64,000 bases of DNA from Deltaproteobacteria bacterium (GTDB taxonomy: Bacteria > Desulfobacterota > Syntrophobacteria > Syntrophobacterales > Syntrophobacteraceae). The notes under the pieces were generated by a model that saw only the letters and a program-made list of their open reading frames with translations, did not search any database and was not told where the DNA came from. Shown piece by piece: positions 1 through 64,000 of this stretch (position 1 is its first letter; the number at the start of each line of letters is the position of its first letter). The DNA is taken from assembly GCA_012517315.1 (NCBI GenBank), contig JAAYVE010000059.1, positions 248,001 to 312,000 of the forward strand. Direction: 5' to 3'. A program made the position numbers and the translations under genes.

Positions 1-31
1 CAGCTACGGCGATGCCATGCTGATACTCTGA
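1..31 (+). CDS. queA: QueA C-terminus (partial)
   Basis: Only the last nine codons are present, reading SYGDAMLIL then TGA. The YGDAM motif matches the C-terminal end of S-adenosylmethionine:tRNA ribosyltransferase-isomerase, which makes epoxyqueuosine in tRNA. The next gene, 15 bp downstream, is tgt, the usual partner of queA, which supports the call. The fragment is too short to judge on its own. Confidence 0.6.
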   Translation, partial: SYGDAMLIL

Positions 32-46
32 AAGAGGTCGGAGCCC

Positions 47-1180
47 TTGGATTTTCAAGTTGTCCATAAAGATCGCTACTGCGACGCCCGCAACTGTCGC
101 ATGACCACCCTGCATGGAGCGGTGGAGACTCCTGTTTTCATGCCCGTGGGCACCCAGGCGACCGTGAAGGGACTCTCCCCCGAAGAACTGGAAGCGCTTG
201 GTGCCACGATGATCCTCGGAAACACCTACCATCTCTATCTCCGGCCCGGGGCGGACCGCATCGAGCGCCTGGGGGGGTTGCATCGGTTCATGCACTGGGA
301 CCGTTCCATTTTGACGGACAGTGGAGGTTTCCAGGTGTTCAGCCTGGCCAAGACCAGGGAAATCAGGGAAGAAGGCGTGGTCTTTCAGTCCCACATCGAC
401 GGTTCCCGTCATGCCATCCGGCCGGAAGATGCCGTCCGAGTCCAGTTGCAGCTGGGAAGCGACATCATGATGTGCTTTGACGAGTGCACGGCGTATCCGG
501 TCTCCCGGGAATATGCGGAGGAGTCGGTCATGAGGACGATACGCTGGGCGAAGCGGTGCATGGCAGCTCATGGCCTTGCCGCACAGGCCATTTTTGGGAT
601 CGTTCAGGGAAGCGTCTTCCTCGATCTTCGGGAACTTTGCCTGGAAAAACTCATGGAAACGGGCTTCGACGGCTATGCCCTCGGCAGTCTCTCCGTGGGA
701 GAGCCCAAGGAAATCATGATGGAGGTCCTGGAGTTCATGGTCTCTCGGATGCCCTCCGAGAAACCCCGATATCTGATGGGGGTAGGGACCCCCGAGGATC
801 TTGTGGAGGGAGTGCGCCTGGGCGTGGACATGTTCGACTGCGTCATGCCGACCCGAAACGCTCGTAACGGGATGCTCTTCACCTCGCGGGGAGACATCCA
901 CATCAAGAACCGCCGCCATGCAGACGACGGAGGTCCCATAGAAGAGAACTGCTCCTGCTATACCTGCCGCCGTTTCTCCAGGGCTTACCTGAGGCACCTG
1001 TACATGGCCAGGGAACTTCTCGCTTATCGGTTGAACACCATTCACAACCTTCATTATTACTTGAAGCTCATGGCGGACATGCGCGATGCAGTGCGATCGG
1101 ACACATTCCTGGAGTTCAGGCGGAACTTCCATGACGCCAGGAACTCGGGCGCAGAGAAGGATTCAGAGACGTCTGGGTGA
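47..1180 (+). CDS. tgt: tRNA-guanine transglycosylase (queuine tRNA-ribosyltransferase)
   Basis: Exchanges guanine-34 of GUN-anticodon tRNAs for the queuosine precursor preQ1. At 377 aa it has the normal bacterial length. Visible hallmarks are DSGGFQ with the general acid/base Asp, the QGS and MGVGTPEDL segments of the TIM barrel, DCVMPTRNARNG with the nucleophilic Asp, and the zinc-binding CSCYTC...H motif near residue 300. The start is a TTG with GAGG/GGAG 4-9 bases upstream. It follows the queA end by 15 bp, so the two genes probably form one operon. A Qng1-type queuosine-salvage gene lies at 56.2 kb in the same window. Confidence 0.96.
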   Translation: MDFQVVHKDRYCDARNCRMTTLHGAVETPVFMPVGTQATVKGLSPEELEALGATMILGNTYHLYLRPGADRIERLGGLHRFMHWDRSILTDSGGFQVFSLAKTREIREEGVVFQSHIDGSRHAIRPEDAVRVQLQLGSDIMMCFDECTAYPVSREYAEESVMRTIRWAKRCMAAHGLAAQAIFGIVQGSVFLDLRELCLEKLMETGFDGYALGSLSVGEPKEIMMEVLEFMVSRMPSEKPRYLMGVGTPEDLVEGVRLGVDMFDCVMPTRNARNGMLFTSRGDIHIKNRRHADDGGPIEENCSCYTCRRFSRAYLRHLYMARELLAYRLNTIHNLHYYLKLMADMRDAVRSDTFLEFRRNFHDARNSGAEKDSETSG

Positions 1181-1295
1181 GGAGGGAAGGTGTTTCGGTG
1201 TCTGTCCCCGAAAGAGAACGTCGTCATATACGGAACTTGCGAGATGTGATCTCCCATCGAGGGGTGTAATCCGAACTGATACATGTCATGTTTCA

Positions 1296-1325
1296 TTGAC
1301 TCGCCTCCCCGGGGGTGGTTATACT
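1296..1325 (+). promoter_or_regulatory. Sigma-70 type promoter candidate for the parvulin gene
   Basis: TTGACT at 1296-1301 and TATACT at 1320-1325 are separated by 18 bp, both one mismatch from consensus. The predicted transcript starts near 1332, about 120 nt before the start codon at 1454. Confidence 0.55.
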
Positions 1326-1453
1326 CTGCGCCTCTGGGCGTTCCAGGGTGTATCAGTCGATCTTTTTCCAATCTGACGAGGAACCACAAACCCATGAAGG
1401 AATCCGGTCCCTTTGTGGGGCTTTTTGTGGCCGCCCCAAAAGGAGTCAATGGC

Positions 1454-2491
1454 ATGTCTCGCAAATTTGCGACTTCGGTCGCCATGGTTCTGGCGGTTTT
1501 TTTGCTCTCCGGTGTTGCCTGCGGCGCGTCCGCAAAGGATCCTGCAACGGCGAAGGAGAAGAGCGCTGATAAGCCCAAGGGAGCGAGCGGGGACAAGGGC
1601 GCCGCCCAGGGCAAGGTTGCCGCCGTCAATGGCGTGGCCATCAGCCAGGCTGAATTCAACAAGGCCCTTTCACGTTTCCAGCTGCAGAGGAATTCCCAGG
1701 AACCCCCCTCGGCCGAGGAGATGAAGGAGATCAAGAGCCGCATCCTGCAGAGTCTGATCGATCGGGAACTCTTGCTCCAGGAATCCAAGAGGGTGGGGGT
1801 CAAAGTGGACGATGCCGAGGTGGAAGCCCAGGTGGACAGTTTGAAGAAACGCCTGGGGGACGACGCGAAACTTGGCCAGATGCTCGAGAAATGGCAGTTC
1901 ACCGAAGCCCAGTATAGGGAAACGATCAAGAACGAACTGCTCATGCGGAAGCTGCTGGAGCAGCAGTTGGGAGCAAAGAGTGATGTGACGGAAGGCGAGG
2001 TGAAAGCCTTCTACAATGAGCATCCCGACGTCTTCAGGGCGCCCGAGCAGGTCCGGGCCAGTCACATCCTCGTGAAGGTGGAAGCAAACGCGAAGGAAGA
2101 GGACAAGACCAAAGCCATGGAGAAGATCAAGGCGGTGCAGCAGCGGGTCAAAAAAGGGGAAGACTTTGCTGCCCTCGCAAAGGAGGTCTCCGACTGCCCC
2201 AGCAAGGAGCAGGGAGGTGACTTGAATTTCTTTTCCAAGGGCATGATGGTCGCCCCGTTTGAAAACGCGGCGTTTTCCATGGATGTGGGGGCTGTCAGTG
2301 ACATCGTGGAAACCCAGTTCGGATACCACCTGATCAAGGTCACCGAAAAAAAACCGGCGGGAATTCGCCCCTTCGAGCAAGTGAAGGCTCCTGTGGAACA
2401 GCACCTGAAAGCCCAGAAAGCCGGTCAACTGAGAGCCCAGTACATCGAAGAGCTCAAAGCGAAGGCAAAGATCGAGACTTTTCTCAACTGA
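1454..2491 (+). CDS. Secreted parvulin-type peptidyl-prolyl isomerase (SurA/PrsA-like)
   Basis: Probably an extracytoplasmic folding factor for secreted or outer-membrane proteins. The ATG at 1454 is chosen because AGGAG lies 8 bases upstream and the protein then begins with a signal peptide (MSRKFATSVAMVLAVFLLSG). The frame is open further upstream, but that part shows no signal peptide. A Lys/Ala/Gly-rich linker follows, then a SurA_N-like helical region (residues about 50-185) and a rotamase domain (about 195-295) with RASHILVK, LAKEVSDCPSKEQGGDL and the FGYHLIKV end. Length is 345 aa. The signal sequence has a Cys but a poor lipobox, so I favour cleavage by signal peptidase I. Confidence 0.88.
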   Translation: MSRKFATSVAMVLAVFLLSGVACGASAKDPATAKEKSADKPKGASGDKGAAQGKVAAVNGVAISQAEFNKALSRFQLQRNSQEPPSAEEMKEIKSRILQSLIDRELLLQESKRVGVKVDDAEVEAQVDSLKKRLGDDAKLGQMLEKWQFTEAQYRETIKNELLMRKLLEQQLGAKSDVTEGEVKAFYNEHPDVFRAPEQVRASHILVKVEANAKEEDKTKAMEKIKAVQQRVKKGEDFAALAKEVSDCPSKEQGGDLNFFSKGMMVAPFENAAFSMDVGAVSDIVETQFGYHLIKVTEKKPAGIRPFEQVKAPVEQHLKAQKAGQLRAQYIEELKAKAKIETFLN

Positions 2492-2665
2492 AGTGAGTCA
2501 ACGGCCGATTCTGTCCCAGTAACACAAGGGCCGCGTCTTATCTTCCCCCACGGTGAAGGGCGGAGCGCCGAAGCCGTTGCCCTTTGCCCGGCTGTGGGTA
2601 GTACCGGCACCTGGGGACGACACCCCATCAGCAGTCGGCATAGAACAGAGAGAACGGTATTTCCC

Positions 2666-4261
2666 ATGCTGACTCCCGCATTCACCGAAGCCGAACGCAA
2701 GCAGATGGAGACCCTGGGCGTCACCGAAGCTCAGGTGCTGGACCAGCTGGAGGTTTTCAATAAGTCCGCCTTCTACGTGCGACTCAACCGCCCTTGCACT
2801 GTGGGAGACGGCATCCACCAGGTTTCGGCTGAAGACATTCCCCGATACTTGGATCTCCACGAGGAGGGTGTCCGCAAGGGCCGATTCTCTAAGTTCGTTC
2901 CGGCTTCGGGAGCGGCGACCCGAATGTTCCATTCTCTCCTGCAGATTTACTATCTGCCTTATTTCCTGGAGCCGGGGGAACTTCATCGAAAGGCGGAGCA
3001 GGGGGTCTCGGTGGCCGTGGATTTCCTGCTCTTTCTGGAGAACCTGAAGAGATTTCCGTTTCACGAGGACCTGGCGAAAGCCGTCTCCAATGACGGCCTC
3101 TCCCTCTCAAGGATGATCGAGGAGCATCAGTACCGGCTGATTCTAGAGTACTTGCTCACTGAAATCGGCTTGGCGTACGGAGTTCTTCCCAAGGGACTCC
3201 TGAAGTTCCATCGGTACCGGGAGGAATGCCGCACCGCCTTCGAAGAGCACCTCATGGAAGCGGTGGACTTCGTGGGGAGGGGGTCCTCCTCCTGCAGGAT
3301 TCATTTCACTGTATCCCCGGAACACAGGCGCCGTTTTGAAGAACTCCTGGAGCAAGTGGGCCCCCTGTATGAGGCGCGGCTCGGAGCCTCCTACAGCGTC
3401 GATTTTTCCTTGCAGAAGCCTTCTACGAGCACCATCGCCGTCGACCGGGACAATCGGCCGTTCAAGGACCGGTCGGGACAATTGGTGTTCAGACCGGGCG
3501 GGCATGGGGCGCTTCTGGAGAATCTCAACGACCTCAAGGGAGACCTGATCTATGTCAAGAATGTGGACAACGTGGCGCCGGACCGTTTGAAAGGGCCCAT
3601 CGGCCACTGGAAAAGAATCCTGGGGGGATATCTCATGGAGGTTCAGGACCAGGTGCATGCTTACGTGCGCAGGCTCCTGAGCGGCATTGACCGAAAGACA
3701 ACGGAGGAAGTGGCCGCCTTCGCAGCGGAACGCCTCCTTTTGCAGTTCCCAAGAGCTTTTCAGGACTGGCCCTGGGAACGAAAATACGTCTTTCTCCTCG
3801 GTCGGTTGAACCGTCCCATTCGGGTTTGCGGGGTCGTCAAGAATGTGGGAGAACCGGGTGGGGCACCCTTCTGGGTGGAGGACAAGCGCCGCGGCCTGAG
3901 TATCCAGATCGTGGAAAAGGCACAGGTCAGATTCACTTCGAGCACCCAGAAAAAGATCTGGAATGCCTCCACACACTTCAATCCCGTCGACCTCGTGTGC
4001 GGCGTCAAGGACTTCGAAGGCCGTCATTTCGACCTCAGGCGTTACGTGGATCACGATGCCGTCTTCATCTCGGAAAAATCCAAGGACGGGAGGACTCTCA
4101 AGGCCCTCGAGCTGCCCGGACTCTGGAATGGGGCCATGGCAGACTGGATATCCGTGATGGTGGAAGTTCCTCGCATCACCTTCAACCCCGTGAAAACCGT
4201 CTTCGACCTTCTCAAACCCGAACATCAAGCCGAAGCCAAGCATTCCGAGACAGTGGTCTGA
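2666..4261 (+). CDS. DUF4301 family protein
   Basis: Conserved protein of unknown function, 531 aa, without signal peptide or membrane segments, so probably cytoplasmic. Family signatures visible are LNRPCTVGDGI near the start, FVPASGAATRMF around residue 77, and GGHGALLENLNDLKGDL with IYVKNVDNV around residue 280. The frame is open 24 codons further upstream, but homologues as I know them begin near this ATG. Its stop is about 270 bp before the next gene on the same strand, so no operon is evident. The glycine-rich 'SGAATR' motif resembles sugar-nucleotidyltransferase loops, but I do not assign an activity. Confidence 0.8.
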   Translation: MLTPAFTEAERKQMETLGVTEAQVLDQLEVFNKSAFYVRLNRPCTVGDGIHQVSAEDIPRYLDLHEEGVRKGRFSKFVPASGAATRMFHSLLQIYYLPYFLEPGELHRKAEQGVSVAVDFLLFLENLKRFPFHEDLAKAVSNDGLSLSRMIEEHQYRLILEYLLTEIGLAYGVLPKGLLKFHRYREECRTAFEEHLMEAVDFVGRGSSSCRIHFTVSPEHRRRFEELLEQVGPLYEARLGASYSVDFSLQKPSTSTIAVDRDNRPFKDRSGQLVFRPGGHGALLENLNDLKGDLIYVKNVDNVAPDRLKGPIGHWKRILGGYLMEVQDQVHAYVRRLLSGIDRKTTEEVAAFAAERLLLQFPRAFQDWPWERKYVFLLGRLNRPIRVCGVVKNVGEPGGAPFWVEDKRRGLSIQIVEKAQVRFTSSTQKKIWNASTHFNPVDLVCGVKDFEGRHFDLRRYVDHDAVFISEKSKDGRTLKALELPGLWNGAMADWISVMVEVPRITFNPVKTVFDLLKPEHQAEAKHSETVV

Positions 4262-4530
4262 GATTCGGTCTCATGCTGTCCGTCCCGCTCAGTGCCTCTT
4301 CCTGCCTCAGGGAGGGCGGCACCGGCGTTTTCCTCTCGTGGAACAACTGGAGAGAAACCACCAGGCTTCTTTTTCCCTGTTCTGACCGTAACAGCCATAT
4401 GCAGCCCTGTTTGCGCGGTTTTCTCTCCTGCCTTCATTGCTTGAGCAAGAATAATTTCGTGACAATTTTGTATTATTGATGTATGTAGATAGCCGATCAG
4501 AAACATGGAAATCAGGTGGGTTCACTAACA

Positions 4531-6054
4531 ATGACGCTCAGTTACAGCTATCTCGAGTTGAGGGCGCTGCATGAAATCGCCAGGGTTCTCGCACACCCTG
4601 GGGACCTCAAGGATCAGCTGCGGGAAACGTTGGACATTCTCAGCACTTGGCTGGGCATGGAACGGGGCATGATTTCCGTCCTCGACCTGCAGACGGGAGA
4701 GGCTTGGCTGGACGTGGCACGGGGTGTCGATTTCGAGATCGGGCAGATCAGTTACCAGCCGGGCGAGGGCATCACTGGAAAGGTGGCCCAGACGGGCCGA
4801 CCGATGGCCGTCCCGAATCTCGGCAAGGAGGGGCATTTTCTGGACCGTACGGGGGCCAGGAAATCTCTCAACCGGGCAGAACTGGCTTTTCTGTGTGTGC
4901 CCATTTTTTACCAGGCCAGGGTGGTGGGGGTGCTTTCCGCCGACAAGCTGGCGCACCAGGTGGAGGACCTGGAGCGGGAGGTGGCCCTCCTCGGGGCAGT
5001 TGCTGAGTTGCTGGGCAAAGTCGTCCACTTCAGGGCCGTGGAAGAGGAAAACCGCCGCCTGCGCAGGATGCTTGCGGAAGCGAAACGCCCCAGCACGAGA
5101 ATCATCGGGCGATCCAAGGTCATGCAGGAGGTTCTTCGTGCCATCGATCAGGTGGCGGACACGAACACGACGGTCCTCATCCATGGAGAAACTGGGACGG
5201 GAAAGGAATTGGTGGCTGCGGCCATTCATGAGAACAGCTCCCGGAGCAGGGGCCCCCTCGTTCAGGTCAACTGCGCGGCAATGCCTGACACCCTGCTTGA
5301 GAGCGAGTTGTTCGGGCACGAGAAGGGAGCCTTCACAGGCGCCATCACGCGGCGCCGCGGACGGTTCGAGGAAGCACAGGGGGGAACGATCTTTCTCGAT
5401 GAAGTAGGGGAGCTTTCTCCCATCGCCCAGGCCAAGCTCTTGAGAGTCTTGCAGGAAAGGGAATTCCAGCCCTTGGGTTCGTCCCGGGTCGTGAAGGTGG
5501 ATGTGCGTGTGATCGCCGCTACCAACAAGAATCTGGAAAAGGAGGTGGCCGAAGGCACCTTTCGATCGGACCTGTACTACCGTCTGAACGTTTTTCCCAT
5601 CTTTCTTCCCCCCCTTCGGGAAAGGGGGCCGGACATCCTGCTTCTGGCCGACTACTTTGTGGTGAAATACGCCCAGGAGTTCCGCAAGGATGTGAAGAGG
5701 ATCTCCACGGGGGCTATCGACACCCTCGTCGCGTACCACTGGCCGGGCAACGTGCGGGAACTGGAAAACTGCATCGAGCGTGCGGTTTTGTTGACGACGG
5801 GGGAGGCGGTGGACGCCTGGCACCTGCCCCCCAGCCTTCAGTTGAAGCCCGCAGGGATGCAAAGTGTGAGCCGTGGGAAAATGGAAGCCCTGGTGAGTGC
5901 TTTTGAGAGGGAACTCATCACCGATGCCCTCAAGGATGTCCATGGGAATCAATCCCAGGCCGCCCGCCTCCTCGGGACGACCAAGCGGATCATCCAATAC
6001 AAGGTGGAGAAGTATGGGATTGACCCCAAGCGGTTCCGCAGGGCTTCCTCCTGA
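4531..6054 (+). CDS. NifA-like sigma-54 enhancer-binding regulator (GAF-AAA+-Fis)
   Basis: Transcriptional activator of sigma-54 promoters, 507 aa. An N-terminal GAF sensor domain (about residues 15-170, with the PGEGITGKV motif) is followed by the AAA+ domain with Walker A GETGTGKE, the sigma-54 contact loop GAFTGA and Walker [11 protein letters not shown]. The Fis-type helix-turn-helix is at the C-terminus ([19 protein letters not shown]). The architecture and C-terminus are those of NifA, but no nif genes are in the window. Because nadE-glnB-glnD-glnA follow and glnA has a sigma-54 promoter, it may control ammonium assimilation (inference). The ATG is preceded by AGGTGGG ten bases upstream; a GTG five codons earlier is also possible. 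Confidence 0.9.
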
Positions 6055-6236
6055 TGCGTTCCAAGAGGTGTTGAAGTCATCCGCGTGTCATGCCGGGTCG
6101 CCCGCTTTCATCCGCGCAGGTGTGCGCGCCCGGTGCGCAATCCAACTGATCTGCCGTTTGAGTGAGCCTTCCACGGGTCGGGAGTCCGTTTCTTCTTTTT
6201 CCCCTTTTCCATTTAGGCGTTAAGGAGTGTCCTCCC

Positions 6237-7871
6237 ATGCGCATCGCACTGTCGCAGATTGATCCCCATCTCGGTGATTTCCCGGGAAATTGCGCCAAGA
6301 TCTGCAGGAACATCGCCGAGGGCAGGCTTGCCGGGGCGGATCTGGTGGTCTTTCCCGAACTGGCCCTTATCGGATACCCTCCTAGGGATCTGCTGGACAA
6401 ACCGAGCTTCGTGGACCGGAGTCTGCAGTATCTGCCGGAGATCCAGAGGGCGAGTGAGGGAATCGGGGTAATCGTGGGGACGGTTTCAAAGAACACCGCC
6501 ACCACGGGAAAACCCTATCACAATTCTGCCCTTTTTTTTGCTGACGGCCGTCTGCTGGCTACGGCCCACAAGCGTCTTCTGCCATCCTACGACGTCTTTG
6601 ACGAGGAACGGTATTTCGAGCCGGGGGAATCCGCCGTGCGGGTTGATTTCAGGGGGGAAAAAATCGGCCTCACCATTTGCGAGGACGTGTGGAATGTCTC
6701 ACACTACTTGCCAAGGCCCCTTTACCACTGTGATCCAGTGGCGGATCTGCGCCGCCACAACCCCACTCTTCTCGTGAATATCTCCGCTTCCCCGTTCCAT
6801 CTGGGAAAGGCTTCATGGGTGGGTGAACTCCTCAAGGCCCATGCCGTTCGAGAGAGGATTCCGGTGCTTTACGTGAACCAGGTGGGAGGCTATGACGAGC
6901 TGATTTTTCAAGGCCACAGCATGGTGTGGAATGAAACGGGGACGCTCGCGGCGACGGGGGCCGATTTCCGGGAGGACATGGTTCTTTTCGATACGACGAC
7001 AGGGCGGGGGGATTGCCACGCTTCCGCCCTGGACCCATCCTCGGAGCTGATCAAAGCCCTTGCACTGGGATTGAGGGATTATACGGTCAAGTGCGGTTTT
7101 CAACGTGCGGTCATCGGCTTGAGCGGGGGTGTGGACTCGGCCCTTGTGGCTTGTCTGGCCGTTTTGGCCCTGGGACACGAAAATGTTCTGGGCGTTGGGA
7201 TGCCGGGTCCCTACAACGCCCCGGAGAGTCTCATGGATGCGGCCGAACTGGCCCGAAGGCTTGGGATTGCCTTTGAGACCATCCCGATCGGAGAACTTTT
7301 CGACACCTGCTGCCGCACCCTCTCCCCCGCCTTCCGGGGCCTCCCCCCCGACGCGACGGAGGAAAACCTGCAGGCAAGGCTGCGGGGGTTGATCCTCATG
7401 GCGCTTTCCAATAAGTTCAACAGGCTCCTGCTCAGCACGGGCAACAAGTCGGAAATCGCCGTGGGCTACTGTACTCTCTACGGCGACATGAACGGCGGAC
7501 TCGCCGTCATCGGCGACGTTCCCAAGACGATGGTGTACGAGCTGGCTCGCAAATTGAATAGCCTGTATGACTGGATACCGGAGCGCATCCTGACCAGGGC
7601 TCCCTCCGCCGAGTTGCGACCTGATCAGAAGGATCAGGACACCCTACCCCCGTACCCTGTGCTGGATGGGATTCTCGCCGCGTATGTGGAGAGGCGTTTG
7701 AGCCCGGAGGAGATCGCGGCGGAAGGCTGGGACGAGGAGACCGTCCGGTGGGTCGTGAGGCGTGTGGAACAAAACGAGTACAAACGCTGGCAGGCTCCCC
7801 CCATCCTCAGGGTGACCACGAAAGCGTTCGGAATGGGGAGACGCAATCCCATCGCTCACGGATATCGATAA
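6237..7871 (+). CDS. nadE: Glutamine-dependent NAD+ synthetase
   Basis: Final step of NAD synthesis: amidates deamido-NAD with glutamine as nitrogen donor. The 544-aa protein has an N-terminal nitrilase-fold glutaminase domain, with catalytic Glu in FPELALIGYPP, Lys in AHKRLLPSYDVF and Cys in ICEDVW. A C-terminal synthetase domain carries the ATP-pyrophosphatase loop LSGGVDSAL near residue 295 and LLSTGNKSE. The start ATG has AAGGAG nine bases upstream. It sits 31 bp ahead of glnB, apparently cotranscribed with nitrogen-control genes; its glutamine use makes that arrangement sensible. Confidence 0.96.
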   Translation: MRIALSQIDPHLGDFPGNCAKICRNIAEGRLAGADLVVFPELALIGYPPRDLLDKPSFVDRSLQYLPEIQRASEGIGVIVGTVSKNTATTGKPYHNSALFFADGRLLATAHKRLLPSYDVFDEERYFEPGESAVRVDFRGEKIGLTICEDVWNVSHYLPRPLYHCDPVADLRRHNPTLLVNISASPFHLGKASWVGELLKAHAVRERIPVLYVNQVGGYDELIFQGHSMVWNETGTLAATGADFREDMVLFDTTTGRGDCHASALDPSSELIKALALGLRDYTVKCGFQRAVIGLSGGVDSALVACLAVLALGHENVLGVGMPGPYNAPESLMDAAELARRLGIAFETIPIGELFDTCCRTLSPAFRGLPPDATEENLQARLRGLILMALSNKFNRLLLSTGNKSEIAVGYCTLYGDMNGGLAVIGDVPKTMVYELARKLNSLYDWIPERILTRAPSAELRPDQKDQDTLPPYPVLDGILAAYVERRLSPEEIAAEGWDEETVRWVVRRVEQNEYKRWQAPPILRVTTKAFGMGRRNPIAHGYR

Positions 7872-7884
7872 CCGGGAACACTGA

Positions 7885-8241
<357 letters not shown>

Positions 8242-8292
8242 GAAAAAGCCCTCGACCGTTCTTGGCCGCTGGAATTCAGGAGTGCCCTCGCC

Positions 8293-10905
8293 ATGAGAGC
8301 CTTACATCAGCAGTCCCACCTGAACCTGTTCAAGAAATTGAGAGAACTGCGCCAGACGTTCCTCCAGATATGCCGCAACGATGTGCCGGGCTTGCTGGCG
8401 GCACGCACGTACGGGGAGAATTTGTCCGAGACTCTCAGGAAAGCCTTGACCGAGGACGGCAACTATCCCCGTGAGGGATGGTGCGTTGCGGCCGTTGGGG
8501 GCTTCGGCAGGGGTGAGCTCAGTTTTGCTTCGGACGTCGATTTGCTGTTCATTCACGAAAAAAAGCTTTCCCGCGAATTGCAGGAGGTCATTCGAGAGTT
8601 CATCTACGGCTTCTGGGACAGTGGCTTCGAGGTGGGACATGCAACGGCCTCCATTTCCGGTTTGAAAAAGATGGTGCGGGAAGAGTTCTCCAACCTCACC
8701 AATTACCTGGAAGCCCGGTTTCTCGGGGGAGACGAGCCTCTCTTCCTCCAGTGGCGAAAGGGCTTCCTGGCCGACTTCGGCAGTCTAAGCCGGAGGCGAT
8801 TCCTCAAGCACCTCCTGGCTTACCGGGAAGGCAGGCTGAGGCATTACGGGGAGAGTTCGTATCTCCTGGAGCCGCATATCAAGGAAGGCGTTGGGGGGTT
8901 GAGGGACTTGCACATCATTCGGTGGGCCGGCATGGTCCACCTCAAAGACACCTCGTTCAGCACACTCATCGCCAAGGAATGGCTCACGAGGCAGGAGGAA
9001 CTATGGCTGGAGCAGGCGTACGATTTTCTCTGGCGTGTGCGCCTGCAGTTGCACCAGTTGACGGGAAGGCGCCAGGACCAGCTGCTCTTTCCAGAGCAGG
9101 AGCAGGTCGCGGCACGCCTCGGATTTCTGGACGGAGACCAGGGGGCTGCCGTGGAAGCTTTTATGAGGCTCTATTACCGTCACACCGCCCGAATCCGGCG
9201 CACCACATCCTTTTTCCTGGAAAGAGTGGAAGAGTCTGAGAGAAAGGTCGCTTCCACACGGATTCGCAGTCGAATCCTGGCGGGTCCCTTCCTTCTGGAA
9301 GGCAAGCACCTCCACTTCCTCGAGCCCGAATGGATCCAGAAGGATCCTCGGCTCATCATGAGGTTTTTCTGGCAGGCGTGCCGCTCCGGTGCCCATTTTC
9401 ATCATCAGGCTGGCCAAATCATTCGGGACAATCTCTGGACATTCCATGACGCGGCCCGGAGTGACCCGGAGGTGGTGAATCAATTCTTCGAAATCCTCCT
9501 GGATTCCCACCACGCCTTTTCCGTCCTAAAGGTCATGCTGGAGACCAGGTTCCTCGAGGTTTTCATCCCCGAGTTCGTCCCCATTCGCTACCGGGTGCAG
9601 CACGACGTCTATCATTTGTACACGGTGGACAATCACCTCCTGCGGACCGTCCGGGAGATGCACCTCATGGAGCGGGAAAACGGGGAGGCCCTGGTTCGCC
9701 TGAATCTGGGTGACATTTTTGTGCAGGTGAAAAACAGACGTGTCCTTTTCCTGGCGGCACTTCTTCATGACATCGGTAAAGGTCAGGGAAAGAACCACTC
9801 CATCCGCGGAAGGGACATGGTTGAGGGGATTTCCCGCCGCCTCGGCCTCAGTGATGAGGAAAACGAACTCCTTCGTTTTCTCATCGAACATCATCTCATC
9901 CTGGCGGAGACCGCACTCAAACGGGATCTCATGGACGAGAAACCGGTCATGAAGTGCGCCATTGTCATCCGCGACCGTGAACGTCTCCGGATGCTCTATC
10001 TCCTCACCATCGCAGATTCAAGGGCGACGGGGCCGGGAGCCTGGAACACCTGGAAGGCTTCCCTCTTGCGGGAGCTCTACGTTAAGGTGGATCGCCTGCT
10101 CGTCCGGGGTGACTGGAAGGGAGACGACCTCCAGGAGCGGTCGGCGAAAGTGCAGGCTGAGGTTCTCGAGCTGGCGGCCTCGGAGGAAGAGAAAGGGAAG
10201 ATGTCTGAATGGCTTGATCACCTCTCCTTTCGATATCTGCTGTCCCAGGCGCCGGAAGCCATTTTGGAACACTACGGCATGGAAAGGGAGCTGAGCAGGA
10301 AACCTCTCGTCTTGCACGCCCGACGGGCAGAGGGAGAGATGTGGCAGATCACCCTGGCCACCATGGATCGACCGGGCCTGTTCAGCCTTATTGCCGGCGT
10401 TCTCTGGATCCGTGGCCTGAACATCCTGTCGGCGGACATCTTCACCCGGGACACCGGTGTGGCCCTGGACATCCTCATCGTGGAACGCCTGCCCGACCCC
10501 CTGTGCCATGCCGAACTTTGGGAGAAGGTGGAAGCGGACCTGCTCCTCTCCCTCAAAGACCGAAAACACCTGCAGGAATTCATCACTGCCAAACGGAAGC
10601 CATCCATCCTCCAGAAGAAGGGACTTCCCCGGAAGGAGGACCGGATCATCATCGACGAGGAGGGCTCCGACTTTTACACCATCATCGAAGTCTACACGTG
10701 GGACCGTCCCGGAGTGCTCTTCGCCATCTGCAATACGCTCTACGAGATGGAGATTTCCATACAGTTGGCGAAGATCTCTACGCCGGGAGCTCAGGTGGCG
10801 GACGTGTTCTACGTGACCGACCTGAGCGGCAATAAGCTCATGGACCACGAACTGCACGAGGCGATCCGCAAACGGCTGCTTGATGTGCTTCTGGGAACGC
10901 TTTGA
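8293..10905 (+). CDS. glnD: [Protein-PII] uridylyltransferase / uridylyl-removing enzyme
   Basis: Bifunctional nitrogen sensor that adds or removes UMP on PII according to glutamine level. The 870 aa show all four expected domains: a nucleotidyltransferase with GGFGRGELSFASDVDLLF (GG at 69-70, DVD at 81-83), the PII-UT helical region, an HD phosphohydrolase domain with LLHDIGKG near residue 490, and two C-terminal ACT domains starting near 684 and 795 (MDRPGLFSLIAG and WDRPGVLFAI). Both activities should be intact. It begins 51 bp after glnB with AGGAG upstream, so the two are probably cotranscribed. Confidence 0.96.
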   Translation: MRALHQQSHLNLFKKLRELRQTFLQICRNDVPGLLAARTYGENLSETLRKALTEDGNYPREGWCVAAVGGFGRGELSFASDVDLLFIHEKKLSRELQEVIREFIYGFWDSGFEVGHATASISGLKKMVREEFSNLTNYLEARFLGGDEPLFLQWRKGFLADFGSLSRRRFLKHLLAYREGRLRHYGESSYLLEPHIKEGVGGLRDLHIIRWAGMVHLKDTSFSTLIAKEWLTRQEELWLEQAYDFLWRVRLQLHQLTGRRQDQLLFPEQEQVAARLGFLDGDQGAAVEAFMRLYYRHTARIRRTTSFFLERVEESERKVASTRIRSRILAGPFLLEGKHLHFLEPEWIQKDPRLIMRFFWQACRSGAHFHHQAGQIIRDNLWTFHDAARSDPEVVNQFFEILLDSHHAFSVLKVMLETRFLEVFIPEFVPIRYRVQHDVYHLYTVDNHLLRTVREMHLMERENGEALVRLNLGDIFVQVKNRRVLFLAALLHDIGKGQGKNHSIRGRDMVEGISRRLGLSDEENELLRFLIEHHLILAETALKRDLMDEKPVMKCAIVIRDRERLRMLYLLTIADSRATGPGAWNTWKASLLRELYVKVDRLLVRGDWKGDDLQERSAKVQAEVLELAASEEEKGKMSEWLDHLSFRYLLSQAPEAILEHYGMERELSRKPLVLHARRAEGEMWQITLATMDRPGLFSLIAGVLWIRGLNILSADIFTRDTGVALDILIVERLPDPLCHAELWEKVEADLLLSLKDRKHLQEFITAKRKPSILQKKGLPRKEDRIIIDEEGSDFYTIIEVYTWDRPGVLFAICNTLYEMEISIQLAKISTPGAQVADVFYVTDLSGNKLMDHELHEAIRKRLLDVLLGTL

Positions 10906-11300
10906 GCGGTCGGCGCAGGTGCCTTTCCCCCACAGGACCCGTGGATGCCTCGGTAAGCCTTTATCTTGAAGACTTTTCAGCCGCCACGACTTCTCCTGTT
11001 CCCTCCGGAAACCAGGCCGTTTCCGCAGGATCCCATCCTCCCATTCCAAGCTGATATCAGCAGCTTCTCACCCGGGGTTACATTTTTGTGCACAATACCG
11101 TCGTGGGGTGAAAAACCCGGTCCTGACGCCTTACGCCCGTTCCAACGCACCACGCCCTCACCGCCGCAACCGGTCCCTTAAGGGAGGGCCGCATCTGGAA
11201 GGTTCATAATTGTTCCTTTTTGCGGGAGGTCCCCAGGCAAAAGAGGGCTGGACCGGGGAGGGACGGACGGAGATATTCCTCTCAGTGGGCGCCGGGGAGG

Positions 11301-11319
11301 TGCTCCCCCTTCGGGAGCA
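11301..11319 (+). promoter_or_regulatory. Inverted repeat abutting the glnA sigma-54 promoter
   Basis: TGCTCCC and GGGAGCA form a perfect 7-bp dyad with a 5-nt loop, ending five bases before the -24 element. It is too close to the promoter for a classical enhancer. It may be an operator or a terminator isolating glnA from upstream transcription. Confidence 0.4.
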
Positions 11320-11324
11320 TCAGT

Positions 11325-11339
11325 TGGCAAGCAATTTGC
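11325..11339 (+). promoter_or_regulatory. Sigma-54 (RpoN) promoter of glnA
   Basis: TGGCAA, five bases, then TTGC gives the canonical -24/-12 geometry with GG and GC dinucleotides at the invariant positions. The transcription start would be near 11351, about 46 nt before the glnA ATG. This fits nitrogen-regulated glnA transcription driven by an activator such as the one encoded at 4.5-6 kb. Confidence 0.85.
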
Positions 11340-11396
11340 CTGAGGGAACAGGAAACACGCTGCAACCATTCAAGCAAAGAATAAGGAGGAACCCGT

Positions 11397-12809
11397 ATGA
11401 CCCCGAAAGAAGTACTTGCCTTTGCCAAAGAGCAAGGCGCCAAAATGGTGGATTTGAAGTTCCTGGACTTTCTTGGAACCTGGCAGCACTTTACCGTGCC
11501 GCTGAGCGAACTGGGAGAGTCAGACTTCGAGAACGGCTACGGCTTCGATGGTTCCAGCATCCGGGGCTGGCAGCCCATCAACGCCAGTGACATGCTCGTC
11601 ATCCCCGATGCCTCCACGGCGGTGATGGACCCGTTCATGGCCGTCCCCACGCTCACCATGATCTGCAATGTGACGGACCCCGTCACCAAAGAGCGCTACA
11701 CGAGGGACCCGCGCTACATCGCACAAAAGGCGGAATCCTACCTGAAGTTCACCGGGATCGGGGACACGGCCTTTTTCGGCCCCGAGGCGGAGTTCTTCAT
11801 TTTCGACGACATCCGCTACGACGGGGGTTCCAACTTCGGCTATTATTACATCGATTCTGTTGAAGGTGCCTGGAACACGGGAAGAGACGAGGGGCCCAAC
11901 CTGGGTTACAAGCCCCGCCACAAAGAAGGGTATTTTCCTGTTCCGCCGGTGGATTCGCAGCAGGATCTAAGGACGGAGATGGTCCTTTACATGGAACAGG
12001 TGGGACTGGCCGTTGAATGCCAGCATCACGAGGTGGCTACGGCGGGCCAGGCGGAAATCGACATGAAGGCCGCCCCGCTGGTGAAGATGGGGGACAACCT
12101 CCAGTGGTACAAGTACGTGGTGAAAAACGTGGCCCGCCGGAACTGCAAGACGGTCACCTTCATGCCAAAGCCGCTCTTTGCGGACAACGGCTCAGGAATG
12201 CACATCCACATGAGCATCTGGAAAGAGGGTCAACCTTTGTTTGCGGGCGACAAGTATGCAGGCCTGAGTGAAATGGCCCTTTTTGCAGCGGGTGGTGTCC
12301 TGAAGCATGCCGCCGCCATCTGCGCCATCACCAACCCGACGACCAACTCGTACAAGCGCCTGGTGCCCGGGTATGAAGCCCCTGTGAATCTCGCTTATTC
12401 CAGCAGGAATCGCAGCGCCTCCGTGCGCATCCCCATGTATTCCCCGTCCCCCAAGCTCAAAAGGCTGGAAATCCGCTTTCCCGACCCTTCCTGCAACGGC
12501 TACCTGGCCTTCAGCGCCCTGCTCATGGCGGCCCTGGACGGAATCGAAAACCGGATTCACCCGGGAGAACCCCTGGACAGGGACATCTACGCCATGACTC
12601 CCGAGGAACTGGCCAACGTTCCCTCGACGCCGGGTTCCCTGGAAGAGGCCCTGAACGCCCTGGAAAAAGACCACGAGTTCCTCCTGAAGGGTGACGTGTT
12701 CACCGAGGACGTGATTTCCAAGTGGATCGAGTACAAGCGGGAAAACGAAGTGGACGCCATCAGAATGCGTCCCCATCCCCACGAATTCAAACTCTACTTC
12801 GACATTTGA
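11397..12809 (+). CDS. glnA: Glutamine synthetase type I (adenylylatable)
   Basis: Condenses ammonia and glutamate to glutamine at the expense of ATP. It is 470 aa, the length of GSI-beta dodecamers. Visible motifs are the N-terminal FDGSSIRGW latch, FGPEAEFF with metal-binding Glu, the [20 protein letters not shown]/ammonium region, [17 protein letters not shown] and [18 protein letters not shown] carries Tyr398 at the position of the adenylylated Tyr397 of E. coli, so GlnE-type control is likely. RBS AAGGAGGA precedes the ATG. A sigma-54 promoter lies upstream and a 13-bp hairpin downstream, so it appears to be monocistronic. Confidence 0.97.
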
Positions 12810-13315
12810 TTTCTCGACGGCCAAGGCGATGCCTCTTCAGCGGGAAAGCCCTCCACCGGCAGCCCTCCTGCCGGTGGAGGTATATGCCGTGCAGCTCTCG
12901 TCGCCTTCAAGCCGATGCCCACCCCCACCATCTTGAGAGGGTCTGCTGGGTGCAGCGGTCAGCACTCCCTGCACCCCGTTCTCTTCCGAAGCCACCGAAC
13001 TTCTTCGTACCCCCGAAACGGCCGGTCAGGCTCTCCGTTTCGAGGCGCACTCCTGCTCCATCCAGGACATGCAGGGAAGGAGGATGACTGGAGGGGTTGC
13101 AGGGGGGGTGTCCACGTGGTAGTTGTCTCTGGGTCACATGAGACCACCGGGCGGCGGAACTGGACGCCCGCCCGCCTTCCTCGGTTGTGGCGGGTGGGGA
13201 TTCCCTTTGATCCCCCGGGAGCTTTTTTTACCGTCTGCTGAAAAGATGGAGACCGAGGTGATCCTTCCGAGTTTCGGGGAAAAATGTTCATGCATCCAGT
13301 TGAGGAGGGAACGTG
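12810..13315 (+). other. Intergenic region after glnA
   Basis: About 500 bp without a supportable gene. It begins with the glnA terminator hairpin (12850-12880). The remainder is GC-rich with short imperfect inverted repeats around 13146-13176 and no promoter I would defend. Confidence 0.5.
12850..12880 (+). terminator. Hairpin terminator candidate of glnA
   Basis: A perfect 13-bp stem (CCTCCACCGGCAG with its complement) closes a 5-nt loop, 40 bp after the glnA stop. It is not followed by a T-run, so it could work with Rho or act as a 3' stabiliser. Confidence 0.6.
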
Positions 13316-14068
13316 ATGGGGAATGGCGTGTTGGTCGGGCGGTTTGAGGAATTGAGCCGGGAAGAGTTGGTGCGATGGGTGATGGAGGGTTTCCGGCGAA
13401 CCCTGATCCATTACGGTTGCTGGTTCCGGGAAGTGGAATACCAGTTGGGGATGGAAAAGGCCGTGGCGGTGGAAAGGGAGGCGGGGGATCTCTCCTTCGG
13501 CATCACCATGAAGCGTCTTTCAGGGATTCTGGGCTTCGAACTGGAGGACGGCATGCCCAAGAGATTGAAACAGATGAAGAGGGAAGAACTTCTCAAACTT
13601 CTCGACGGCGTGTGTGTCAACTGGCTGGCCAATGACGGCGTCTGGTTTCAAGCCGTTGAAAAGCGTTTCGGAATGGACACGGCCAAGCGCTGCAACGATA
13701 CGTGCTGGTCCCGGTATTCCCCGTACGAGGCTCTGCGGATCAAGGAACTGCTCGGGCTGTCCGAGCACCCCGGCCTGGAGGGGCTCAAAGCTGCCCTTGG
13801 TTTTCGCATGTATGCCCGGATCAACAAGCAGTCCATGGAGGATGTGGACGCTGAGAGCTTCATCTTCAGGATGAACGACTGCCGGGTGCAGTCGGCACGG
13901 AAGCGAAAAGGTCTTGCCGACTACCCCTGCAAATCGGGGGGCATGGTGGAGTACCCCTTCTTTGCGTCCGCCATCGATTCACGAATCGAAACGGAGTGTG
14001 TGGGGTGCCCTCCCGATGCGCATCCCGACGACTGGTACTGCGCCTGGAAATTCACTCTCAAAGCCTGA
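13316..14068 (+). CDS. DUF6125-like conserved protein
   Basis: 250-aa cytosolic protein of unknown function. The C-terminal third is the recognisable part: FRMNDCRVQSARKRKGLADY, PCKSGG, ...ECVGCPPDAHPDDWYCAW. These conserved Cys and His residues suggest metal or cofactor binding. The pattern resembles DUF6125 / L-2-amino-thiazoline-4-carboxylate hydrolase-like proteins seen in anaerobic deltaproteobacteria and clostridia, but I cannot assign a reaction. GAGGAGGGA lies seven bases before the ATG; an in-frame GTG is one codon earlier. A cupin follows 18 bp downstream, probably in the same transcript. Confidence 0.7.
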   Translation: MGNGVLVGRFEELSREELVRWVMEGFRRTLIHYGCWFREVEYQLGMEKAVAVEREAGDLSFGITMKRLSGILGFELEDGMPKRLKQMKREELLKLLDGVCVNWLANDGVWFQAVEKRFGMDTAKRCNDTCWSRYSPYEALRIKELLGLSEHPGLEGLKAALGFRMYARINKQSMEDVDAESFIFRMNDCRVQSARKRKGLADYPCKSGGMVEYPFFASAIDSRIETECVGCPPDAHPDDWYCAWKFTLKA

Positions 14069-14086
14069 GACGGTCAGTTGTTGAAC

Positions 14087-14404
14087 ATGTCGAATATATT
14101 CGAAAAAATACCAGGACAACTTCCCAGCGAGATCGTCCAGGAACTCGCGGTATCCTCCACGGTCCGGATCGAACGGATTGTCTCCCGGGGCCATGCTTCA
14201 CCTGAGGGTTTCTGGTACGACCAGGAGCGGCACGAATGGGTGCTGCTCCTGAAGGGAAGAGCGGGCCTGAGGTTCCTGGACCCCGAGGAGACCCTCGTCA
14301 TGGAACCGGGAGACTGGGTCTGCATTCCCGCCCGCCGCAGACACCGGGTGGAATGGACCCACCCTTCGGTTGAGACCATCTGGCTGGCGGTCCATTACCC
14401 CTGA
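14087..14404 (+). CDS. Small single-domain cupin protein
   Basis: 105-aa predicted cupin beta-barrel. The motif-1 region is ERHEWVLLLKGRAGLRF, where the first metal His and the later Glu are partly conserved. Motif 2 is EPGDWVCIPARRRHRVEWT, with the terminal His. Small cupins of this kind bind metals or ligands and often have no known reaction. It follows the DUF6125-like gene by 18 bp. Two TTG codons lie just upstream of the ATG and the Shine-Dalgarno is weak, so the start is uncertain by three codons. Confidence 0.75.
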   Translation: MSNIFEKIPGQLPSEIVQELAVSSTVRIERIVSRGHASPEGFWYDQERHEWVLLLKGRAGLRFLDPEETLVMEPGDWVCIPARRRHRVEWTHPSVETIWLAVHYP

Positions 14405-14594
14405 GATTGAGCGCCGGTTTCTCGAGCATCCGCAGGTCGGCTTCCGGTGTGCGACCTGTCGTCGGGAGGGTGTTCCCCGTCATGATGCCGCTCCCGCCAG
14501 CGAAGAAGATGAGCGGTTGCAGGTGCTTCAGGTTGTTTTCCCGCCCTCCGCGGACGAGGATTTCCTCTCAGCCGGGTGAAACACAGTGCATGGG

Positions 14595-17500
14595 TCACGT
14601 CTTTTGTGTCGTCTTGTGGCGAAAGCGCGCACGCTGCGAAGTGGTCCGCGTAACGGGCACCACCTGGCGCACGCTGAGGCTCATCGCTCCGAATTCTTCC
14701 TGCACCTGGCCATGGAGGAGATAAGGGGACTCCATGTTCATGTCCTGACAGAATCGCCGGAAGGCCTCGGGAAAGAAAACGGTCTCATAGATGGCTGTTT
14801 CGTCTTCGAAGGAGACGAACTCCATGGGGTCTCCCGCCTTGGTCAACACTTCCTTTCGGGTGATGGGCCAGCCCGTCACCCAAACAGGGCGTCCCACATA
14901 CCGGGGAAGTTCCGATGCCCGAATGGCGGTTTGCGGGAAGGCCCGGATCTCCGACTGCCAGGCGCTCAGTGGATGGACGGAGAGAACGAAGCCCAGGGTC
15001 TCCTCTTCCTGCCGCCAGAACTGGCGAGGGGTATACTGGGGAAGAGGGGGCACATTGGCTGGGGGAGAAGGGCGGCTGAAAAGGGACAACTGCCCGGCCG
15101 CCTGCAATGCCCGGACCGGGGCGTGGGGTGCCGCCCGCGCCTGGAGAAGCCACAGGAGCTGCGGGCGGCTGAGGTTTCCCGCCAGAGAGTCGAGGGCGCC
15201 GCTTTTGGCGAGAATAACCCCATCGGCCGGATTCAGGCGAATCCTTCGCAGGAGATCGTCCAGGGAGGTGAAAGGGCCGCCTCGTTCCCGCTCGGACAAG
15301 ACGCCTTCCACCGTTTCCCTGTCCAGGGAACGGATCTGCTGCAGGCCGAGCCGGACAGTCCGGTCCCTGCCTTGAGCGGACCAGTCGCTTTCATTGATGT
15401 CCGGTCCCTTTACCGTGAGTCCCATGCGCCTTGCTTCGGAGATGTATGCCAGGGTACTGTAGTAGCCGCCCCCGTTGCTCAGGACCGCCGCCATGAATTC
15501 AGCGGGATGGTGCGCCTTGAGAAAGGCGGACTTGAAGCTGACTAGGGCGTAAGATGCCGAATGGGGTTTGCAGAAGGAATACCCTGCAAAGGAGAGGATC
15601 ATCTCCCAAACCTGTCCCGTCACATCCATGGGAACTCCGCACCGTTGGCACCCGGCGAAAAATCGGGCCCTGTAATCCTCGATCTGCTCGGGGCTCTTCT
15701 TGCTGATCACCTTTCGCAGGCCGTCCGCCTCCCCCCAGTCGAACCCCGCCAAGGCCATAGAAACCTGGACCACGTCCTCCTGGTAGACGAGGATGCCGTA
15801 GGTCTCTCGAAGGAGTTCCGCGAGACTGGTGTGCAGAGGCTGGAATGGAGCGCCGTGGAGCCGCCGGATGTATTCGTTGATGTGCCGGTTGGCCGCCGGG
15901 CGAATGATGGACGAGTGGATCACCAGGTGCCGAAAGTCGCCCCGGCCGGTCTTTCGCTGCAGTTGCCGCATCGCCGGGGACTCGACATAGAAGACCCCCA
16001 TGGTGTCGCCCCGTCTCAGGAGATCCTGTGTCACAGGGTCGTCCAGCGGGTTGAAGGCGGCGTAGTCGATCCGCTTTCCTCCGTTCCTGTGCACGGCTTC
16101 CAGGGTGTCGCGAATGACGGCGAGGGAGCGGTTCCCCAGGAGATCGATCTTCACCAGGCCCGCCCGCTCCGCTTGGTCTTTTTCCCACTGGATGATCCGA
16201 CCCCCCTTGCGGCTGGGTTCCACGGGCACGTGCAGACAGACGGGGTCCGGGGTGAGGATGATTCCCCCGCAGTGGGTGGAAAGATGCCTCGGAAGGGATT
16301 GCAGTCGGCCCGCCCACTGCAGGATCTCCGGCCATGGAGGATCCATGGGGAAACCCTGGAACTTGGGATGACGCTCCACCCGATGACCGATGCCTTCGGG
16401 GTCCGTCCATGAACTCAGACGTCGGGTCACTTCCCTGATCTCCTCGGCGGGGATCCCGTAAATCTTCGCCACTTCCCGCACCGCGGCCCGGGCGCCGAAA
16501 CCCGTGTGGTTGGCGACGGACGCGAAGCGTTCGTCCCCGTAGTGCTCTCGAATTTCCTCCAACAGGTCGTCCCGTTCGTCCCAAGGGAAATCCACGTCGA
16601 TGTCGGGCGGGTCTTGCCGCTGCGGGTTGAGAAAGCGCCCGAAGAGGAGGCCGTGGCCGATGGGGTCCACGTGGGTGATTCCCAGGAGATAGCTGACGAG
16701 ACTGGCCGCCGCACTTCCCCGGCCGCAATGGATGGGACGGCGCCCCACGATATCGGCGACTACCAGGAAATAATCCACGTAACCCTTCTGGCGGATGAGG
16801 ACCAGTTCCTCCTGCAGGCGTGCCTCCATGTCGGGCCTCCACTCATTGTATCGCCAGGGGATCCCCTTTCGGCACAATTGAAGGAGCAGTTCGAAATGGT
16901 CTTCCTTTCGATCGTCGAAATGAGGGAAAACCAGGGAGGAGAAGTCCCACTCCCGGCGGCAGTCCGCAGCGAGGGCGGCGGCGTTTGCCATGGCCTCACG
17001 GCAGTGGGGGAAGTGTTCTTCCATGGCATAAGCGGGTTTGAGCCACCGCTCCGGATGGACCACTTCCTCGGGGGGGAGGGTGCTGAGGGTGCAGTTGCAT
17101 TGGATGGCCCGCACAAGCCGGTGGAGGGGGTAATCCTCCTCGTGGGCGAAATGAACGGCCCCGGTTGCCACCGCCGGGACCCCCAGTTCTCTTGCAACCT
17201 CCAGGGCTTTGCGGCCCTCGGGACCGGGCAGGACTTCCACCCGGCACGGGACCTTGTCTCGGAGGGTCTTGATGAGTTCGGCCTGAGCGGTGAGCAAAGT
17301 GACGTCTTCCGCGGGTTGGGGAAAGGCGGACAGGAGGGAAAAATCCCTCCGGAGGTGGATCCGGGAGATGATTTCACTGAGGATGGAATAACCCCGTTCG
17401 GTCCTGGCAAGGGCGACCGCCTCCTCACACCGGGTTTTGAGGTGGGCGCCAACGATGGGGTGAATCCCGTTGCGGCGGGCGGTCTCCAGGAAGTTGATGA

Positions 17501-17684
17501 GTCCGTGGAAGCCGTTGGTGTCCGTGATGGCAAGGGTGTCGTAACCCCTCGACCGGGCTGCCCGGCAAAGGGCTTCGGGGGAACTCACCCCCCGCATGAG
17601 TGAGTAGTGGGAATGGACGTGAAGGTGGACGAAGGCGCTCAAGGGAACCTCTGAAGAATAGGGGCCCGGGGCATCCTCCGGCAT
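14595..17684 (-). CDS. dnaE2: Error-prone DNA polymerase III alpha (DnaE2)
   Basis: C-family DNA polymerase, 1029 aa, shorter than replicative DnaE and close to DnaE2 length. It has an N-terminal PHP domain (HLHVHSHYSLMRG), the palm with CGRGSAAASLVSYLLG, the catalytic-acid motif PPDIDVDFPWDERD, a fingers region, then a helix-hairpin-helix region (GALDSLAGN) and an OB fold. The catalytic Asp residues are present, so it should be active. It starts 33 bp after an ImuB-like gene on the same strand, the arrangement of SOS mutasome operons. GAGGGGGTATC precedes the ATG. No imuA is present nearby. Confidence 0.9.
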   Translation of the reverse strand: MPEDAPGPYSSEVPLSAFVHLHVHSHYSLMRGVSSPEALCRAARSRGYDTLAITDTNGFHGLINFLETARRNGIHPIVGAHLKTRCEEAVALARTERGYSILSEIISRIHLRRDFSLLSAFPQPAEDVTLLTAQAELIKTLRDKVPCRVEVLPGPEGRKALEVARELGVPAVATGAVHFAHEEDYPLHRLVRAIQCNCTLSTLPPEEVVHPERWLKPAYAMEEHFPHCREAMANAAALAADCRREWDFSSLVFPHFDDRKEDHFELLLQLCRKGIPWRYNEWRPDMEARLQEELVLIRQKGYVDYFLVVADIVGRRPIHCGRGSAAASLVSYLLGITHVDPIGHGLLFGRFLNPQRQDPPDIDVDFPWDERDDLLEEIREHYGDERFASVANHTGFGARAAVREVAKIYGIPAEEIREVTRRLSSWTDPEGIGHRVERHPKFQGFPMDPPWPEILQWAGRLQSLPRHLSTHCGGIILTPDPVCLHVPVEPSRKGGRIIQWEKDQAERAGLVKIDLLGNRSLAVIRDTLEAVHRNGGKRIDYAAFNPLDDPVTQDLLRRGDTMGVFYVESPAMRQLQRKTGRGDFRHLVIHSSIIRPAANRHINEYIRRLHGAPFQPLHTSLAELLRETYGILVYQEDVVQVSMALAGFDWGEADGLRKVISKKSPEQIEDYRARFFAGCQRCGVPMDVTGQVWEMILSFAGYSFCKPHSASYALVSFKSAFLKAHHPAEFMAAVLSNGGGYYSTLAYISEARRMGLTVKGPDINESDWSAQGRDRTVRLGLQQIRSLDRETVEGVLSERERGGPFTSLDDLLRRIRLNPADGVILAKSGALDSLAGNLSRPQLLWLLQARAAPHAPVRALQAAGQLSLFSRPSPPANVPPLPQYTPRQFWRQEEETLGFVLSVHPLSAWQSEIRAFPQTAIRASELPRYVGRPVWVTGWPITRKEVLTKAGDPMEFVSFEDETAIYETVFFPEAFRRFCQDMNMESPYLLHGQVQEEFGAMSLSVRQVVPVTRTTSQRARFRHKTTQKT

Positions 17685-17717
17685 GATACCCCCTCTTCCC
17701 GGCTCGTCCGGGGAGTC

Positions 17718-18908
17718 TCATCGCCAAAGGGATCTTCCCCACTGGATGGCGTTACGGCCAAAACGCAGGCGGATGCCATCCAGGGCGTTCTGAATGCTCC
17801 TGTCCCCGCGGAGGGAGGTCTCCTCCCATGGGAAAAGAGACATCTGCCGCAGAGGCATGGAAAAGTCATACAGTTCGAGGGCCATGCGCCGCACCGCCAC
17901 CCGCCGGTTGAAAAGCTTCCGAAACACGGGAAAGACCGTTCGGAAGAGGCGCTGGTCCACCTGGACGGTGAAGGGGGGAAGGGGTCCCTCTCTTTGAACC
18001 GTCACTCCATCGGCGTACCGAATCTCCAGGGAAAAGCGGCCGGGTAAGCGGTTATGGCAGCGAAGACTCCACCCGGCTTCCTCAACCTGCCGGAAAAGGA
18101 GGGATTCCAGGCGGTCCCGGTCGATTTCATCCCGGTCCAGGGTGCGGACAATGGAGAGTCGGGAGGGGTGCCGGGATGGAAGCACCGGCGTCGGGTCGAT
18201 GCCCCGTGCAATGCGGATGAGCCGGTGGCCGGTGTTTCCGAAGACACTCGCCAGTGCCTCGGGAGGCAGTCCGGCCAGTTGGCCCACCCGTTGAATGTTG
18301 AAGTCCGCCAGGCGCGATGCGGTTTTGATCCCGACACCAGGGAGGGAGGTCACGGGGAGCGGTTCCAGGAAAGAAGTCTCCGCCCCGGGGAAAATGCAGC
18401 CCAAGTCTCCGGTGGGGACACAGGTTGCCGCCACGCGGCTCACCAGCCTGTTCGCGGCGAGGCCGATGCGGGCGTGGAGACGCCTCTCGGAAGCGAGAAA
18501 CCGCTCCATGCGGCAGGCCGTGTCGGGTCCGGGGCCGAAGAGGCGTTCCGTCCCCGTGATGTCCACGAAGTAGTGTCCAGTTGAGGGCCCTTCCACCAGG
18601 GGGGAGAAACGGTCCAGGGCATCGACGATGGCCCGGTGCTGTTCCCGGTAGAAACGGAAATCGGGGGGAAGGACCCGCAAACTGCGGCAAAGGCGCCGGG
18701 CATGGTGGAGCGGCATGCCCTCACGGATGCCTTCCGAGCGTGCGGCAGAGTTCACCCCTTGGACCACTGCGCGAGGCCCCGGTTCCGCAAGGACCAGGGC
18801 ACACTTCCCCAGTTCCGGCCTGCGGAGTTCCTCAAGGGATGCGCAAAAATCCGGTACGTCCAAGCAGGCGATGTTTCGTGAATCGTCGGGAGGTCCCATG
18901 GTGTTCAT
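17718..18908 (-). CDS. ImuB-like Y-family polymerase homologue, catalytically dead
   Basis: 396-aa DinB/ImuB-fold protein. The first motif CLDVPDFCASLEEL keeps one Asp (D17). The second motif, SIDEA in active DinB, here reads STGHY (residues 109-113), so both essential acidic residues are replaced by Gly and His. Loss of the DE pair is the hallmark of ImuB, a non-catalytic partner that recruits DnaE2. A probable beta-clamp-binding motif QMSLF lies near residue 357, as expected for ImuB. The helix-hairpin-helix (SLPGVGIKTASRL) and little finger are intact. It is directly upstream of dnaE2; ImuA is not seen. A generic annotation would be DNA polymerase IV. Confidence 0.82.
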   Translation of the reverse strand: MNTMGPPDDSRNIACLDVPDFCASLEELRRPELGKCALVLAEPGPRAVVQGVNSAARSEGIREGMPLHHARRLCRSLRVLPPDFRFYREQHRAIVDALDRFSPLVEGPSTGHYFVDITGTERLFGPGPDTACRMERFLASERRLHARIGLAANRLVSRVAATCVPTGDLGCIFPGAETSFLEPLPVTSLPGVGIKTASRLADFNIQRVGQLAGLPPEALASVFGNTGHRLIRIARGIDPTPVLPSRHPSRLSIVRTLDRDEIDRDRLESLLFRQVEEAGWSLRCHNRLPGRFSLEIRYADGVTVQREGPLPPFTVQVDQRLFRTVFPVFRKLFNRRVAVRRMALELYDFSMPLRQMSLFPWEETSLRGDRSIQNALDGIRLRFGRNAIQWGRSLWR

Positions 18909-19142
18909 GCCCTTGAGCCAAGGCGCTGGGGAAAAAGGTGCTTCTTCATCGGCTCTGCAGCATGCTGATGATTGTGCTTCCCCAGAGAATCCCTCAACCC
19001 CTGTGGCCAGGCACAGGCTGGGAGATTCTTGCGGCCGGGTGCTGATGCCTGTCGTGGGTTCACCCAGACGGTTGCCGCCGAGGCCTGGTTGTTTTCCATA
19101 GGAAAAGGTGGTTCCCCGTGAAAGCTTGCTTGTACGAAGTGA

Positions 19143-19988
19143 TTATAACCGGTTCTGACTTTGTGTCACCCATTCCACAGGATACCGAAAGAAATCCAAA
19201 AAGGCCGACCATTCCGTCCTGAAGACCTGTGAGAGGGGCATGGACCCCAGAAAGACCACGACCAGGAGGAGAAGAAGCGGGGACAGGTGAAGCCAGGCGA
19301 TGCCCGGCAGGGAAACGTGGAGGTCTTCCTTGTATCCCCTGGAGACAAGGGCCAGGGCGAAATCGTCGGCTCGCAGGAGGGATCGCCTGAAAACCGGCAC
19401 GATGAGGACTTTGATGCGCGTAAAAGGGTTCTTGCGAAGATGGCCGAGCCGGGCACGAGACGCCGTGCGGACCCGTTCCGCCTCATCGAGAAGAAGGGGG
19501 AGAAATCGCATGACCAGTGAAAACATGAGGGCAATGCGCTGAGCCGGCAGGAAAGGGAAGGGGCGCAGGAACCAAAGGATGGCTTCCCGCATCTCCTGCG
19601 GTCGGGTCACCAGGGTGAAGAGCATCCCCGCCGAGAGCATCAACCCGAGGCGCCAACACCCGAGGGCCCCGGTTTCCACTCCTTCCACGGTGACGGGAAG
19701 AGGGGGGAGCGGGCGCATCTCTCCCTGGGACAGGGAAAGTGCCTGAAGAAGGAAGATCATCAAAAGGAACAGACTCCAGCTCTTCATGTCCAACAAGAGA
19801 GTTCTCAAGGGGGCATGCGTCAGCCGGAAGCCCCAGAGGAGCAGGATCGTGAAAAGGGCAAGGGAAAGCGGCCGGGTGTGGAGGAGTCCGAAGGTGATCA
19901 GAAGAAGCGCCGCCAGCTTGCACCGGGCATCCCACCGGTGGAGGAGGCTGTCCCCGGGGAGGTAATGGAAGGCTAATCGGTCAGCCAT
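19143..19988 (-). CDS. bioN: ECF transporter transmembrane (T) component, BioN-like
   Basis: Integral-membrane coupling subunit of an energy-coupling-factor vitamin importer, 281 aa with about five to six hydrophobic segments. The family signatures DARCKLAALLL near the start and the Ala-Arg-Gly-like coupling region (ASRARLGH and LVSRGY) are visible. Its start overlaps the end of the ATPase gene by 16 bp. With BioY at the head of the operon, the transported substrate is most likely biotin. Confidence 0.88.
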   Translation of the reverse strand: MADRLAFHYLPGDSLLHRWDARCKLAALLLITFGLLHTRPLSLALFTILLLWGFRLTHAPLRTLLLDMKSWSLFLLMIFLLQALSLSQGEMRPLPPLPVTVEGVETGALGCWRLGLMLSAGMLFTLVTRPQEMREAILWFLRPFPFLPAQRIALMFSLVMRFLPLLLDEAERVRTASRARLGHLRKNPFTRIKVLIVPVFRRSLLRADDFALALVSRGYKEDLHVSLPGIAWLHLSPLLLLLVVVFLGSMPLSQVFRTEWSAFLDFFRYPVEWVTQSQNRL

Positions 19989-20719
19989 GAGAGCATTCTT
20001 TCGCCGAAATAGGTGAAACAGGGCGGCCGCACTTCAAAGGCGCGCAGATGTGGAATGACTTCCTCAGGATGGCCGACGGCCCGGAGTTCGCCATTGAAGA
20101 GGACAGCAAGACGGTCGACGTGGGCGACGACCTTCTCCACGTCGTGGGTTGTCACAATGAGGGTGTGACCCTGCTCACGCAATCGGAGAAGGTGTTGCAG
20201 CACCTCCCGGACACCGGGGTAATCGAGGTTGGCGAAGGGTTCGTCAAAGATGATGACGGGGGAACGCATGGCGAGGACTCCGGCGATGGCCACCCGTCTC
20301 TTTTCCCCTCCCGAAAGGAGATGACAAGGCTTTTGGGCGAGGTCCGTCAGGTTGACCGCCTTCAGGGCGGAAGCGACCCGCTCTTCCAGAACGTCACGGT
20401 TCAGCCGCAGATTGCGAGGCCCGAAAGCCACGTCCTCCCACACCGTCTCGCCCAAAATCTGGCTGTCTGCGTCCTGAAAGACCATACCCACCCTCCGGAT
20501 CACTTCCTGAGGCGCCTGGACGGTGTCATACCCGTCCACAACCACGCTCCCCGTGCGGGGGGTCAGAAGACCGTTCATGTGACGGATGAGCGTCGTCTTG
20601 CCGCTGCCGTTGGGGCCGCAAACCGCCAGGAACTCTCCGGCGGCAACGTCAAGGGTCACCCCCCGGAGGGCAAGTGTCCCGTCGGGGTAACTGTAGTGCA
20701 GGTCTCGAATGGAAATCAT
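19973..20719 (-). CDS. bioM: ECF transporter ATP-binding protein, BioM-like
   Basis: ATPase that energises biotin uptake, 248 aa. It carries Walker A GPNGSGKT, Q-loop FQDADSQI, signature LLSGGEKRR, Walker B VIIFDEP and the switch His in TTHDVE. The ATG at 20719 overlaps the bioY stop codon (ATGA), a sign of translational coupling. The frame is open 43 codons further upstream, but that stretch lies inside bioY and is not conserved-looking. Confidence 0.92.
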   Translation of the reverse strand: MISIRDLHYSYPDGTLALRGVTLDVAAGEFLAVCGPNGSGKTTLIRHMNGLLTPRTGSVVVDGYDTVQAPQEVIRRVGMVFQDADSQILGETVWEDVAFGPRNLRLNRDVLEERVASALKAVNLTDLAQKPCHLLSGGEKRRVAIAGVLAMRSPVIIFDEPFANLDYPGVREVLQHLLRLREQGHTLIVTTHDVEKVVAHVDRLAVLFNGELRAVGHPEEVIPHLRAFEVRPPCFTYFGERMLSWLTD

Positions 20720-21270
20720 GGGGCAACGGTCTGTATGCGCCGAAGAAGCACGGGGCGCAGGGTTCGGCAGAGAATCACGGCACTGACGGCCTTGACGGCA
20801 TCCCCCGGAAGAAAAGGCAGCATTCCCGCAAACAAAGCTTTTTCCCAAGACATGGACGCTGAGATCTTGAGCCAGGGCACCCCGAACGCGTAAGTGATGA
20901 CCACTCCGGCGAGGACCGCCAAAGTGTCCCTCACTCGGTTCGTGTCCGTGGAGTGGGCGATGGAGCCGGTGACGAACGCGCAGGCGGCGAAGCCGAGAAG
21001 ATAGCCCCCCGTGGGACCGAGGAAGTGAGCCAAGCCCCCCTTGCCACCGGTGAACACGGGCAGTCCCACGGCCCCGGCGAAAAGATAGATGCCGACTGAG
21101 GCGAACCCCCAGCGGGGGCCGAGGAGAAGGCCGGCCAACAGGACGAAAAGGTTCTGCAAAATGATGGGTACGGGACTGATGGGAATGGGAACGGCCAGGT
21201 AAGCCCCCAATGCGATGAGAGCGGCAAAAAGGGACGCATACACGGTGAGTTGGATATCTTTAAAGAGCAT
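20716..21270 (-). CDS. bioY: BioY biotin ECF substrate-binding subunit
   Basis: S component that binds biotin in the membrane, 184 aa with about six transmembrane helices. The family motifs GAVGLPVFTGGKGGLAHFLG and GPTGGYLLGF are clear, and LLAGLLLGPRWG precedes them. It heads the bioY-bioM-bioN operon on the minus strand. About 57 bp upstream lies a BirA-like inverted repeat (21327-21356), consistent with biotin repression. Confidence 0.94.
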   Translation of the reverse strand: MLFKDIQLTVYASLFAALIALGAYLAVPIPISPVPIILQNLFVLLAGLLLGPRWGFASVGIYLFAGAVGLPVFTGGKGGLAHFLGPTGGYLLGFAACAFVTGSIAHSTDTNRVRDTLAVLAGVVITYAFGVPWLKISASMSWEKALFAGMLPFLPGDAVKAVSAVILCRTLRPVLLRRIQTVAP

Positions 21271-21326
21271 GACCGGTCCTTAAGGATGAGAGAGACGCAT
21301 GGGTTCGCATGAGCGGTTCGTTCCAC

Positions 21327-21356
21327 CGTTAACCAAATACACATACGAAGTTAACG
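21327..21356 (-). promoter_or_regulatory. BirA-like operator upstream of bioYMN
   Basis: CGTTAAC and GTTAACG form a perfect 7-bp inverted repeat separated by 16 bp. BirA operators are known as GTTAAC-type half sites spaced by 14-16 bp, and the downstream operon is biotin uptake. The assignment is inference from pattern and context. Confidence 0.6.
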
Positions 21357-21510
21357 AAAAGCGCAAGGAGTGTCAAGGAACATTCAATGAGAAGAAATGG
21401 GAAGAAACGGGGCGGTCTTGCGGGATCGGATCACGGCCTTTCGTGATCCTTGTGGAAGCCATGGGGGAACAGGTGGGTGTCCAGCTTGCAAGTCCCCCCT
21501 CCCGGAACAA

Positions 21511-21553
21511 AAACGCCCTGATGGCGCCGCCTCGACAGGCGGCGGCATCAGGG
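21511..21553 (-). terminator. Intrinsic terminator of the FG-GAP gene
   Basis: On the minus strand a GC-rich hairpin with CCCTGATG/CATCAGGG base-paired flanks (21516-21523 with 21546-21553) and an inner GCCGCC/GGCGGC stem is followed by a short T-run. It lies about 50 bp after the stop of the gene at 21604. Confidence 0.75.
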
Positions 21554-21603
21554 TCGAAAGGGGGATTGTCGTGTGAAGGTGCACTCGGCCTGTGCGGCGC
21601 GTG

Positions 21604-23370
21604 CTACTGAGTCCTCTGGGAGGTTTTCGCCCCAGCAGGCGAAATATTCAGGTCATAGCTGAAGATGGAACTCTTCGCTTCCCAAAGCTTGAGAAAGTCC
21701 CTGGCATGGACCAGGCTCGCCCCGAGTTCGGTTGTGCCGTCGTTGTTCAGGTCGCCGATGCGGATACTCGTCACCATTCCGGCCACCTCACGGGTCTTCC
21801 AGTTTTCCACCATCCCCATGTTGTCCCACGAGAGGGACACGATCTCCCCCCGGTCGAAGTACTTGAGCCCCTGGGGCATGAATTTGCCGAGGGTGTCAAG
21901 GCTGCGGGTCACGATCACCTCTTTGATTCCGTCTTTGTTGAGATCGGTCACGAGAATGGAGGCGGGGATGCTGTAGAGGTCAACCATGTTGTAGCGGCGG
22001 TCCTCCACCTTGCCCTCGAAGGCATTGGTGGTGGCGCCGAAGAGGTGGTTTCCCCTCCACAGGATGGTTCCGCCGCTGTTGTAGACGACGAGGTTGTTGG
22101 AGTTGTCGATGACGATGGTCTCGTCCGACCCGTCGTTGTTGAGGTCCGCTCTGGCGAAGTTGAAGACGTTGCAGTGCTTGGGCAGAGGGGCCGGCACGGA
22201 CTCGGAGACCTGGTCCCCTTTCAGGATCATTTCAAAAATGTCCTTCCTGAAAGGGCCGTCTGCGGGGTCCCCTTTCTTTTGACCGAGGAGGACCTTGCCC
22301 CGGTGGGGGAACTCCACGCCGTTGAGAAAGTAGGGCACGGGCTTGCCCATGGGCTGCAGTTTACCGGCGCTCATGGTGAGAGCGAAGGAAGAGAGGTCCT
22401 CGAGGAAGCCCCTGGTGGCCGTTGCGTAATCCTTGGCAGCGGTCGTCTGGTTGTACCGTCGCAGGTTGGTCACAAAGATCTCGGCCTTGCCGTCCCGGTT
22501 GGCGTCCACGACGGTGACCCAGAGAAAACGGTCCGCTGCGGTCCCGGGATAGGTGGCGATGGTCCTCAGCGCTTCGCGCTCCTTGCGCATCACCACCACC
22601 TGCCTCGGGGTGACGCAAACGAGTTCAAGGCTGCGGTCTCCATCAAGATCCCCCACATCCATCCCCACCACACCGCCGTTGAAGGTCTGGCTTCTCCAAA
22701 TCCCCGACTGCCGGAGGGAGCTCTCGGAGGTGATTTCAATGAAGTTGGGGTTGATATAAGAGATGCGTTCGCCGGCGGCGATGGCGCCGGGGATGAGGAG
22801 TTCCGGGTTCCGGTTGGCCAGGTCGTCGGCTGAAGCGGTTTGCAGTTGCCCGTCCTGCCCGGGCCGGGAGAAGAGCTTGCGGTTGATGTTCTGGGCAAAG
22901 GCATTGATCTGGGGAATGACGTCGTCGAGGGAACGGGTCTGGACGGCGAGAGCGACGGGCTCGCCCTTGCCCGAAACGGGAGCCATCTTAGAGTCGATAC
23001 TGACCGATTGGCCGACGGCGGTGATGCTGCCGTAGAGGACATAATCCGCCTTTAGGGACCTGCCCACCCGTAGGGCATCTTCAGGGGACAAATCCCCCTT
23101 GAGGCCCCTGACGGCCTGATCGGTTGAGGAACGGTCCACCACCACCACCTTCCCCTGCCAGGCAAGGCGGGAGGTGAGCATGTCCCGAATGCCGTCCTGG
23201 AGGTACTGGAGATTGTTGGGGGTGTGCATGGTGAACGGAAGAATGGCCACTTTGGCAGGTGAAGATGAGGCTTCGGCGGCCATTGCACGAGAGGTGGCGC
23301 CCGGTGTCAGACCAAGCAAGGCAAGAAACAGCAGGATCATTTTCAGATCCGTTCTCTTTTTCTGGAACAT
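21604..23370 (-). CDS. Secreted FG-GAP/VCBS repeat protein with TolB/CsgG-like N-domain
   Basis: 588-aa exported protein. A signal peptide (hydrophobic residues about 11-25) is followed by a domain reading AILPFTMH...LQDGIRDMLTSRL, which resembles the FlgO/CsgG/TolB-N fold found in envelope lipoproteins. The rest holds at least five calcium-loop motifs of FG-GAP/VCBS repeats: DLDGD, DANRDGKAE, DLNNDGSDE, DLNKDGIKE and DLNNDGTTE, consistent with a beta-propeller. Its role is unknown; it is likely periplasmic or on the cell surface. AAGGAG lies ten bases before the ATG. It has its own terminator downstream. Confidence 0.82.
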   Translation of the reverse strand: MFQKKRTDLKMILLFLALLGLTPGATSRAMAAEASSSPAKVAILPFTMHTPNNLQYLQDGIRDMLTSRLAWQGKVVVVDRSSTDQAVRGLKGDLSPEDALRVGRSLKADYVLYGSITAVGQSVSIDSKMAPVSGKGEPVALAVQTRSLDDVIPQINAFAQNINRKLFSRPGQDGQLQTASADDLANRNPELLIPGAIAAGERISYINPNFIEITSESSLRQSGIWRSQTFNGGVVGMDVGDLDGDRSLELVCVTPRQVVVMRKEREALRTIATYPGTAADRFLWVTVVDANRDGKAEIFVTNLRRYNQTTAAKDYATATRGFLEDLSSFALTMSAGKLQPMGKPVPYFLNGVEFPHRGKVLLGQKKGDPADGPFRKDIFEMILKGDQVSESVPAPLPKHCNVFNFARADLNNDGSDETIVIDNSNNLVVYNSGGTILWRGNHLFGATTNAFEGKVEDRRYNMVDLYSIPASILVTDLNKDGIKEVIVTRSLDTLGKFMPQGLKYFDRGEIVSLSWDNMGMVENWKTREVAGMVTSIRIGDLNNDGTTELGASLVHARDFLKLWEAKSSIFSYDLNISPAGAKTSQRTQ

Positions 23371-23829
23371 TTTCCATTCTCCTTGGTATTGTTACACTCC
23401 GATCATTGGGTTGAAAACCGCCCTTGGAGGGCAGCGCCCGCTTTCACTGTCCGTAGAGAATACATGAACCGCAACCCTTTGGGAACGGGAATTGTTTCGG
23501 GACAGGGTCGAAGTTCTCATGGATGCCCGGCACGCCTTTCTCGGGGGTGGGAGAGTGTTCGTCTATGCTGTGTGGGGATCTTTGGGACTTGAGTAGTCAA
23601 GAAGGACGACAAGCAGGCCGATAAAAAAATGGAAGGGACGGATTTGATTTTGTCTTGACATTTTATATTTTAGGATTCATGGTGCGCAAAGTGGTAAAGG
23701 GGCATTTGAAGTGATCTCCATCAGACGGAAAGGAGGTGAGGGCGAAGCGACGCCTGTCATGACAGGGGCTAAGGATTTTTGCGTCAAATGGAAAGAGGTC
23801 CGAATACTTAGCTTTTTAGGAGGAAAGAG
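23371..23829 (+). other. Intergenic region upstream of the porin gene
   Basis: 459 bp between the divergent FG-GAP and porin genes with no supportable gene. An AT-rich stretch at 23644-23671 could be a promoter (TTGATT, 16 bp, TATTTT). A perfect 14-bp palindrome CCTGTCATGACAGG lies at 23753-23766 in the likely 5' leader. Confidence 0.5.
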
Positions 23830-25815
23830 ATGAGAAGAAACCTCACGGTTCTCTTGGCATTGCTTGTGGCCTTGGCCATCGCGGTGCCGGCCTCGGCCGC
23901 AATCGAATTCAAGTGGGGCGGACAGTTCCGTTATCGCTGGGTCGCGGGGGACAACATCAGCGACGGCAGTGACGAGGGGCGCGTTCCCGTAGAACTCAAC
24001 CAGATTTCCAACAACCTTTTCCGTCTCGGGGATTTTGCCACCCCCAATGATCCCAACGGCAATCGCGACCAGATCGTTGATCCGGCGTTGAGCACCACCA
24101 GAAACCGGACGGTCAACGACGACAAGAACCACTTTATCGATCAGCGCATCCGTCTCTACATGACCTTCATCGCCAGTGAGAACCTCAAGGGTGTCGTCAA
24201 ACTGGAGATGGGTGACACGGTATGGGGACGTGCCGGTGGTCGCCTTGGCGCCGGTTCCGGCGGTGGGGTCGGAGCTGACGGTGTGGCGGTGGAAGTGAAA
24301 AACGCTTACCTCGACTTCGCCATTCCCTGCACCCCGACCCGAGCGACCATTGGTATTCAGGACGTGGTCCTGACGGACGGGTGGATGTTCAACGACGATT
24401 TCGCCGGTATCCTGCTGACCACGAACCTGGATCCTTTCAAGATCGTGGTGGGTTACGTGTCCGGGCAGAACACCTCCGACTTCACGGATGCCACGGGAAC
24501 CAGCGGGTATTCCGACTATCGGGACAACGTGGACGATTGGCTGTTGAGCATCGATTACAAGTGTGCACCTTGGAAGCTGAACCTGACGGGCTTCTATCAG
24601 TATGCTCACCAGGTGCCTGCGAGCTTCTATCCCCCGACTTTGAACACCCCGTCCGCCACTTACTGGCCGGGGACGGGCGGAACCGTTGTGAATCCCACTT
24701 TCAATTTCAGTACCGGTTTCCACAGCAAGCCTACCGGCGGCTATCACACCGGGTTTCCCAACGGCGTGGACTCGGTGAGCGGCGTCTTCAGTGCTTTCGT
24801 ATTGAACTACGTGTCGCCGATCAACGGCCTCGTTGTGGATGCAATCACGCTGCAGAACAGTGGGAGCGTTTGGAATTATTTTGACCGCCCCATGTACAAT
24901 GTTTCCAGCAACAACTTCTTTGACTTGGGCCTGTCGGTTGAATACAAGATCGACTGGTTGCGGGCTTATGCCAACTTCATCATGAATTTCGGCAGTGTGG
25001 AAATGGGTGTCCAGGACTATGTGGCTGTTCGCGGAGACTTCGACGACACCTTCACGGTTCCCATTGTCGACGGTCCTATCTACGGTGGCGATCCTTCCCT
25101 CAAGACCCGGGATTACAAGGGCTGGATGGTGGATGCCGGTGTTTATTATTACTGCGGTCCCTGGACCTTCAACTTGGGCGGCTTCTACACCAGCGGACCG
25201 GATACCAAGACCTATACCCTTCCGCTGTTGATCAACGATGGCAATGGGATTTACTTTGACAGCGGCGTGGACGTGCGGTGGAAAGCGATCGATGTCCAGG
25301 AAGACATCTCCTGGTTCACCTACCCCCATGCCGGACCCAGCAAGGTAACATCGGAGATCATGGGCGGGGCCGTTTTTGATACGGGTTCCTTCCCCGGCAG
25401 CTATGGGTATGACGGAACGAACTTCTACAGGGGTTATCCTGCACCGACCAACCTGTGGACCATTACCCTCGGCGCTGCATGGCAGGCAATGCCCAAGACC
25501 AAGCTATACTTCAGCTACTGGTACTGGGCGACCTCCGAAGATGTCATGTCCGAGGCCAAGATCGGCACGGTCAACTACTTCGGAGTTCCCAGAGACATCG
25601 TGATCGGCCAGGAATTCGCCAACGATGTGGGTCATGAAATCGACTTGGGCTTGACCCAGGGTATCTGGGAAGGTTTGAACCTGGACGTGGTGTTTGCCTA
25701 CATGTTCACCGGCGATGCCTATGTCAACTCCTGGAACGGCAGTTTCCTCAATCCGGTCAACTACGAGAAGGATGACGCGTGGAAGTTCGGAGCGAGGCTG
25801 CAGTGGAACTTCTAG
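23830..25815 (+). CDS. Outer-membrane beta-barrel porin-like protein
   Basis: Large predicted outer-membrane channel, 661 aa. A signal peptide MRRNLTVLLALLVALAIAVP is cleaved near ASAA-IEF. The mature chain alternates aromatic and polar residues throughout, as in beta-strands, and ends with Trp-Asn-Phe, the C-terminal Phe that BAM recognises. GGQFRYRW near the mature N-terminus is typical of deltaproteobacterial porin/alginate-export-like proteins. The gene is preceded by GGAGGAAAGAG and followed by a strong terminator, suggesting a highly expressed monocistron. The long open frame on the opposite strand is composition-driven and not a gene. Substrate unknown. Confidence 0.88.
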   Translation: MRRNLTVLLALLVALAIAVPASAAIEFKWGGQFRYRWVAGDNISDGSDEGRVPVELNQISNNLFRLGDFATPNDPNGNRDQIVDPALSTTRNRTVNDDKNHFIDQRIRLYMTFIASENLKGVVKLEMGDTVWGRAGGRLGAGSGGGVGADGVAVEVKNAYLDFAIPCTPTRATIGIQDVVLTDGWMFNDDFAGILLTTNLDPFKIVVGYVSGQNTSDFTDATGTSGYSDYRDNVDDWLLSIDYKCAPWKLNLTGFYQYAHQVPASFYPPTLNTPSATYWPGTGGTVVNPTFNFSTGFHSKPTGGYHTGFPNGVDSVSGVFSAFVLNYVSPINGLVVDAITLQNSGSVWNYFDRPMYNVSSNNFFDLGLSVEYKIDWLRAYANFIMNFGSVEMGVQDYVAVRGDFDDTFTVPIVDGPIYGGDPSLKTRDYKGWMVDAGVYYYCGPWTFNLGGFYTSGPDTKTYTLPLLINDGNGIYFDSGVDVRWKAIDVQEDISWFTYPHAGPSKVTSEIMGGAVFDTGSFPGSYGYDGTNFYRGYPAPTNLWTITLGAAWQAMPKTKLYFSYWYWATSEDVMSEAKIGTVNYFGVPRDIVIGQEFANDVGHEIDLGLTQGIWEGLNLDVVFAYMFTGDAYVNSWNGSFLNPVNYEKDDAWKFGARLQWNF

Positions 25816-25845
25816 GCTGATCAACTGATCACCTGATTTCAGCGG

Positions 25846-25877
25846 GCCCGGGGGAGCAATCCTCCGGGCTTTTTTTC
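25846..25877 (+). terminator. Intrinsic terminator of the porin gene
   Basis: A 10-bp stem (25846-25855 with 25860-25869, one G-U pair) closed by a GCAA tetraloop is followed by seven T residues. It is 30 bp after the stop codon. Confidence 0.92.
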
Positions 25878-25981
25878 GTTTTTGCGGGCATGGTTGTATC
25901 CCGTGAAGCAAGTAAAATATTATAATGCGACTGTTGCAAAGCTCGTGGAAAGACCTGTGAACCTCACGAGGAGAAAAAGCA

Positions 25982-27001
25982 GTGTACATCAGGCGAACGG
26001 TGAGAGCCGGGAAATGCCGCTACCTGCTGCGGGAGAGCTACTCGCAGGACGGTGAGTGGAGACACAGGGACATCTTGGACCTGTGGGAGGACCCCGGGTC
26101 GTACATCGAATATCCCGGCGGCAACGGGTACTATTTCAAGGAGTGCTTGGAGAAGGCGTTATCCTCAAGTGGCGTGACCTATTCCGAAGACGAACTGGAG
26201 CGAGTCTTTCTCCCTTACCTGCCCCACCATGTGCGGCGTGTCATCCAACAATTCCAGGGGAGGGGGCCATCCCCCTGCGCCCGTCGTTGGCGAGGTGTGT
26301 CTGATGAAGAACTGCTGCGGCAGCAGGGTGGACTCCATACCTTCGACAAAAGGCGACTTCACTACCTGCGCTGTGGGCGGGTGGACATCGGGCAACTGGA
26401 GGGAAGGAGCTGGAAGTTCTTGAATGTTCTCCTCGGCAAAAGCCGGGACGAAATCGAGCAGACCCTCGAAAACATGGAGAGTGTGCTGCGCCCCCAGGAG
26501 ATGAAGACGTACATCTTCACGGCCTTTCACTTGCAAGCCCATTTTTCCCGGCATCTCCTGCGAAACGAGCCTACCGCCCTGGATCCGGAACGGGTGGACG
26601 AAGCTTTTCTGAGCGAACTGTGCGCCCTCAACAGGGACGCGAACTTTTTCCGGGGCACGGGCCAGCGGGATGTGGATTCTCTGCATCCATACCTGGTGAA
26701 ATACCTCATTCACTACTTTGATCATGATTTCGAGCGGATGCACTGGGATGGGCTGCTTCGGGACTACCTGCGGAGCAGGCAGTTTCGATCCCGAAGTGTT
26801 GTGCCTCCGACTCCTGTGTCTCAGAGAGAAGCCTGTACGGTTCTTGGCATCAGCGAGGAGGAATGCAGGCAGATGAGCCGAAAGGAATTGGTCCGGCTTT
26901 ACCGGGAGCGGGTGAAGAAGGCGCACCCCGACAGCGGCGGAGACCACGAGGCGTTTGTCAGGCTCCGGGACGCTTATGAATCCCTGTTGAGCCGAAAGTG
27001 A
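25982..27001 (+). CDS. Protein with C-terminal J domain
   Basis: 339-aa protein starting at GTG with GAGGAG upstream. The last ~65 residues resemble a DnaJ domain: VLGISEEECRQMSRKELVRL, then the invariant HPD in KKAHPDSGGDHEAF and RDAYESLL. The N-terminal 270 residues are conserved-looking, charged and helical, without a family I recognise. It probably delivers a specific client to DnaK, or uses the J-like fold for another purpose. A TATAAT at 25921 just upstream suggests its own promoter. Confidence 0.72.
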   Translation: MYIRRTVRAGKCRYLLRESYSQDGEWRHRDILDLWEDPGSYIEYPGGNGYYFKECLEKALSSSGVTYSEDELERVFLPYLPHHVRRVIQQFQGRGPSPCARRWRGVSDEELLRQQGGLHTFDKRRLHYLRCGRVDIGQLEGRSWKFLNVLLGKSRDEIEQTLENMESVLRPQEMKTYIFTAFHLQAHFSRHLLRNEPTALDPERVDEAFLSELCALNRDANFFRGTGQRDVDSLHPYLVKYLIHYFDHDFERMHWDGLLRDYLRSRQFRSRSVVPPTPVSQREACTVLGISEEECRQMSRKELVRLYRERVKKAHPDSGGDHEAFVRLRDAYESLLSRK

Positions 27002-27082
27002 CGGAAAACACCGCAACGTTCCGTGACCCTTTTTCATCTGGAGGGAATCTTGCAGGGTGGCGAGGCTTTCCCCTTTCGCGTT

Positions 27083-28924
27083 TCATCCCCAAAGAAAAGT
27101 GTCGATTCCCAGTTCCCGGGCGCGGGAAGCGACCCGCTGCACTACGGCGGGGTCCATGGCGATGTCATCGGGCCATTCCCGGTGGTGTCCATCTTCCGGG
27201 CCCTTTTTGGTCGCATCCACGCAAAGGCGGGGCCCTCGCCGCACAATGTCCCGCCTAGGGTCCACATTATTGAACACCTTCCACAGGACCAGCGAAGCGT
27301 CCTTCAGGTCGATTCCCTCATCATAGAGCAGAAAAACGGAAAACGCCCCCAGGGAGGGATGAACCAGGAGCGGTTCCGCCAGGCCCCTGCCACTCAGGGA
27401 ACCGTCCTTTTTCAGGTTGATGAGGATTGGACGGTTCCGAACGGAGAGGTTGGGGACATGAAAGGCGGACAGGGCAGGGGAGATGTCCTTAAGGGCCTTC
27501 CGGATCTCCTCCTGCGACGGTTCGCCGGATCCCGAGAAGGATGAACCCCGCTGCCGCTCTTCCGGGAGGCGCCGGGTGGCGTCGATGCCGATTTTCGCCC
27601 CGAACAGGGGTTCCGGAGCACTGTGATCGAGAACGTCCAGCACCCCCTCCGAGATAAAGATGTCCTGTTCCAGGTCTACGGTGTCGAGGATTTCCCTGAG
27701 GACATCGGCGGGACGGGCCAGGTCCACGGCAGCGTCCACCAGGACCGCCCCCTTGCAGAAGCTCATTTGTCCCTGTCCCCACATGGCGCTCATGATGCGG
27801 CGCGCATGTCCTGGATACTCCTTGTGGATGGAGATGACGGCGATGTTGTGAAAAACTCCTTCCCAGGGCATCCAGTAATCGTGGACTTCGGGCAGGATGG
27901 CATTGAGGAGGGGAAGAAAAATCCGCTCCGTTGCCTTGGCCAGGTAACAGTCCTCCATGGGAGGGCGGCCGACGATGGTTGCCGGATAGATGGGTGAGCG
28001 TCGATGGGTGACGGCGGTGACGTGGAAGACGGGATAGTCCCCAGTGAGGGAGTAATAACCCGTGTGATCTCCGAAAGGCCCTTCCAGCCTCAGTTCATCC
28101 GGCTCCACGAAGCCTTCCAGGACAAACTCGGATTCGGCGGGAACTTCCAGGTCCACCGTGATGCAACGAACCATGGAGACGGGCTCTCGTCGGATGAAGC
28201 CCGCGAGAAGCATTTCGTCGATCCCCCTGGGAAGGGGGGCCGTTGCGGCGTAGGTCGTTGCGGGGTCGGTCCCGATGGCCACGGCCACGGGCATTCGGCG
28301 ACCCGCCTTTCGGTATTCCTGGTAGTAATGGGAGCCGTCCTTGTGGATGTGCCAATGCATCCCGGTGGTCCTCTTGTCGTAGACCTGAAGACGATACATC
28401 CCTGCATTCCGCTTACCGGTTTTGAGGCTTCGGGTGATCACCACGGGAAGGGTGATGAACGGGCCGCCGTCTCTCGGCCAGCACTTGAGGACAGGGAGCC
28501 TGGACAGATCCACCGCACCACCTGTGTGGACGACTTCCTGGCATGGAGCGCGCCGCACTCTCCTGGGGAAGAACTTGATGAGGTCTAACCCCATAGGGAG
28601 CAGCCGCATCACATCCCTCAACGATTTGGGTGGCTCCATCTGGATGAACCGTCGCAACCGAGCGGCAAGAGTGTCCAGGTCAGGGACTCCGAGAGCCATG
28701 CAGATGCGCCTGAAACTTCCGAACGCGTTGGTGAGGACGGGGAACTCCGACCCTTCCACCCGATGGAACAAGAGTGCTTTGCCGCCCCCCTGGCTCTTGG
28801 ATGCGAGGTCGGTGATCTGGGTGATTTCCAGATCGGTGGAGACCGGTGCTTCAATGCGTACAAGTTCGCCGGCGGCTTCCAGGGCGGTGACGAATTCCTG
28901 CAGGTTTCGGTAGGACGATTTCAT
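27083..28924 (-). CDS. ubiD: UbiD-family decarboxylase
   Basis: Prenylated-FMN-dependent decarboxylase, 613 aa. Recognisable segments are NLQEFVTALEAAGELVRI at the start, TNAFGSFRRI, LPVLKCWPRDGGPFITLP, MYRLQVYDKRTTGMHWHIH with prFMN-binding residues, and GPFGDHTGYYSL with EVHDYWMPWEGVFHN. The ATG at 28924 has GGGAGGGG eight bases upstream; another ATG lies six codons earlier. The UbiA prenyltransferase gene precedes it by about 23 bp on the same strand, so it probably decarboxylates a prenylated aromatic in menaquinone synthesis, perhaps of the futalosine route (inference). Confidence 0.92.
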   Translation of the reverse strand: MKSSYRNLQEFVTALEAAGELVRIEAPVSTDLEITQITDLASKSQGGGKALLFHRVEGSEFPVLTNAFGSFRRICMALGVPDLDTLAARLRRFIQMEPPKSLRDVMRLLPMGLDLIKFFPRRVRRAPCQEVVHTGGAVDLSRLPVLKCWPRDGGPFITLPVVITRSLKTGKRNAGMYRLQVYDKRTTGMHWHIHKDGSHYYQEYRKAGRRMPVAVAIGTDPATTYAATAPLPRGIDEMLLAGFIRREPVSMVRCITVDLEVPAESEFVLEGFVEPDELRLEGPFGDHTGYYSLTGDYPVFHVTAVTHRRSPIYPATIVGRPPMEDCYLAKATERIFLPLLNAILPEVHDYWMPWEGVFHNIAVISIHKEYPGHARRIMSAMWGQGQMSFCKGAVLVDAAVDLARPADVLREILDTVDLEQDIFISEGVLDVLDHSAPEPLFGAKIGIDATRRLPEERQRGSSFSGSGEPSQEEIRKALKDISPALSAFHVPNLSVRNRPILINLKKDGSLSGRGLAEPLLVHPSLGAFSVFLLYDEGIDLKDASLVLWKVFNNVDPRRDIVRRGPRLCVDATKKGPEDGHHREWPDDIAMDPAVVQRVASRARELGIDTFLWG

Positions 28925-28947
28925 GGAGAGAACCCCTCCCAAGGCAC

Positions 28948-29859
28948 TCAGGAGAACCAGGTGTCAGCGAGCACACCCAGAAAGAGGAGGATGGAGATCG
29001 CGCTGTTCACGTGGAAGAACGCCACGTTGACATTGGCCAGGTTGTCAGGTCTCACCAGGAGGTGTTCCACCAGCAGGAGCGCACTGATAATGCATGTGAA
29101 GAAGAGGTACAGCGGCCCAAGATGGAAAGCCACGTGGACCGCGACCAGCAGGAGGAATGTGCCCACGTGCAGCATGGCCGAGATGGCCAGTGCCTTCCGG
29201 ATCCCCCGGGAAGCCGGAAGGGAGTGGAGCTTTTCCTGTCGGTCGAATTCCACGTCCTGACACGCGTAGAGGATATCGAAACCCGCGATATAGGTCATGA
29301 GCGCGAAGGAGAGGAGGCAGATCCTCGGGTCCAGGGACCCGGTTGCGGCGATCCATGCCCCTGCGGGCGCCAGTCCGATGGCGAAACCCAGGATGAGGTG
29401 GGAATAGGCGGTGAAACGCTTGGTGTAAGAATAAAAGAAAAGAACGACCAGAACGGGTCCGGAGAGTACGAAACAGAGGGGATTGAGAGCGGCGGCGCTC
29501 AGGAGAAAAATGAGGGACGACGCGGCGATGAAGACGAGAACGGCGTTTTTGCTGATTTGACCCTGGACGAGGGGGCGTCCGCTGGTCCTGGGATTGCGCC
29601 GGTCGAATTCGAAGTCCGCATAGCGGTTGAAACCCATGGCGGCGGAGCGCGCGGAAGCCATGGCGACGAGGATCCAAAAGAGAACCGGCCAGGTGACCGA
29701 ATGGCTGCGGTGTGCAAGAAGAACGGCCGCCAGGGCGAAGGGAAGGGCGAAGAGGGTGTGGCTGAACTTGATCAGTCGCCCGTAAGTCCGGACGCGCCGG
29801 ATCAGGGGCGAGAAGCCCGTATCGGGGACAGGGTGGAAAAAAGAATGAAAGAAACCCAT
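28948..29859 (-). CDS. ubiA: UbiA-family aromatic prenyltransferase
   Basis: Integral-membrane enzyme that attaches a polyprenyl chain to an aromatic acid, 303 aa with about eight transmembrane helices. Both Asp-rich magnesium motifs are present: NRYADFEFD (NxxxD) and CQDVEFDRQEKLHSLP. RLIKFSHTLFALPFALAA matches the family N-terminus. It is paired with the following ubiD gene, as in menaquinone or ubiquinone synthesis. For an anaerobic deltaproteobacterium, MqnP of the futalosine pathway is the likelier identity. The Shine-Dalgarno is distant, so the start is not certain. Confidence 0.9.
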   Translation of the reverse strand: MGFFHSFFHPVPDTGFSPLIRRVRTYGRLIKFSHTLFALPFALAAVLLAHRSHSVTWPVLFWILVAMASARSAAMGFNRYADFEFDRRNPRTSGRPLVQGQISKNAVLVFIAASSLIFLLSAAALNPLCFVLSGPVLVVLFFYSYTKRFTAYSHLILGFAIGLAPAGAWIAATGSLDPRICLLSFALMTYIAGFDILYACQDVEFDRQEKLHSLPASRGIRKALAISAMLHVGTFLLLVAVHVAFHLGPLYLFFTCIISALLLVEHLLVRPDNLANVNVAFFHVNSAISILLFLGVLADTWFS

Positions 29860-30044
29860 GGGTAGGACCGCATCCTCCGTGTCGTCGACCTGTGTGCATG
29901 CCAGGGTTTCCTTCTAACACAGGGGACCGTCAAAGGAAAGCAGCGGCGCAAAGGGCGGATCAAGATGATTTCCGCATTCCCTGTTGCGAGGGGAATGGGA
30001 CTTGTGTAAAAGCTCCCTAACGGGCAACATGAAAACGGAGGGGT

Positions 30045-31469
30045 ATGGAAGGCATCGTGAAAGGCCAAGAACTGGAAGTGACGGTGGAAAGGCTTGCCTT
30101 CGGCGGTAAAGGGCTTGCCCGCGTGGATGGTTTAGTCGTGTTCCTGGAAAGGGCTCTGCCTGGCCAGCGACTGAGGATCCGGATCCAAAAGAAAAGGAGC
30201 CGGCACGCGGAAGGCCGGGTTTTGAGCGTCATTTCGCAGTCCCCTGGTCGGTCGGAACCCTTCTGTTCCCATTTCGGCGTCTGCGGCGGCTGCCGCTGGC
30301 AGGATCTCGCGTATGCGGAACAGCTTCATTGGAAAAGGGAACATGCACTGGAATGCCTAACCCATCTGGCAGGTCTCAAAGGGGTCCCGGTGGATTCTGC
30401 GGTTCCGTCTCCAGCCACCACGTTTTATCGAAACAAAATGGAGTTCACCTTCTCGGACCGAAGATGGCTGCTCCCCGAGGAAATCGAACAAGAAGGCACC
30501 TGTTTCAGGCGGGACTTCGCTCTGGGGTTGCACATCCCCGGCCATTTCGACAAGGTTTTCAACGTGGAGGAGTGCTTTCTCCAATCGGCGGCTTCGACGG
30601 AGATCCTCAGGGAGGTTCGCAGCTGGTGCGAGAAAAGCTCTCTTGCTCCTTACAGCATCCGTCATCGCAACGGCTTTTGGCGGTTTCTCGTCATTCGTGA
30701 AGGAAAACGAACGGGCCAGATCCTCGTCCATCTCATCACCGCAGGGCGTGATCCCTTTGCGGGGGAGGTGGAGGCCCTTGCAAGGCATCTGCACGAAAGA
30801 TTTTCCCGCATCACGACCTTTGTCCATTCCATGAGCGTGAAGCAGGCTCAGGTGGCCACCGGTGATGTGACCCGGGTGGTCACCGGCCCGGGGTACATCG
30901 AAGAAATCCTGGGGGGGTTGCGGTTCAGGATCTCCGCCCATTCCTTCTTCCAGACAAACCCGCTGGGCGCGGAAAGACTCTACGAAACCATCGCGGAACT
31001 CGGTGATCTCCGCGGAGGGGAGACCTTGTGGGACCTTTACTGCGGGACAGGGAGCATCGCCATGGTGCTTGCATCCCGTGTGCGGCGGGTCGTCGGCTTT
31101 GAAATGGTCGAGGAAGCCGTCGCCGACGCCCGGGCCAACTGCGCCCTGAACGGAATCGACAACTGCTCTTTCCATGCGGGAGACCTGAAGGATCTCATGA
31201 GGAAGGGGAGTGACCCGTTCCAGTACGGAGGCCGCCCTGACTTGGTGGTCACGGACCCCCCTAGGGCGGGAATGCACCCCAAGGTGGTGCAGACCCTTAT
31301 GGATGTGGGACCCAAGTCCATCATCGCCGTGTCCTGCAACCCATCCACTCTCGCGAGGGATCTCTCCCTTCTCCTGGAGAAATATACGGTGGAGAGGGTC
31401 CTGCCCTTCGACCTGTTTCCCCACACGCCACACATTGAATGCGTGGTCAAGTTGAACCGAGTGGTTTGA
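30045..31469 (+). CDS. rlmD: 23S rRNA (uracil-C5)-methyltransferase RlmD-like (TrmA family)
   Basis: SAM-dependent methyltransferase of the TrmA/RlmC/RlmD family, 474 aa. An N-terminal TRAM domain (about residues 8-62) binds RNA. The iron-sulfur cysteines CSHFGVCGGCRW follow, with the fourth Cys near residue 175. The Rossmann domain contains LYCGTGSIA (SAM loop), VTDPPRAG and the nucleophile motif SCNPSTLARD. Which uracil is modified (1939 or 747 type) cannot be fixed from sequence alone. GGAGGGG stands before the ATG. It is divergent from ubiA. Confidence 0.92.
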   Translation: MEGIVKGQELEVTVERLAFGGKGLARVDGLVVFLERALPGQRLRIRIQKKRSRHAEGRVLSVISQSPGRSEPFCSHFGVCGGCRWQDLAYAEQLHWKREHALECLTHLAGLKGVPVDSAVPSPATTFYRNKMEFTFSDRRWLLPEEIEQEGTCFRRDFALGLHIPGHFDKVFNVEECFLQSAASTEILREVRSWCEKSSLAPYSIRHRNGFWRFLVIREGKRTGQILVHLITAGRDPFAGEVEALARHLHERFSRITTFVHSMSVKQAQVATGDVTRVVTGPGYIEEILGGLRFRISAHSFFQTNPLGAERLYETIAELGDLRGGETLWDLYCGTGSIAMVLASRVRRVVGFEMVEEAVADARANCALNGIDNCSFHAGDLKDLMRKGSDPFQYGGRPDLVVTDPPRAGMHPKVVQTLMDVGPKSIIAVSCNPSTLARDLSLLLEKYTVERVLPFDLFPHTPHIECVVKLNRVV

Positions 31470-31551
31470 ATTCCTGCCCCGACAAGGTCGCCTTGAGGGC
31501 CGAGGGGCTTCGAACCGTTTTAAAACCGGGGGGGGAGCGAGTCCCGATTTC

Positions 31552-33813
31552 ATGAGACACAAAGCAAAGAAAAGCCTCCCGAGGCGCCTCCTGGGCTGGA
31601 GAACGATCTCGGTTGCCGCAGGGCTCATCCTCCTGGCGACGGCCGGCTATTTCACTTATCTGACCATTGAAGTCAAGCAGCGCTTTGCCTCGAGAAAATG
31701 GAGCGTTCCCTCCCGCGTCTTCTCCGCCACAGTTCCGGTCTATCCCGGCCAAACCATTTCCTTTCCCCGCATGAAGGCCATGCTTGAGGAGAGACGCTAC
31801 AAGGAGGCGGTGAAGGAACCCCTGAGGGCCGGTGAATTCAGGACCGACCGGGGCAGGATCACCGTGCACCTGCGGACCTTCCAGTTCCCGGGGCACAGTC
31901 TGCCTGCTCAACGGGTACAGTTCGAATTCCACCAGAACAGCATCGCCAAGATAAGGGGAGCGGACGGAGAACTGGGGTTTCTAGAGTTGGAGCCTTTGGA
32001 AATCGCAAGGCTCTTCGGTCCTCAAAGGGAGAGTCGACTGCTCATCAGTATCCGTCAGGCACCGAAGCACCTCATCGATGGGATTCTGGCCATCGAGGAC
32101 CATCGCTTTTATGACCACTGGGGGGTTGACTGGTGGGGGATTTCCCGGGCACTGTGGACGGACCTCCTCGCTGGTCGAGTGTTGCAGGGAGGATCGACCA
32201 TCACCCAGCAACTGGTGAAGAACTACTTCCTGGTTCCGGAGCGCAGCATCAGGCGCAAGCTGCAGGAAGTGGCCATGGCTCTGGTCATCGAAATCCTTTA
32301 CCGGAAACGGGAAATTCTGGAAATGTACATGAACGAGATTTACCTGGGGCAGAGGGGCAGCGTGGCCATTCACGGCATAGGGGAGGCGGCCCGTTACTTT
32401 TTCGGACGCAACGTGGAAGATCTAACCCTCTCTGAGTCGGCTACCCTTGCGGGAATCATCCGGGCCCCCAACCTCTATTCGCCCATTGACGACCCGGGGC
32501 CCTGCCGGGAGCGAAGAAATGTCGTGCTAAAAAGGATGCTCGATCTTGGCAAGATCACATCCGAGGAGTACGAGAAGGCCAGGGCGGAACCCCTCAACAT
32601 GCCCGGCTCTTCGCTGCCTCTGAACGTGGCGCCTTACTTCGTCGACTATGTGCGGCAGCAGCTTCAGGAGCTTTATGCCTCCGAGGTGCTGGAGTCTCAA
32701 GGGTTGAACGTTTACACGACTCTCCACCCGGAAATCGCCCTCGCTGCGGAGGATGTCCTTGCGGAGGTGCTGGGGGAACTGGAGAATGAGAGTCGAAAGA
32801 GGGGCGGCAGCCAGGAGTGCAAGCTCCATGGGGCGCTCATCGCCGTGCAACCGCGCACGGGGGCTGTTCTCGCACTCGTCGGGGGCAAAGATTACAGTGA
32901 AAGCAGCTTCAATCGCGCCCTTCACGCCCACCGGCAGCCCGGGTCCGCCATCAAGCCTTTCATCTACCTGGCTGCCCTGGATACGATGACAGCGGTGGAC
33001 CGTGTGGAGGACGAACCCATCCCTTACCGAGTGGCAGGCAAGACCTGGATTCCTGAGAACCACGACGGCAAGTACCGCGGGCAGGTATTTCTCAGAACGG
33101 CGCTGGAGGATTCCCTCAACGCCGCGACGGTCCAGGTGGCCGACAGGGTCGGCCTGGAACGCATCATCGCCTACTTCCGCGACCTCGGCATTCAGTCCCG
33201 ATTGGAACCGGTTCCTTCGCTGGCTTTGGGTGCTTTTGAGATCTCACCCCTGGAACTGGCCTCCGCTTACGCCGTCCTCAACAACGACGGCCAGAAGGCG
33301 TATCTGCTCAGTCTCAAGGAGGTGGTGAGCGAAAGAGGGGAGGTCAAGGAAAGGCGCCACGTGGAACTGGAAACGGTGACGACTCCTGCCAAGGCTTACC
33401 TGATCACCAGTTTCCTGGAGGGAGCTGTGGACCGGGGAACGGGAAAGGTCTTGCGCAGTATGGGGATCGATTTCCCCTGTGCGGGCAAGACGGGGACCAC
33501 GAGCGATTATCGCGACTCCTGGTTCGCAGGGTATACCACCGACCTTGTCGTGGTTGTCTGGGTCGGCTGTGATGACAATGGAAACATGCACCTGACCGGA
33601 GCACAGGGGGCCGCAAGAGTCTGGGGGCGTTTCTTCCAGAGGATCCGTCCCTGGATCCATCCCGAGCCGTTCCGCATTCCCCCGGGAGTTGTGCAGCGCA
33701 TCGTGTGTGCGGATTCGGGTCGGCTGGCCGGCAATTCCTGCCCTCAGAAAAGGCTGGAATTCTTTCTGAGCGATTTGGTTCCCCAGGATCTGTGTCCGGT
33801 CCACGGGAAGTGA
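31552..33813 (+). CDS. Bifunctional penicillin-binding protein 1B type
   Basis: Peptidoglycan glycosyltransferase plus transpeptidase, 753 aa, anchored by one N-terminal helix (residues about 17-38). A UB2H-like segment (PSRVFSATVPVYPGQTIS) typical of PBP1B precedes the GT51 domain with catalytic Glu182 in IEDHRFYDHWGVD, GGSTITQQLVKN and EIYLGQRG. The transpeptidase has the active-site Ser465 in PGSAIKP, SLN and KTGT (Lys646). The C-terminal tail has two cysteine-containing segments. All catalytic residues are present. It begins 82 bp after rlmD on the same strand. Confidence 0.95.
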   Translation: MRHKAKKSLPRRLLGWRTISVAAGLILLATAGYFTYLTIEVKQRFASRKWSVPSRVFSATVPVYPGQTISFPRMKAMLEERRYKEAVKEPLRAGEFRTDRGRITVHLRTFQFPGHSLPAQRVQFEFHQNSIAKIRGADGELGFLELEPLEIARLFGPQRESRLLISIRQAPKHLIDGILAIEDHRFYDHWGVDWWGISRALWTDLLAGRVLQGGSTITQQLVKNYFLVPERSIRRKLQEVAMALVIEILYRKREILEMYMNEIYLGQRGSVAIHGIGEAARYFFGRNVEDLTLSESATLAGIIRAPNLYSPIDDPGPCRERRNVVLKRMLDLGKITSEEYEKARAEPLNMPGSSLPLNVAPYFVDYVRQQLQELYASEVLESQGLNVYTTLHPEIALAAEDVLAEVLGELENESRKRGGSQECKLHGALIAVQPRTGAVLALVGGKDYSESSFNRALHAHRQPGSAIKPFIYLAALDTMTAVDRVEDEPIPYRVAGKTWIPENHDGKYRGQVFLRTALEDSLNAATVQVADRVGLERIIAYFRDLGIQSRLEPVPSLALGAFEISPLELASAYAVLNNDGQKAYLLSLKEVVSERGEVKERRHVELETVTTPAKAYLITSFLEGAVDRGTGKVLRSMGIDFPCAGKTGTTSDYRDSWFAGYTTDLVVVVWVGCDDNGNMHLTGAQGAARVWGRFFQRIRPWIHPEPFRIPPGVVQRIVCADSGRLAGNSCPQKRLEFFLSDLVPQDLCPVHGK

Positions 33814-33886
33814 GAGTCTTCCGGGACACAGTGTGAACCTCCGTACGGGGAGGATACTTGGGCATGGCTCCAAAATGGGGCCGAAA

Positions 33887-34519
33887 ATGAGGAAGAAGAA
33901 GATGCCGAGGATGCACTCTTTATTGCTGTTGGCGCTGCTTGCCGTTGCCATATTCAGTGGGTGCGGGTCCCGAAAGGTGGTGGAAATCCCCCAGGAGTAC
34001 CGGTCTCCGGCGCTAAGCCGGCAGGACGCGGGAAAGGGGGGGACGATTCCTCAGGTCAAGGCTCCCCCTGCGGTTCCAGAAACCAGCCAGGGAGCCATCT
34101 TCTCCCCGCCACCAACGATTCGGGAGAAAGACCTCCCGGAGGGGACCCCTCCCGCTCCCCCTGTCAGGGAGGAGAAGAAGGGCGGTGAAAAACCGCAACG
34201 CCTTGCTTCCATGCACCTGGTTGATGCAGCCAAGAAGGCTCTTGGCAATGGAAAGCCGGATCAGGCCATTCCCCTCTTGGAACAGGCGGTTCAGGTGGAC
34301 GTATACAACGGAGATGCCTTCCTCCAGCTTTCCCGTGCGTGGCGCATGAAACATTCCCGAGCCAAATCCCTGGAATTTGCGAAGAAGGCGGAGATCCTCC
34401 TCCAGGATCAGCCGGCAAAACTGAAGGAGATCTATCTCCTTCAGGCGGAACTGTACAGGGAGGGGGGAGATCTCAAAAAAAGCCAGGCCTATTTGCAGAA
34501 AGCAGGAGGGATAAAATGA
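33887..34519 (+). CDS. TPR-containing lipoprotein
   Basis: 210-aa predicted lipoprotein. The start at 33887 gives MRKKKMPRMHSLLLLALLA with the lipobox residues FSGC and Cys at about position 26; other in-frame starts exist between 33833 and 33911. After a long Pro-rich linker (about residues 30-120) comes a tetratricopeptide region: AKKALGNGKPDQAIPLLEQA followed by a second and third helix pair. It sits between a PBP gene and an AI-2E permease gene, all on the plus strand. Possibly an envelope scaffold near the PBP; function unknown. Confidence 0.75.
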   Translation: MRKKKMPRMHSLLLLALLAVAIFSGCGSRKVVEIPQEYRSPALSRQDAGKGGTIPQVKAPPAVPETSQGAIFSPPPTIREKDLPEGTPPAPPVREEKKGGEKPQRLASMHLVDAAKKALGNGKPDQAIPLLEQAVQVDVYNGDAFLQLSRAWRMKHSRAKSLEFAKKAEILLQDQPAKLKEIYLLQAELYREGGDLKKSQAYLQKAGGIK

Positions 34520-34616
34520 ACGGGCCCGATCGTCCCGAGGTACTGCAGGGCACTTGGCCCAAGGAAGGCGAAAGCCGCCTGCAACTGGTCGCCCGGTGCT
34601 GCCGGGAGTGGAGGAA

Positions 34617-35786
34617 ATGAAAATGCCGGATGCGCTTTTTGAGGGAGCCCCCGGGCCCACTTCATCCGTCCGAGGTTATCGTCCTTTTCTCCTCATTGTC
34701 CTTTTCTGCTCCCTGTATCTCTCCTATCTGATCCTTCGGCCGTTTCTCCACATCCTCATCTTTTCCATCGTCCTCGCCACCGCATTTCATCCCACCCAGG
34801 TGCGCCTGACAAGGTTCTATCGCGGGCGGAGCAACCTGGCCGCCCTATCCATCGTTTTCATCATCACCTTCGTTATTGTGCTGCCCATTTTCCTTTTTTC
34901 ATCTGCCCTTGTGGACCAGGGCCTGAAATCCGTCAATCAGGTGACCGAATGGATCAGGGCGGGGAACTTGACGAAACTGGCCCACGACCAGCGCCTGGTG
35001 AATTTCCTTGAGAGGGTGCAGGAGAGGCTGCCTTTTCTGGAGTTGGAGAAAATGAGCTTGACCAACAGCCTCCTGGACTTGAGCAAGGGGTTCGGCCAGT
35101 ATTTCCTGAGCAAGGGGGCCACTATCCTGGGAAATGTCGCCACGCTGGTCACGCATTTTTTCATCATGATCTTCGTGACGTTCTATCTTTTGAGGGACGG
35201 CAAAGGGATGATAAAACAGGCGCGCCTGCTCTCTCCACTCAGAACGGAACAGGAAGACCGCATCATCAACGGCATCCGGCGGGTGGGAGGATCGGTGCTC
35301 CTGGGTACCCTCGCCACTGCCGCCTGCCAGGGACTAATTGGGGGGATCGGGCTTGCCATCGTGGGAATTCCCGGTCTTTTCTGGGGGACAGTCATGGGCT
35401 TTTCATCCCTGATTCCCATTGTGGGCACGTCTCTCGTGTGGATCCCTTCCGCCGTCTACCTCCTTCTGCTGGGAAAGATGAAGCATGCGGCATTCCTGGC
35501 AGCCTGGAACGTGATCCTGGTGGGTTCCATCGACAATTTCCTTCGCCCCTTCCTCATGGGGGGCGAGGGGAGAATGTCCCCTTTCTATGTTTTTCTGGCC
35601 ATCGTGGGAGGGGTTCAGTACTTCGGACTGGTGGGGATTCTCTATGGTCCGCTTATTCTGAGCTTTGCCATGATCATGCTCTATATCTACCAGGTGGAGT
35701 ACAAGGAGGATCTTCTGAAGAAAGGCTTTGGACCCCAGGAAATGGAGGTCAAGGGGACCGTCGACGAGGCGGGCACGACGGACTGA
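34617..35786 (+). CDS. AI-2E family (PerM/TqsA-like) transporter
   Basis: Polytopic membrane protein, 389 aa with about seven to eight helices. Family features are an N-terminal pair of helices (LRPFLHILIFSIVLATAFHP), a long amphipathic loop, and the C-terminal GLAIVGIPGLFWGTVMGFSS, LIPIVGT and DNFLRPFLMGG...LYGPLIL signatures. Members export diverse small molecules or act as ion antiporters; the substrate cannot be read from the sequence. Two adjacent ATGs (34617 and 34623) share GTGGAGGAA as ribosome-binding site. Confidence 0.88.
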   Translation: MKMPDALFEGAPGPTSSVRGYRPFLLIVLFCSLYLSYLILRPFLHILIFSIVLATAFHPTQVRLTRFYRGRSNLAALSIVFIITFVIVLPIFLFSSALVDQGLKSVNQVTEWIRAGNLTKLAHDQRLVNFLERVQERLPFLELEKMSLTNSLLDLSKGFGQYFLSKGATILGNVATLVTHFFIMIFVTFYLLRDGKGMIKQARLLSPLRTEQEDRIINGIRRVGGSVLLGTLATAACQGLIGGIGLAIVGIPGLFWGTVMGFSSLIPIVGTSLVWIPSAVYLLLLGKMKHAAFLAAWNVILVGSIDNFLRPFLMGGEGRMSPFYVFLAIVGGVQYFGLVGILYGPLILSFAMIMLYIYQVEYKEDLLKKGFGPQEMEVKGTVDEAGTTD

Positions 35787-35804
35787 GAGAAAAAAAGGCG
35801 TGCG

Positions 35805-36068
35805 TCATGGATTGGGCGTCCGGGCGCCGCCGTAACGCTCCAGGAAAGCCCTTGTCTTCGCGATGCCCTTTCGCAGGGAAGGAAAACGTTTTTCCAGCCA
35901 AAGGACGAGCCGGTTGAAGACGGGCACATCCGGGGCGAGGGAAATCACTCCCAGGGCGATCAACAGCCAACCGGGCATCAAGGGCAACACAAGGCCCAGT
36001 AAGCCCAAAAGGAGAAAGAGGATTCCGAGGCTGATGCGCATCAGCCAGAGAAAGGACCGAATGAGCAT
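35805..36068 (-). CDS. PGPGW-family small transmembrane protein
   Basis: 87-aa inner-membrane protein with a hydrophobic hairpin and the family signature LPLMPGWLLIALGVISL, followed by an amphipathic C-terminus (RLVLWLEKRFP). These proteins are widespread in Proteobacteria and of unknown function. It is convergent with the AI-2E permease gene. Confidence 0.8.
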   Translation of the reverse strand: MLIRSFLWLMRISLGILFLLLGLLGLVLPLMPGWLLIALGVISLAPDVPVFNRLVLWLEKRFPSLRKGIAKTRAFLERYGGARTPNP

Positions 36069-36274
36069 GTTTCAGGCACACTCCGGTTTCGAGGGACATC
36101 CGTTCCCGTTGTGAATCCATCCAAGTGATGGGCGATGTGCGAAACCGCAGATCGCGCACAACCCTCCTTAGCATTTCCCCGGAACAGAATCCAATAAGAA
36201 ACGGAAGGATAGTGGAAAGCTTCCTGCCCTCAACCATACGAGGCGATGGAGCGTGGCCGTCTCCTTTCTCTGGC

Positions 36275-37786
36275 TCAGTGGGAGTTGGCGAAGAACCGGT
36301 TGAAGGCGTTCAGGTAGGCCCGTGCACTTGCCTCAATGACATCAGGGCTGGTCCCGATCCCTGAATACACCGTTCCGCCGATATCCACCCGCACCATCGC
36401 CTCTCCCAAGGCATCCTTTCCCATGGTCACCGCCTTCAAGTCATAATCCCGCAGAATGCCCTGCCGTCCCACGATCCTTTCAATGCAGTTGAAAGAAGCA
36501 TCCACCGGTCCGTTCCCAGTGGCGGCGTCCGTCAGCTTTTCCCTGTCTTTGACCAGGGTGATGGAGGCCAAAGGCACCATGGTGTTGCCGCTCATGATCT
36601 GGAGACTGTGGAAAGTGTAGGTTTCAGGAACCCTCGTGAGTTCGATTTCGACGATGGAACTGAGATCCTCGCTGGCGATCTCCTTCTTACGGTCTGCCAC
36701 GTTGAGGAATCGATTGTATACCCGTTCGAATTTTTCCGGTTCCAAATCATAACCAAGGGCGTTCAGCCGATGACGCAGAGCGGCTCTTCCGGATCGAGCG
36801 GTCAGAACGATCTTGTGTTGCCGGATGCCCACGTCTTCGGGTTTGATGATTTCATACGTGGCCCTGTCTTTCAGAATCCCGTCCTGGTGGATCCCGGAGG
36901 AGTGGGCGAAGGCGTTGGACCCGACGATGGCCTTGTTGGGCTGGACAGGAATGTTCATGATGCGGCTCACCATTCGGCTTGTTCTGTAGATCTCCTCGGT
37001 ACGGATGTCGGTGTGGAGATGAAAGGTGTTGGCCCGGGTCCTGAGGATCATCACGATTTCTTCAAGGGAGGCATTGCCGGCACGCTCCCCGATCCCATTG
37101 ACGGTGCATTCCACCTGCGTGGCCCCGTTCTTCACCGCTGCGAGGCTGTTGGCGACGGCCAGACCCAAGTCGTTATGACAGTGGACGCTCAGGGTGATGC
37201 CGTCCAGGGCGGGCACCCGCTCCCGAAGCCTGCGGATGAGATCTCCGAATTCATCGGGTATGGCATAGCCTACAGTGTCAGGGATGTTGATGACGGTAGC
37301 TCCGGCTTTCACCGTGGCCTCAACCACGCGGCAAAGATAGTCGAAATCCGTCCTGGAGGCGTCCTCCGTGGAATACTCCACGTCGTGACAAAGGCGTTTG
37401 GCGTAGCGGACAGCTTCCACCGCCATCTCCAGGGCGCTCTCCCGGTCTCTGCGGAGCTTCTTCTGGAGATGAATGTCGGAAGATCCCAGAAAAACGTGGA
37501 TCCTTGGGCGCTCCGCTCCACGGAGGGCTTCCCAGGCGCTGTCGATGTCCGCCTGAACGGCCCTGGCCAAGCCGGCGATGATCGGCCCTTTCACCTGTTC
37601 TCCGATGGCTTTCACCGCTTGAAGGTCCTCCGGCGAGGAACAGGGAAATCCCCCTTCGATGACATCCACCCCCAGTTTGGCGAGTTGTTGCGCTATTTCA
37701 ATCTTTTGCCTTTTGTTGAGCTTTGCTCCCGGCACTTGTTCCCCGTCCCTCAAGGTCGTGTCAAAAATGCTCACTTTTCGGCTCAT
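36275..37786 (-). CDS. leuA: 2-isopropylmalate synthase
   Basis: First committed step of leucine synthesis: condenses acetyl-CoA with 2-oxoisovalerate. The 503 aa contain the HMGL-like TIM barrel with [14 protein letters not shown] (metal-binding RDGE), [27 protein letters not shown] (HxH metal site) and [17 protein letters not shown]-terminal regulatory LeuA dimerisation domain (about 390-503) should mediate leucine feedback. The ATG at 37786 has AGGAGGA upstream; the frame is open 28 codons more, through the leader. An attenuator with leader peptide precedes it. Confidence 0.96.
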
Positions 37787-37845
37787 GGCTGGCTGTTCCT
37801 CCTGTCGGTCTGGTGATTCATGGATTATTGCAGGACACAAAATGC

Positions 37846-37874
37846 AAAAAGGCCATGGGGGAGTACCCATGGCC
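37846..37874 (-). terminator. Leucine attenuator terminator in the leuA leader
   Basis: On the minus strand GGCCATGGG and CCCATGGCC form a perfect 9-bp stem with a 6-nt loop and are followed directly by five T residues, about 60 nt before the leuA ATG. With the leucine-rich leader peptide immediately upstream this is a classical transcription attenuator. Confidence 0.88.
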
Positions 37875-37899
37875 TTCAGTCTTGCCTCAAACGAACGCC

Positions 37900-38010
37900 C
37901 TATGGCGACCGCGGTGTCAAGGCATGAGCACCCCTTTCCGCTCCTCCAAGAAGAAGGAGCAGCATGAGTAGGACGAGGAGTGTGTTCAGTGCTGTTCCGC
38001 AGACATTCAT
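37900..38010 (-). CDS. leuL: Leucine operon leader peptide
   Basis: A 36-codon ORF whose centre reads TLLVLLMLLLLLGG: nine leucines in twelve codons. It ends 25 nt before the terminator hairpin of the leuA leader. In known leu attenuation, ribosomes stalling at leucine codons when charged tRNA-Leu is scarce allow an antiterminator to form and leuA to be transcribed. Ribosome-binding site is modest (AAGGG 11 bases upstream). An internal in-frame ATG inside the Leu run is unlikely to be the start. Confidence 0.85.
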   Translation of the reverse strand: MNVCGTALNTLLVLLMLLLLLGGAERGAHALTPRSP

Positions 38011-38065
38011 ACGAAGATCATCCCTTGTGTCTTGGCGTTCATTCCGTCAAAGCGGCGAAAAAACC

Positions 38066-38206
38066 TCAGAGCCTTGCAGCTACCCAGAAGCAGAGAACAA
38101 TCTCTACCAGGAAAACCAATGTGTAAGCAACAAACTGGGAGAGGGAGAAATCTTCCAGGATGCGGTTGGCTTCTTCCATGACGGGCAATGCTTTGCTCTC
38201 TTCCAT
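38066..38206 (-). CDS. 46-aa predicted small membrane protein upstream of leuL
   Basis: ATG preceded by TTGAGGAGATCGC, an excellent ribosome-binding site. The product starts MEESKALPVMEEANRILEDF, a polar amphipathic stretch, then has one hydrophobic helix (FVAYTLVFLVEIVLCFWVAA). It is the first ORF after a strong promoter (38282-38311) and is followed by leuL and leuA without an obvious terminator between. I do not recognise the protein. Confidence 0.55.
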   Translation of the reverse strand: MEESKALPVMEEANRILEDFSLSQFVAYTLVFLVEIVLCFWVAARL

Positions 38207-38579
38207 GCGATCTCCTCAAAAACCATCGGCATGAACACACCAGGCAATGAATCGAAAAGATTCGTTACGCCCACGCATGCAATTATAGGCATCAGGGAAA
38301 AGAGAGATCAAGTGGAAAAACGCATCAAAAACTCCGCCGTAAGCGGCGGGACGCAAGAGTGGCGGAAGGTGAATGCTCATCGGCCTCTCCCTCTCGGCTG
38401 CCATTGAATCGAGGTGGATTCTGTGAGAAGCTGAGATCATCGGGGAGGGGAGGTTGCAGCAAGCAAAGGGAGGGCATTCGCCCATTTGATGGGAAGGTTC
38501 CTCCGGTCTGTCGTGGGAAGACCAGAATCGGAAAGGACTTCGGGGAAAAGTGCGCAAACAAGTGCAGGTGCCTCTCAGA
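38207..38579. other. Divergent intergenic region between the leu leader and cca
   Basis: 373 bp. It contains the minus-strand promoter at 38282-38311 and a small hairpin (GAATC/GATTC around 38251-38265) just after the predicted transcription start. The portion from 38320 to 38579 shows nothing I can support. Confidence 0.5.
38282..38311 (-). promoter_or_regulatory. Sigma-70 type promoter for the small ORF-leuL-leuA transcript
   Basis: On the minus strand TTGATC and a perfect TATAAT are spaced by 18 bp. The predicted start near 38275 gives a leader of about 70 nt to the 46-aa ORF. Confidence 0.7.
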
Positions 38580-39872
38580 ATGAGCCATCTGCCTCGTCAT
38601 GTGCGGCAGGTTGCACGGGTGATCCATGATGCGGGGTTCGGCGTCTGGATCGTAGGGGGAGCCCTCAGGGACCATTTCATGGGAATTCCTCCCAAGGACT
38701 GGGATGTGGCCACGACGGCCTCTCCCGAGGATGTCGTGCGTCTTTTTCCAAGGGTGTTCCCGGTGGGAATGCGCCACGGCACTGTGAGTGTGCTCGCAGG
38801 CAGGGGGGTGGTGGAAGTGACCCGTCTGCGGGAGGCGGACGGGCGAGGGAGCGTCTTCGCTGATCTTGCGCGAAGAGATTTTACCGTAAATGCTCTCGCA
38901 TTGGACTATCCTACGGGGAGACTCCTCGATCCGTTTCAGGGAAGAAGGGACCTTCGAAGGGGAATCCTTCGGGCCGTGGGCGACCCGACAGAGCGGTTCA
39001 GGGAAGACCCTCTCCGAGTCCTCAGGGCTTGCCGACTGGTTGCGCAGTATGGTTTTCGAATCGAACGGCGAACGTTCCTGGCCCTCAGGAGAGAAGTTCA
39101 TGGGCTGCAGTCAGTCGCGCCGGAGCGCATCAGGGACGAGATCTTCAAACTGATCCTCGGTAAACACGTGTTAGAAGGTTTCACCTGCATGCATCGCGGG
39201 GGCGTGATGGAGCAGATCCTTCCCGAACTGCAGGGACGGAGAGTGAACGCGGAGAGAGAACACGCCGGCGGGGGCTCCTGTGATTCCATGGCACTCTTGG
39301 CAGCCTGTCCCCGATGCCTCAATCTCCGCTTGGCAGCTCTCTTCCATCAGACTGGGGAGCGTTCGGAATCGCGAGGCGACCGGGAACTGGAGCATGGGAG
39401 AGGTTTCTACACGGAGAGCGCGGCTGTGGCATGCCGCGTGCTTCAGCGATGGCGCGCCTCCCGACGCCGGATGAAGGAAGTGACGCATATTCTGGAGCAT
39501 CATTTTCACGAGGAATTCCAACAGTGGGACGACGAGGCGATCCGCCGGTTTCTCGCAAACATTGAGCTGGAAAGGCTCGAGGACATCCTGCTTTTTTCCC
39601 GTGCCTGCTTCGTGACACAAGGGCACAAGGCCCGGTCGCGCAAGGCTTTCGATTCGTTTCGATGGCGGGTGCAAGGTATCGTGGCATCGGGCGAATTGAT
39701 CCTGCCCGCCCAGTTGGCCATCGACGGAGAGGATGTGATGGAGATCCTCGGTATAGGCCCCGGACCCCAAGTGGGCGCGTGGCTGAAAAAGCTCCACGAA
39801 AAGGTCCTCCAGAACCCTTGCCTCAACGAACGCAAGATTCTCGTGGATTTTCTCAAGAAAGCTGGGCTATAG
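38580..39872 (+). CDS. cca: CCA tRNA nucleotidyltransferase / poly(A) polymerase family protein
   Basis: Class II nucleotidyltransferase that repairs or adds tRNA 3'-CCA, 430 aa. The head domain shows VWIVGGALRDHFMG, DWDVATTASPEDV (catalytic Asp pair), RRDFTVNALALD and DPFQGRRDL; the neck has RFREDPLRVLRACRLVAQYGF. The C-terminal body aligns with the HD-containing type (LRLAALFHQTGE), but His-Asp has become His-Gln, so phosphohydrolase activity is probably lost. ATG 38580 or GTG 38550 could be the start. Poly(A) polymerase is the main alternative. Confidence 0.88.
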   Translation: MSHLPRHVRQVARVIHDAGFGVWIVGGALRDHFMGIPPKDWDVATTASPEDVVRLFPRVFPVGMRHGTVSVLAGRGVVEVTRLREADGRGSVFADLARRDFTVNALALDYPTGRLLDPFQGRRDLRRGILRAVGDPTERFREDPLRVLRACRLVAQYGFRIERRTFLALRREVHGLQSVAPERIRDEIFKLILGKHVLEGFTCMHRGGVMEQILPELQGRRVNAEREHAGGGSCDSMALLAACPRCLNLRLAALFHQTGERSESRGDRELEHGRGFYTESAAVACRVLQRWRASRRRMKEVTHILEHHFHEEFQQWDDEAIRRFLANIELERLEDILLFSRACFVTQGHKARSRKAFDSFRWRVQGIVASGELILPAQLAIDGEDVMEILGIGPGPQVGAWLKKLHEKVLQNPCLNERKILVDFLKKAGL

Positions 39873-39926
39873 AAGACTGGTCATGATTGACTGGGGTTGT
39901 CTTCAATGGAAGAAGGAGATGGGATT

Positions 39927-40619
39927 ATGCTGGTCAAGAATTGGATGAGCACGAATGTGGTTACCGTCAGCCCTGAAGATTCCATGCAAGATGCCATGTA
40001 TCTCATGCGGGAGCATAAGGTGCGCATGCTTCCCGTGCTGAAAGGCGACAATTTGGTGGGGGTCGTTTCCGATACGGACCTCAAGCGTGCATCCGCATCC
40101 GACGCGACGGGACTGGACGTGCACGAGATCCTCTATCTCATCTCCCAGATCAAGATCAAGGAAATCATGACCAAGAACCCGGTGACGGTCCACGAGGATC
40201 TGACGGTGGAGGAAACAGCGGAAATTCTCACGAACGAGAAGATTTCCGGGGCGCCGGTAGTGGATCGGGATGGAAAGGTTGTGGGGGTCATCACGCGGGA
40301 CGATCTGTTCAAGGTGCTCATCGCTCTGAGCGGGTTGGGCAAGAAAGGCATTCAGCTGGCCTTCGAGGTGGAGGACAGGCCGGGTTCCATCAAGGAATTG
40401 ACGGACATCATCCGCCGCTATGAGGGGCGGATTGCAAGCATACTCAGTACCTATGAGCGGGCTCCCCAAGGGTACCGCATTGTGTATATCCGCATGTACG
40501 ATATTTCGCGCTCCGCCCTGCCTCAGTTGATGGCGGAACTGAGGCAAAAGGCCTCCATGATCTATCTCGTCGATCATCGAGACGACCGAAGAGAGATTTA
40601 CAGGGACTTGAGGGTCTGA
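39927..40619 (+). CDS. CBS-pair and ACT domain protein (AcuB-like)
   Basis: 230-aa predicted ligand-sensing protein. Two CBS domains (MSTNVVTVSPEDSMQDAMYL at 7-60, and IMTKNPVTVHEDLTVEETAE at about 77-135) bind adenosine nucleotides in relatives. A C-terminal ACT domain (LAFEVEDRPGSIKELTDIIR) adds an amino-acid-binding module. The arrangement matches AcuB-like proteins of deltaproteobacteria. AAGGAG lies eight bases before the ATG; earlier in-frame TTG/ATG codons lack a good site. The target is unknown. Confidence 0.88.
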   Translation: MLVKNWMSTNVVTVSPEDSMQDAMYLMREHKVRMLPVLKGDNLVGVVSDTDLKRASASDATGLDVHEILYLISQIKIKEIMTKNPVTVHEDLTVEETAEILTNEKISGAPVVDRDGKVVGVITRDDLFKVLIALSGLGKKGIQLAFEVEDRPGSIKELTDIIRRYEGRIASILSTYERAPQGYRIVYIRMYDISRSALPQLMAELRQKASMIYLVDHRDDRREIYRDLRV

Positions 40620-41103
40620 GGATCATCCGGCCGGTCGGCGGCAAACCAGCAAGTGCCCCGGCCGGCGTGGGAACTTCACTGAGGGTGAGTTCCTCTCCCC
40701 CCCGAAGGAACCCCATTTGCACCAAATTGCAGTTGCTCAATTCTTGCTGCTGAATCAATTCCCCATTCCGAAGGGTTGGGGCCCTCCCTGCAAGGCGGTT
40801 GCCCTGAGCCGCGTTTCGTGCCCGCACCCATGAGACAGCCCTGAAACGGAAGACATCATCCCCCGGCCGCACTGCCCCCCCTTCCTCCCAATGGTCGGGT
40901 TTCCCATTCGCTGAACGCACGATGGAATCCGTTCCCATCCTTGACCGAGCATCCGGTCTTGGTTGAAGACTGGTCCTTTACCTGGAGAGGGGGAAAGCTT
41001 TCGGGAAGAACTCCGGGCAAAGTCGGTTACACCCCGCCTCTGGAGATCCGCATTCTCGTGAGCTTCATGTGCAAGGGGCTCTGCATGCCTTTGTCCTTTT
41101 GTG

Positions 41104-41132
41104 TTGACCTGGAGCAGAAAAGAGGCTATGGA
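41104..41132 (+). promoter_or_regulatory. Candidate promoter of the selenoprotein hydrogenase operon
   Basis: TTGACC, 17 bp, TATGGA. The -35 is good and the -10 poor (three of six). The predicted start falls at the beginning of the tandem repeats. Tentative. Confidence 0.35.
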
Positions 41133-41133
41133 G

Positions 41134-41169
41134 GATTGCACAGATTGCATATATCGCACAGACCGCACA
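41134..41169 (+). repeat. Four tandem 9-bp iterons
   Basis: Four consecutive 9-mers, GATTGCACA, GATTGCATA, TATCGCACA and GACCGCACA, end 14 bp before the start codon of the hydrogenase protease. Their core GCACA/GCATA recurs every nine bases. They may be a regulator-binding array. Confidence 0.55.
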
Positions 41170-41183
41170 AATGTGGAGGGCAC

Positions 41184-41705
41184 ATGATCCCTTTCGTTCC
41201 TTTGAGAGCCAATGGGAGTCCCGGATGGCTGGAAGCCCGGATCCTCCTTTTGGGCTGCGGCAATGTTCTCTTTGGCGATGACGGTTTCGGTCCTGCGGTG
41301 GTGGAGCACCTCAACCGGAGGTGTGTGCTGCCTCCGTGGGTACGGGCGGAGGACGTGGGCACCGGGGTGAGGGATTTGCTCTTCGATCTCCTCTTGTCCG
41401 AGAGGCGTCCACAGAGAATCTTCGTCGTGGACGCTGTCCACGGCAGTGGGCGCAACCCAGGGGAACTTCTGGAGGTTCCCATGGATGCCGTTTCCCCCGA
41501 GAAGTCCAATGATTTTTCCGTGCACCACTTCCCGTCGCTCAATCTCCTGCGGGAACTGGCGGAGGTGGACGGGTTGGAGCTCTGCATTCTGGGGGCTCAG
41601 GTGAAGGAGATCCCTTCCGTGGTGCGGCCGGGTCTTTCCCCGGAGGTGGCTGCGGCGGTTCCTCGAGCCGTCGATTGGCTCCTCGAGCGGATCCGCTGGG
41701 GATGA
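41184..41705 (+). CDS. Hydrogenase maturation protease
   Basis: HyaD/HycI/FrhD-type endopeptidase, 173 aa, which clips the C-terminal tail of the [NiFe] large subunit after metal insertion. The nickel-sensing motif [20 protein letters not shown] at about residues 22-41 carries the conserved acidic residue, [10 protein letters not shown] the second Asp, and [10 protein letters not shown] the His. It heads the hdrA-mvhD-frhB-mvhG-mvhA cluster, whose MvhA has the expected C-terminal extension. The ATG is preceded by GGAGGG. The frame is open 81 codons upstream without family resemblance. Confidence 0.88.
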
Positions 41706-41754
41706 GGAGTGGTCCTGGGGCGAGCTACGATGGAAAACTGGAGGGAAGGAAGGC

Positions 41755-42033
41755 ATGATCATCGTTCATATCACTGCGCTTGCCCAGGCGCTGGGCGTCC
41801 ATCGCAACACGATTCGCAACTGGATGAAAAGCGGGAGGATTCGAGCCCGCTCCGCCCCGGGGAAAGGCATTCTTTTCAGCCGCAAGGATTTTGATGACTT
41901 CTGCCAGGCATTTCGACTGGAACCCGAACATCTGGTTTTCAAGGAATTGTCTCTGCCTCTGGTCCCTGCAACGGTGGACGCTGCGCCAGAGGAAGGTCTC
42001 AACCATGTCCCATCCACTTCGAGGGAGGATTCC
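41755..42033 (+). CDS. Helix-turn-helix module in frame with HdrA
   Basis: The reading frame of hdrA is open from an ATG at 41755 with its own GGAAGG ribosome-binding site. The first 50 codons encode an excisionase/MerR-type DNA-binding domain: [20 protein letters not shown], then [21 protein letters not shown] 40-residue linker joins it to the HdrA start, and there is no stop codon before the UGA at 42211. So the module is either fused to HdrA or, if UGA terminates translation, yields a 152-aa product. Which form exists is unknown. Confidence 0.65.
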
Positions 42034-45000
42034 ATGTCAGGGAAAATTACAGGAGCCGTCCTGGTGGTCGGTGGCGGTATCGCCGGCATCCAGGCGGCGC
42101 TGGATTTGGCCGACTCCGGCTACAAAGTCCATCTCTTGGAAAAGACAAGCGGTATCGGCGGCAAGATGGCCCAGTTGGACAAGACCTACCCGACGAACGA
42201 CTGTGCCATGTGAATCATCTCACCCAAGTTGGTTGAGTGCGGTCGGCACTTAAACATCGAGATCCACACACTCTCCCGCGTCACCGAGGTCCTGGGAAAG
42301 AAAGGCAATTTCAACGTCACCGTCGAGCAGAAACCACGCTATGTGGACATGGACAAGTGCATCGCCTGTGGTCTGTGCACGGAGAAATGCCCCAAGGCGG
42401 TTCCCGACGAGTTCAACATGGGGGTGGGCAAGCGCAAAGCCATCCACATCAAGTACAGCCAGACGGTTCCCTTGAAATATGCCATCGACTCAGGAAACTG
42501 CCTCTACTTCCTCAAGGGAAAATGCAAAGCCTGTGAGAAATTCTGTCCCACAGGCGCCATCAATTTCCAGGATCAACCGCGAAAGATCTCCCTCAATGTG
42601 GGGTCCATCATTCTCGCTCCAGGTTACGAGCCCTTCGATCCCGCCAAGGCCGACATCTATGGCTACGGCCGGATAGCCGATGTGGTGACGGGCATGGAGT
42701 ATGAGCGTCTGCTGTCTGCGGGGGGTCCCTTTCAGGGGCATCTCCTTCGACTTTCCGACAACCGGGAACCGAAAAAGATCGCCTGGATCCAGTGCGTGGG
42801 ATCCCGCACAAAAAACTGCGGCAATCTTTACTGCTCCAGCGTCTGCTGCATGTATGCCGTGAAACAGGCCGTTGTGACGGCGGAACACCTCCACGGCGAC
42901 GATGTGAGCCAGACCGTCTTTTTCATGGATCTGCGGAGTCATAGCAAGGAATTCGAGCGCTACTACGAGGACGCACGTTCCAGGGGAGTGCGCTTTTTGA
43001 GAACTCGCCCTCATTCCATCATGCCGGGGAAGAACAATATCGGCGTATCCATCGAGTACACCAACGACCGGGGGCAGCGGGTGGAGGAAGGCTTCGACAT
43101 GGCGGTTCTTTCGGTGGGTCTACAGGCGCCTCCCGACGCACTGGAACTGGCCGAGGTCTGTGGAATTGAACTGGATCGCTATCATTTCGCGGTCACGGAA
43201 AGCTTTAATCCGGTGGCCACAAACCGTGACGGCATTTACGTGTGCGGTGCCTTCCAGGGTCCCAAGTCCATTCCAAGGTCGGTTACGGAGGCATCGGCGG
43301 CCGCTTGCGTGGCGGGCAGGAGTCTCTTGGAGGCGCGGGGTACATTGACCCTGGAGAAGACGTATCCCGAGGAGCGGGATGTCTCGGGTGAGGAACCCCG
43401 CATCGGGGTTTTCGTCTGTTCCTGCGGTATCAATATTGCCGGCGTCGTGAGGGTTCAGGAGTTGGCGGAGTATGCCCGGGGGCTTCCTTCCGTCGTGCAT
43501 GTGGAGAACAATCTCTTCACCTGTTCCACCGACACCCAGGACCTGATCGCCGCTTCCATCCATGAGCACAGGCTCAATCGAATCGTGGTGGCAGCATGCA
43601 CACCGCGCACCCACGAGCCCCTTTTTCAGGACACCCTTCGCGAAGCGGGACTCAATGCCTATCTCTTGGAAATGGCGAACATCCGCAACCAGAATTCCTG
43701 GGTCCATCAGAAGGACGCGGAAGCGGCGACGGCCAAGGCCAAGGACCAGGTGCGGATGGCCGTGGCCAAGGCGGCCTTGAACGCCCCGCTGAGCCGCATG
43801 ACCGTTCCCGTGGTGCAGAAGGCCCTCGTCATTGGGGGTGGCATCGCCGGCATGACCGCTGCCCTGGAATTCGCTGAAAAGGGGTATCCGACGATTCTTG
43901 TGGAAAAAAGTGATCGACTGGGAGGCAATGCCTGGCACATCGGCAGGACCGCAAGGGGCGAAGAGGTGAGGGCTGTGCTCCTGGAAATGATCCCCAGGGT
44001 GGAAAACCATCCGGAGATCACGGTGCTGAAAAGAGCCCAGGTGGTTTCCGTGAGGGGTTCCGTCGGCAATTTCGTGAGCGAGCTGGAAGTGGAGGGCAAG
44101 CGCCGGACGGAAGAGTACGGCGTGGCCGTGGTGGCCACGGGTGGAAGGGAATACCAACCCGAAGAGTATCTCTACGGCAGGGATCCCAGGGTCATGACCC
44201 ACCTCCAGTTCGATGAGGAACTGAGGGAACGGGCGCCGTCCATCCACAAGGCACGCAGTGTGGTGTTCATCCAGTGCGTGGGGTCCCGCCAACCGGGCCG
44301 CCTCTACTGCAGCAGGGTGTGCTGCACCCATACCGTGCAGAGTGCCCTCAGACTCAAGGAAATGAACGCGGAGATGGACGTAACGGTGCTCTACCGGGAC
44401 ATGCGCACCTACGGCACGCGGGAAGAGCTCTATTTCCGGGCACGGGAACTGGGGGTGCTTTTCCTGCGCTATTCTCTGGCTTCCAAGCCTTCGGTGTTCC
44501 AGGAGGGGGGGCAATTGTGCGTGGAGGTTTTCGATCACGTGCTGGAGCGCCCCGTGCGAATTTCCGCGGATTATCTCGTTCTGGCCTCAGCCATCCTTCC
44601 CAACGACATTCAGGGACTGGTGGAGCTCTATAAGTGCGGAGTCAATGAGGACGGTTTCGTCAATGAAGCGCATCCGAAGCTGCGACCGGTGGACATGACG
44701 GTGGACGGCATGTTCGTGGCCGGATTGTGCCACTATCCCAAGCCCATGGACGAGGCGGTAGCGCAGGCACAGGCGGCCGTATCCAGGGCTGCGGTGCTTC
44801 TGGCCAGGGAACGGCTGCAGTTGGACGCCGTAAAAAGCTATGTGACGGAGCGATGCGACGGTTGCGGCCTGTGTCTGGATGTCTGTCCGTACATGGCCAT
44901 ACGGCTCGAAGAGTACGAAAAGGAGGGGAAGGTGCATCGGCGGATTGCTACTGACAAGGCACTATGCAAGGGGTGCGGCCTGTGTGAGGCGACGTGCCCC

Positions 45001-45078
45001 AAAGAGGGCGTGATGGTTCACGGCTTCACCCTGGACCAGCTTAGAGCCCAGGTGAACGCCCTGGTGGAAGCCCTGTAA
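42034..45078 (+). CDS. hdrA: Selenocysteine-containing HdrA (double HdrA type)
   Basis: Flavin-bifurcating core of heterodisulfide-reductase-like complexes. An in-frame TGA at 42211-42213 follows NDCAM and precedes [12 protein letters not shown]; this is a Sec position known in HdrA, so the gene encodes 1014 aa with Sec60. The first FAD loop VVGGGIAGI is at residues 11-19. Ferredoxin motifs [12 protein letters not shown] and CKACEKFCP follow at about 109 and 163. A second HdrA-like half has VIGGGIAGM at about 598, and C-terminal [12 protein letters not shown] and [12 protein letters not shown] clusters. GGGAGG lies six bases before this ATG. It should pass electrons between MvhD, ferredoxin and another acceptor. 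Confidence 0.92.
42233..42253 (+). other. SECIS-like hairpin of hdrA
   Basis: An 8-bp stem (42233-42240 with 42246-42253, one G-U pair) closes a GGTCG loop; the apical GGUC matches the core of the E. coli fdhF SECIS loop recognised by SelB. The stem begins 19 nt after the UGA. A smaller alternative hairpin lies at 42219-42237. Confidence 0.65.
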
Positions 45079-45175
45079 GTCCGGTCCGGAAAAGGGAGCA
45101 AGGGGGGCCGATCGCCTCTTTTCCCCTGACCGGTGAGGATCCGTGGGAATCGATCCATAGACGAGAGGTGACACA

Positions 45176-45607
45176 ATGTCGAAAACCTTTGAACCGGTGA
45201 TCGCAGGTTTTCTCTGCAATTGGTGCGCATACGCCGGGGGGGATCTGGCGGGGGTTTCGAGACTCCAGTACCCTCCCAATATGCGCGTCATCCGGACCAT
45301 GTGTTCGGGCATGGTCCATCCCAACCTGGTGGTGGAAGCCCTTCAGCGGGGAATCGACGGCGTCATTGTCATGGGGTGACACCCGGGTGACTGTCATTAC
45401 CTGGATGGTAATCACAAAGCATTGGCAAGGGCGAGGGCCATCGAAATGGTGCTGGAGGAGCTGGGCATCGACCCGGCCCGGTTTGCCATCGAATGGGTCT
45501 CTTCGGCGGAGGCGCCCCGTTTTGCGGAGGTGGTGACGCGGTTTACGGAAACCATCCGGCGGCTGGGTCCCAATCCGATGAGACCGGAGATGGCTCAGGC
45601 GGTTTGA
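45176..45607 (+). CDS. mvhD: Selenocysteine-containing MvhD (hydrogenase iron-sulfur delta subunit)
   Basis: [2Fe-2S] adaptor that passes electrons from hydrogenase to HdrA. The TGA at 45377-45379 sits in GVIVMG-Sec-HPGDCHY, where Cys is usual and Sec is known in MvhD/FrhD. The full product is 143 aa with Sec68, starting MSKTFEPVIAGFLCNWCAY; other cluster ligands are CNWC and MCSG. The same frame continues after the TGA with YLDGNHKALARARA and ends in MRPEMAQAV. It lies 97 bp after hdrA. A conventional reading would give two broken ORFs. Confidence 0.92.
45396..45412 (+). other. SECIS-like hairpin of mvhD
   Basis: A perfect 6-bp stem ATTACC/GGTAAT with loop TGGAT begins exactly 16 nt after the UGA. 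The mvhA hairpin has the same loop and the same spacing. Confidence 0.6.
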
Positions 45608-45653
45608 GAGGAGACGGTGAGATGCGCCGCACCACGACGAGATGGGAGGAACC

Positions 45654-46784
45654 ATGAAGACATTTTTCCACCTGATCCAGGAAGTGCAGAAGCCCGGCCT
45701 CTGCCACCACTGCGGGGGGTGCGTCACCTTTTGCACCGCCATCAACTATGGTGCTCTGGAACTCGATCCTGACGGCAGGCCCCGCTACAGAGACATCGAG
45801 AAATGCATCGAATGCGGCCTGTGTTACTCCATTTGCCCGGAAATCTCGGAACTGGACGAGGAGACCCGGCGGATGGTTTCCTGGAGTGCACCCATCGGCC
45901 GCATGTTGGAGTTGACCATTGCCAGGGCCACCGACTCGGAGGTGCGCAGGCGGGCCACCGACGGCGGGGTTGTGACCGCACTGCTACTCCACCTGTTGGA
46001 CATCGGTCGGATCGACGGAGCCATCGTCAGCCGCCCTGCAGGGCCTTTCATCCGCGAACCCTGGCTGGCTGTCACACGGGATGAGATTCTGGAGGCCGCT
46101 GGTTTTCATTTTGACACCATGCACGGTATGACCCACTTTTCGCAAGTCCTTTCAGGAACCTATTCCACCTTTTCCCCCTCCATCATGAAGCTGGGCGAAA
46201 TTTCCAGGAAGAGGCTGAGTCGGGTGGCTTTCGTGGGGACGCCCTGTCAGATCAATACCCTAAGGCGGATGGAGTGCCTGGGTGTGGTCCCGTCGGGGAC
46301 TATCCTGTATCATCTCGGGCTGTTCTGCACTGGCAACTTCACTTTTGGGGTGAGGGAACGGGAACGATTGGAAGAGGTTGGCGAATTCGCCTGGGGCGAC
46401 GTGGCCAAGGTGAATGTGAAGGAGGACCTGACGGTTCACCTGGTGGACGGCCAGGTGCGGCGTATTCCCCTGAACCGGCTGGATTTCATGAAACGTTACG
46501 CATGTCGATACTGTGGTGACTACACCTCCGAATACGCGGACCTCTCCTTCGGTGGGATCGGCGCACCGGAAGGGTGGACGACCGTCATCGTCCGTTCCCC
46601 CCTGGGACGGGCGATCCTCGCCGACGCGAAGGAGAAGGAAATCGAGGAGATGGAACGCGGCGCACGCCGGGAGGCGGTCCGCAGGGCGACGGAAAAGGTG
46701 CTGGATTGGTCCGCGCGGAAGAAAGAAACGGCCTGCCGCCACCATGAGGAACTGAAAACCAGGTCCATCACAGTAAAAGGATAG
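45654..46784 (+). CDS. FrhB/FdhB-family iron-sulfur flavoprotein
   Basis: 376-aa homologue of the coenzyme F420 hydrogenase/dehydrogenase beta subunit. N-terminal ferredoxin cysteines CHHCGGCVTFC and CIECGLCYSICPE bind two [4Fe-4S] clusters. The catalytic-domain signatures RRRATDGGVVTALL, RVAFVGTPCQI and RYACRYCGDYTSEYADLSFG follow; relatives bind FAD there. It lies between mvhD and mvhG where methanogen clusters would carry hdrB/hdrC or nothing. It may connect the bifurcating complex to F420, NAD(P) or a thiol carrier; the acceptor cannot be read from sequence. GGAGGA precedes the ATG. Confidence 0.88.
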   Translation: MKTFFHLIQEVQKPGLCHHCGGCVTFCTAINYGALELDPDGRPRYRDIEKCIECGLCYSICPEISELDEETRRMVSWSAPIGRMLELTIARATDSEVRRRATDGGVVTALLLHLLDIGRIDGAIVSRPAGPFIREPWLAVTRDEILEAAGFHFDTMHGMTHFSQVLSGTYSTFSPSIMKLGEISRKRLSRVAFVGTPCQINTLRRMECLGVVPSGTILYHLGLFCTGNFTFGVRERERLEEVGEFAWGDVAKVNVKEDLTVHLVDGQVRRIPLNRLDFMKRYACRYCGDYTSEYADLSFGGIGAPEGWTTVIVRSPLGRAILADAKEKEIEEMERGARREAVRRATEKVLDWSARKKETACRHHEELKTRSITVKG

Positions 46785-46793
46785 GAGGAGCCC

Positions 46794-47738
46794 GTGGCAG
46801 TCAAAGTGGCCTCTGAATGGCTCAATTCATGCTCCGGATGTGAAATCGCCATCCTAAACCTGGGGGAGACGCTCCTCGACGTGCTCGAGCAAATCGAGTT
46901 CGTCCATATGCCGGCTCTCTTGGATCACAAGTACTTTGGACAAAAGGGGGAAAGGGAGATCCATAAACTGGAGATTCCCAAGGCAACCGTTGGGATCATC
47001 AGCGGCGGCATACGCAATGAGGAGCACGTGGAAGTGGCCGAGGCGATGCGCAGGAACTGCGATATCATCGTCGCCCTGGGCACGTGTGCCACTCACGGGG
47101 GGATCCCGGCTCTCATCAACCAGTTTTCCAATGCTGCCCTCTTTGACCGGGTTTACCGGGAATCGGAGACGACCGATCCCCATGAGGATCCCGCCGACCC
47201 AGTCCTACCGGTGACTTTGGACCGGTCTTACGCCCTTGACGAAAAGATCCACGTGGACCTTTTTCTGCCCGGTTGCCCACCGCACCCGGACTGGATTGAG
47301 GAGGCAATCAGGGCCCTGTTGGAAGGTCGCGCCCCTCAACTGCCGGAGAAGAGCGTTTGTGATACCTGCCCCACGATCAAGGAAGGGAAAGGGAAACTGA
47401 AAAAACTCCATCGTTTCACGAGGAATGCCCATTTCGATGCCAACAGGCCGGTGAGTGCAATGCGATGTCTCCTGGAGCAGGGGTTGCCGTGCATGGGGCC
47501 TGTCACGCGAGCGGGATGCGCCGGGAGGAACGGAGAGGCACCCCAGTGCATCCGGGCCCGCGTCCCCTGCCAAGGATGTTACGGTCCTGTGAAGAGGGAT
47601 GGCAACCAACTGCTGGATTATCTCAATGCTCTTGCCAGCAACCAGATCGATCTCGCCTCGATCATCGATCGGTCGACGCTCCTCGAGTTTTCAGGGGCCC
47701 ACGGTCTGCTGAGGAGCAAAGCCGTCGGCAAGCAATAA
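46794..47738 (+). CDS. mvhG: [NiFe]/[NiFeSe] hydrogenase small subunit, MvhG-like
   Basis: Electron-transfer subunit of a cytoplasmic group-3 type hydrogenase, 314 aa, starting at GTG with AGGAGGAG upstream. The proximal cluster ligands are visible in NSCSGCEIA, ALGTCATHGG and LFLPGCPPHPDWIEEA. Additional C-terminal cysteines (SVCDTCP and GPVTRAGCAG, VPCQGCYGP) supply the medial and distal clusters. There is no Tat signal, in line with a cytosolic Mvh enzyme. It is separated from FrhB by 9 bp and from mvhA by 9 bp, so the genes are tightly cotranscribed. Confidence 0.94.
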   Translation: MAVKVASEWLNSCSGCEIAILNLGETLLDVLEQIEFVHMPALLDHKYFGQKGEREIHKLEIPKATVGIISGGIRNEEHVEVAEAMRRNCDIIVALGTCATHGGIPALINQFSNAALFDRVYRESETTDPHEDPADPVLPVTLDRSYALDEKIHVDLFLPGCPPHPDWIEEAIRALLEGRAPQLPEKSVCDTCPTIKEGKGKLKKLHRFTRNAHFDANRPVSAMRCLLEQGLPCMGPVTRAGCAGRNGEAPQCIRARVPCQGCYGPVKRDGNQLLDYLNALASNQIDLASIIDRSTLLEFSGAHGLLRSKAVGKQ

Positions 47739-47747
47739 GGAGGAGAC

Positions 47748-49250
47748 ATGTCCGCAAAGACAGTGGAAGTGAATGCCACCGGGGTCATGAGCCACGGCGG
47801 CAACGGTCACAAGGTGATCAACATCCAGCCGGTGACCCGCATCGAGGGGCACGCACGGATCACCATCATGCTTGACGACGCCGGCAACGTGGCCGACGCC
47901 CGGCTGAATATCATGTCCCTGAGGGGGTTCGAGAAATTCATCGAGGGAAAACCTGCGGAGGAGGTGCCCAGGATCGTTAGCCGCATCTGCGGCATTTGCC
48001 CGTGGATGCATCACACTGCTTCCAACAAGGCCGTGGATGGCTGTTTCCATGCGGAGGTGCCGCCTGCGGCCCACAAGCTGCGGGAGTTGATGCAAGTCAT
48101 GGCCCAGATCAACGACAAGATTCTCCACTTCTTTTTCCTGGCGGCCCCTGACTTTGTCATGGGTTCGGGAGCGGATTATTCCGTGCGCAATGTCATGGGC
48201 ATCGTGAAAGCCGCTCCCGACTTGGCAAGGAAAGTGGTGAAGATGCGCCAGGCCGGCCAGATGATGCTGGAGAGTTTTGCTGGCAGGGCGATCCACCCCG
48301 TCGTCGTCGTCCCAGGAGGCTTCGCCAAACCCATGGGCGAGGAAGAACGGCAAGGGCTTCTCAAAGCAGCCCGTGAGCAGCTCGAATTCGCTCGATACGC
48401 CATCGATTTCTCCAAGAGGGAGATCTTCCAGAGGATGGAACCCGCGACGGCGGATCTGGGGAGAATCACCACGGGCTTTCTGGGGACGGTGAAACCGGAA
48501 GACGGGTCCCTTACGCTCTATGACGGAGTTCTTCGCCTCATGAAGGCGGACGGAAGCTACCAGGATTTCCCCTACGACGAATACGTCGAGATCCTGGGTG
48601 AACACGTGGAGGACTGGTCCACGAGCAAATTCCCCTATGCCCGTTCGTGGAATGAGGGGTTCTCCATGGATCTTGGCGACCCCAGGGGTATTTACCGGGT
48701 GAACACCCTGGCGCGCCTCAACGTTTGCGACAGGATCGAGACCCCCCTCGCCCAAGCCGAACTGGAGGAATTTCGGAGCCGTTTCGGTAGACCGGCCCAG
48801 TCCACCATGCTGTACCATTGGGCCAGGCTTATCGAGCTGGTTTACGCCTGTGAGCGGGTCATCCAACTCCTGGAAGATCCGGAGATCACCGATCTCCACG
48901 TGCGCAACGAGGTCCTGCCGCGTGCGGGAAGGGGCATCGGGTGCGTCGAGGCCCCCCGGGGAACCCTCATTCACGACTACTCAACGGACGACAACGGGCT
49001 CATTTTGAGGGCCAACCTCGTGGTCGGGACCACCCATAACGTGGCCCCCATGAACATGAGTGTCCAGCAGGCGGCTCGGAGCGTCATCTCCAGGGGCCGG
49101 GTGAGTGAAGAAGCACTCAACAAGGTCGAGATGGCCCTTCGATGTTACGACCCCTGACTGAGCTGTGCAACGCACCGCCTGGATGGCGGTCGTATGGTGG
49201 AAATCGAGGTCTTCGACGCCCGGGGCAACCGATTGACCAAGACGTTCTGA
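47748..49250 (+). CDS. mvhA: [NiFeSe] hydrogenase large subunit, MvhA-like with C-terminal Sec
   Basis: Catalytic subunit for H2 oxidation or production. The N-terminal nickel ligands are in RICGICPWMHH. At the C-terminal motif, normally DPCxxCxxH, the sequence reads Asp-Pro-TGA-Leu-Ser-Cys-Ala-Thr-His, so the TGA at 49155-49157 is Sec470 in the nickel site. The frame continues 30 codons to a TGA at 49248, giving 500 aa, with a 24-residue tail after the His for the maturation protease encoded at 41184. Stopping at the first TGA would remove two nickel ligands and make an inactive protein. Confidence 0.93.
49174..49190 (+). other. SECIS-like hairpin of mvhA
   Basis: A perfect 6-bp stem ACCGCC/GGCGGT with loop TGGAT begins 16 nt after the UGA, matching the mvhD element in loop and distance although the stem bases differ. 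Confidence 0.65.
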
Positions 49251-49267
49251 CCGTCCGGTTCCTATGA

Positions 49268-49301
49268 GAGAGGAGGCCGGGTGGATCCCACCGCTCCTCT
49301 C
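49268..49301 (+). terminator. Terminator-like hairpin after mvhA
   Basis: GAGAGGAG and CTCCTCTC pair around an inner GGTGG/CCACC stem, 18 bp after the true mvhA stop. No clear T-run follows. Confidence 0.5.
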
Positions 49302-49429
49302 CTAAGTCTCTTCATGCCCACTGAAACCCAATCCCGCCGCAGGAGCTTTTCCCCCTCCCTGCCCCCCCTTTCCGGTGGAAACCGTGTGAAAGAACTCCTG
49401 AAACCTTATTGACGCCGATTCTTACGCCT

Positions 49430-49459
49430 TTCGTAACATCCCGCAACGCATTCGTAACA
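49430..49459 (+). repeat. Direct repeat TTCGTAACA
   Basis: Two identical 9-mers at 49430-49438 and 49451-49459 are spaced 21 bp start to start, two helical turns, just upstream of the acyltransferase gene. Possibly an operator. Confidence 0.4.
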
Positions 49460-49480
49460 GGGAAGGGATAGAGTCTGTGC

Positions 49481-50308
49481 ATGGGACGGATGAAAATACG
49501 GGAGGTGAACGCTTTGGAGCGTGGGAAGGCAAAGGTGCAGCAGTGTCATGACCCGACCAGGCTTCTTGCGGTGCGTCTGCTGCACCGGCTTTTCATTCCC
49601 TGGGTCGCCGTGGAGGACGAAAAACGCTTGCCATTGGACGGCAACGCCAAGATCTTCGCCTTCAATCACAACAACTCCTTTGAGACCCTCCCTCTCGCTC
49701 TCTATCTTGCTTTCAAGCGCAGAGGAATGGGGCTCACCTTCCTCAGCGACTGGATGTACGGGCGTCTTCCCGTAATCGGCTGGCTCTTTCGTCAGGTGGA
49801 TCCGGTCTACGTGGGTAACAAACCCGCCCGATACGGCTTTCTCAACCGCGGTCGAAGGCGGACCTCCATCGCGGTGAAAGCCTATGCGGAATGCATTGAA
49901 AGGCTCAAGAAAAATGAAAGCATCGGCATTTTTCCGGAGGGCACAAGGAATAGATGCCCCGATTTGCTCCTTCGGGGGCGGCAGGGCATCGGGGAGATCG
50001 TGCTCCGCTCGGGAGTCCCCGTTGTTCCCATCGGCATCGATTTTCCCACACGGCTGAAGCGGGGATACATCCCGGTGGTGGGATCCATGATTCTCAGGAT
50101 CGGGCCTTCCCTGGACTTTTCCAGGGAAATCTCGGCGGCGGCCTCGATGGAAGAAAAGGGAATCTCACCCTTTGCGCGACGGCGCATCTGGGCATTCTTG
50201 AGAAAAACGGTCACCCACTCGGTCATGAGTGTGCTGGCGGAACTCTGCGGCAAGCGATACCCGTATCCCCCGCCCGTCATGATTCCCGAAGCCGACGGAA
50301 TTTGGTGA
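49481..50308 (+). CDS. PlsC-type lysophospholipid acyltransferase
   Basis: Predicted acyltransferase, 275 aa. The catalytic HX4D-like motif is NHNNSFE (His with Glu at the acidic position). The substrate-binding motif is IFPEGTRNRCPDLLLRGRQG, followed by VVPIGIDF. No membrane anchor is prominent. Alternatives within the family include ornithine-lipid or N-acyl-amino-acid synthesis, because a GNAT protein follows 27 bp downstream. The start is ambiguous: ATG 49481, ATG 49490, or a TTG at 49514 that has the best GGGAGG spacing. Confidence 0.75.
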   Translation: MGRMKIREVNALERGKAKVQQCHDPTRLLAVRLLHRLFIPWVAVEDEKRLPLDGNAKIFAFNHNNSFETLPLALYLAFKRRGMGLTFLSDWMYGRLPVIGWLFRQVDPVYVGNKPARYGFLNRGRRRTSIAVKAYAECIERLKKNESIGIFPEGTRNRCPDLLLRGRQGIGEIVLRSGVPVVPIGIDFPTRLKRGYIPVVGSMILRIGPSLDFSREISAAASMEEKGISPFARRRIWAFLRKTVTHSVMSVLAELCGKRYPYPPPVMIPEADGIW

Positions 50309-50335
50309 TGCACTGAAAGGAGAGGAGACGCCACA

Positions 50336-50998
50336 ATGACGAAAGTGAGGACCATCGAGGTAAGCGATGTCTCAAGCCGGCGGCAGGCCCTGCACGTCAT
50401 CGAGGAGGTGTACCTCAAGGAAAAGAGATGGATTCTTGGCGTGGAGAACGAAATCCCCCCATGCCAAGGGGGAAACGACCGATACTCTTGGTTTCTCGCC
50501 ACGGTTGACGAAGAACCGGCCGGCGTTCTTCGGCTCTTCTACGACCCTCCTCTGGAACTTCCCGAGGAGTATGCCGTCAGCCTCCTGGAAGATGTGGATC
50601 TCGTCCGGATGGGGCGAGTTGGAAGATTCGTGGAAATCGGGCGCTTCATGATCATCCCGCGCTACAGAACGAAGATCCTGGTCGCTCTGCGACTAATGGA
50701 AGCCGCTGTGCGGCAGGTCGTTGAAAGGGACTACACGCATTTCATTACGGACGTGTTCGAAGGGGAACCTCACTCGCCTCTTCGTTTTCACACGAGCATT
50801 CTCGGATTCGAAATCATCGGCAGACACCTCCACGGGGAACTCAATTGCAGTCTGACCCGGATCATCCTCACTTTGGATATTCTCAAAGCCTATCAAAGGC
50901 TGAAGGAGAGAAAAAACCGCGTCTACCGGAGTCTCACGGAGGGCATTAGAGGAATTCTGGAAGAAAAACTGACGAGATCGGTGCAGGGGCAGCCTTAG
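50336..50998 (+). CDS. GNAT-like N-acyltransferase
   Basis: 220-aa protein with the acetyl-CoA-type acyltransferase fold: a central strand ending GRFVEIGRFMIIPRYRTKIL, followed by the ALRLMEAAVRQVVERDYTHF helix. Loop spacing resembles FeeM/autoinducer-synthase-like N-acyl transferases more than classic N-acetyltransferases, but this is only an impression. It is cotranscribed with the PlsC-type gene 27 bp upstream; pairs of this kind make N-acyl amino lipids in some bacteria (inference). Function not established. Confidence 0.68.
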   Translation: MTKVRTIEVSDVSSRRQALHVIEEVYLKEKRWILGVENEIPPCQGGNDRYSWFLATVDEEPAGVLRLFYDPPLELPEEYAVSLLEDVDLVRMGRVGRFVEIGRFMIIPRYRTKILVALRLMEAAVRQVVERDYTHFITDVFEGEPHSPLRFHTSILGFEIIGRHLHGELNCSLTRIILTLDILKAYQRLKERKNRVYRSLTEGIRGILEEKLTRSVQGQP

Positions 50999-51176
50999 AG
51001 AGTCCGCCATGCCCCTTGGTTTGATAACAGTGAGAAAACGGGGGCAAGCCATGGGATCAGGGAAAGCCCTCCCTCAAGTGGGGAAAACCATCTCATATGT
51101 GCTTGGCCGCAAACGGTCCCCTTCTCACCGGAAACCGGGTCGGAGAGAAAGATTCCAAGGAATCGTTCAGCATCCG

Positions 51177-51881
51177 TCAAATCCCCAGAAAGGCCTGCTT
51201 GACCTGTTCGTTCTCAAGCAACTCGCGCCCCTTGCCCTCCATGACGATGCGACCATTCTCCAAGACATAGGCCCGGTCGCAAATGGCGAGGGTTTGCTTG
51301 ACGTTTTGTTCCACCATGAGGATTGTCACGCCCTCCGAATGCACGCGACGGGCCAGTCGAAAGATCTCCTGGGTGAGAAGGGGGGAAAGGCCGAGGGAAG
51401 GTTCATCGAAAAGCATCATCTTGGGCCGCGACATGAGACCCCGTGCGATGGCGCACATTTGCTGCTCCCCTCCTGAGAGTGTCCCCGCCATTTGTCTCTG
51501 CCGTTCACGGAGCCTGGGGAAGAGCTCCAGGACCCACTCGAGGGTTTCTCTACGATGGGCTTTGGCCGTGGGAGAGAGAGAACCCAGTTCCAGATTCTCC
51601 AGCACGGACATTTCGGGAAACAACTGCCTGCCTTCGGGGACGTGAGCAATGCCCACCTCGGTGATCCGGTAAGGCGGAATCCGGTCCAGGCGCTCATCGC
51701 CGAACCAGATCTCACCACTGCTGGGATGGATCATGCTGGATATGGTCCGCATGATGGTGCTCTTGCCGGCCCCGTTGGCGCCCACGAGTACCACGAATTC
51801 CTTCTCAGCCACATGAAACGAGACATCCCAGAGAACCTGCACATCGCCGTATCCGGCGTTGACTCTCTCGACCCTCAGCAT
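51177..51881 (-). CDS. livF: Branched-chain amino acid ABC transporter ATPase LivF
   Basis: One of two ATPases of a Liv-type importer, 234 aa. Walker A GANGAGKS, Q-loop region, signature TLSGGEQQM, Walker B MMLFDEPSLGL and switch His in MVEQNV identify LivF. It follows livG after three bases. The complete livK-livH-livM-livG-livF set is on the minus strand, and its specificity may include branched-chain amino acids, amides or urea. Confidence 0.94.
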   Translation of the reverse strand: MLRVERVNAGYGDVQVLWDVSFHVAEKEFVVLVGANGAGKSTIMRTISSMIHPSSGEIWFGDERLDRIPPYRITEVGIAHVPEGRQLFPEMSVLENLELGSLSPTAKAHRRETLEWVLELFPRLRERQRQMAGTLSGGEQQMCAIARGLMSRPKMMLFDEPSLGLSPLLTQEIFRLARRVHSEGVTILMVEQNVKQTLAICDRAYVLENGRIVMEGKGRELLENEQVKQAFLGI

Positions 51882-51884
51882 CTC

Positions 51885-52598
51885 CTATTCCTTTCCGAGA
51901 TAAGCTTCGATGACGGCCCTGTTGTTGGCGACCTCCGCAGGCGTGCCCTTGGCGATCTCCTGGCCGTAGTTGATGCACAGGATGCGGTCGCAGATGTTCA
52001 TGATCACGTGCATGATGTGTTCCACGATGATGATGGTGATGCCCGAATCACGGATCTTTCGGATGAGTTCCGTCCCCTGGACCTGTTCCTGCGGGGTCAG
52101 ACCGGCCATGGTTTCATCCAGAAGGAGCAATTTGGGACCCGTCGCAAGGGCACGAGCGATCTCGAGACGTTTTCGGTCCCCGATAGTGAGGCCTTTGGCC
52201 GAAGATTGCGCTCTCTTGTCCAACTCGCAGAATCGGAGGACCTCCATGGCTTTTTACCGGGCCTCGGCCATGTGGGACGTGACGTTGAAGGCCGAGGCGA
52301 TAACGTTTTCCAGGACGGTCATGCGCCGCAGGGGTTTCACGATCTGGAAGGTCCTGCCGATTCCCAGTTTGCAGATCTTCCAGGTGGGCAGACCATTTAG
52401 TTTGTTGTCTTCGAAGAAGATTCCCCCGGAAGTGATGGGATAGTAGCCGTTGATCAGGTTGAAAACGGTGGTCTTACCGGAACCGTTGGGGCCGATGAGT
52501 CCAAAAATCTCTCCCTGCTCCACCGTGAAACTGAGGTCGCTGACGGCCACAAGCCCCCCGAAAGCCTTCGTCAAACGCTTCGTTTCAAAAAAAGCCAT
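51885..52598 (-). pseudogene. livG: LivG ATPase interrupted by an in-frame TAA
   Basis: The partner ATPase of LivF is split by one in-frame ochre codon at 52254-52256, after IASAFNVTSHMAEAR; the same frame resumes with KAMEVLRFCELD. Walker A (GPNGSGKT) is in the first part (114 aa); the signature LTIGDRKRLEIARAL and Walker B LLLLDET are in the second. Neither half would be a working ATPase. An ATG (52247) with GGTAAAAAGCC before it could allow reinitiation. Otherwise the reading frame is intact and both ends are normal, so this is a recent nonsense mutation, a sequencing error, or a recoded/readthrough codon. As UAA it cannot be selenocysteine. Confidence 0.8.
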
Positions 52599-52600
52599 AG

Positions 52601-53581
52601 TCAGTTCCCGCCGCTTGTGGTCAAGAGTTCTTTGTCTTTGGACCAGAGCCGTTGGACTTTCGACCAGTCTCCGATGATCCCATTAGCCATGTAACGAATC
52701 ACAAAAATGACAAGCAAACCAAAAACCAGGATGTGGGCCTCACTGACCCACTTGGGGAACAATCCGAAAAAGGAACTGCGGAAGGTTTCCTGAAGGAGCA
52801 CCATGATGAAGGCCCCCACGGCGGGGCCCCAGATGGTGCCGACTCCCCCGATGATCGCCACCAGGATGGCCATGATGGAAATGTAGTGGAGCGAAAAAAC
52901 CACGTGGGGATCAATGAAAGCCATGTAGTTCATGTAAAAGGCGCCGGCGATGCCAGTGAAAAAAGAGCTGATCATGAGGGAGAGGCTCTTGTACCGGAAA
53001 GCGCTGATTCCCATGGACTCCGCTGCATCCTGATCCTCCCGGATGGCTACGAAATAGAACCCCCACTTGGACCGGACCACCCGATAGGTGACGTACACGC
53101 AGACCGCCGCGAGACCCAGGACCAGGTAGTAATAAGGCAGTTTGCTCCGGAAAGTCTGGATGATCAGGATTCCCTGCATGCCTTCCGTGAAATTCCTCCA
53201 CACCGTGGCGACCAGACGAAAGATCTCTCCCACGGCGATGGTTGCCAAGGCGAAATAGGGACCTCTCAATCGAAAACAGATCCAGCCGATGAGAAGGCCG
53301 ACGAGAAGGGCCACCGGACCGCCCAACAGCATCCCCCACCAGGCGGAAATCTGGAGCTTGGTGACACACAAACCGGCGGTGTAGGCACCCGTGCCGAAAA
53401 AGATGGCGTGCCCGAAGGAAACTTGCCCGGTATATCCTGCAAGAAGGTTCCAGGCGGAACCGATGATGACCCACATGAGGGCGATGATGAAAACGTGGGT
53501 GTAATAATCCGAGCGAACGGCAATGGGGAAAAGGATGAGAACGGCGAGGACTATGATTGCTGGCCAGTTCTTGGATTTCAT
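52601..53581 (-). CDS. livM: Branched-chain amino acid ABC transporter permease LivM
   Basis: Inner-membrane permease, 326 aa, about eight to ten helices. The family motif SFGHAIFFGTGAYTAG, the EAA-like coupling segment AIREDQDAAESMGI and IIGGVGTIWGPAVGAF are visible. Its stop is three bases before livG and its start is 13 bp after the livH stop, as expected of a single operon. Confidence 0.94.
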   Translation of the reverse strand: MKSKNWPAIIVLAVLILFPIAVRSDYYTHVFIIALMWVIIGSAWNLLAGYTGQVSFGHAIFFGTGAYTAGLCVTKLQISAWWGMLLGGPVALLVGLLIGWICFRLRGPYFALATIAVGEIFRLVATVWRNFTEGMQGILIIQTFRSKLPYYYLVLGLAAVCVYVTYRVVRSKWGFYFVAIREDQDAAESMGISAFRYKSLSLMISSFFTGIAGAFYMNYMAFIDPHVVFSLHYISIMAILVAIIGGVGTIWGPAVGAFIMVLLQETFRSSFFGLFPKWVSEAHILVFGLLVIFVIRYMANGIIGDWSKVQRLWSKDKELLTTSGGN

Positions 53582-53594
53582 AGGTTCGGTCCTC

Positions 53595-54470
53595 TCACAC
53601 TTTCGTCAACGCTTTGAGTCCACCAGGGAGGAAGATGAGCACCAGAAGAAAAATCACCATTCCCACCGCATCCTTTAGGGCCATGGAAAGGTAGGTGGCA
53701 CCCAGGGACTCGGCCACGCCCAGCACCACCCCCCCCACGATGGCTCCCACCGTGCTCCCCAGCCCTCCCAGGATCGTGATCACGAAGGCCTTGAGAGTGA
53801 ACGGGCCGCCAATATCGGGAAAGAGGTAGTATATGGGGAGCAGCAGGCTCCCGGCTGCCGCGGCGAAAGCCGATCCCAGCCCGTAAGTGAGGACGGTGAT
53901 CCATTCAGCATTGATTCCCATGAGAAGTGCTGCATCCCGGTTCTGGGCCGTCGCCCGCACGGATTTCCCCATATCGGTCTTGAGAAGAAAGAAGAAAAGC
54001 ATTGCAGTGATTGCCAGGGCGATCAGGAAGGCGACAATCATGGGGATGTTGAAGGAGATGCCCCCGAGATAAACAGCGGAGGAACTGTAGGAGGTCTTGA
54101 CGGACTTGTAATCGGATTGAAAGAGGAAACGGATGATTTCTGTGAGGACCATGCCGATTCCGACCGTCATGAGAACCTGGTTTTCGGGCAAAATGGAATC
54201 CACGTTGAGCAAAGGATTCAACAGATACTTCTGAATGAGCACGCCGATGAGAAAGAGGGCGGGCATGGCCACAAGAAGTGAGAAATACGGGTCCAGGTGC
54301 AGGAACTCGAACAGGACGAAAGTGATGTACATGGCGATCATCATGAGCTGGCCGTGGGCCAGGTTGATGATTTTCATGACTCCCATGATCAGCGTCATCC
54401 CCAGCCCGACAAGGGCATAAATGCCGCCGATGAGGATTCCTGAAACGAATGTCTGAATGAAAACTTCCAT
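53595..54470 (-). CDS. livH: Branched-chain amino acid ABC transporter permease LivH
   Basis: Second permease, 291 aa. The family signatures GGIYALVGLGMTLIMGVMKI, INLAHGQLMMIAMY, RATAQNRDAALLMGIN (EAA loop) and ILGGLGSTVGAIVGG are clear. It is separated from livK by 303 bp that contain a terminator for livK, so livH-M-G-F may be expressed at a lower level than the binding protein. Confidence 0.94.
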   Translation of the reverse strand: MEVFIQTFVSGILIGGIYALVGLGMTLIMGVMKIINLAHGQLMMIAMYITFVLFEFLHLDPYFSLLVAMPALFLIGVLIQKYLLNPLLNVDSILPENQVLMTVGIGMVLTEIIRFLFQSDYKSVKTSYSSSAVYLGGISFNIPMIVAFLIALAITAMLFFFLLKTDMGKSVRATAQNRDAALLMGINAEWITVLTYGLGSAFAAAAGSLLLPIYYLFPDIGGPFTLKAFVITILGGLGSTVGAIVGGVVLGVAESLGATYLSMALKDAVGMVIFLLVLIFLPGGLKALTKV

Positions 54471-54773
54471 GGGTTACCGTCCTCTTTATCAAGGGGATGG
54501 AAGACTGCCGGGGGAGTGCCTGTGGACTGTGAAAAAAACCGGAATCCGCAGAGAAAGAGAAAGGGGGAACGCGCGCTTCCGTCTCCCCCCGGGCACGTAG
54601 GGTGATCATGGGACAGGAAATGCTTTTCCAAAGGGGGAGAGCTGTTCATCCACTGCAACGTTCGCCCTCACGTGCCTTCAAGGAGCAGCTAAGGAGCATT
54701 ACCGGCTGCCAGGTCTCACGAGAGAAAAAAGGGCGCATCCATAGGGACGGATGCACCCCCGGTGGATGTTGCG
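54471..54773 (-). other. Intergenic region between livK and livH
   Basis: 303 bp with the livK terminator (54725-54758) and no gene. I see no strong independent promoter for livH. Confidence 0.5.
54725..54758 (-). terminator. Intrinsic terminator after livK
   Basis: On the minus strand a 10-bp stem (54749-54758 with 54731-54740, one G-U pair) with an 8-nt loop is followed by six T residues, 15 bp after the livK stop. It likely attenuates transcription into livH, giving excess binding protein. Confidence 0.88.
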
Positions 54774-55964
54774 TTACTTCCAGATCTTTTCCCAGTCGAT
54801 TGGGTAAAGGTAGGGCTTACTGGCCACTTCCTTTGGCCAGACCAACTCGAGCTTTCCTTCGATCCACTGGACCAGGTAGGTGGGCAGCTTGTTTTGGTTG
54901 GTCTTCTTATCATATGACACGAATTTCACAGGCCCGAAGACGGTCATCATGTCCGTCTTGCTGAGAGCCTCCCGCACATCCGCTGCGGTCATGGACTTGG
55001 CTCGCTTGAGGGCGTCGGCGATGACGTAGGCCGAAGCGTAACCTTCCGCTCCGTGGTATTCGGTTTCCGAACCGTATTTTTTCATGAACTTGTCGTAGTA
55101 ATCCTTGGCACCCGGGTAAGGCAGGGTCTGATACCAGAGGGTTGCCGAAAAAACACCTTCGGACGCTTTCCCTGCATTCTTCAGGAACTCGGGAAGGGTG
55201 AAGCCTGCAGCGCCTCCCACGAAAAGCTTAGGGGTCACCCGCAGTTCCATGGATTGCCGCATGAGAAGGGAAGCGTCCATCAGGTAAGAGATCATGTACA
55301 CGAGGTCAGGATTGGCCTGCTTGACCTTCACCAAGATGGGCTTGAAGTCCACTCCCCCATGCTCATAGCCTTCGGTCATGAGCACTTTGATTCCGAGTTT
55401 TTCGCAGGTTTTCTCGAATTCCTTGGAACCGGAAGACCCGAAGTTGGTGTTTTCATATAGGATGACAGCCGTCTTGGGTTTCGCCACTTCTGTAAGAAAG
55501 GACTCGAGGGCCTTGGGATACTCACTGACCGGAGGATTCAACCGGAATATGTACTCCCAGTTCTGTTCGGTGATCTTGTCGTCGGAACCGGTAGCCACAA
55601 GAAAGGGCACCCGGTTTTGCTGGGCAACCCCTGATATGGCGAAGGTTTCGGAACTGCCGTACCCGCCGCCCAGCATGACCACCTTGTCCTTGGTGATCAA
55701 TTTTTCCGCGGCGGAACGGGCCACATCAGGCCTTCCCGTATCATCTTCGAAGATGAACTCGAGCTTTTTTCCGTTGATGCCTCCTGCGGCGTTGATTTCT
55801 TCAAGGGCCATCTCAAACGACTTCTTCTCGATTTCGCCAAATTTCGCCTTGTCACCTGTAACGGGGAGGATGATGCCCACTTTGACCGTTTCCTGAGCGG
55901 CCGCCTGGATGGCAAAAGAGGTGAGAAGGAGTGAAGCAAGTAACAAGATCGAGGTTCGTTTCAT
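54774..55964 (-). CDS. livK: Branched-chain amino acid ABC transporter substrate-binding protein
   Basis: Periplasmic binding protein, 396 aa. Signal peptide MKRTSILLLASLLLTSFAIQ ends near AAAQ. The mature start VKVGIILPVTGDKAKFGEIE and INAAGGINGKKLEFIFEDD are typical of type-1 LivJ/LivK folds, followed by the Ser/Thr-rich ligand loop GGYGSSETFAI. The ATG at 55964 has GGAGGA upstream; the frame is open 14 codons further. The exact ligand is unknown. Confidence 0.94.
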   Translation of the reverse strand: MKRTSILLLASLLLTSFAIQAAAQETVKVGIILPVTGDKAKFGEIEKKSFEMALEEINAAGGINGKKLEFIFEDDTGRPDVARSAAEKLITKDKVVMLGGGYGSSETFAISGVAQQNRVPFLVATGSDDKITEQNWEYIFRLNPPVSEYPKALESFLTEVAKPKTAVILYENTNFGSSGSKEFEKTCEKLGIKVLMTEGYEHGGVDFKPILVKVKQANPDLVYMISYLMDASLLMRQSMELRVTPKLFVGGAAGFTLPEFLKNAGKASEGVFSATLWYQTLPYPGAKDYYDKFMKKYGSETEYHGAEGYASAYVIADALKRAKSMTAADVREALSKTDMMTVFGPVKFVSYDKKTNQNKLPTYLVQWIEGKLELVWPKEVASKPYLYPIDWEKIWK

Positions 55965-56115
55965 GTCTGTTCCTCCGTGAAAGGGTTGAAATCGAATCAA
56001 ACTCATCGCCCTGTGGTACGAACCGGCTTCAGCTGCATCCAGTTTCCACTGCGTTCATTTGAAGAGGCGAATCAGGGATGATTTATGTGAGATGGACCGC
56101 ACAGACTTTTAACGT

Positions 56116-56145
56116 AGTATAAGTGAGCAAAGGAAGTCAAGCCAA
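56116..56145 (-). promoter_or_regulatory. Sigma-70 type promoter candidate of livK
   Basis: On the minus strand TTGGCT and TATACT are 18 bp apart, about 150 bp before the livK ATG. Confidence 0.5.
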
Positions 56146-56190
56146 GGATGAACGGAGGGATTCCGACCGTTGCCGAGGGGGAGGAGGCAG

Positions 56191-57177
56191 TTGAAAACGA
56201 ATCACCACCACATCTCATTGCCGGTGCTGGATTCTGTTTCACATGTTGAAGCTCTGAGCCGGTTTGTATGCCTCCATCGAGAGCAGGTCCGGGCTGCTGT
56301 GGAAGACTGGGGCCATCTCATGGGAAAGGTGCCGGGCTGGAAACACCCGTGTCATTTCTCCGATGATACGGAAGAAACCGCCCGTTGGATTTTCCTCCTG
56401 GATGTGTTGAACCACTGCTTCTGGGCGGGAAGGGGAGAAGAATTGTGGAGAATCCGATACCGGGGGGAGGAGTACTCAGGATACTGGGGACTGGCGGCCG
56501 CTCTCAAAAGGGCCCTCGAGAGGGGGTATCCTCTGACCGATGCGGCATTCCTGTCCCGGATGACGATGAGGGAACTGGAGAGCATCCTTGCAGGCACGGG
56601 GACCATCCCCCTCCTCGAGGCCAGGCTGGCCAACGTGCGCGAAGCGGGACGCATTCTCATCGCCCGGTGGCGGGGAGACATCGTGCATCTTATCGAGCAG
56701 GCGCAGGAAAGTGCCGTCCAGCTTGTATGGCATGTGGTGGAATCGTTTCCGAGCTTTCGTGACGAAGCGCAATACAAAGGCGGGCGCATCTTCTTTTGGA
56801 AGCGGGCACAGATCTTCGCCGCGGATCTCTCCGCGGCTTACGGCGGCGAAGGTCTCGGGTGCTTTCACGATCTTCGTCGCTTGACGGCGTTCGCGGATTA
56901 CAAACTGCCTCAGGTTCTCAGGCAACTGGGCATCCTTTGCTATGCCCCTTGCCTCGCGGCCAAGGTCGATGGACTGGAGGAGCTGAAGCCGGGAAGCGAA
57001 GAGGAAGTGGAAATCAGAGCGCTCACAATTCTAGCGGTGGAAGAGTGCAGGAAGGCCTTCATCGGGTTGGGATCACCAGTCACCAGCACACAGGTGGACA
57101 GCTGGCTGTGGCATCTTGGCCAGCACGAGCGCTTCAGACAAAAGCCGTACCACCGATCCCGCACCATTTTTTATTAA
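56191..57177 (+). CDS. Queuosine-nucleotide N-glycosylase, Qng1/DUF2419 family
   Basis: 328-aa member of the queuosine-salvage family (DUF2419), which releases queuine from queuosine-5'-phosphate in characterised members. The pattern WIFLLDVLNHCFWAGRGEEL, RYRGEEYSGYWGLAAALKRA, KRAQIFAADLSAAY, RLTAFADYKLPQVLRQLG and EEEVEIRALTILAVEECR matches it, including the conserved Asp/Lys residues. The start is a TTG after GGGGGAGGAGG; an upstream TTG is weaker. No membrane or signal features. The window also contains tgt and the end of queA. Confidence 0.85.
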   Translation: MKTNHHHISLPVLDSVSHVEALSRFVCLHREQVRAAVEDWGHLMGKVPGWKHPCHFSDDTEETARWIFLLDVLNHCFWAGRGEELWRIRYRGEEYSGYWGLAAALKRALERGYPLTDAAFLSRMTMRELESILAGTGTIPLLEARLANVREAGRILIARWRGDIVHLIEQAQESAVQLVWHVVESFPSFRDEAQYKGGRIFFWKRAQIFAADLSAAYGGEGLGCFHDLRRLTAFADYKLPQVLRQLGILCYAPCLAAKVDGLEELKPGSEEEVEIRALTILAVEECRKAFIGLGSPVTSTQVDSWLWHLGQHERFRQKPYHRSRTIFY

Positions 57178-57341
57178 TGCTCCCCGACGCAAATTGCGAT
57201 TAGTGGAATGATGTCAAGCAGGGGGATGGGGTCTCCATTCATGCCGATTTCCGGGCAGATTGATGCCCACTGCCGGAAGATGTTTTGTCGAGGCACACGC
57301 ATCAACACGTTCCATGAAAAAACCTATAGGATCATGCAGCC

Positions 57342-58502
57342 ATGTCCGAATTGACCCGTGAACAGGTTCTCATGGCAACCATCGCCGGCAAGGGCCCTCC
57401 GTATCTTCGGGGTGTAGACCTTTCTGCCCTGGATCTGTCGAGGGCGGGGTGGCTGGTGAAGGCGGACCTGCGCCAGGCAAATCTCACCAGCTCGAACCTC
57501 GCCCGGGTCAACCTCAGTGGGGCCCTGCTGGAGAAGGCCAACATGCACTCCTGCAACCTGGCGGGCGCAGACCTCCAACATGCAGACATGAGGGAAGTGA
57601 AGCTGGACGTCGCGAATCTGAGGCTCGCAAATCTCGCTGGGGCCGTTCTCAAGGGAGCGAGCCTCGTGGGGACCAACCTGGTGAAGGTGAACCTGGAGTG
57701 TGCCGACCTCGAGAAGGCGGACCTCGAGGGAGCGAATCTCTCGGGGGCCAACCTGAAAAACGCCAAACTGAACTTAGCCAATCTCAAGATGGCTAATTTC
57801 AGCGGCGCCGATCTGGCTGGAGCGAGTTTATTGGGAACGGATCTGGATTTGGCGCGCAACTTGAGCCAGCTGCCGGTTCCGGCGCACGGATTTGCGGGCG
57901 CCATCCGGTCCATCCAACTCACCGACCTGATCCAGCTCGTTTGCCTCGCCAACTCCACGCTTCTCATCCGGGTGGAATCCTCCCTGGGGACCGGTATGAT
58001 CCACGTGAAAGGGGGGCGCGTCTGCCATGCCGAGCAAGGTGATATCCACGGGGAAAGGGCCCTCATGGAAATGCTTCAGTGGAACAACGGGCGCTTCGAA
58101 ACATTCCCCCTGTCGTTGGAAGGGCAGGCGTCCATTCACAAACCTTTGGAACACCTCCTGCTGGAGTCCATGAGGCGTAAAGACGAAAAGCTCTCGGAGG
58201 AAAACAGGCAGTGCCATTCGGACCTGCTCAAGCAGATCCGAAGCCACACGCCCATCCCCGCGTACCCGTCCAAAGATCTCGTGAAAATGATATCCGGGCG
58301 TGGGAGGAATCTGAGTGCGAACACGGAGTTACAGATCAGCGATGCGTTCGACTCCGACGAATCGGGGAACATCCTGTGCTCCATTGTGGGAGAGGACGGC
58401 ATTTTCATTGCTCCCCTGAGCCACCTCACCATCAAGGAAGACCATCCCCTTTTCCAACAGGTGGCGGCTTATCAAGGTGTGCACGGAACCTGCCATGGCT
58501 GA
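57342..58502 (+). CDS. Pentapeptide-repeat protein with C-terminal PATAN/DUF4388 domain
   Basis: 386 aa. Residues about 23-165 are some two dozen A(D/N)LXX pentapeptide units (for example ANLSGANLKNAKLNLANLKM), which fold into a right-handed beta-helix. Residues about 187-265 form a DUF4388 (PATAN) domain (LTDLIQLVCLANSTLLIRVE, FETFPLSLEG) known from response-regulator relatives, and the rest is unassigned. Roadblock, MglA, CheW-like and kinase-like genes follow, so it is probably part of a signalling module. The ATG has no strong RBS. Confidence 0.8.
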   Translation: MSELTREQVLMATIAGKGPPYLRGVDLSALDLSRAGWLVKADLRQANLTSSNLARVNLSGALLEKANMHSCNLAGADLQHADMREVKLDVANLRLANLAGAVLKGASLVGTNLVKVNLECADLEKADLEGANLSGANLKNAKLNLANLKMANFSGADLAGASLLGTDLDLARNLSQLPVPAHGFAGAIRSIQLTDLIQLVCLANSTLLIRVESSLGTGMIHVKGGRVCHAEQGDIHGERALMEMLQWNNGRFETFPLSLEGQASIHKPLEHLLLESMRRKDEKLSEENRQCHSDLLKQIRSHTPIPAYPSKDLVKMISGRGRNLSANTELQISDAFDSDESGNILCSIVGEDGIFIAPLSHLTIKEDHPLFQQVAAYQGVHGTCHG

Positions 58503-58718
58503 CTGTGAACATCTGCAGGGGATCTTTCTCGCCCGGTGTCTCACGGAAACGCCATGGAAGGGATTTTCCCTTGCTGTGACAGGGTCGGCTTTCTTCCAGA
58601 AGATCAACTCAAGGGAGTGCCTCGTCGTCGTTTTCTGGGCCACGCCCGGATTTACCGAAGAGAATGGGCCGTAAGACCGGCGTCCGGCTTTTAATGAAGG
58701 AAAGGGTTGCACGTTGAA

Positions 58719-59135
58719 ATGAACACGATCCTGGATGCAAGCTACATGGGCAATCTGGCCACAGTCATCGACAAGGAGCTCCTGGATGCGGGAGCGGAGC
58801 ACGTGATCATCGTCGATGTGACCGGAAACCTCATCATGGAGCGAGGGAACCTGCACATGAAGGACATTTCCTCCCTCGCGGTCCTGTCTGCCGCCAACTT
58901 TGCAGCCACTGCAGAGATCGCAAAGCTCATCGGTGAAGAGGACTTCACACTGCTCTTTCACAAGGGGGACAGGAGAAGCATCCATTTCAGCCGATTCGGC
59001 AAGGAGTACATCATCATTACACTTTTCGATGACAATGTGTCTCTGGGGTTGATCCGGTTGAAATCCGGGAGAGCGATTGAGGAGTTGTCATCCATACTTT
59101 ACGGGAATGAAGGAAGACAACGGTGGCCTTTATAG
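58719..59135 (+). CDS. Roadblock/LC7 domain protein (MglB-like)
   Basis: 138-aa small GTPase-regulating protein. The LC7 fold appears as ELLDAGAEHVIIVDVTGNLI, ...AANFAATAEIAKLI and RRSIHFSRFGKEYIIITLF. MglB-type roadblock proteins are GTPase-activating partners of MglA, and an MglA gene overlaps its end by 13 bp, so the pair is probably translated together. A TTG four codons upstream has a better-placed Shine-Dalgarno and could be the true start. Confidence 0.85.
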   Translation: MNTILDASYMGNLATVIDKELLDAGAEHVIIVDVTGNLIMERGNLHMKDISSLAVLSAANFAATAEIAKLIGEEDFTLLFHKGDRRSIHFSRFGKEYIIITLFDDNVSLGLIRLKSGRAIEELSSILYGNEGRQRWPL

Positions 59136-59743
59136 ATCTGAGCAGGAATGAAATACAGGCGAAACTCGTTTATTACGGGACCGGACGTGGTGGTAAGACC
59201 ACGAATCTCCTCTACATTCACGAGTCCATGTCCAAACAGGTCTGCGGGAAAATGGTCACCATCGACACAAAGGGTGACCGTACTCTCTTTTTCGATTTCT
59301 TACCCCTGAGCGTTGGAAAGATCATGGATTTGAGCATCCGGATTCAGGTTTACACCGTGCCGGGCCAGGTCATGTATAACACCACGAGGAAGCTCGTATT
59401 GAGGGGAGTGGACGGAGTGGCCTTCGTGGCGGATTCGCTGAGAGTTCAGAGACAGAGAAACATCGAGAGCCTGGAGAACTTGGCTGAAAATCTTCAGGGA
59501 GAGGGTCTCGACATCAGGGAGATCCCCCTGGTGCTCCAGTACAACAAGAGGGACCTCATCGAATCCAATATTCCCCTCCTAACCATTGAAGAAATGCAGG
59601 AAGACCTCAACAAGAACCTGGGTGTTCCCTATTTCGAGGCCAGTGCAGTGAAGGGATTCGGTGTTTATGAAACACTGAGGGAGATCAGCAAGAGAACCAT
59701 CAAGAACGTGATCCAGAAGGTGGGCGGGCAGCTGGAGAGGTGA
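59123..59743 (+). CDS. mglA: MglA-like Ras-family GTPase
   Basis: 206 aa. The P-loop reads YYGTGRGGKTTN, the PM3/switch-2 region VPGQVMYNTTRKLVLRGVDG, and the guanine-specificity motif QYNKRDL; these are characteristic of the MglA family that sets cell polarity in myxobacteria. The G-box Gly that is Gly21-like (Gly-Thr) is conserved. GTG start overlaps the roadblock gene by 13 bp. A CheW-domain protein follows directly, which would tie GTPase state to a chemosensory or kinase complex. Confidence 0.94.
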   Translation: MAFIDLSRNEIQAKLVYYGTGRGGKTTNLLYIHESMSKQVCGKMVTIDTKGDRTLFFDFLPLSVGKIMDLSIRIQVYTVPGQVMYNTTRKLVLRGVDGVAFVADSLRVQRQRNIESLENLAENLQGEGLDIREIPLVLQYNKRDLIESNIPLLTIEEMQEDLNKNLGVPYFEASAVKGFGVYETLREISKRTIKNVIQKVGGQLER

Positions 59744-59784
59744 CGAGAGGGTCCGTTGTGACGCCGAAGGGGCCTGGAGACTCC

Positions 59785-61791
59785 ATGCTCTCCTCTGTGG
59801 AGTACCAGGCTGTTCACAACCCGCAGGCCCAAACGCCCCACCGGAAGGTCGAGGAGTCCGGCACTATTGAAAAGAGGAAACCTCCCATGATTACGAACAA
59901 AGATGATGAGCAGAAACGCCAGGGACTGGGTTTGGACGTCGAGGCGTTCGAGATGCAGATCGACAAGGAAATCGACAGCTTGTTTGTTCCCGGCGACTCC
60001 CGGCAAGATGTCGAGGAGACATCGGGCGCAGTCCACGTGGTCGACGACGTGGACATTCAAGTGGTGGAGGCGCCGGGTCCCTCGGCGGAGACCGAGGGGA
60101 CACCCAAAACAGCCATAGAAAAGCCCGAAACGCCTGGCGTCGCCATCAATGTCGAGGCGTTCGAGATGCAGATCGACAAGGAAATCGACAGCTTGTTCGT
60201 TCCTTTCGAGAGTGAGCCCCAGGCGGTGCCTGACTTCTCCCCCTTGAACTCGCCTGCGACTGTGAAAAAGGATGGTCTCGCCTCGAGCGAACCCAAACCT
60301 GGTGGAAAAGAGAAGAAGTCTGAAGAACCGTTTGGAAAGCTTGAAATGGAAGCATTTCCAGACCCTGTGGTGCCGGAGAAAGGTCCATCAAAAGAGTCTC
60401 CTAAAAAAGGGGCTTCTTCAGTCCTTGGTGGGGAACCCACGACATCCGCCGGTGCAGAACCGCGGTCGTCTGAACTGCCCATGTTGGTAGAGGCCTTTAA
60501 CATCGCCTATCTCAGCCTGGACTGGGAGTTCACCGTGGAAAACGTCTCCAAGTTACGGGCTGCCTTGGAGAAGCTGAGGGTTGACTGCGAAAAGACACGG
60601 GAAACCCAGTTCTTGTTCAAGCTCTTGAGATCGCTTCTGCATCGTCTCAAAACCAACACCGATTCCGTGCAGCCCGAATTAATTGAAATCATGAGAGATG
60701 CGCAGGAATCCCTCAAGACGCTCCTCCTTTCGAATAATGAAATGGGAACCGCAGAGCGGGAAAAGCTCAGGAGTCTGGTGAGCCGTTACAGGAAACTGAG
60801 AGACAGCTTCGGGGAACAGAAGGGAAGAGGTCAGGAGGCAGTCCGGATCCCGCGGGTTTCTCCTTTTGAATCCTTGAGGAACAAAGGTTGTCCCGACTGG
60901 TCTTCCATGAACGCGGACGGATGGGTGTGCTGGCTCGAATCTGTTCCTCAACTGAACGGCGAATTGATGCGAGTTCTTGCAGGGGAGGAACGGACCGTTC
61001 GTGAAATCGCCTCAAGTCTTTCAAAAACCGGAGCAATGACGAACCTGAATCACCGCCTGGAGGAACTCTCCTCCATCCTGGCAGACTGCGTCTCCTTCTT
61101 CAGGGAGAAGCAGGCCGAATGGGAGGAAGGCATCCGGTGGCTGAAGGACCATCGACAAGGGATCTTGCAAGAAGGTGGGGATAAGCGAGCGGGCTACATC
61201 AGTGTTCAGGAGAGCCCAGATGGGAAGGATGCCGTCAAAGCTGAATGGACGGCACCGGATCGGGAAGCGGATGAAGCGCTGGTCACCAAGCAAGAGCAGG
61301 TCTTTTTCTTTAGCGTCGGTGGAAAGGCGTTTGCGATTCCTGCCAAGCATGTGGTGAAGATTGACAAAATCAGATCCAAAAAGCTCGAGAAAATACTGGC
61401 CAAAGGTTTCGCGACCCTCAAGGAGTTGAAGTCCTTCTACAGAAGCATTCGCTCAGGTCTGCTGGGTGCGTGGCACGGGTTGCCATCGGAGGTTCTCAGC
61501 AGCTACCGTTTTTTGACCGTGCCGCCACAGGCCATGGGAGTCGGCGAGCAGCCGTCCAATTCCACGGGCATCATGCTGGTGAGTACGGGAAAAGGCCACG
61601 GAGCCATCGTCGTGGATTCTCCCGCAGTTGTTCTGCACAATGATATGCCCATCCAGGTGAAGAGAGGCGGAGTCGGTCCGGTCTTGGGGACCATCGACAG
61701 GGATGTCGATGCCCCTGTGGAGGTTATCGACGTAGACGCTCTTCTTCGAGATCTGCATCAGGACGGAAACGATCCTCCTTTCGGAGAGTGA
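59785..61791 (+). CDS. CheW-domain protein with duplicated N-terminal motif
   Basis: 668 aa. The C-terminus (about 510-640) is CheW-like: EQVFFFSVGGKAFAIPAKHV, GHGAIVVDSPAVVL and VEVIDVDALLRDL. A central helical region (about 235-340) follows a disordered, Pro/Glu/Lys-rich N-terminus. That part contains a motif VEAFEMQIDKEIDSLFVP twice, probably a docking sequence. The reading frame also includes a GTG overlapping the mglA stop (59740) and an ATG at 59887 with AGAGGAAA; the start used here has GGAG five bases upstream and is uncertain. Confidence 0.68.
   Translation: MLSSVEYQAVHNPQAQTPHRKVEESGTIEKRKPPMITNKDDEQKRQGLGLDVEAFEMQIDKEIDSLFVPGDSRQDVEETSGAVHVVDDVDIQVVEAPGPSAETEGTPKTAIEKPETPGVAINVEAFEMQIDKEIDSLFVPFESEPQAVPDFSPLNSPATVKKDGLASSEPKPGGKEKKSEEPFGKLEMEAFPDPVVPEKGPSKESPKKGASSVLGGEPTTSAGAEPRSSELPMLVEAFNIAYLSLDWEFTVENVSKLRAALEKLRVDCEKTRETQFLFKLLRSLLHRLKTNTDSVQPELIEIMRDAQESLKTLLLSNNEMGTAEREKLRSLVSRYRKLRDSFGEQKGRGQEAVRIPRVSPFESLRNKGCPDWSSMNADGWVCWLESVPQLNGELMRVLAGEERTVREIASSLSKTGAMTNLNHRLEELSSILADCVSFFREKQAEWEEGIRWLKDHRQGILQEGGDKRAGYISVQESPDGKDAVKAEWTAPDREADEALVTKQEQVFFFSVGGKAFAIPAKHVVKIDKIRSKKLEKILAKGFATLKELKSFYRSIRSGLLGAWHGLPSEVLSSYRFLTVPPQAMGVGEQPSNSTGIMLVSTGKGHGAIVVDSPAVVLHNDMPIQVKRGGVGPVLGTIDRDVDAPVEVIDVDALLRDLHQDGNDPPFGE
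59938..60203 (+). repeat. Duplicated 53-nt coding repeat
   Basis: Segments 59938-59990 and 60151-60203 differ at one base in 53 (T/C at a synonymous site) and encode the same 17-18 residues. The 160 bp between are unrelated. Confidence 0.8.
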
Positions 61792-61899
61792 TCGATCCGA
61801 TTCGGTCTGATTGCCGGATGACAGCATCAAAAGGCAACCAGGGTCGACGGAAAGGGAGTCTTCAACAAAAGGTACGGTCATTAGGAGCTTCAGGAGACA

Positions 61900-63558
61900 G
61901 TGGTCCGCGGCAGTGAAGGGATAATGGCGTCTGGTGGGGTTTCCAAAACGGTCATGAGCCGCTTGGAGGAGGCACGCCTCTACCATGAACAGGGTCTCGG
62001 CGAGGGTGCCGTAGAGATCATCACGGGCATCTTGAACGAACTCGGCCAGATGGACTTGCCGGAAACGGAAAGGCGAGACCTCTCCACCCTCGTGGAGAAA
62101 GAACTGGCGAAAATCACAGGAAGCTGTGGCGCAATAGCATCTTCCGACGCAGAAACTCAGGACCTGCATGGAACGACGACGGTTGATCCATCGGAGTCCT
62201 ACCAGTATGCTCTGGCTCTCATGGATGGCCAATTCTGGCAGGATGCCATTCGGGAATTCAAGAAGGCGGCTGTTGTCGGAAACCAGATGCTGGAGTGCTG
62301 GGAATTGGCTGGGGACTGTGCCGGAAAGCTGGAGCGCTGGGAAGAGGCCATCAGCTACTACGAAGTGGTCTACACTCAGCCCAGCGTTTCCGAGGACCTG
62401 AAGCGCCAAATTCTTGGAAAGATCACCAAATGCACCCAGGCACTGAGAAAGAGAGAAGCCAAGCCTCTCGCCCCATCCAACCCGGATGTGTCCAACAGGG
62501 TCGGCGAGTCTAAAGAGGTCGGCGAACCCCAAGGCGACGCTGGGCAGTACTTCATTTCGTCTGTCACTGCCTTCGATCAGTCTCCAGTCGGCCGACTCAT
62601 CGGGGAGCAGATTGCATCGAGACCCTCAGAAAATGGGGAATATTTCCGCGGTGAGCAACTCTTTTACCGTGTGTCAAATGTGCTCCATGTGGGAATTTCC
62701 TCCGTGGTGGTTGAACTGGAGGAAGAGGGCAGTGCAAGGCGTTATGCGGGGCAGTTGCTCAATTCTCCTTTCGGCGAGGCCGCTCCAGCGGAGGCGCTCG
62801 CCAGATGGGCCTACACCCAAAGCCTGATCGATTCCCGCTATTTGGTGACCGTTCATGATGTGGCGCTGGTGGAAGGTCAAGTCTGTTTTGTGAGGGAGCA
62901 CCTTCCGCTGGCTCTGGGGGACATGATGGGGGGTGGGGAGGCGATGCCGGTGCCCCTTGCCAATTACCTGGCTTATCAAATGCTCATCGCTCTTGGGGAC
63001 CTCCATCTTCACATGGGCCAGGACGAGCGGATCCGGCGCATCTTTCATCTCGATCTGAGGCCATCAAGGGTACTGCTGTCCAACGAGAGGCCAAGACTGA
63101 AAATCAACAACGGCGGGCTCTGGCGCACCCTGGAAGAATCCAACCCAAAGGCACTGGCCATTCACCGACTTCCTCTTCCATTCCTGGCATACCGGGCACC
63201 GGAGCAGTTTCGCCCGTATCTGGCACGCCGCAAGCCGCCAGTCTTTACAGACATCTACCTTTTCGGCACCATTTTCTACGAGATGCTCACAGGGGTGCCT
63301 GCCTTCAAGGCGTCGTCGTTCGAAGAATATGAAATTCAGCATTGTGAGCAGTATCCCAACCCGCCCAAGGTCTGGCGGCGGGATATCCCCGAGGAAGTGA
63401 ACGATCTCGTAATGAAATGCCTGGAAATCGATCCGTTCAAGCGGTGGCGCAGCACCACCGAATTGGCTCTGATACTGGAAAAGACCTTCACCAGTTCCTA
63501 CAATCCCGCAAAAGATGGTTCCTACGCCCAGTTTCTCAAGAACTGCAACCAAGTGTGA
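61900..63558 (+). CDS. TPR and serine/threonine pseudokinase-like protein
   Basis: 552 aa. Helical repeat region about residues 95-200 (YQYALALMDGQFWQDAIREF and WEEAISYYEVVYTQ) is followed by a kinase fold from about 245. The catalytic loop reads HLDLRPSRVLLS (HRDLKPxN in active kinases, Asp kept), but the DFG position is NNG and no ATP-binding Lys is evident in the N-lobe (RRYAGQLL). The YRAPEQF, IYLFGTIFYEMLTG and DPFKRW signatures of the C-lobe are well kept. Probably inactive and used as a scaffold. GTG at 61900 or ATG at 61924. Confidence 0.75.
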   Translation: MVRGSEGIMASGGVSKTVMSRLEEARLYHEQGLGEGAVEIITGILNELGQMDLPETERRDLSTLVEKELAKITGSCGAIASSDAETQDLHGTTTVDPSESYQYALALMDGQFWQDAIREFKKAAVVGNQMLECWELAGDCAGKLERWEEAISYYEVVYTQPSVSEDLKRQILGKITKCTQALRKREAKPLAPSNPDVSNRVGESKEVGEPQGDAGQYFISSVTAFDQSPVGRLIGEQIASRPSENGEYFRGEQLFYRVSNVLHVGISSVVVELEEEGSARRYAGQLLNSPFGEAAPAEALARWAYTQSLIDSRYLVTVHDVALVEGQVCFVREHLPLALGDMMGGGEAMPVPLANYLAYQMLIALGDLHLHMGQDERIRRIFHLDLRPSRVLLSNERPRLKINNGGLWRTLEESNPKALAIHRLPLPFLAYRAPEQFRPYLARRKPPVFTDIYLFGTIFYEMLTGVPAFKASSFEEYEIQHCEQYPNPPKVWRRDIPEEVNDLVMKCLEIDPFKRWRSTTELALILEKTFTSSYNPAKDGSYAQFLKNCNQV

Positions 63559-63809
63559 CCTGCACCGCTTCCACGTTTCACCTCTGCTTTTCCAATCCAT
63601 CCTTTTGATTCCATGCGGCGCAGACCCTGTCTGGAAGGATGAAGCGGTTTTGAAAAGGTTCGCCCCCGGTCGGGGGCCCCGCACCGTTTTTTGGCTGGTC
63701 TTCGGAGTGCTTGCATTCTACGTGTCGGACTATCTATAATGAATCTGCCCAACACATTCGTGTTCAAGCCCGTTCTAGGATCTTCAGCAGAGAATAAAGG
63801 GAGGACGCC

Positions 63810-64000
63810 ATGCAGTTTCTTGCCATATTCAGCTACGCTCCGGAGGATCGTGACCAGGTGATCGAAAGAGGGATGAAAAGCCTGGAAAAGAGTGTCGGCG
63901 TGGAAATCAAAGGGGAATGGTTCGACATTTCAGGTCACCGGGTGTTTCGCTTGTTCGAGGCTGAAGATGAGATCCATCTCGCCTCTTCTGTTTTCAATTG
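63810..64000 (+). CDS. DUF3303-like small protein (partial)
   Basis: Starts ATG with GGGAGGA upstream and runs off the window end. The 63 visible residues (MQFLAIFSYAPEDRDQVIER..., then GVEIKGEWFDISGHRVFRL) match the DUF3303 pattern of small alpha-beta proteins of unknown function. The 3' end is outside. Confidence 0.6.
   Translation, partial: MQFLAIFSYAPEDRDQVIERGMKSLEKSVGVEIKGEWFDISGHRVFRLFEAEDEIHLASSVFN

Follow-up and report, generated by a model that had tools for sequence, protein, structure and literature searches.

Sec-containing HdrA-FrhD-FrhG-FrhA operons (Sec, selenocysteine), equivalent to HdrA-MvhD-MvhG-MvhA, were described by Zhang et al. in 2006 from Syntrophobacter fumaroxidans and Desulfotalea psychrophila (PMC1794560). 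In 2009, the genome paper of Desulfobacterium autotrophicum HRM2 reported a cytoplasmic, selenocysteine-containing MvhA2DG together with a Sec-containing HdrA1 (PMC2702500), and a 2026 review counts MvhA/VhuA/VhuU, MvhD and HdrA among the selenoprotein families (PMC13188914). In Methanococcales, the Hdr-linked, F420-non-reducing [NiFeSe] hydrogenase composed of VhuA and VhuU carries Sec in place of the first Cys of the C-terminal nickel motif, and the same nickel-ligand position is occupied by Sec in the periplasmic [NiFeSe] hydrogenase HysA (5jsu, 1cc1).

Here, we analysed a stretch of 64,000 nt (hereafter the window, within which all coordinates are given) that contains a hydrogenase cluster of this kind. 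The cluster comprises the same genes and the same three selenoproteins as the operons of S. fumaroxidans and D. psychrophila, and belongs to the same bacterial group, but these operons include a Sec-containing GlpC, whereas in the window mvhD and mvhG are separated by an FrhB-like gene and HdrA bears an HTH domain. As in D. autotrophicum HRM2, a cytoplasmic Sec hydrogenase is clustered with a Sec-HdrA, although the HRM2 cluster is from another species and adjoins the periplasmic HysAB. In contrast to Methanococcales, where the Sec motif lies on the separate small subunit VhuU (a split form that has been solved, 9sfi) and where the archaeal SECIS elements belong to a different type, the two parts are fused in the window. 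The MvhA of Methanothermococcus thermolithotrophicus (5odc_F), the best structural match, is archaeal, with Cys at the Sec position in the family of the deposited chain sequence, and HysA is only a distant relative, periplasmic and associated with another small subunit. Since such clusters were already described in 2006 and 2009, the Sec-MvhA type is known from sulfate-reducing and syntrophic bacteria, and its recognition in the window is correct without being new.

The UGA codon of mvhA and its conservation

The mvhA gene starts at ATG 47748, and codons 466–476 (49143–49175), which share its frame, read TGT TAC GAC CCC TGA CTG AGC TGT GCA ACG CAC, i.e. C-Y-D-P-U-L-S-C-A-T-H with TGA as Sec. 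Under translation table 11, the open reading frame halts at this TGA after 469 aa, whereas its reading as Sec leads to a product of 500 aa terminated by the TGA at 49248–49250, including 24 residues (RLDGGRMVEIEVFDARGNRLTKTF) beyond His476. The initial annotation had placed the real end of the gene at 49250, with the TGA completing the nickel motif, and had proposed both the numbering of His476 and the length of the tail; read-through translation reproduces these statements exactly, and the TGA at codon 470 is kept in 53 of 57 loci. Its warning that a call ending at 49157 would lose two nickel ligands was equally well founded, as U470 and C473 both lie at or beyond the TGA. The read-through product passes the PF00374 model (E-value 3.7e-35; 122.3 bits for a gathering score of 25.8) and contains both the N-terminal RxCGxC and the C-terminal DP(C/U)xxCxxH nickel-ligand motifs, with C81 and C84 of RICGIC, U470, C473 and H476 being invariant in the alignment, where U is shown as C. 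The features of the whole cluster are collected in Table 1.

Table 1. Coordinates of the cluster genes, Sec codons and hairpins within the window
Feature	Position	Strand	Evidence or remark
HycI-family hydrogenase maturation protease gene	41184–41705	+	PF01750, E-value 6.9e-16; start approximate
hdrA, with Sec codon 42211–42213 (NDCAMU) and N-terminal HTH_17	41755–45078	+	Alternative start ATG 42034
hdrA hairpin	42233–42253		
mvhD, with Sec codon 45377–45379 (MGUHPGDCHY)	45176–45607	+	PF02662, E-value 2.5e-52
mvhD hairpin, UUACC-UGGAU-GGUAA	45397–45411	+	Spacing of 22 nt, as in mvhA
FrhB/FdhB-like iron-sulfur flavoprotein, between mvhD and mvhG	45642–46784	+	PF04432, PF04422, Fer4
mvhG, small subunit	46794–47738	+	PF01058, E-value 1.6e-29; NF045875 (VhuG-like), below cut-off
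mvhA, Sec-containing [NiFe(Se)] hydrogenase large subunit, natural VhuA+VhuU fusion type, 500 aa	47748–49250	+	PF00374, VhuA/VhuU models, AlphaFold match
UGA selenocysteine codon (U470), inside DPULSCATH	49155–49157	+	TGA in 53 of 56 site-covering loci
mvhA SECIS-type apical hairpin, 5 bp CCGCC/GGCGG, loop UGGAU	49175–49189	+	Covariation; 22 nt between UGA and loop
C-terminal extension, 24 residues past His476, presumably cut off by a HycI-type protease	49176–49247	+	Presumed cleavage

When public genomes were scanned for the read-through MvhA, 57 loci were obtained, with a bias toward close relatives since this protein served as the seed; TGC or TGT (Cys) replaced the TGA in three of them, belonging to Planctomycetota, Elusimicrobia and Nitrospinota bins, and the site was not covered in one. 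The occurrence of the TGA at exactly codon 470 in the 53 others shows that it is not there by chance. A second survey, less biased toward close relatives, was made by searching 56 genomes of the window's class over their full length: all 28 places with at least 61% identity (window excluded) displayed exactly one internal TGA, and none of the 16 places at 41–54% identity had any. The Sec form occurs in 24 genomes of the class, often together with a Cys paralogue, and a genome from the same family as the window (G050) has three copies of it. The genome of the window itself encodes such a Cys paralogue, 41% identical, with the motif DPCLSCSTH. Among these sequences, the split between Sec and Cys homologues tracks relatedness, and mvhA displays the pattern that characterises a selenoprotein gene, namely an in-frame UGA that is kept, with Cys in other homologues. 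Past the TGA, the mean column entropy (hairpin excluded) is 1.02 bits at the first, 0.65 bits at the second and 1.66 bits at the third codon position, a variability that looks coding-like.

Hairpin, selenocysteine machinery and alternative decodings

Downstream of the UGA, the mvhA coding sequence contains a SECIS-type hairpin. In an alignment of 32 Sec genes, pairing holds for 98.8% of the cells and three of the five pairs show compensatory changes, a paired fraction and a covariation score reached by none of 500 shuffles. When extended to 65 Sec loci, all five pairs are formed in 63 and four pairs in two, with a UGGAC or UGGAU loop (UGGAY) in every locus; this loop was not found in the Cys homologues, which form 2–4 pairs at the same columns. 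The compensatory stems include CCACC/GGTGG, CTGCC/GGCAG, TTGCC/GGCAA and TCGCC/GGCGA, the last of which couples a synonymous change of the His codon with a Gly to Asp replacement. As the folding of the 52-nt mvhA segment (-16.6 kcal/mol) has a z-score of -1.2, modest for a single sequence, support for the hairpin comes from comparison and not from energy. The bSECIS model describes a loop of 3–9 nt with G in the first two positions, a stem of 4–16 bp, a distance of 16–37 nt from the UGA and a minimum free energy of at most -7.5 (PMC13188914). With its UGGAU loop, a 5-bp stem (6 bp in the window), a distance of 22 nt and -16.6 kcal/mol, the mvhA hairpin fits this description. An Rfam search with RF00031 (SECIS_1), which we take to be the eukaryotic SECIS type, gave no match in the genome or in the controls, and a permissive Rfam scan of positions 41000–49600 returned chance matches only.

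The genome (4.43 Mb, 61 contigs) encodes the complete set of SelA, SelB, SelD and tRNA-Sec expected for selenoprotein synthesis, with a canonical SelB and a canonical tRNA-Sec (UCA anticodon, 8-bp acceptor stem, G73). SelD is present in two copies; the second (G000:C42:27607-28530) has one in-frame TGA of its own and probably is a Sec-containing protein, and the other is TGA-free. In addition, two SelB paralogues were identified, which share 45% identity; the one that was compared with SelB itself showed ~30%. One of the two, with the G1 motif GHVAHGKT, adjoins a second tRNA-Sec-like UCA tRNA (G000:C43:53507-55682) that has an 8-bp acceptor stem, a 4-bp T stem with a bulged A, and A73. The other paralogue (G000:C28:2151-4103; 667 aa) has all SelB domains and an intact G1 motif, and no tRNA was found beside it in the 4.9-kb locus searched. 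The combination of UCA and A73 was observed in both genomes of the genus and in one genome of another family of the order, whereas relatives have GCA and U73 (tRNA-Cys) at the same place, indicating that the anticodon and the discriminator base changed together.

We assign a probability of about 0.95 to the functional scheme set out below, in which the UGA at codon 470 is read as selenocysteine and thereby yields a complete hydrogenase large subunit. The most serious competitor involves the second UCA tRNA and its SelB paralogue, which could insert cysteine or another residue at this codon. The pair is indeed present in the genome and resembles the selC*/SelB* systems reviewed from Syntrophobacterales and Desulfobacterales, in which selC* tRNA-Cys, some of them with an opal anticodon, accompany a second SelB (PMC7609411). 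The distribution of these components nevertheless makes such a reading improbable. The SelB paralogue is absent from 16 of the 24 genomes with a Sec-MvhA, which indicates that it is not needed to read the mvhA UGA, although for one of these 16 (G046), where no SelB at all was matched at the threshold used, the assembly may simply lack its SelB. Seven of the eight remaining genomes pair the paralogue with a GCA tRNA, the genome of the window being the exception, and Sec-MvhA is absent from a genome of the same genus that has the UCA/A73 tRNA. Furthermore, the second tRNA of the window's genome has A73 where tRNA-Cys has U73, and the mvhA hairpin is the same whether or not a genome carries the paralogue. 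A selC*/SelB* decoding of the codon as Cys was thus set aside as unnecessary. An ambiguous decoding restricted to this genus, in which the selC*-like UCA/A73 tRNA and the GHVAHGKT paralogue would compete with Sec-tRNA-Sec and deliver another amino acid under some conditions, seems to us just as improbable.

Explanations that dispense with recoding fare worse. That the TGA is a true stop, leaving mvhA truncated or decayed, agrees with the table 11 call ending at 49157, but it would leave a product devoid of U470 and C473, while dozens of species keep the TGA at this very codon and the coding sequence is conserved past it; we regard this as very improbable. Even less credit can be given to a sequencing or assembly error turning TGC or TGT into TGA: a one-base change would suffice to restore Cys, yet the TGA is common to independent genomes and isolates and the covarying hairpin is restricted to TGA-bearing genes. 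A true stop, a pseudogene and a sequencing error were therefore all ruled out by comparison, given the conservation of the TGA and a hairpin found only with it.

The gene cluster and the placement of its hydrogenase

The genes follow the order HycI-family protease, HTH-HdrA, MvhD, FrhB-like protein, MvhG and MvhA, an arrangement found repeatedly in Desulfobacterota, either including FrhB or lacking it, the FrhB/FdhB-like gene occupying the same place in many relatives. The clustering of mvhA with mvhD, mvhG and hdrA is that of a cytoplasmic, Hdr-linked MvhADG-HdrA hydrogenase. The Sec TGA is kept in 35 of 43 loci for mvhD and in 33 of the 35 loci clearly aligned at the codon for hdrA, the window being counted in both cases. 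Since hdrA and mvhD also carry a conserved in-frame TGA, the locus appears to be a cluster of three selenoproteins (HdrA, MvhD and MvhA) and not one odd gene. Calls under table 11 would also split or truncate hdrA and mvhD. The mvhD hairpin (UUACC-UGGAN-GGUAA) is near-invariant across Desulfobacterota, and the loop and 22-nt spacing that it shares with mvhA suggest a single type of SelB-binding loop for both genes.

An HTH_17 DNA-binding domain (41755–42034) is fused in frame, without any stop, to the N-terminus of the Sec-HdrA. The same fusion was observed in ~15 related loci, and GlpC-type operons bear the HTH on a GlpC-like protein instead. One possibility is that HTH-HdrA acts as a redox enzyme controlling the operon that encodes it.

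Profile models place the VhuA domain at residues 24–447 of MvhA and the VhuU domain at 452–479, and this succession of both profiles on consecutive parts of one protein identifies MvhA as the fused form of what some methanogens make as separate subunits. The archaeal equivalogs were both below their curated cut-offs, with 476.2 of 800 bits for VhuA (NF041785) and 38.1 of 70 bits for VhuU (NF041786), whose region is here fused to the large subunit; by these scores, MvhA is related to archaeal VhuA but falls outside that equivalog. The models of periplasmic [NiFeSe] HysA, NF033181 (169.7 of 600 bits) and NF045518 (146.8 of 780 bits), also missed their cut-offs, and the enzyme is of the cytoplasmic, Hdr-linked MvhA/VhuA type, not of the periplasmic HysA type. 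The AlphaFold model (mean pLDDT 78.6, with residues 474–478 below 50) matched 5odc_F best (Z 44.0, rmsd 2.0 over 424 residues, through residue 471), so that the predicted fold agrees with the sequence in indicating MvhA.

For the C-terminal end, 9sfi_M, a separate 27-residue PDB chain carrying the nickel motif, aligns through the equivalent of His476. When PDB chains were compared on the basis of their match to residues 34–54 of a 66-residue query, the matches of 9sfi_M and of the mature large subunits 6qgr_A, 9e1j_B and 5xf9_D extended as far as the His476 equivalent, and the chains ended at this residue or at the next one. These mature relatives and the HycI-type gene at the head of the cluster argue for a cleavage of MvhA after His476. 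The interpretation given in the initial annotation is supported by the Sec machinery, the covarying hairpin, the protease gene and the ends of these mature chains.

Taken together, these elements suggest the following functioning. The 47748–49250 frame would encode the large subunit of a cytoplasmic, HdrA-linked hydrogenase of the MvhA/VhuA type, the hairpin in its coding sequence, 22 nt past the UGA, allowing SelB to deliver Sec-tRNA-Sec at codon 470. The Ni-Fe centre would be held by Sec470, Cys473, Cys81 and Cys84 and, once nickel is inserted, the HycI-type protease would cut away the 24 residues that follow His476. Electrons from H2 may then pass from MvhG to the Sec-containing MvhD and on to the Sec-containing HdrA, or in the reverse direction for H2 production.

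Implications for annotation and selenoprotein biology

As far as hydrogenases are concerned, our results do not raise any new question, and the second UCA tRNA with the SelB paralogues is the one genuine loose end. They provide a clear example of a covarying SECIS element, whose loop and spacing are common to mvhA and mvhD. Finally, they correct the end of mvhA from 49157 to 49250: a table 11 call, by dropping two nickel ligands, gives a working hydrogenase the appearance of a broken one, and standard annotation would harm three genes (mvhA, hdrA and mvhD) of one electron-transfer complex.
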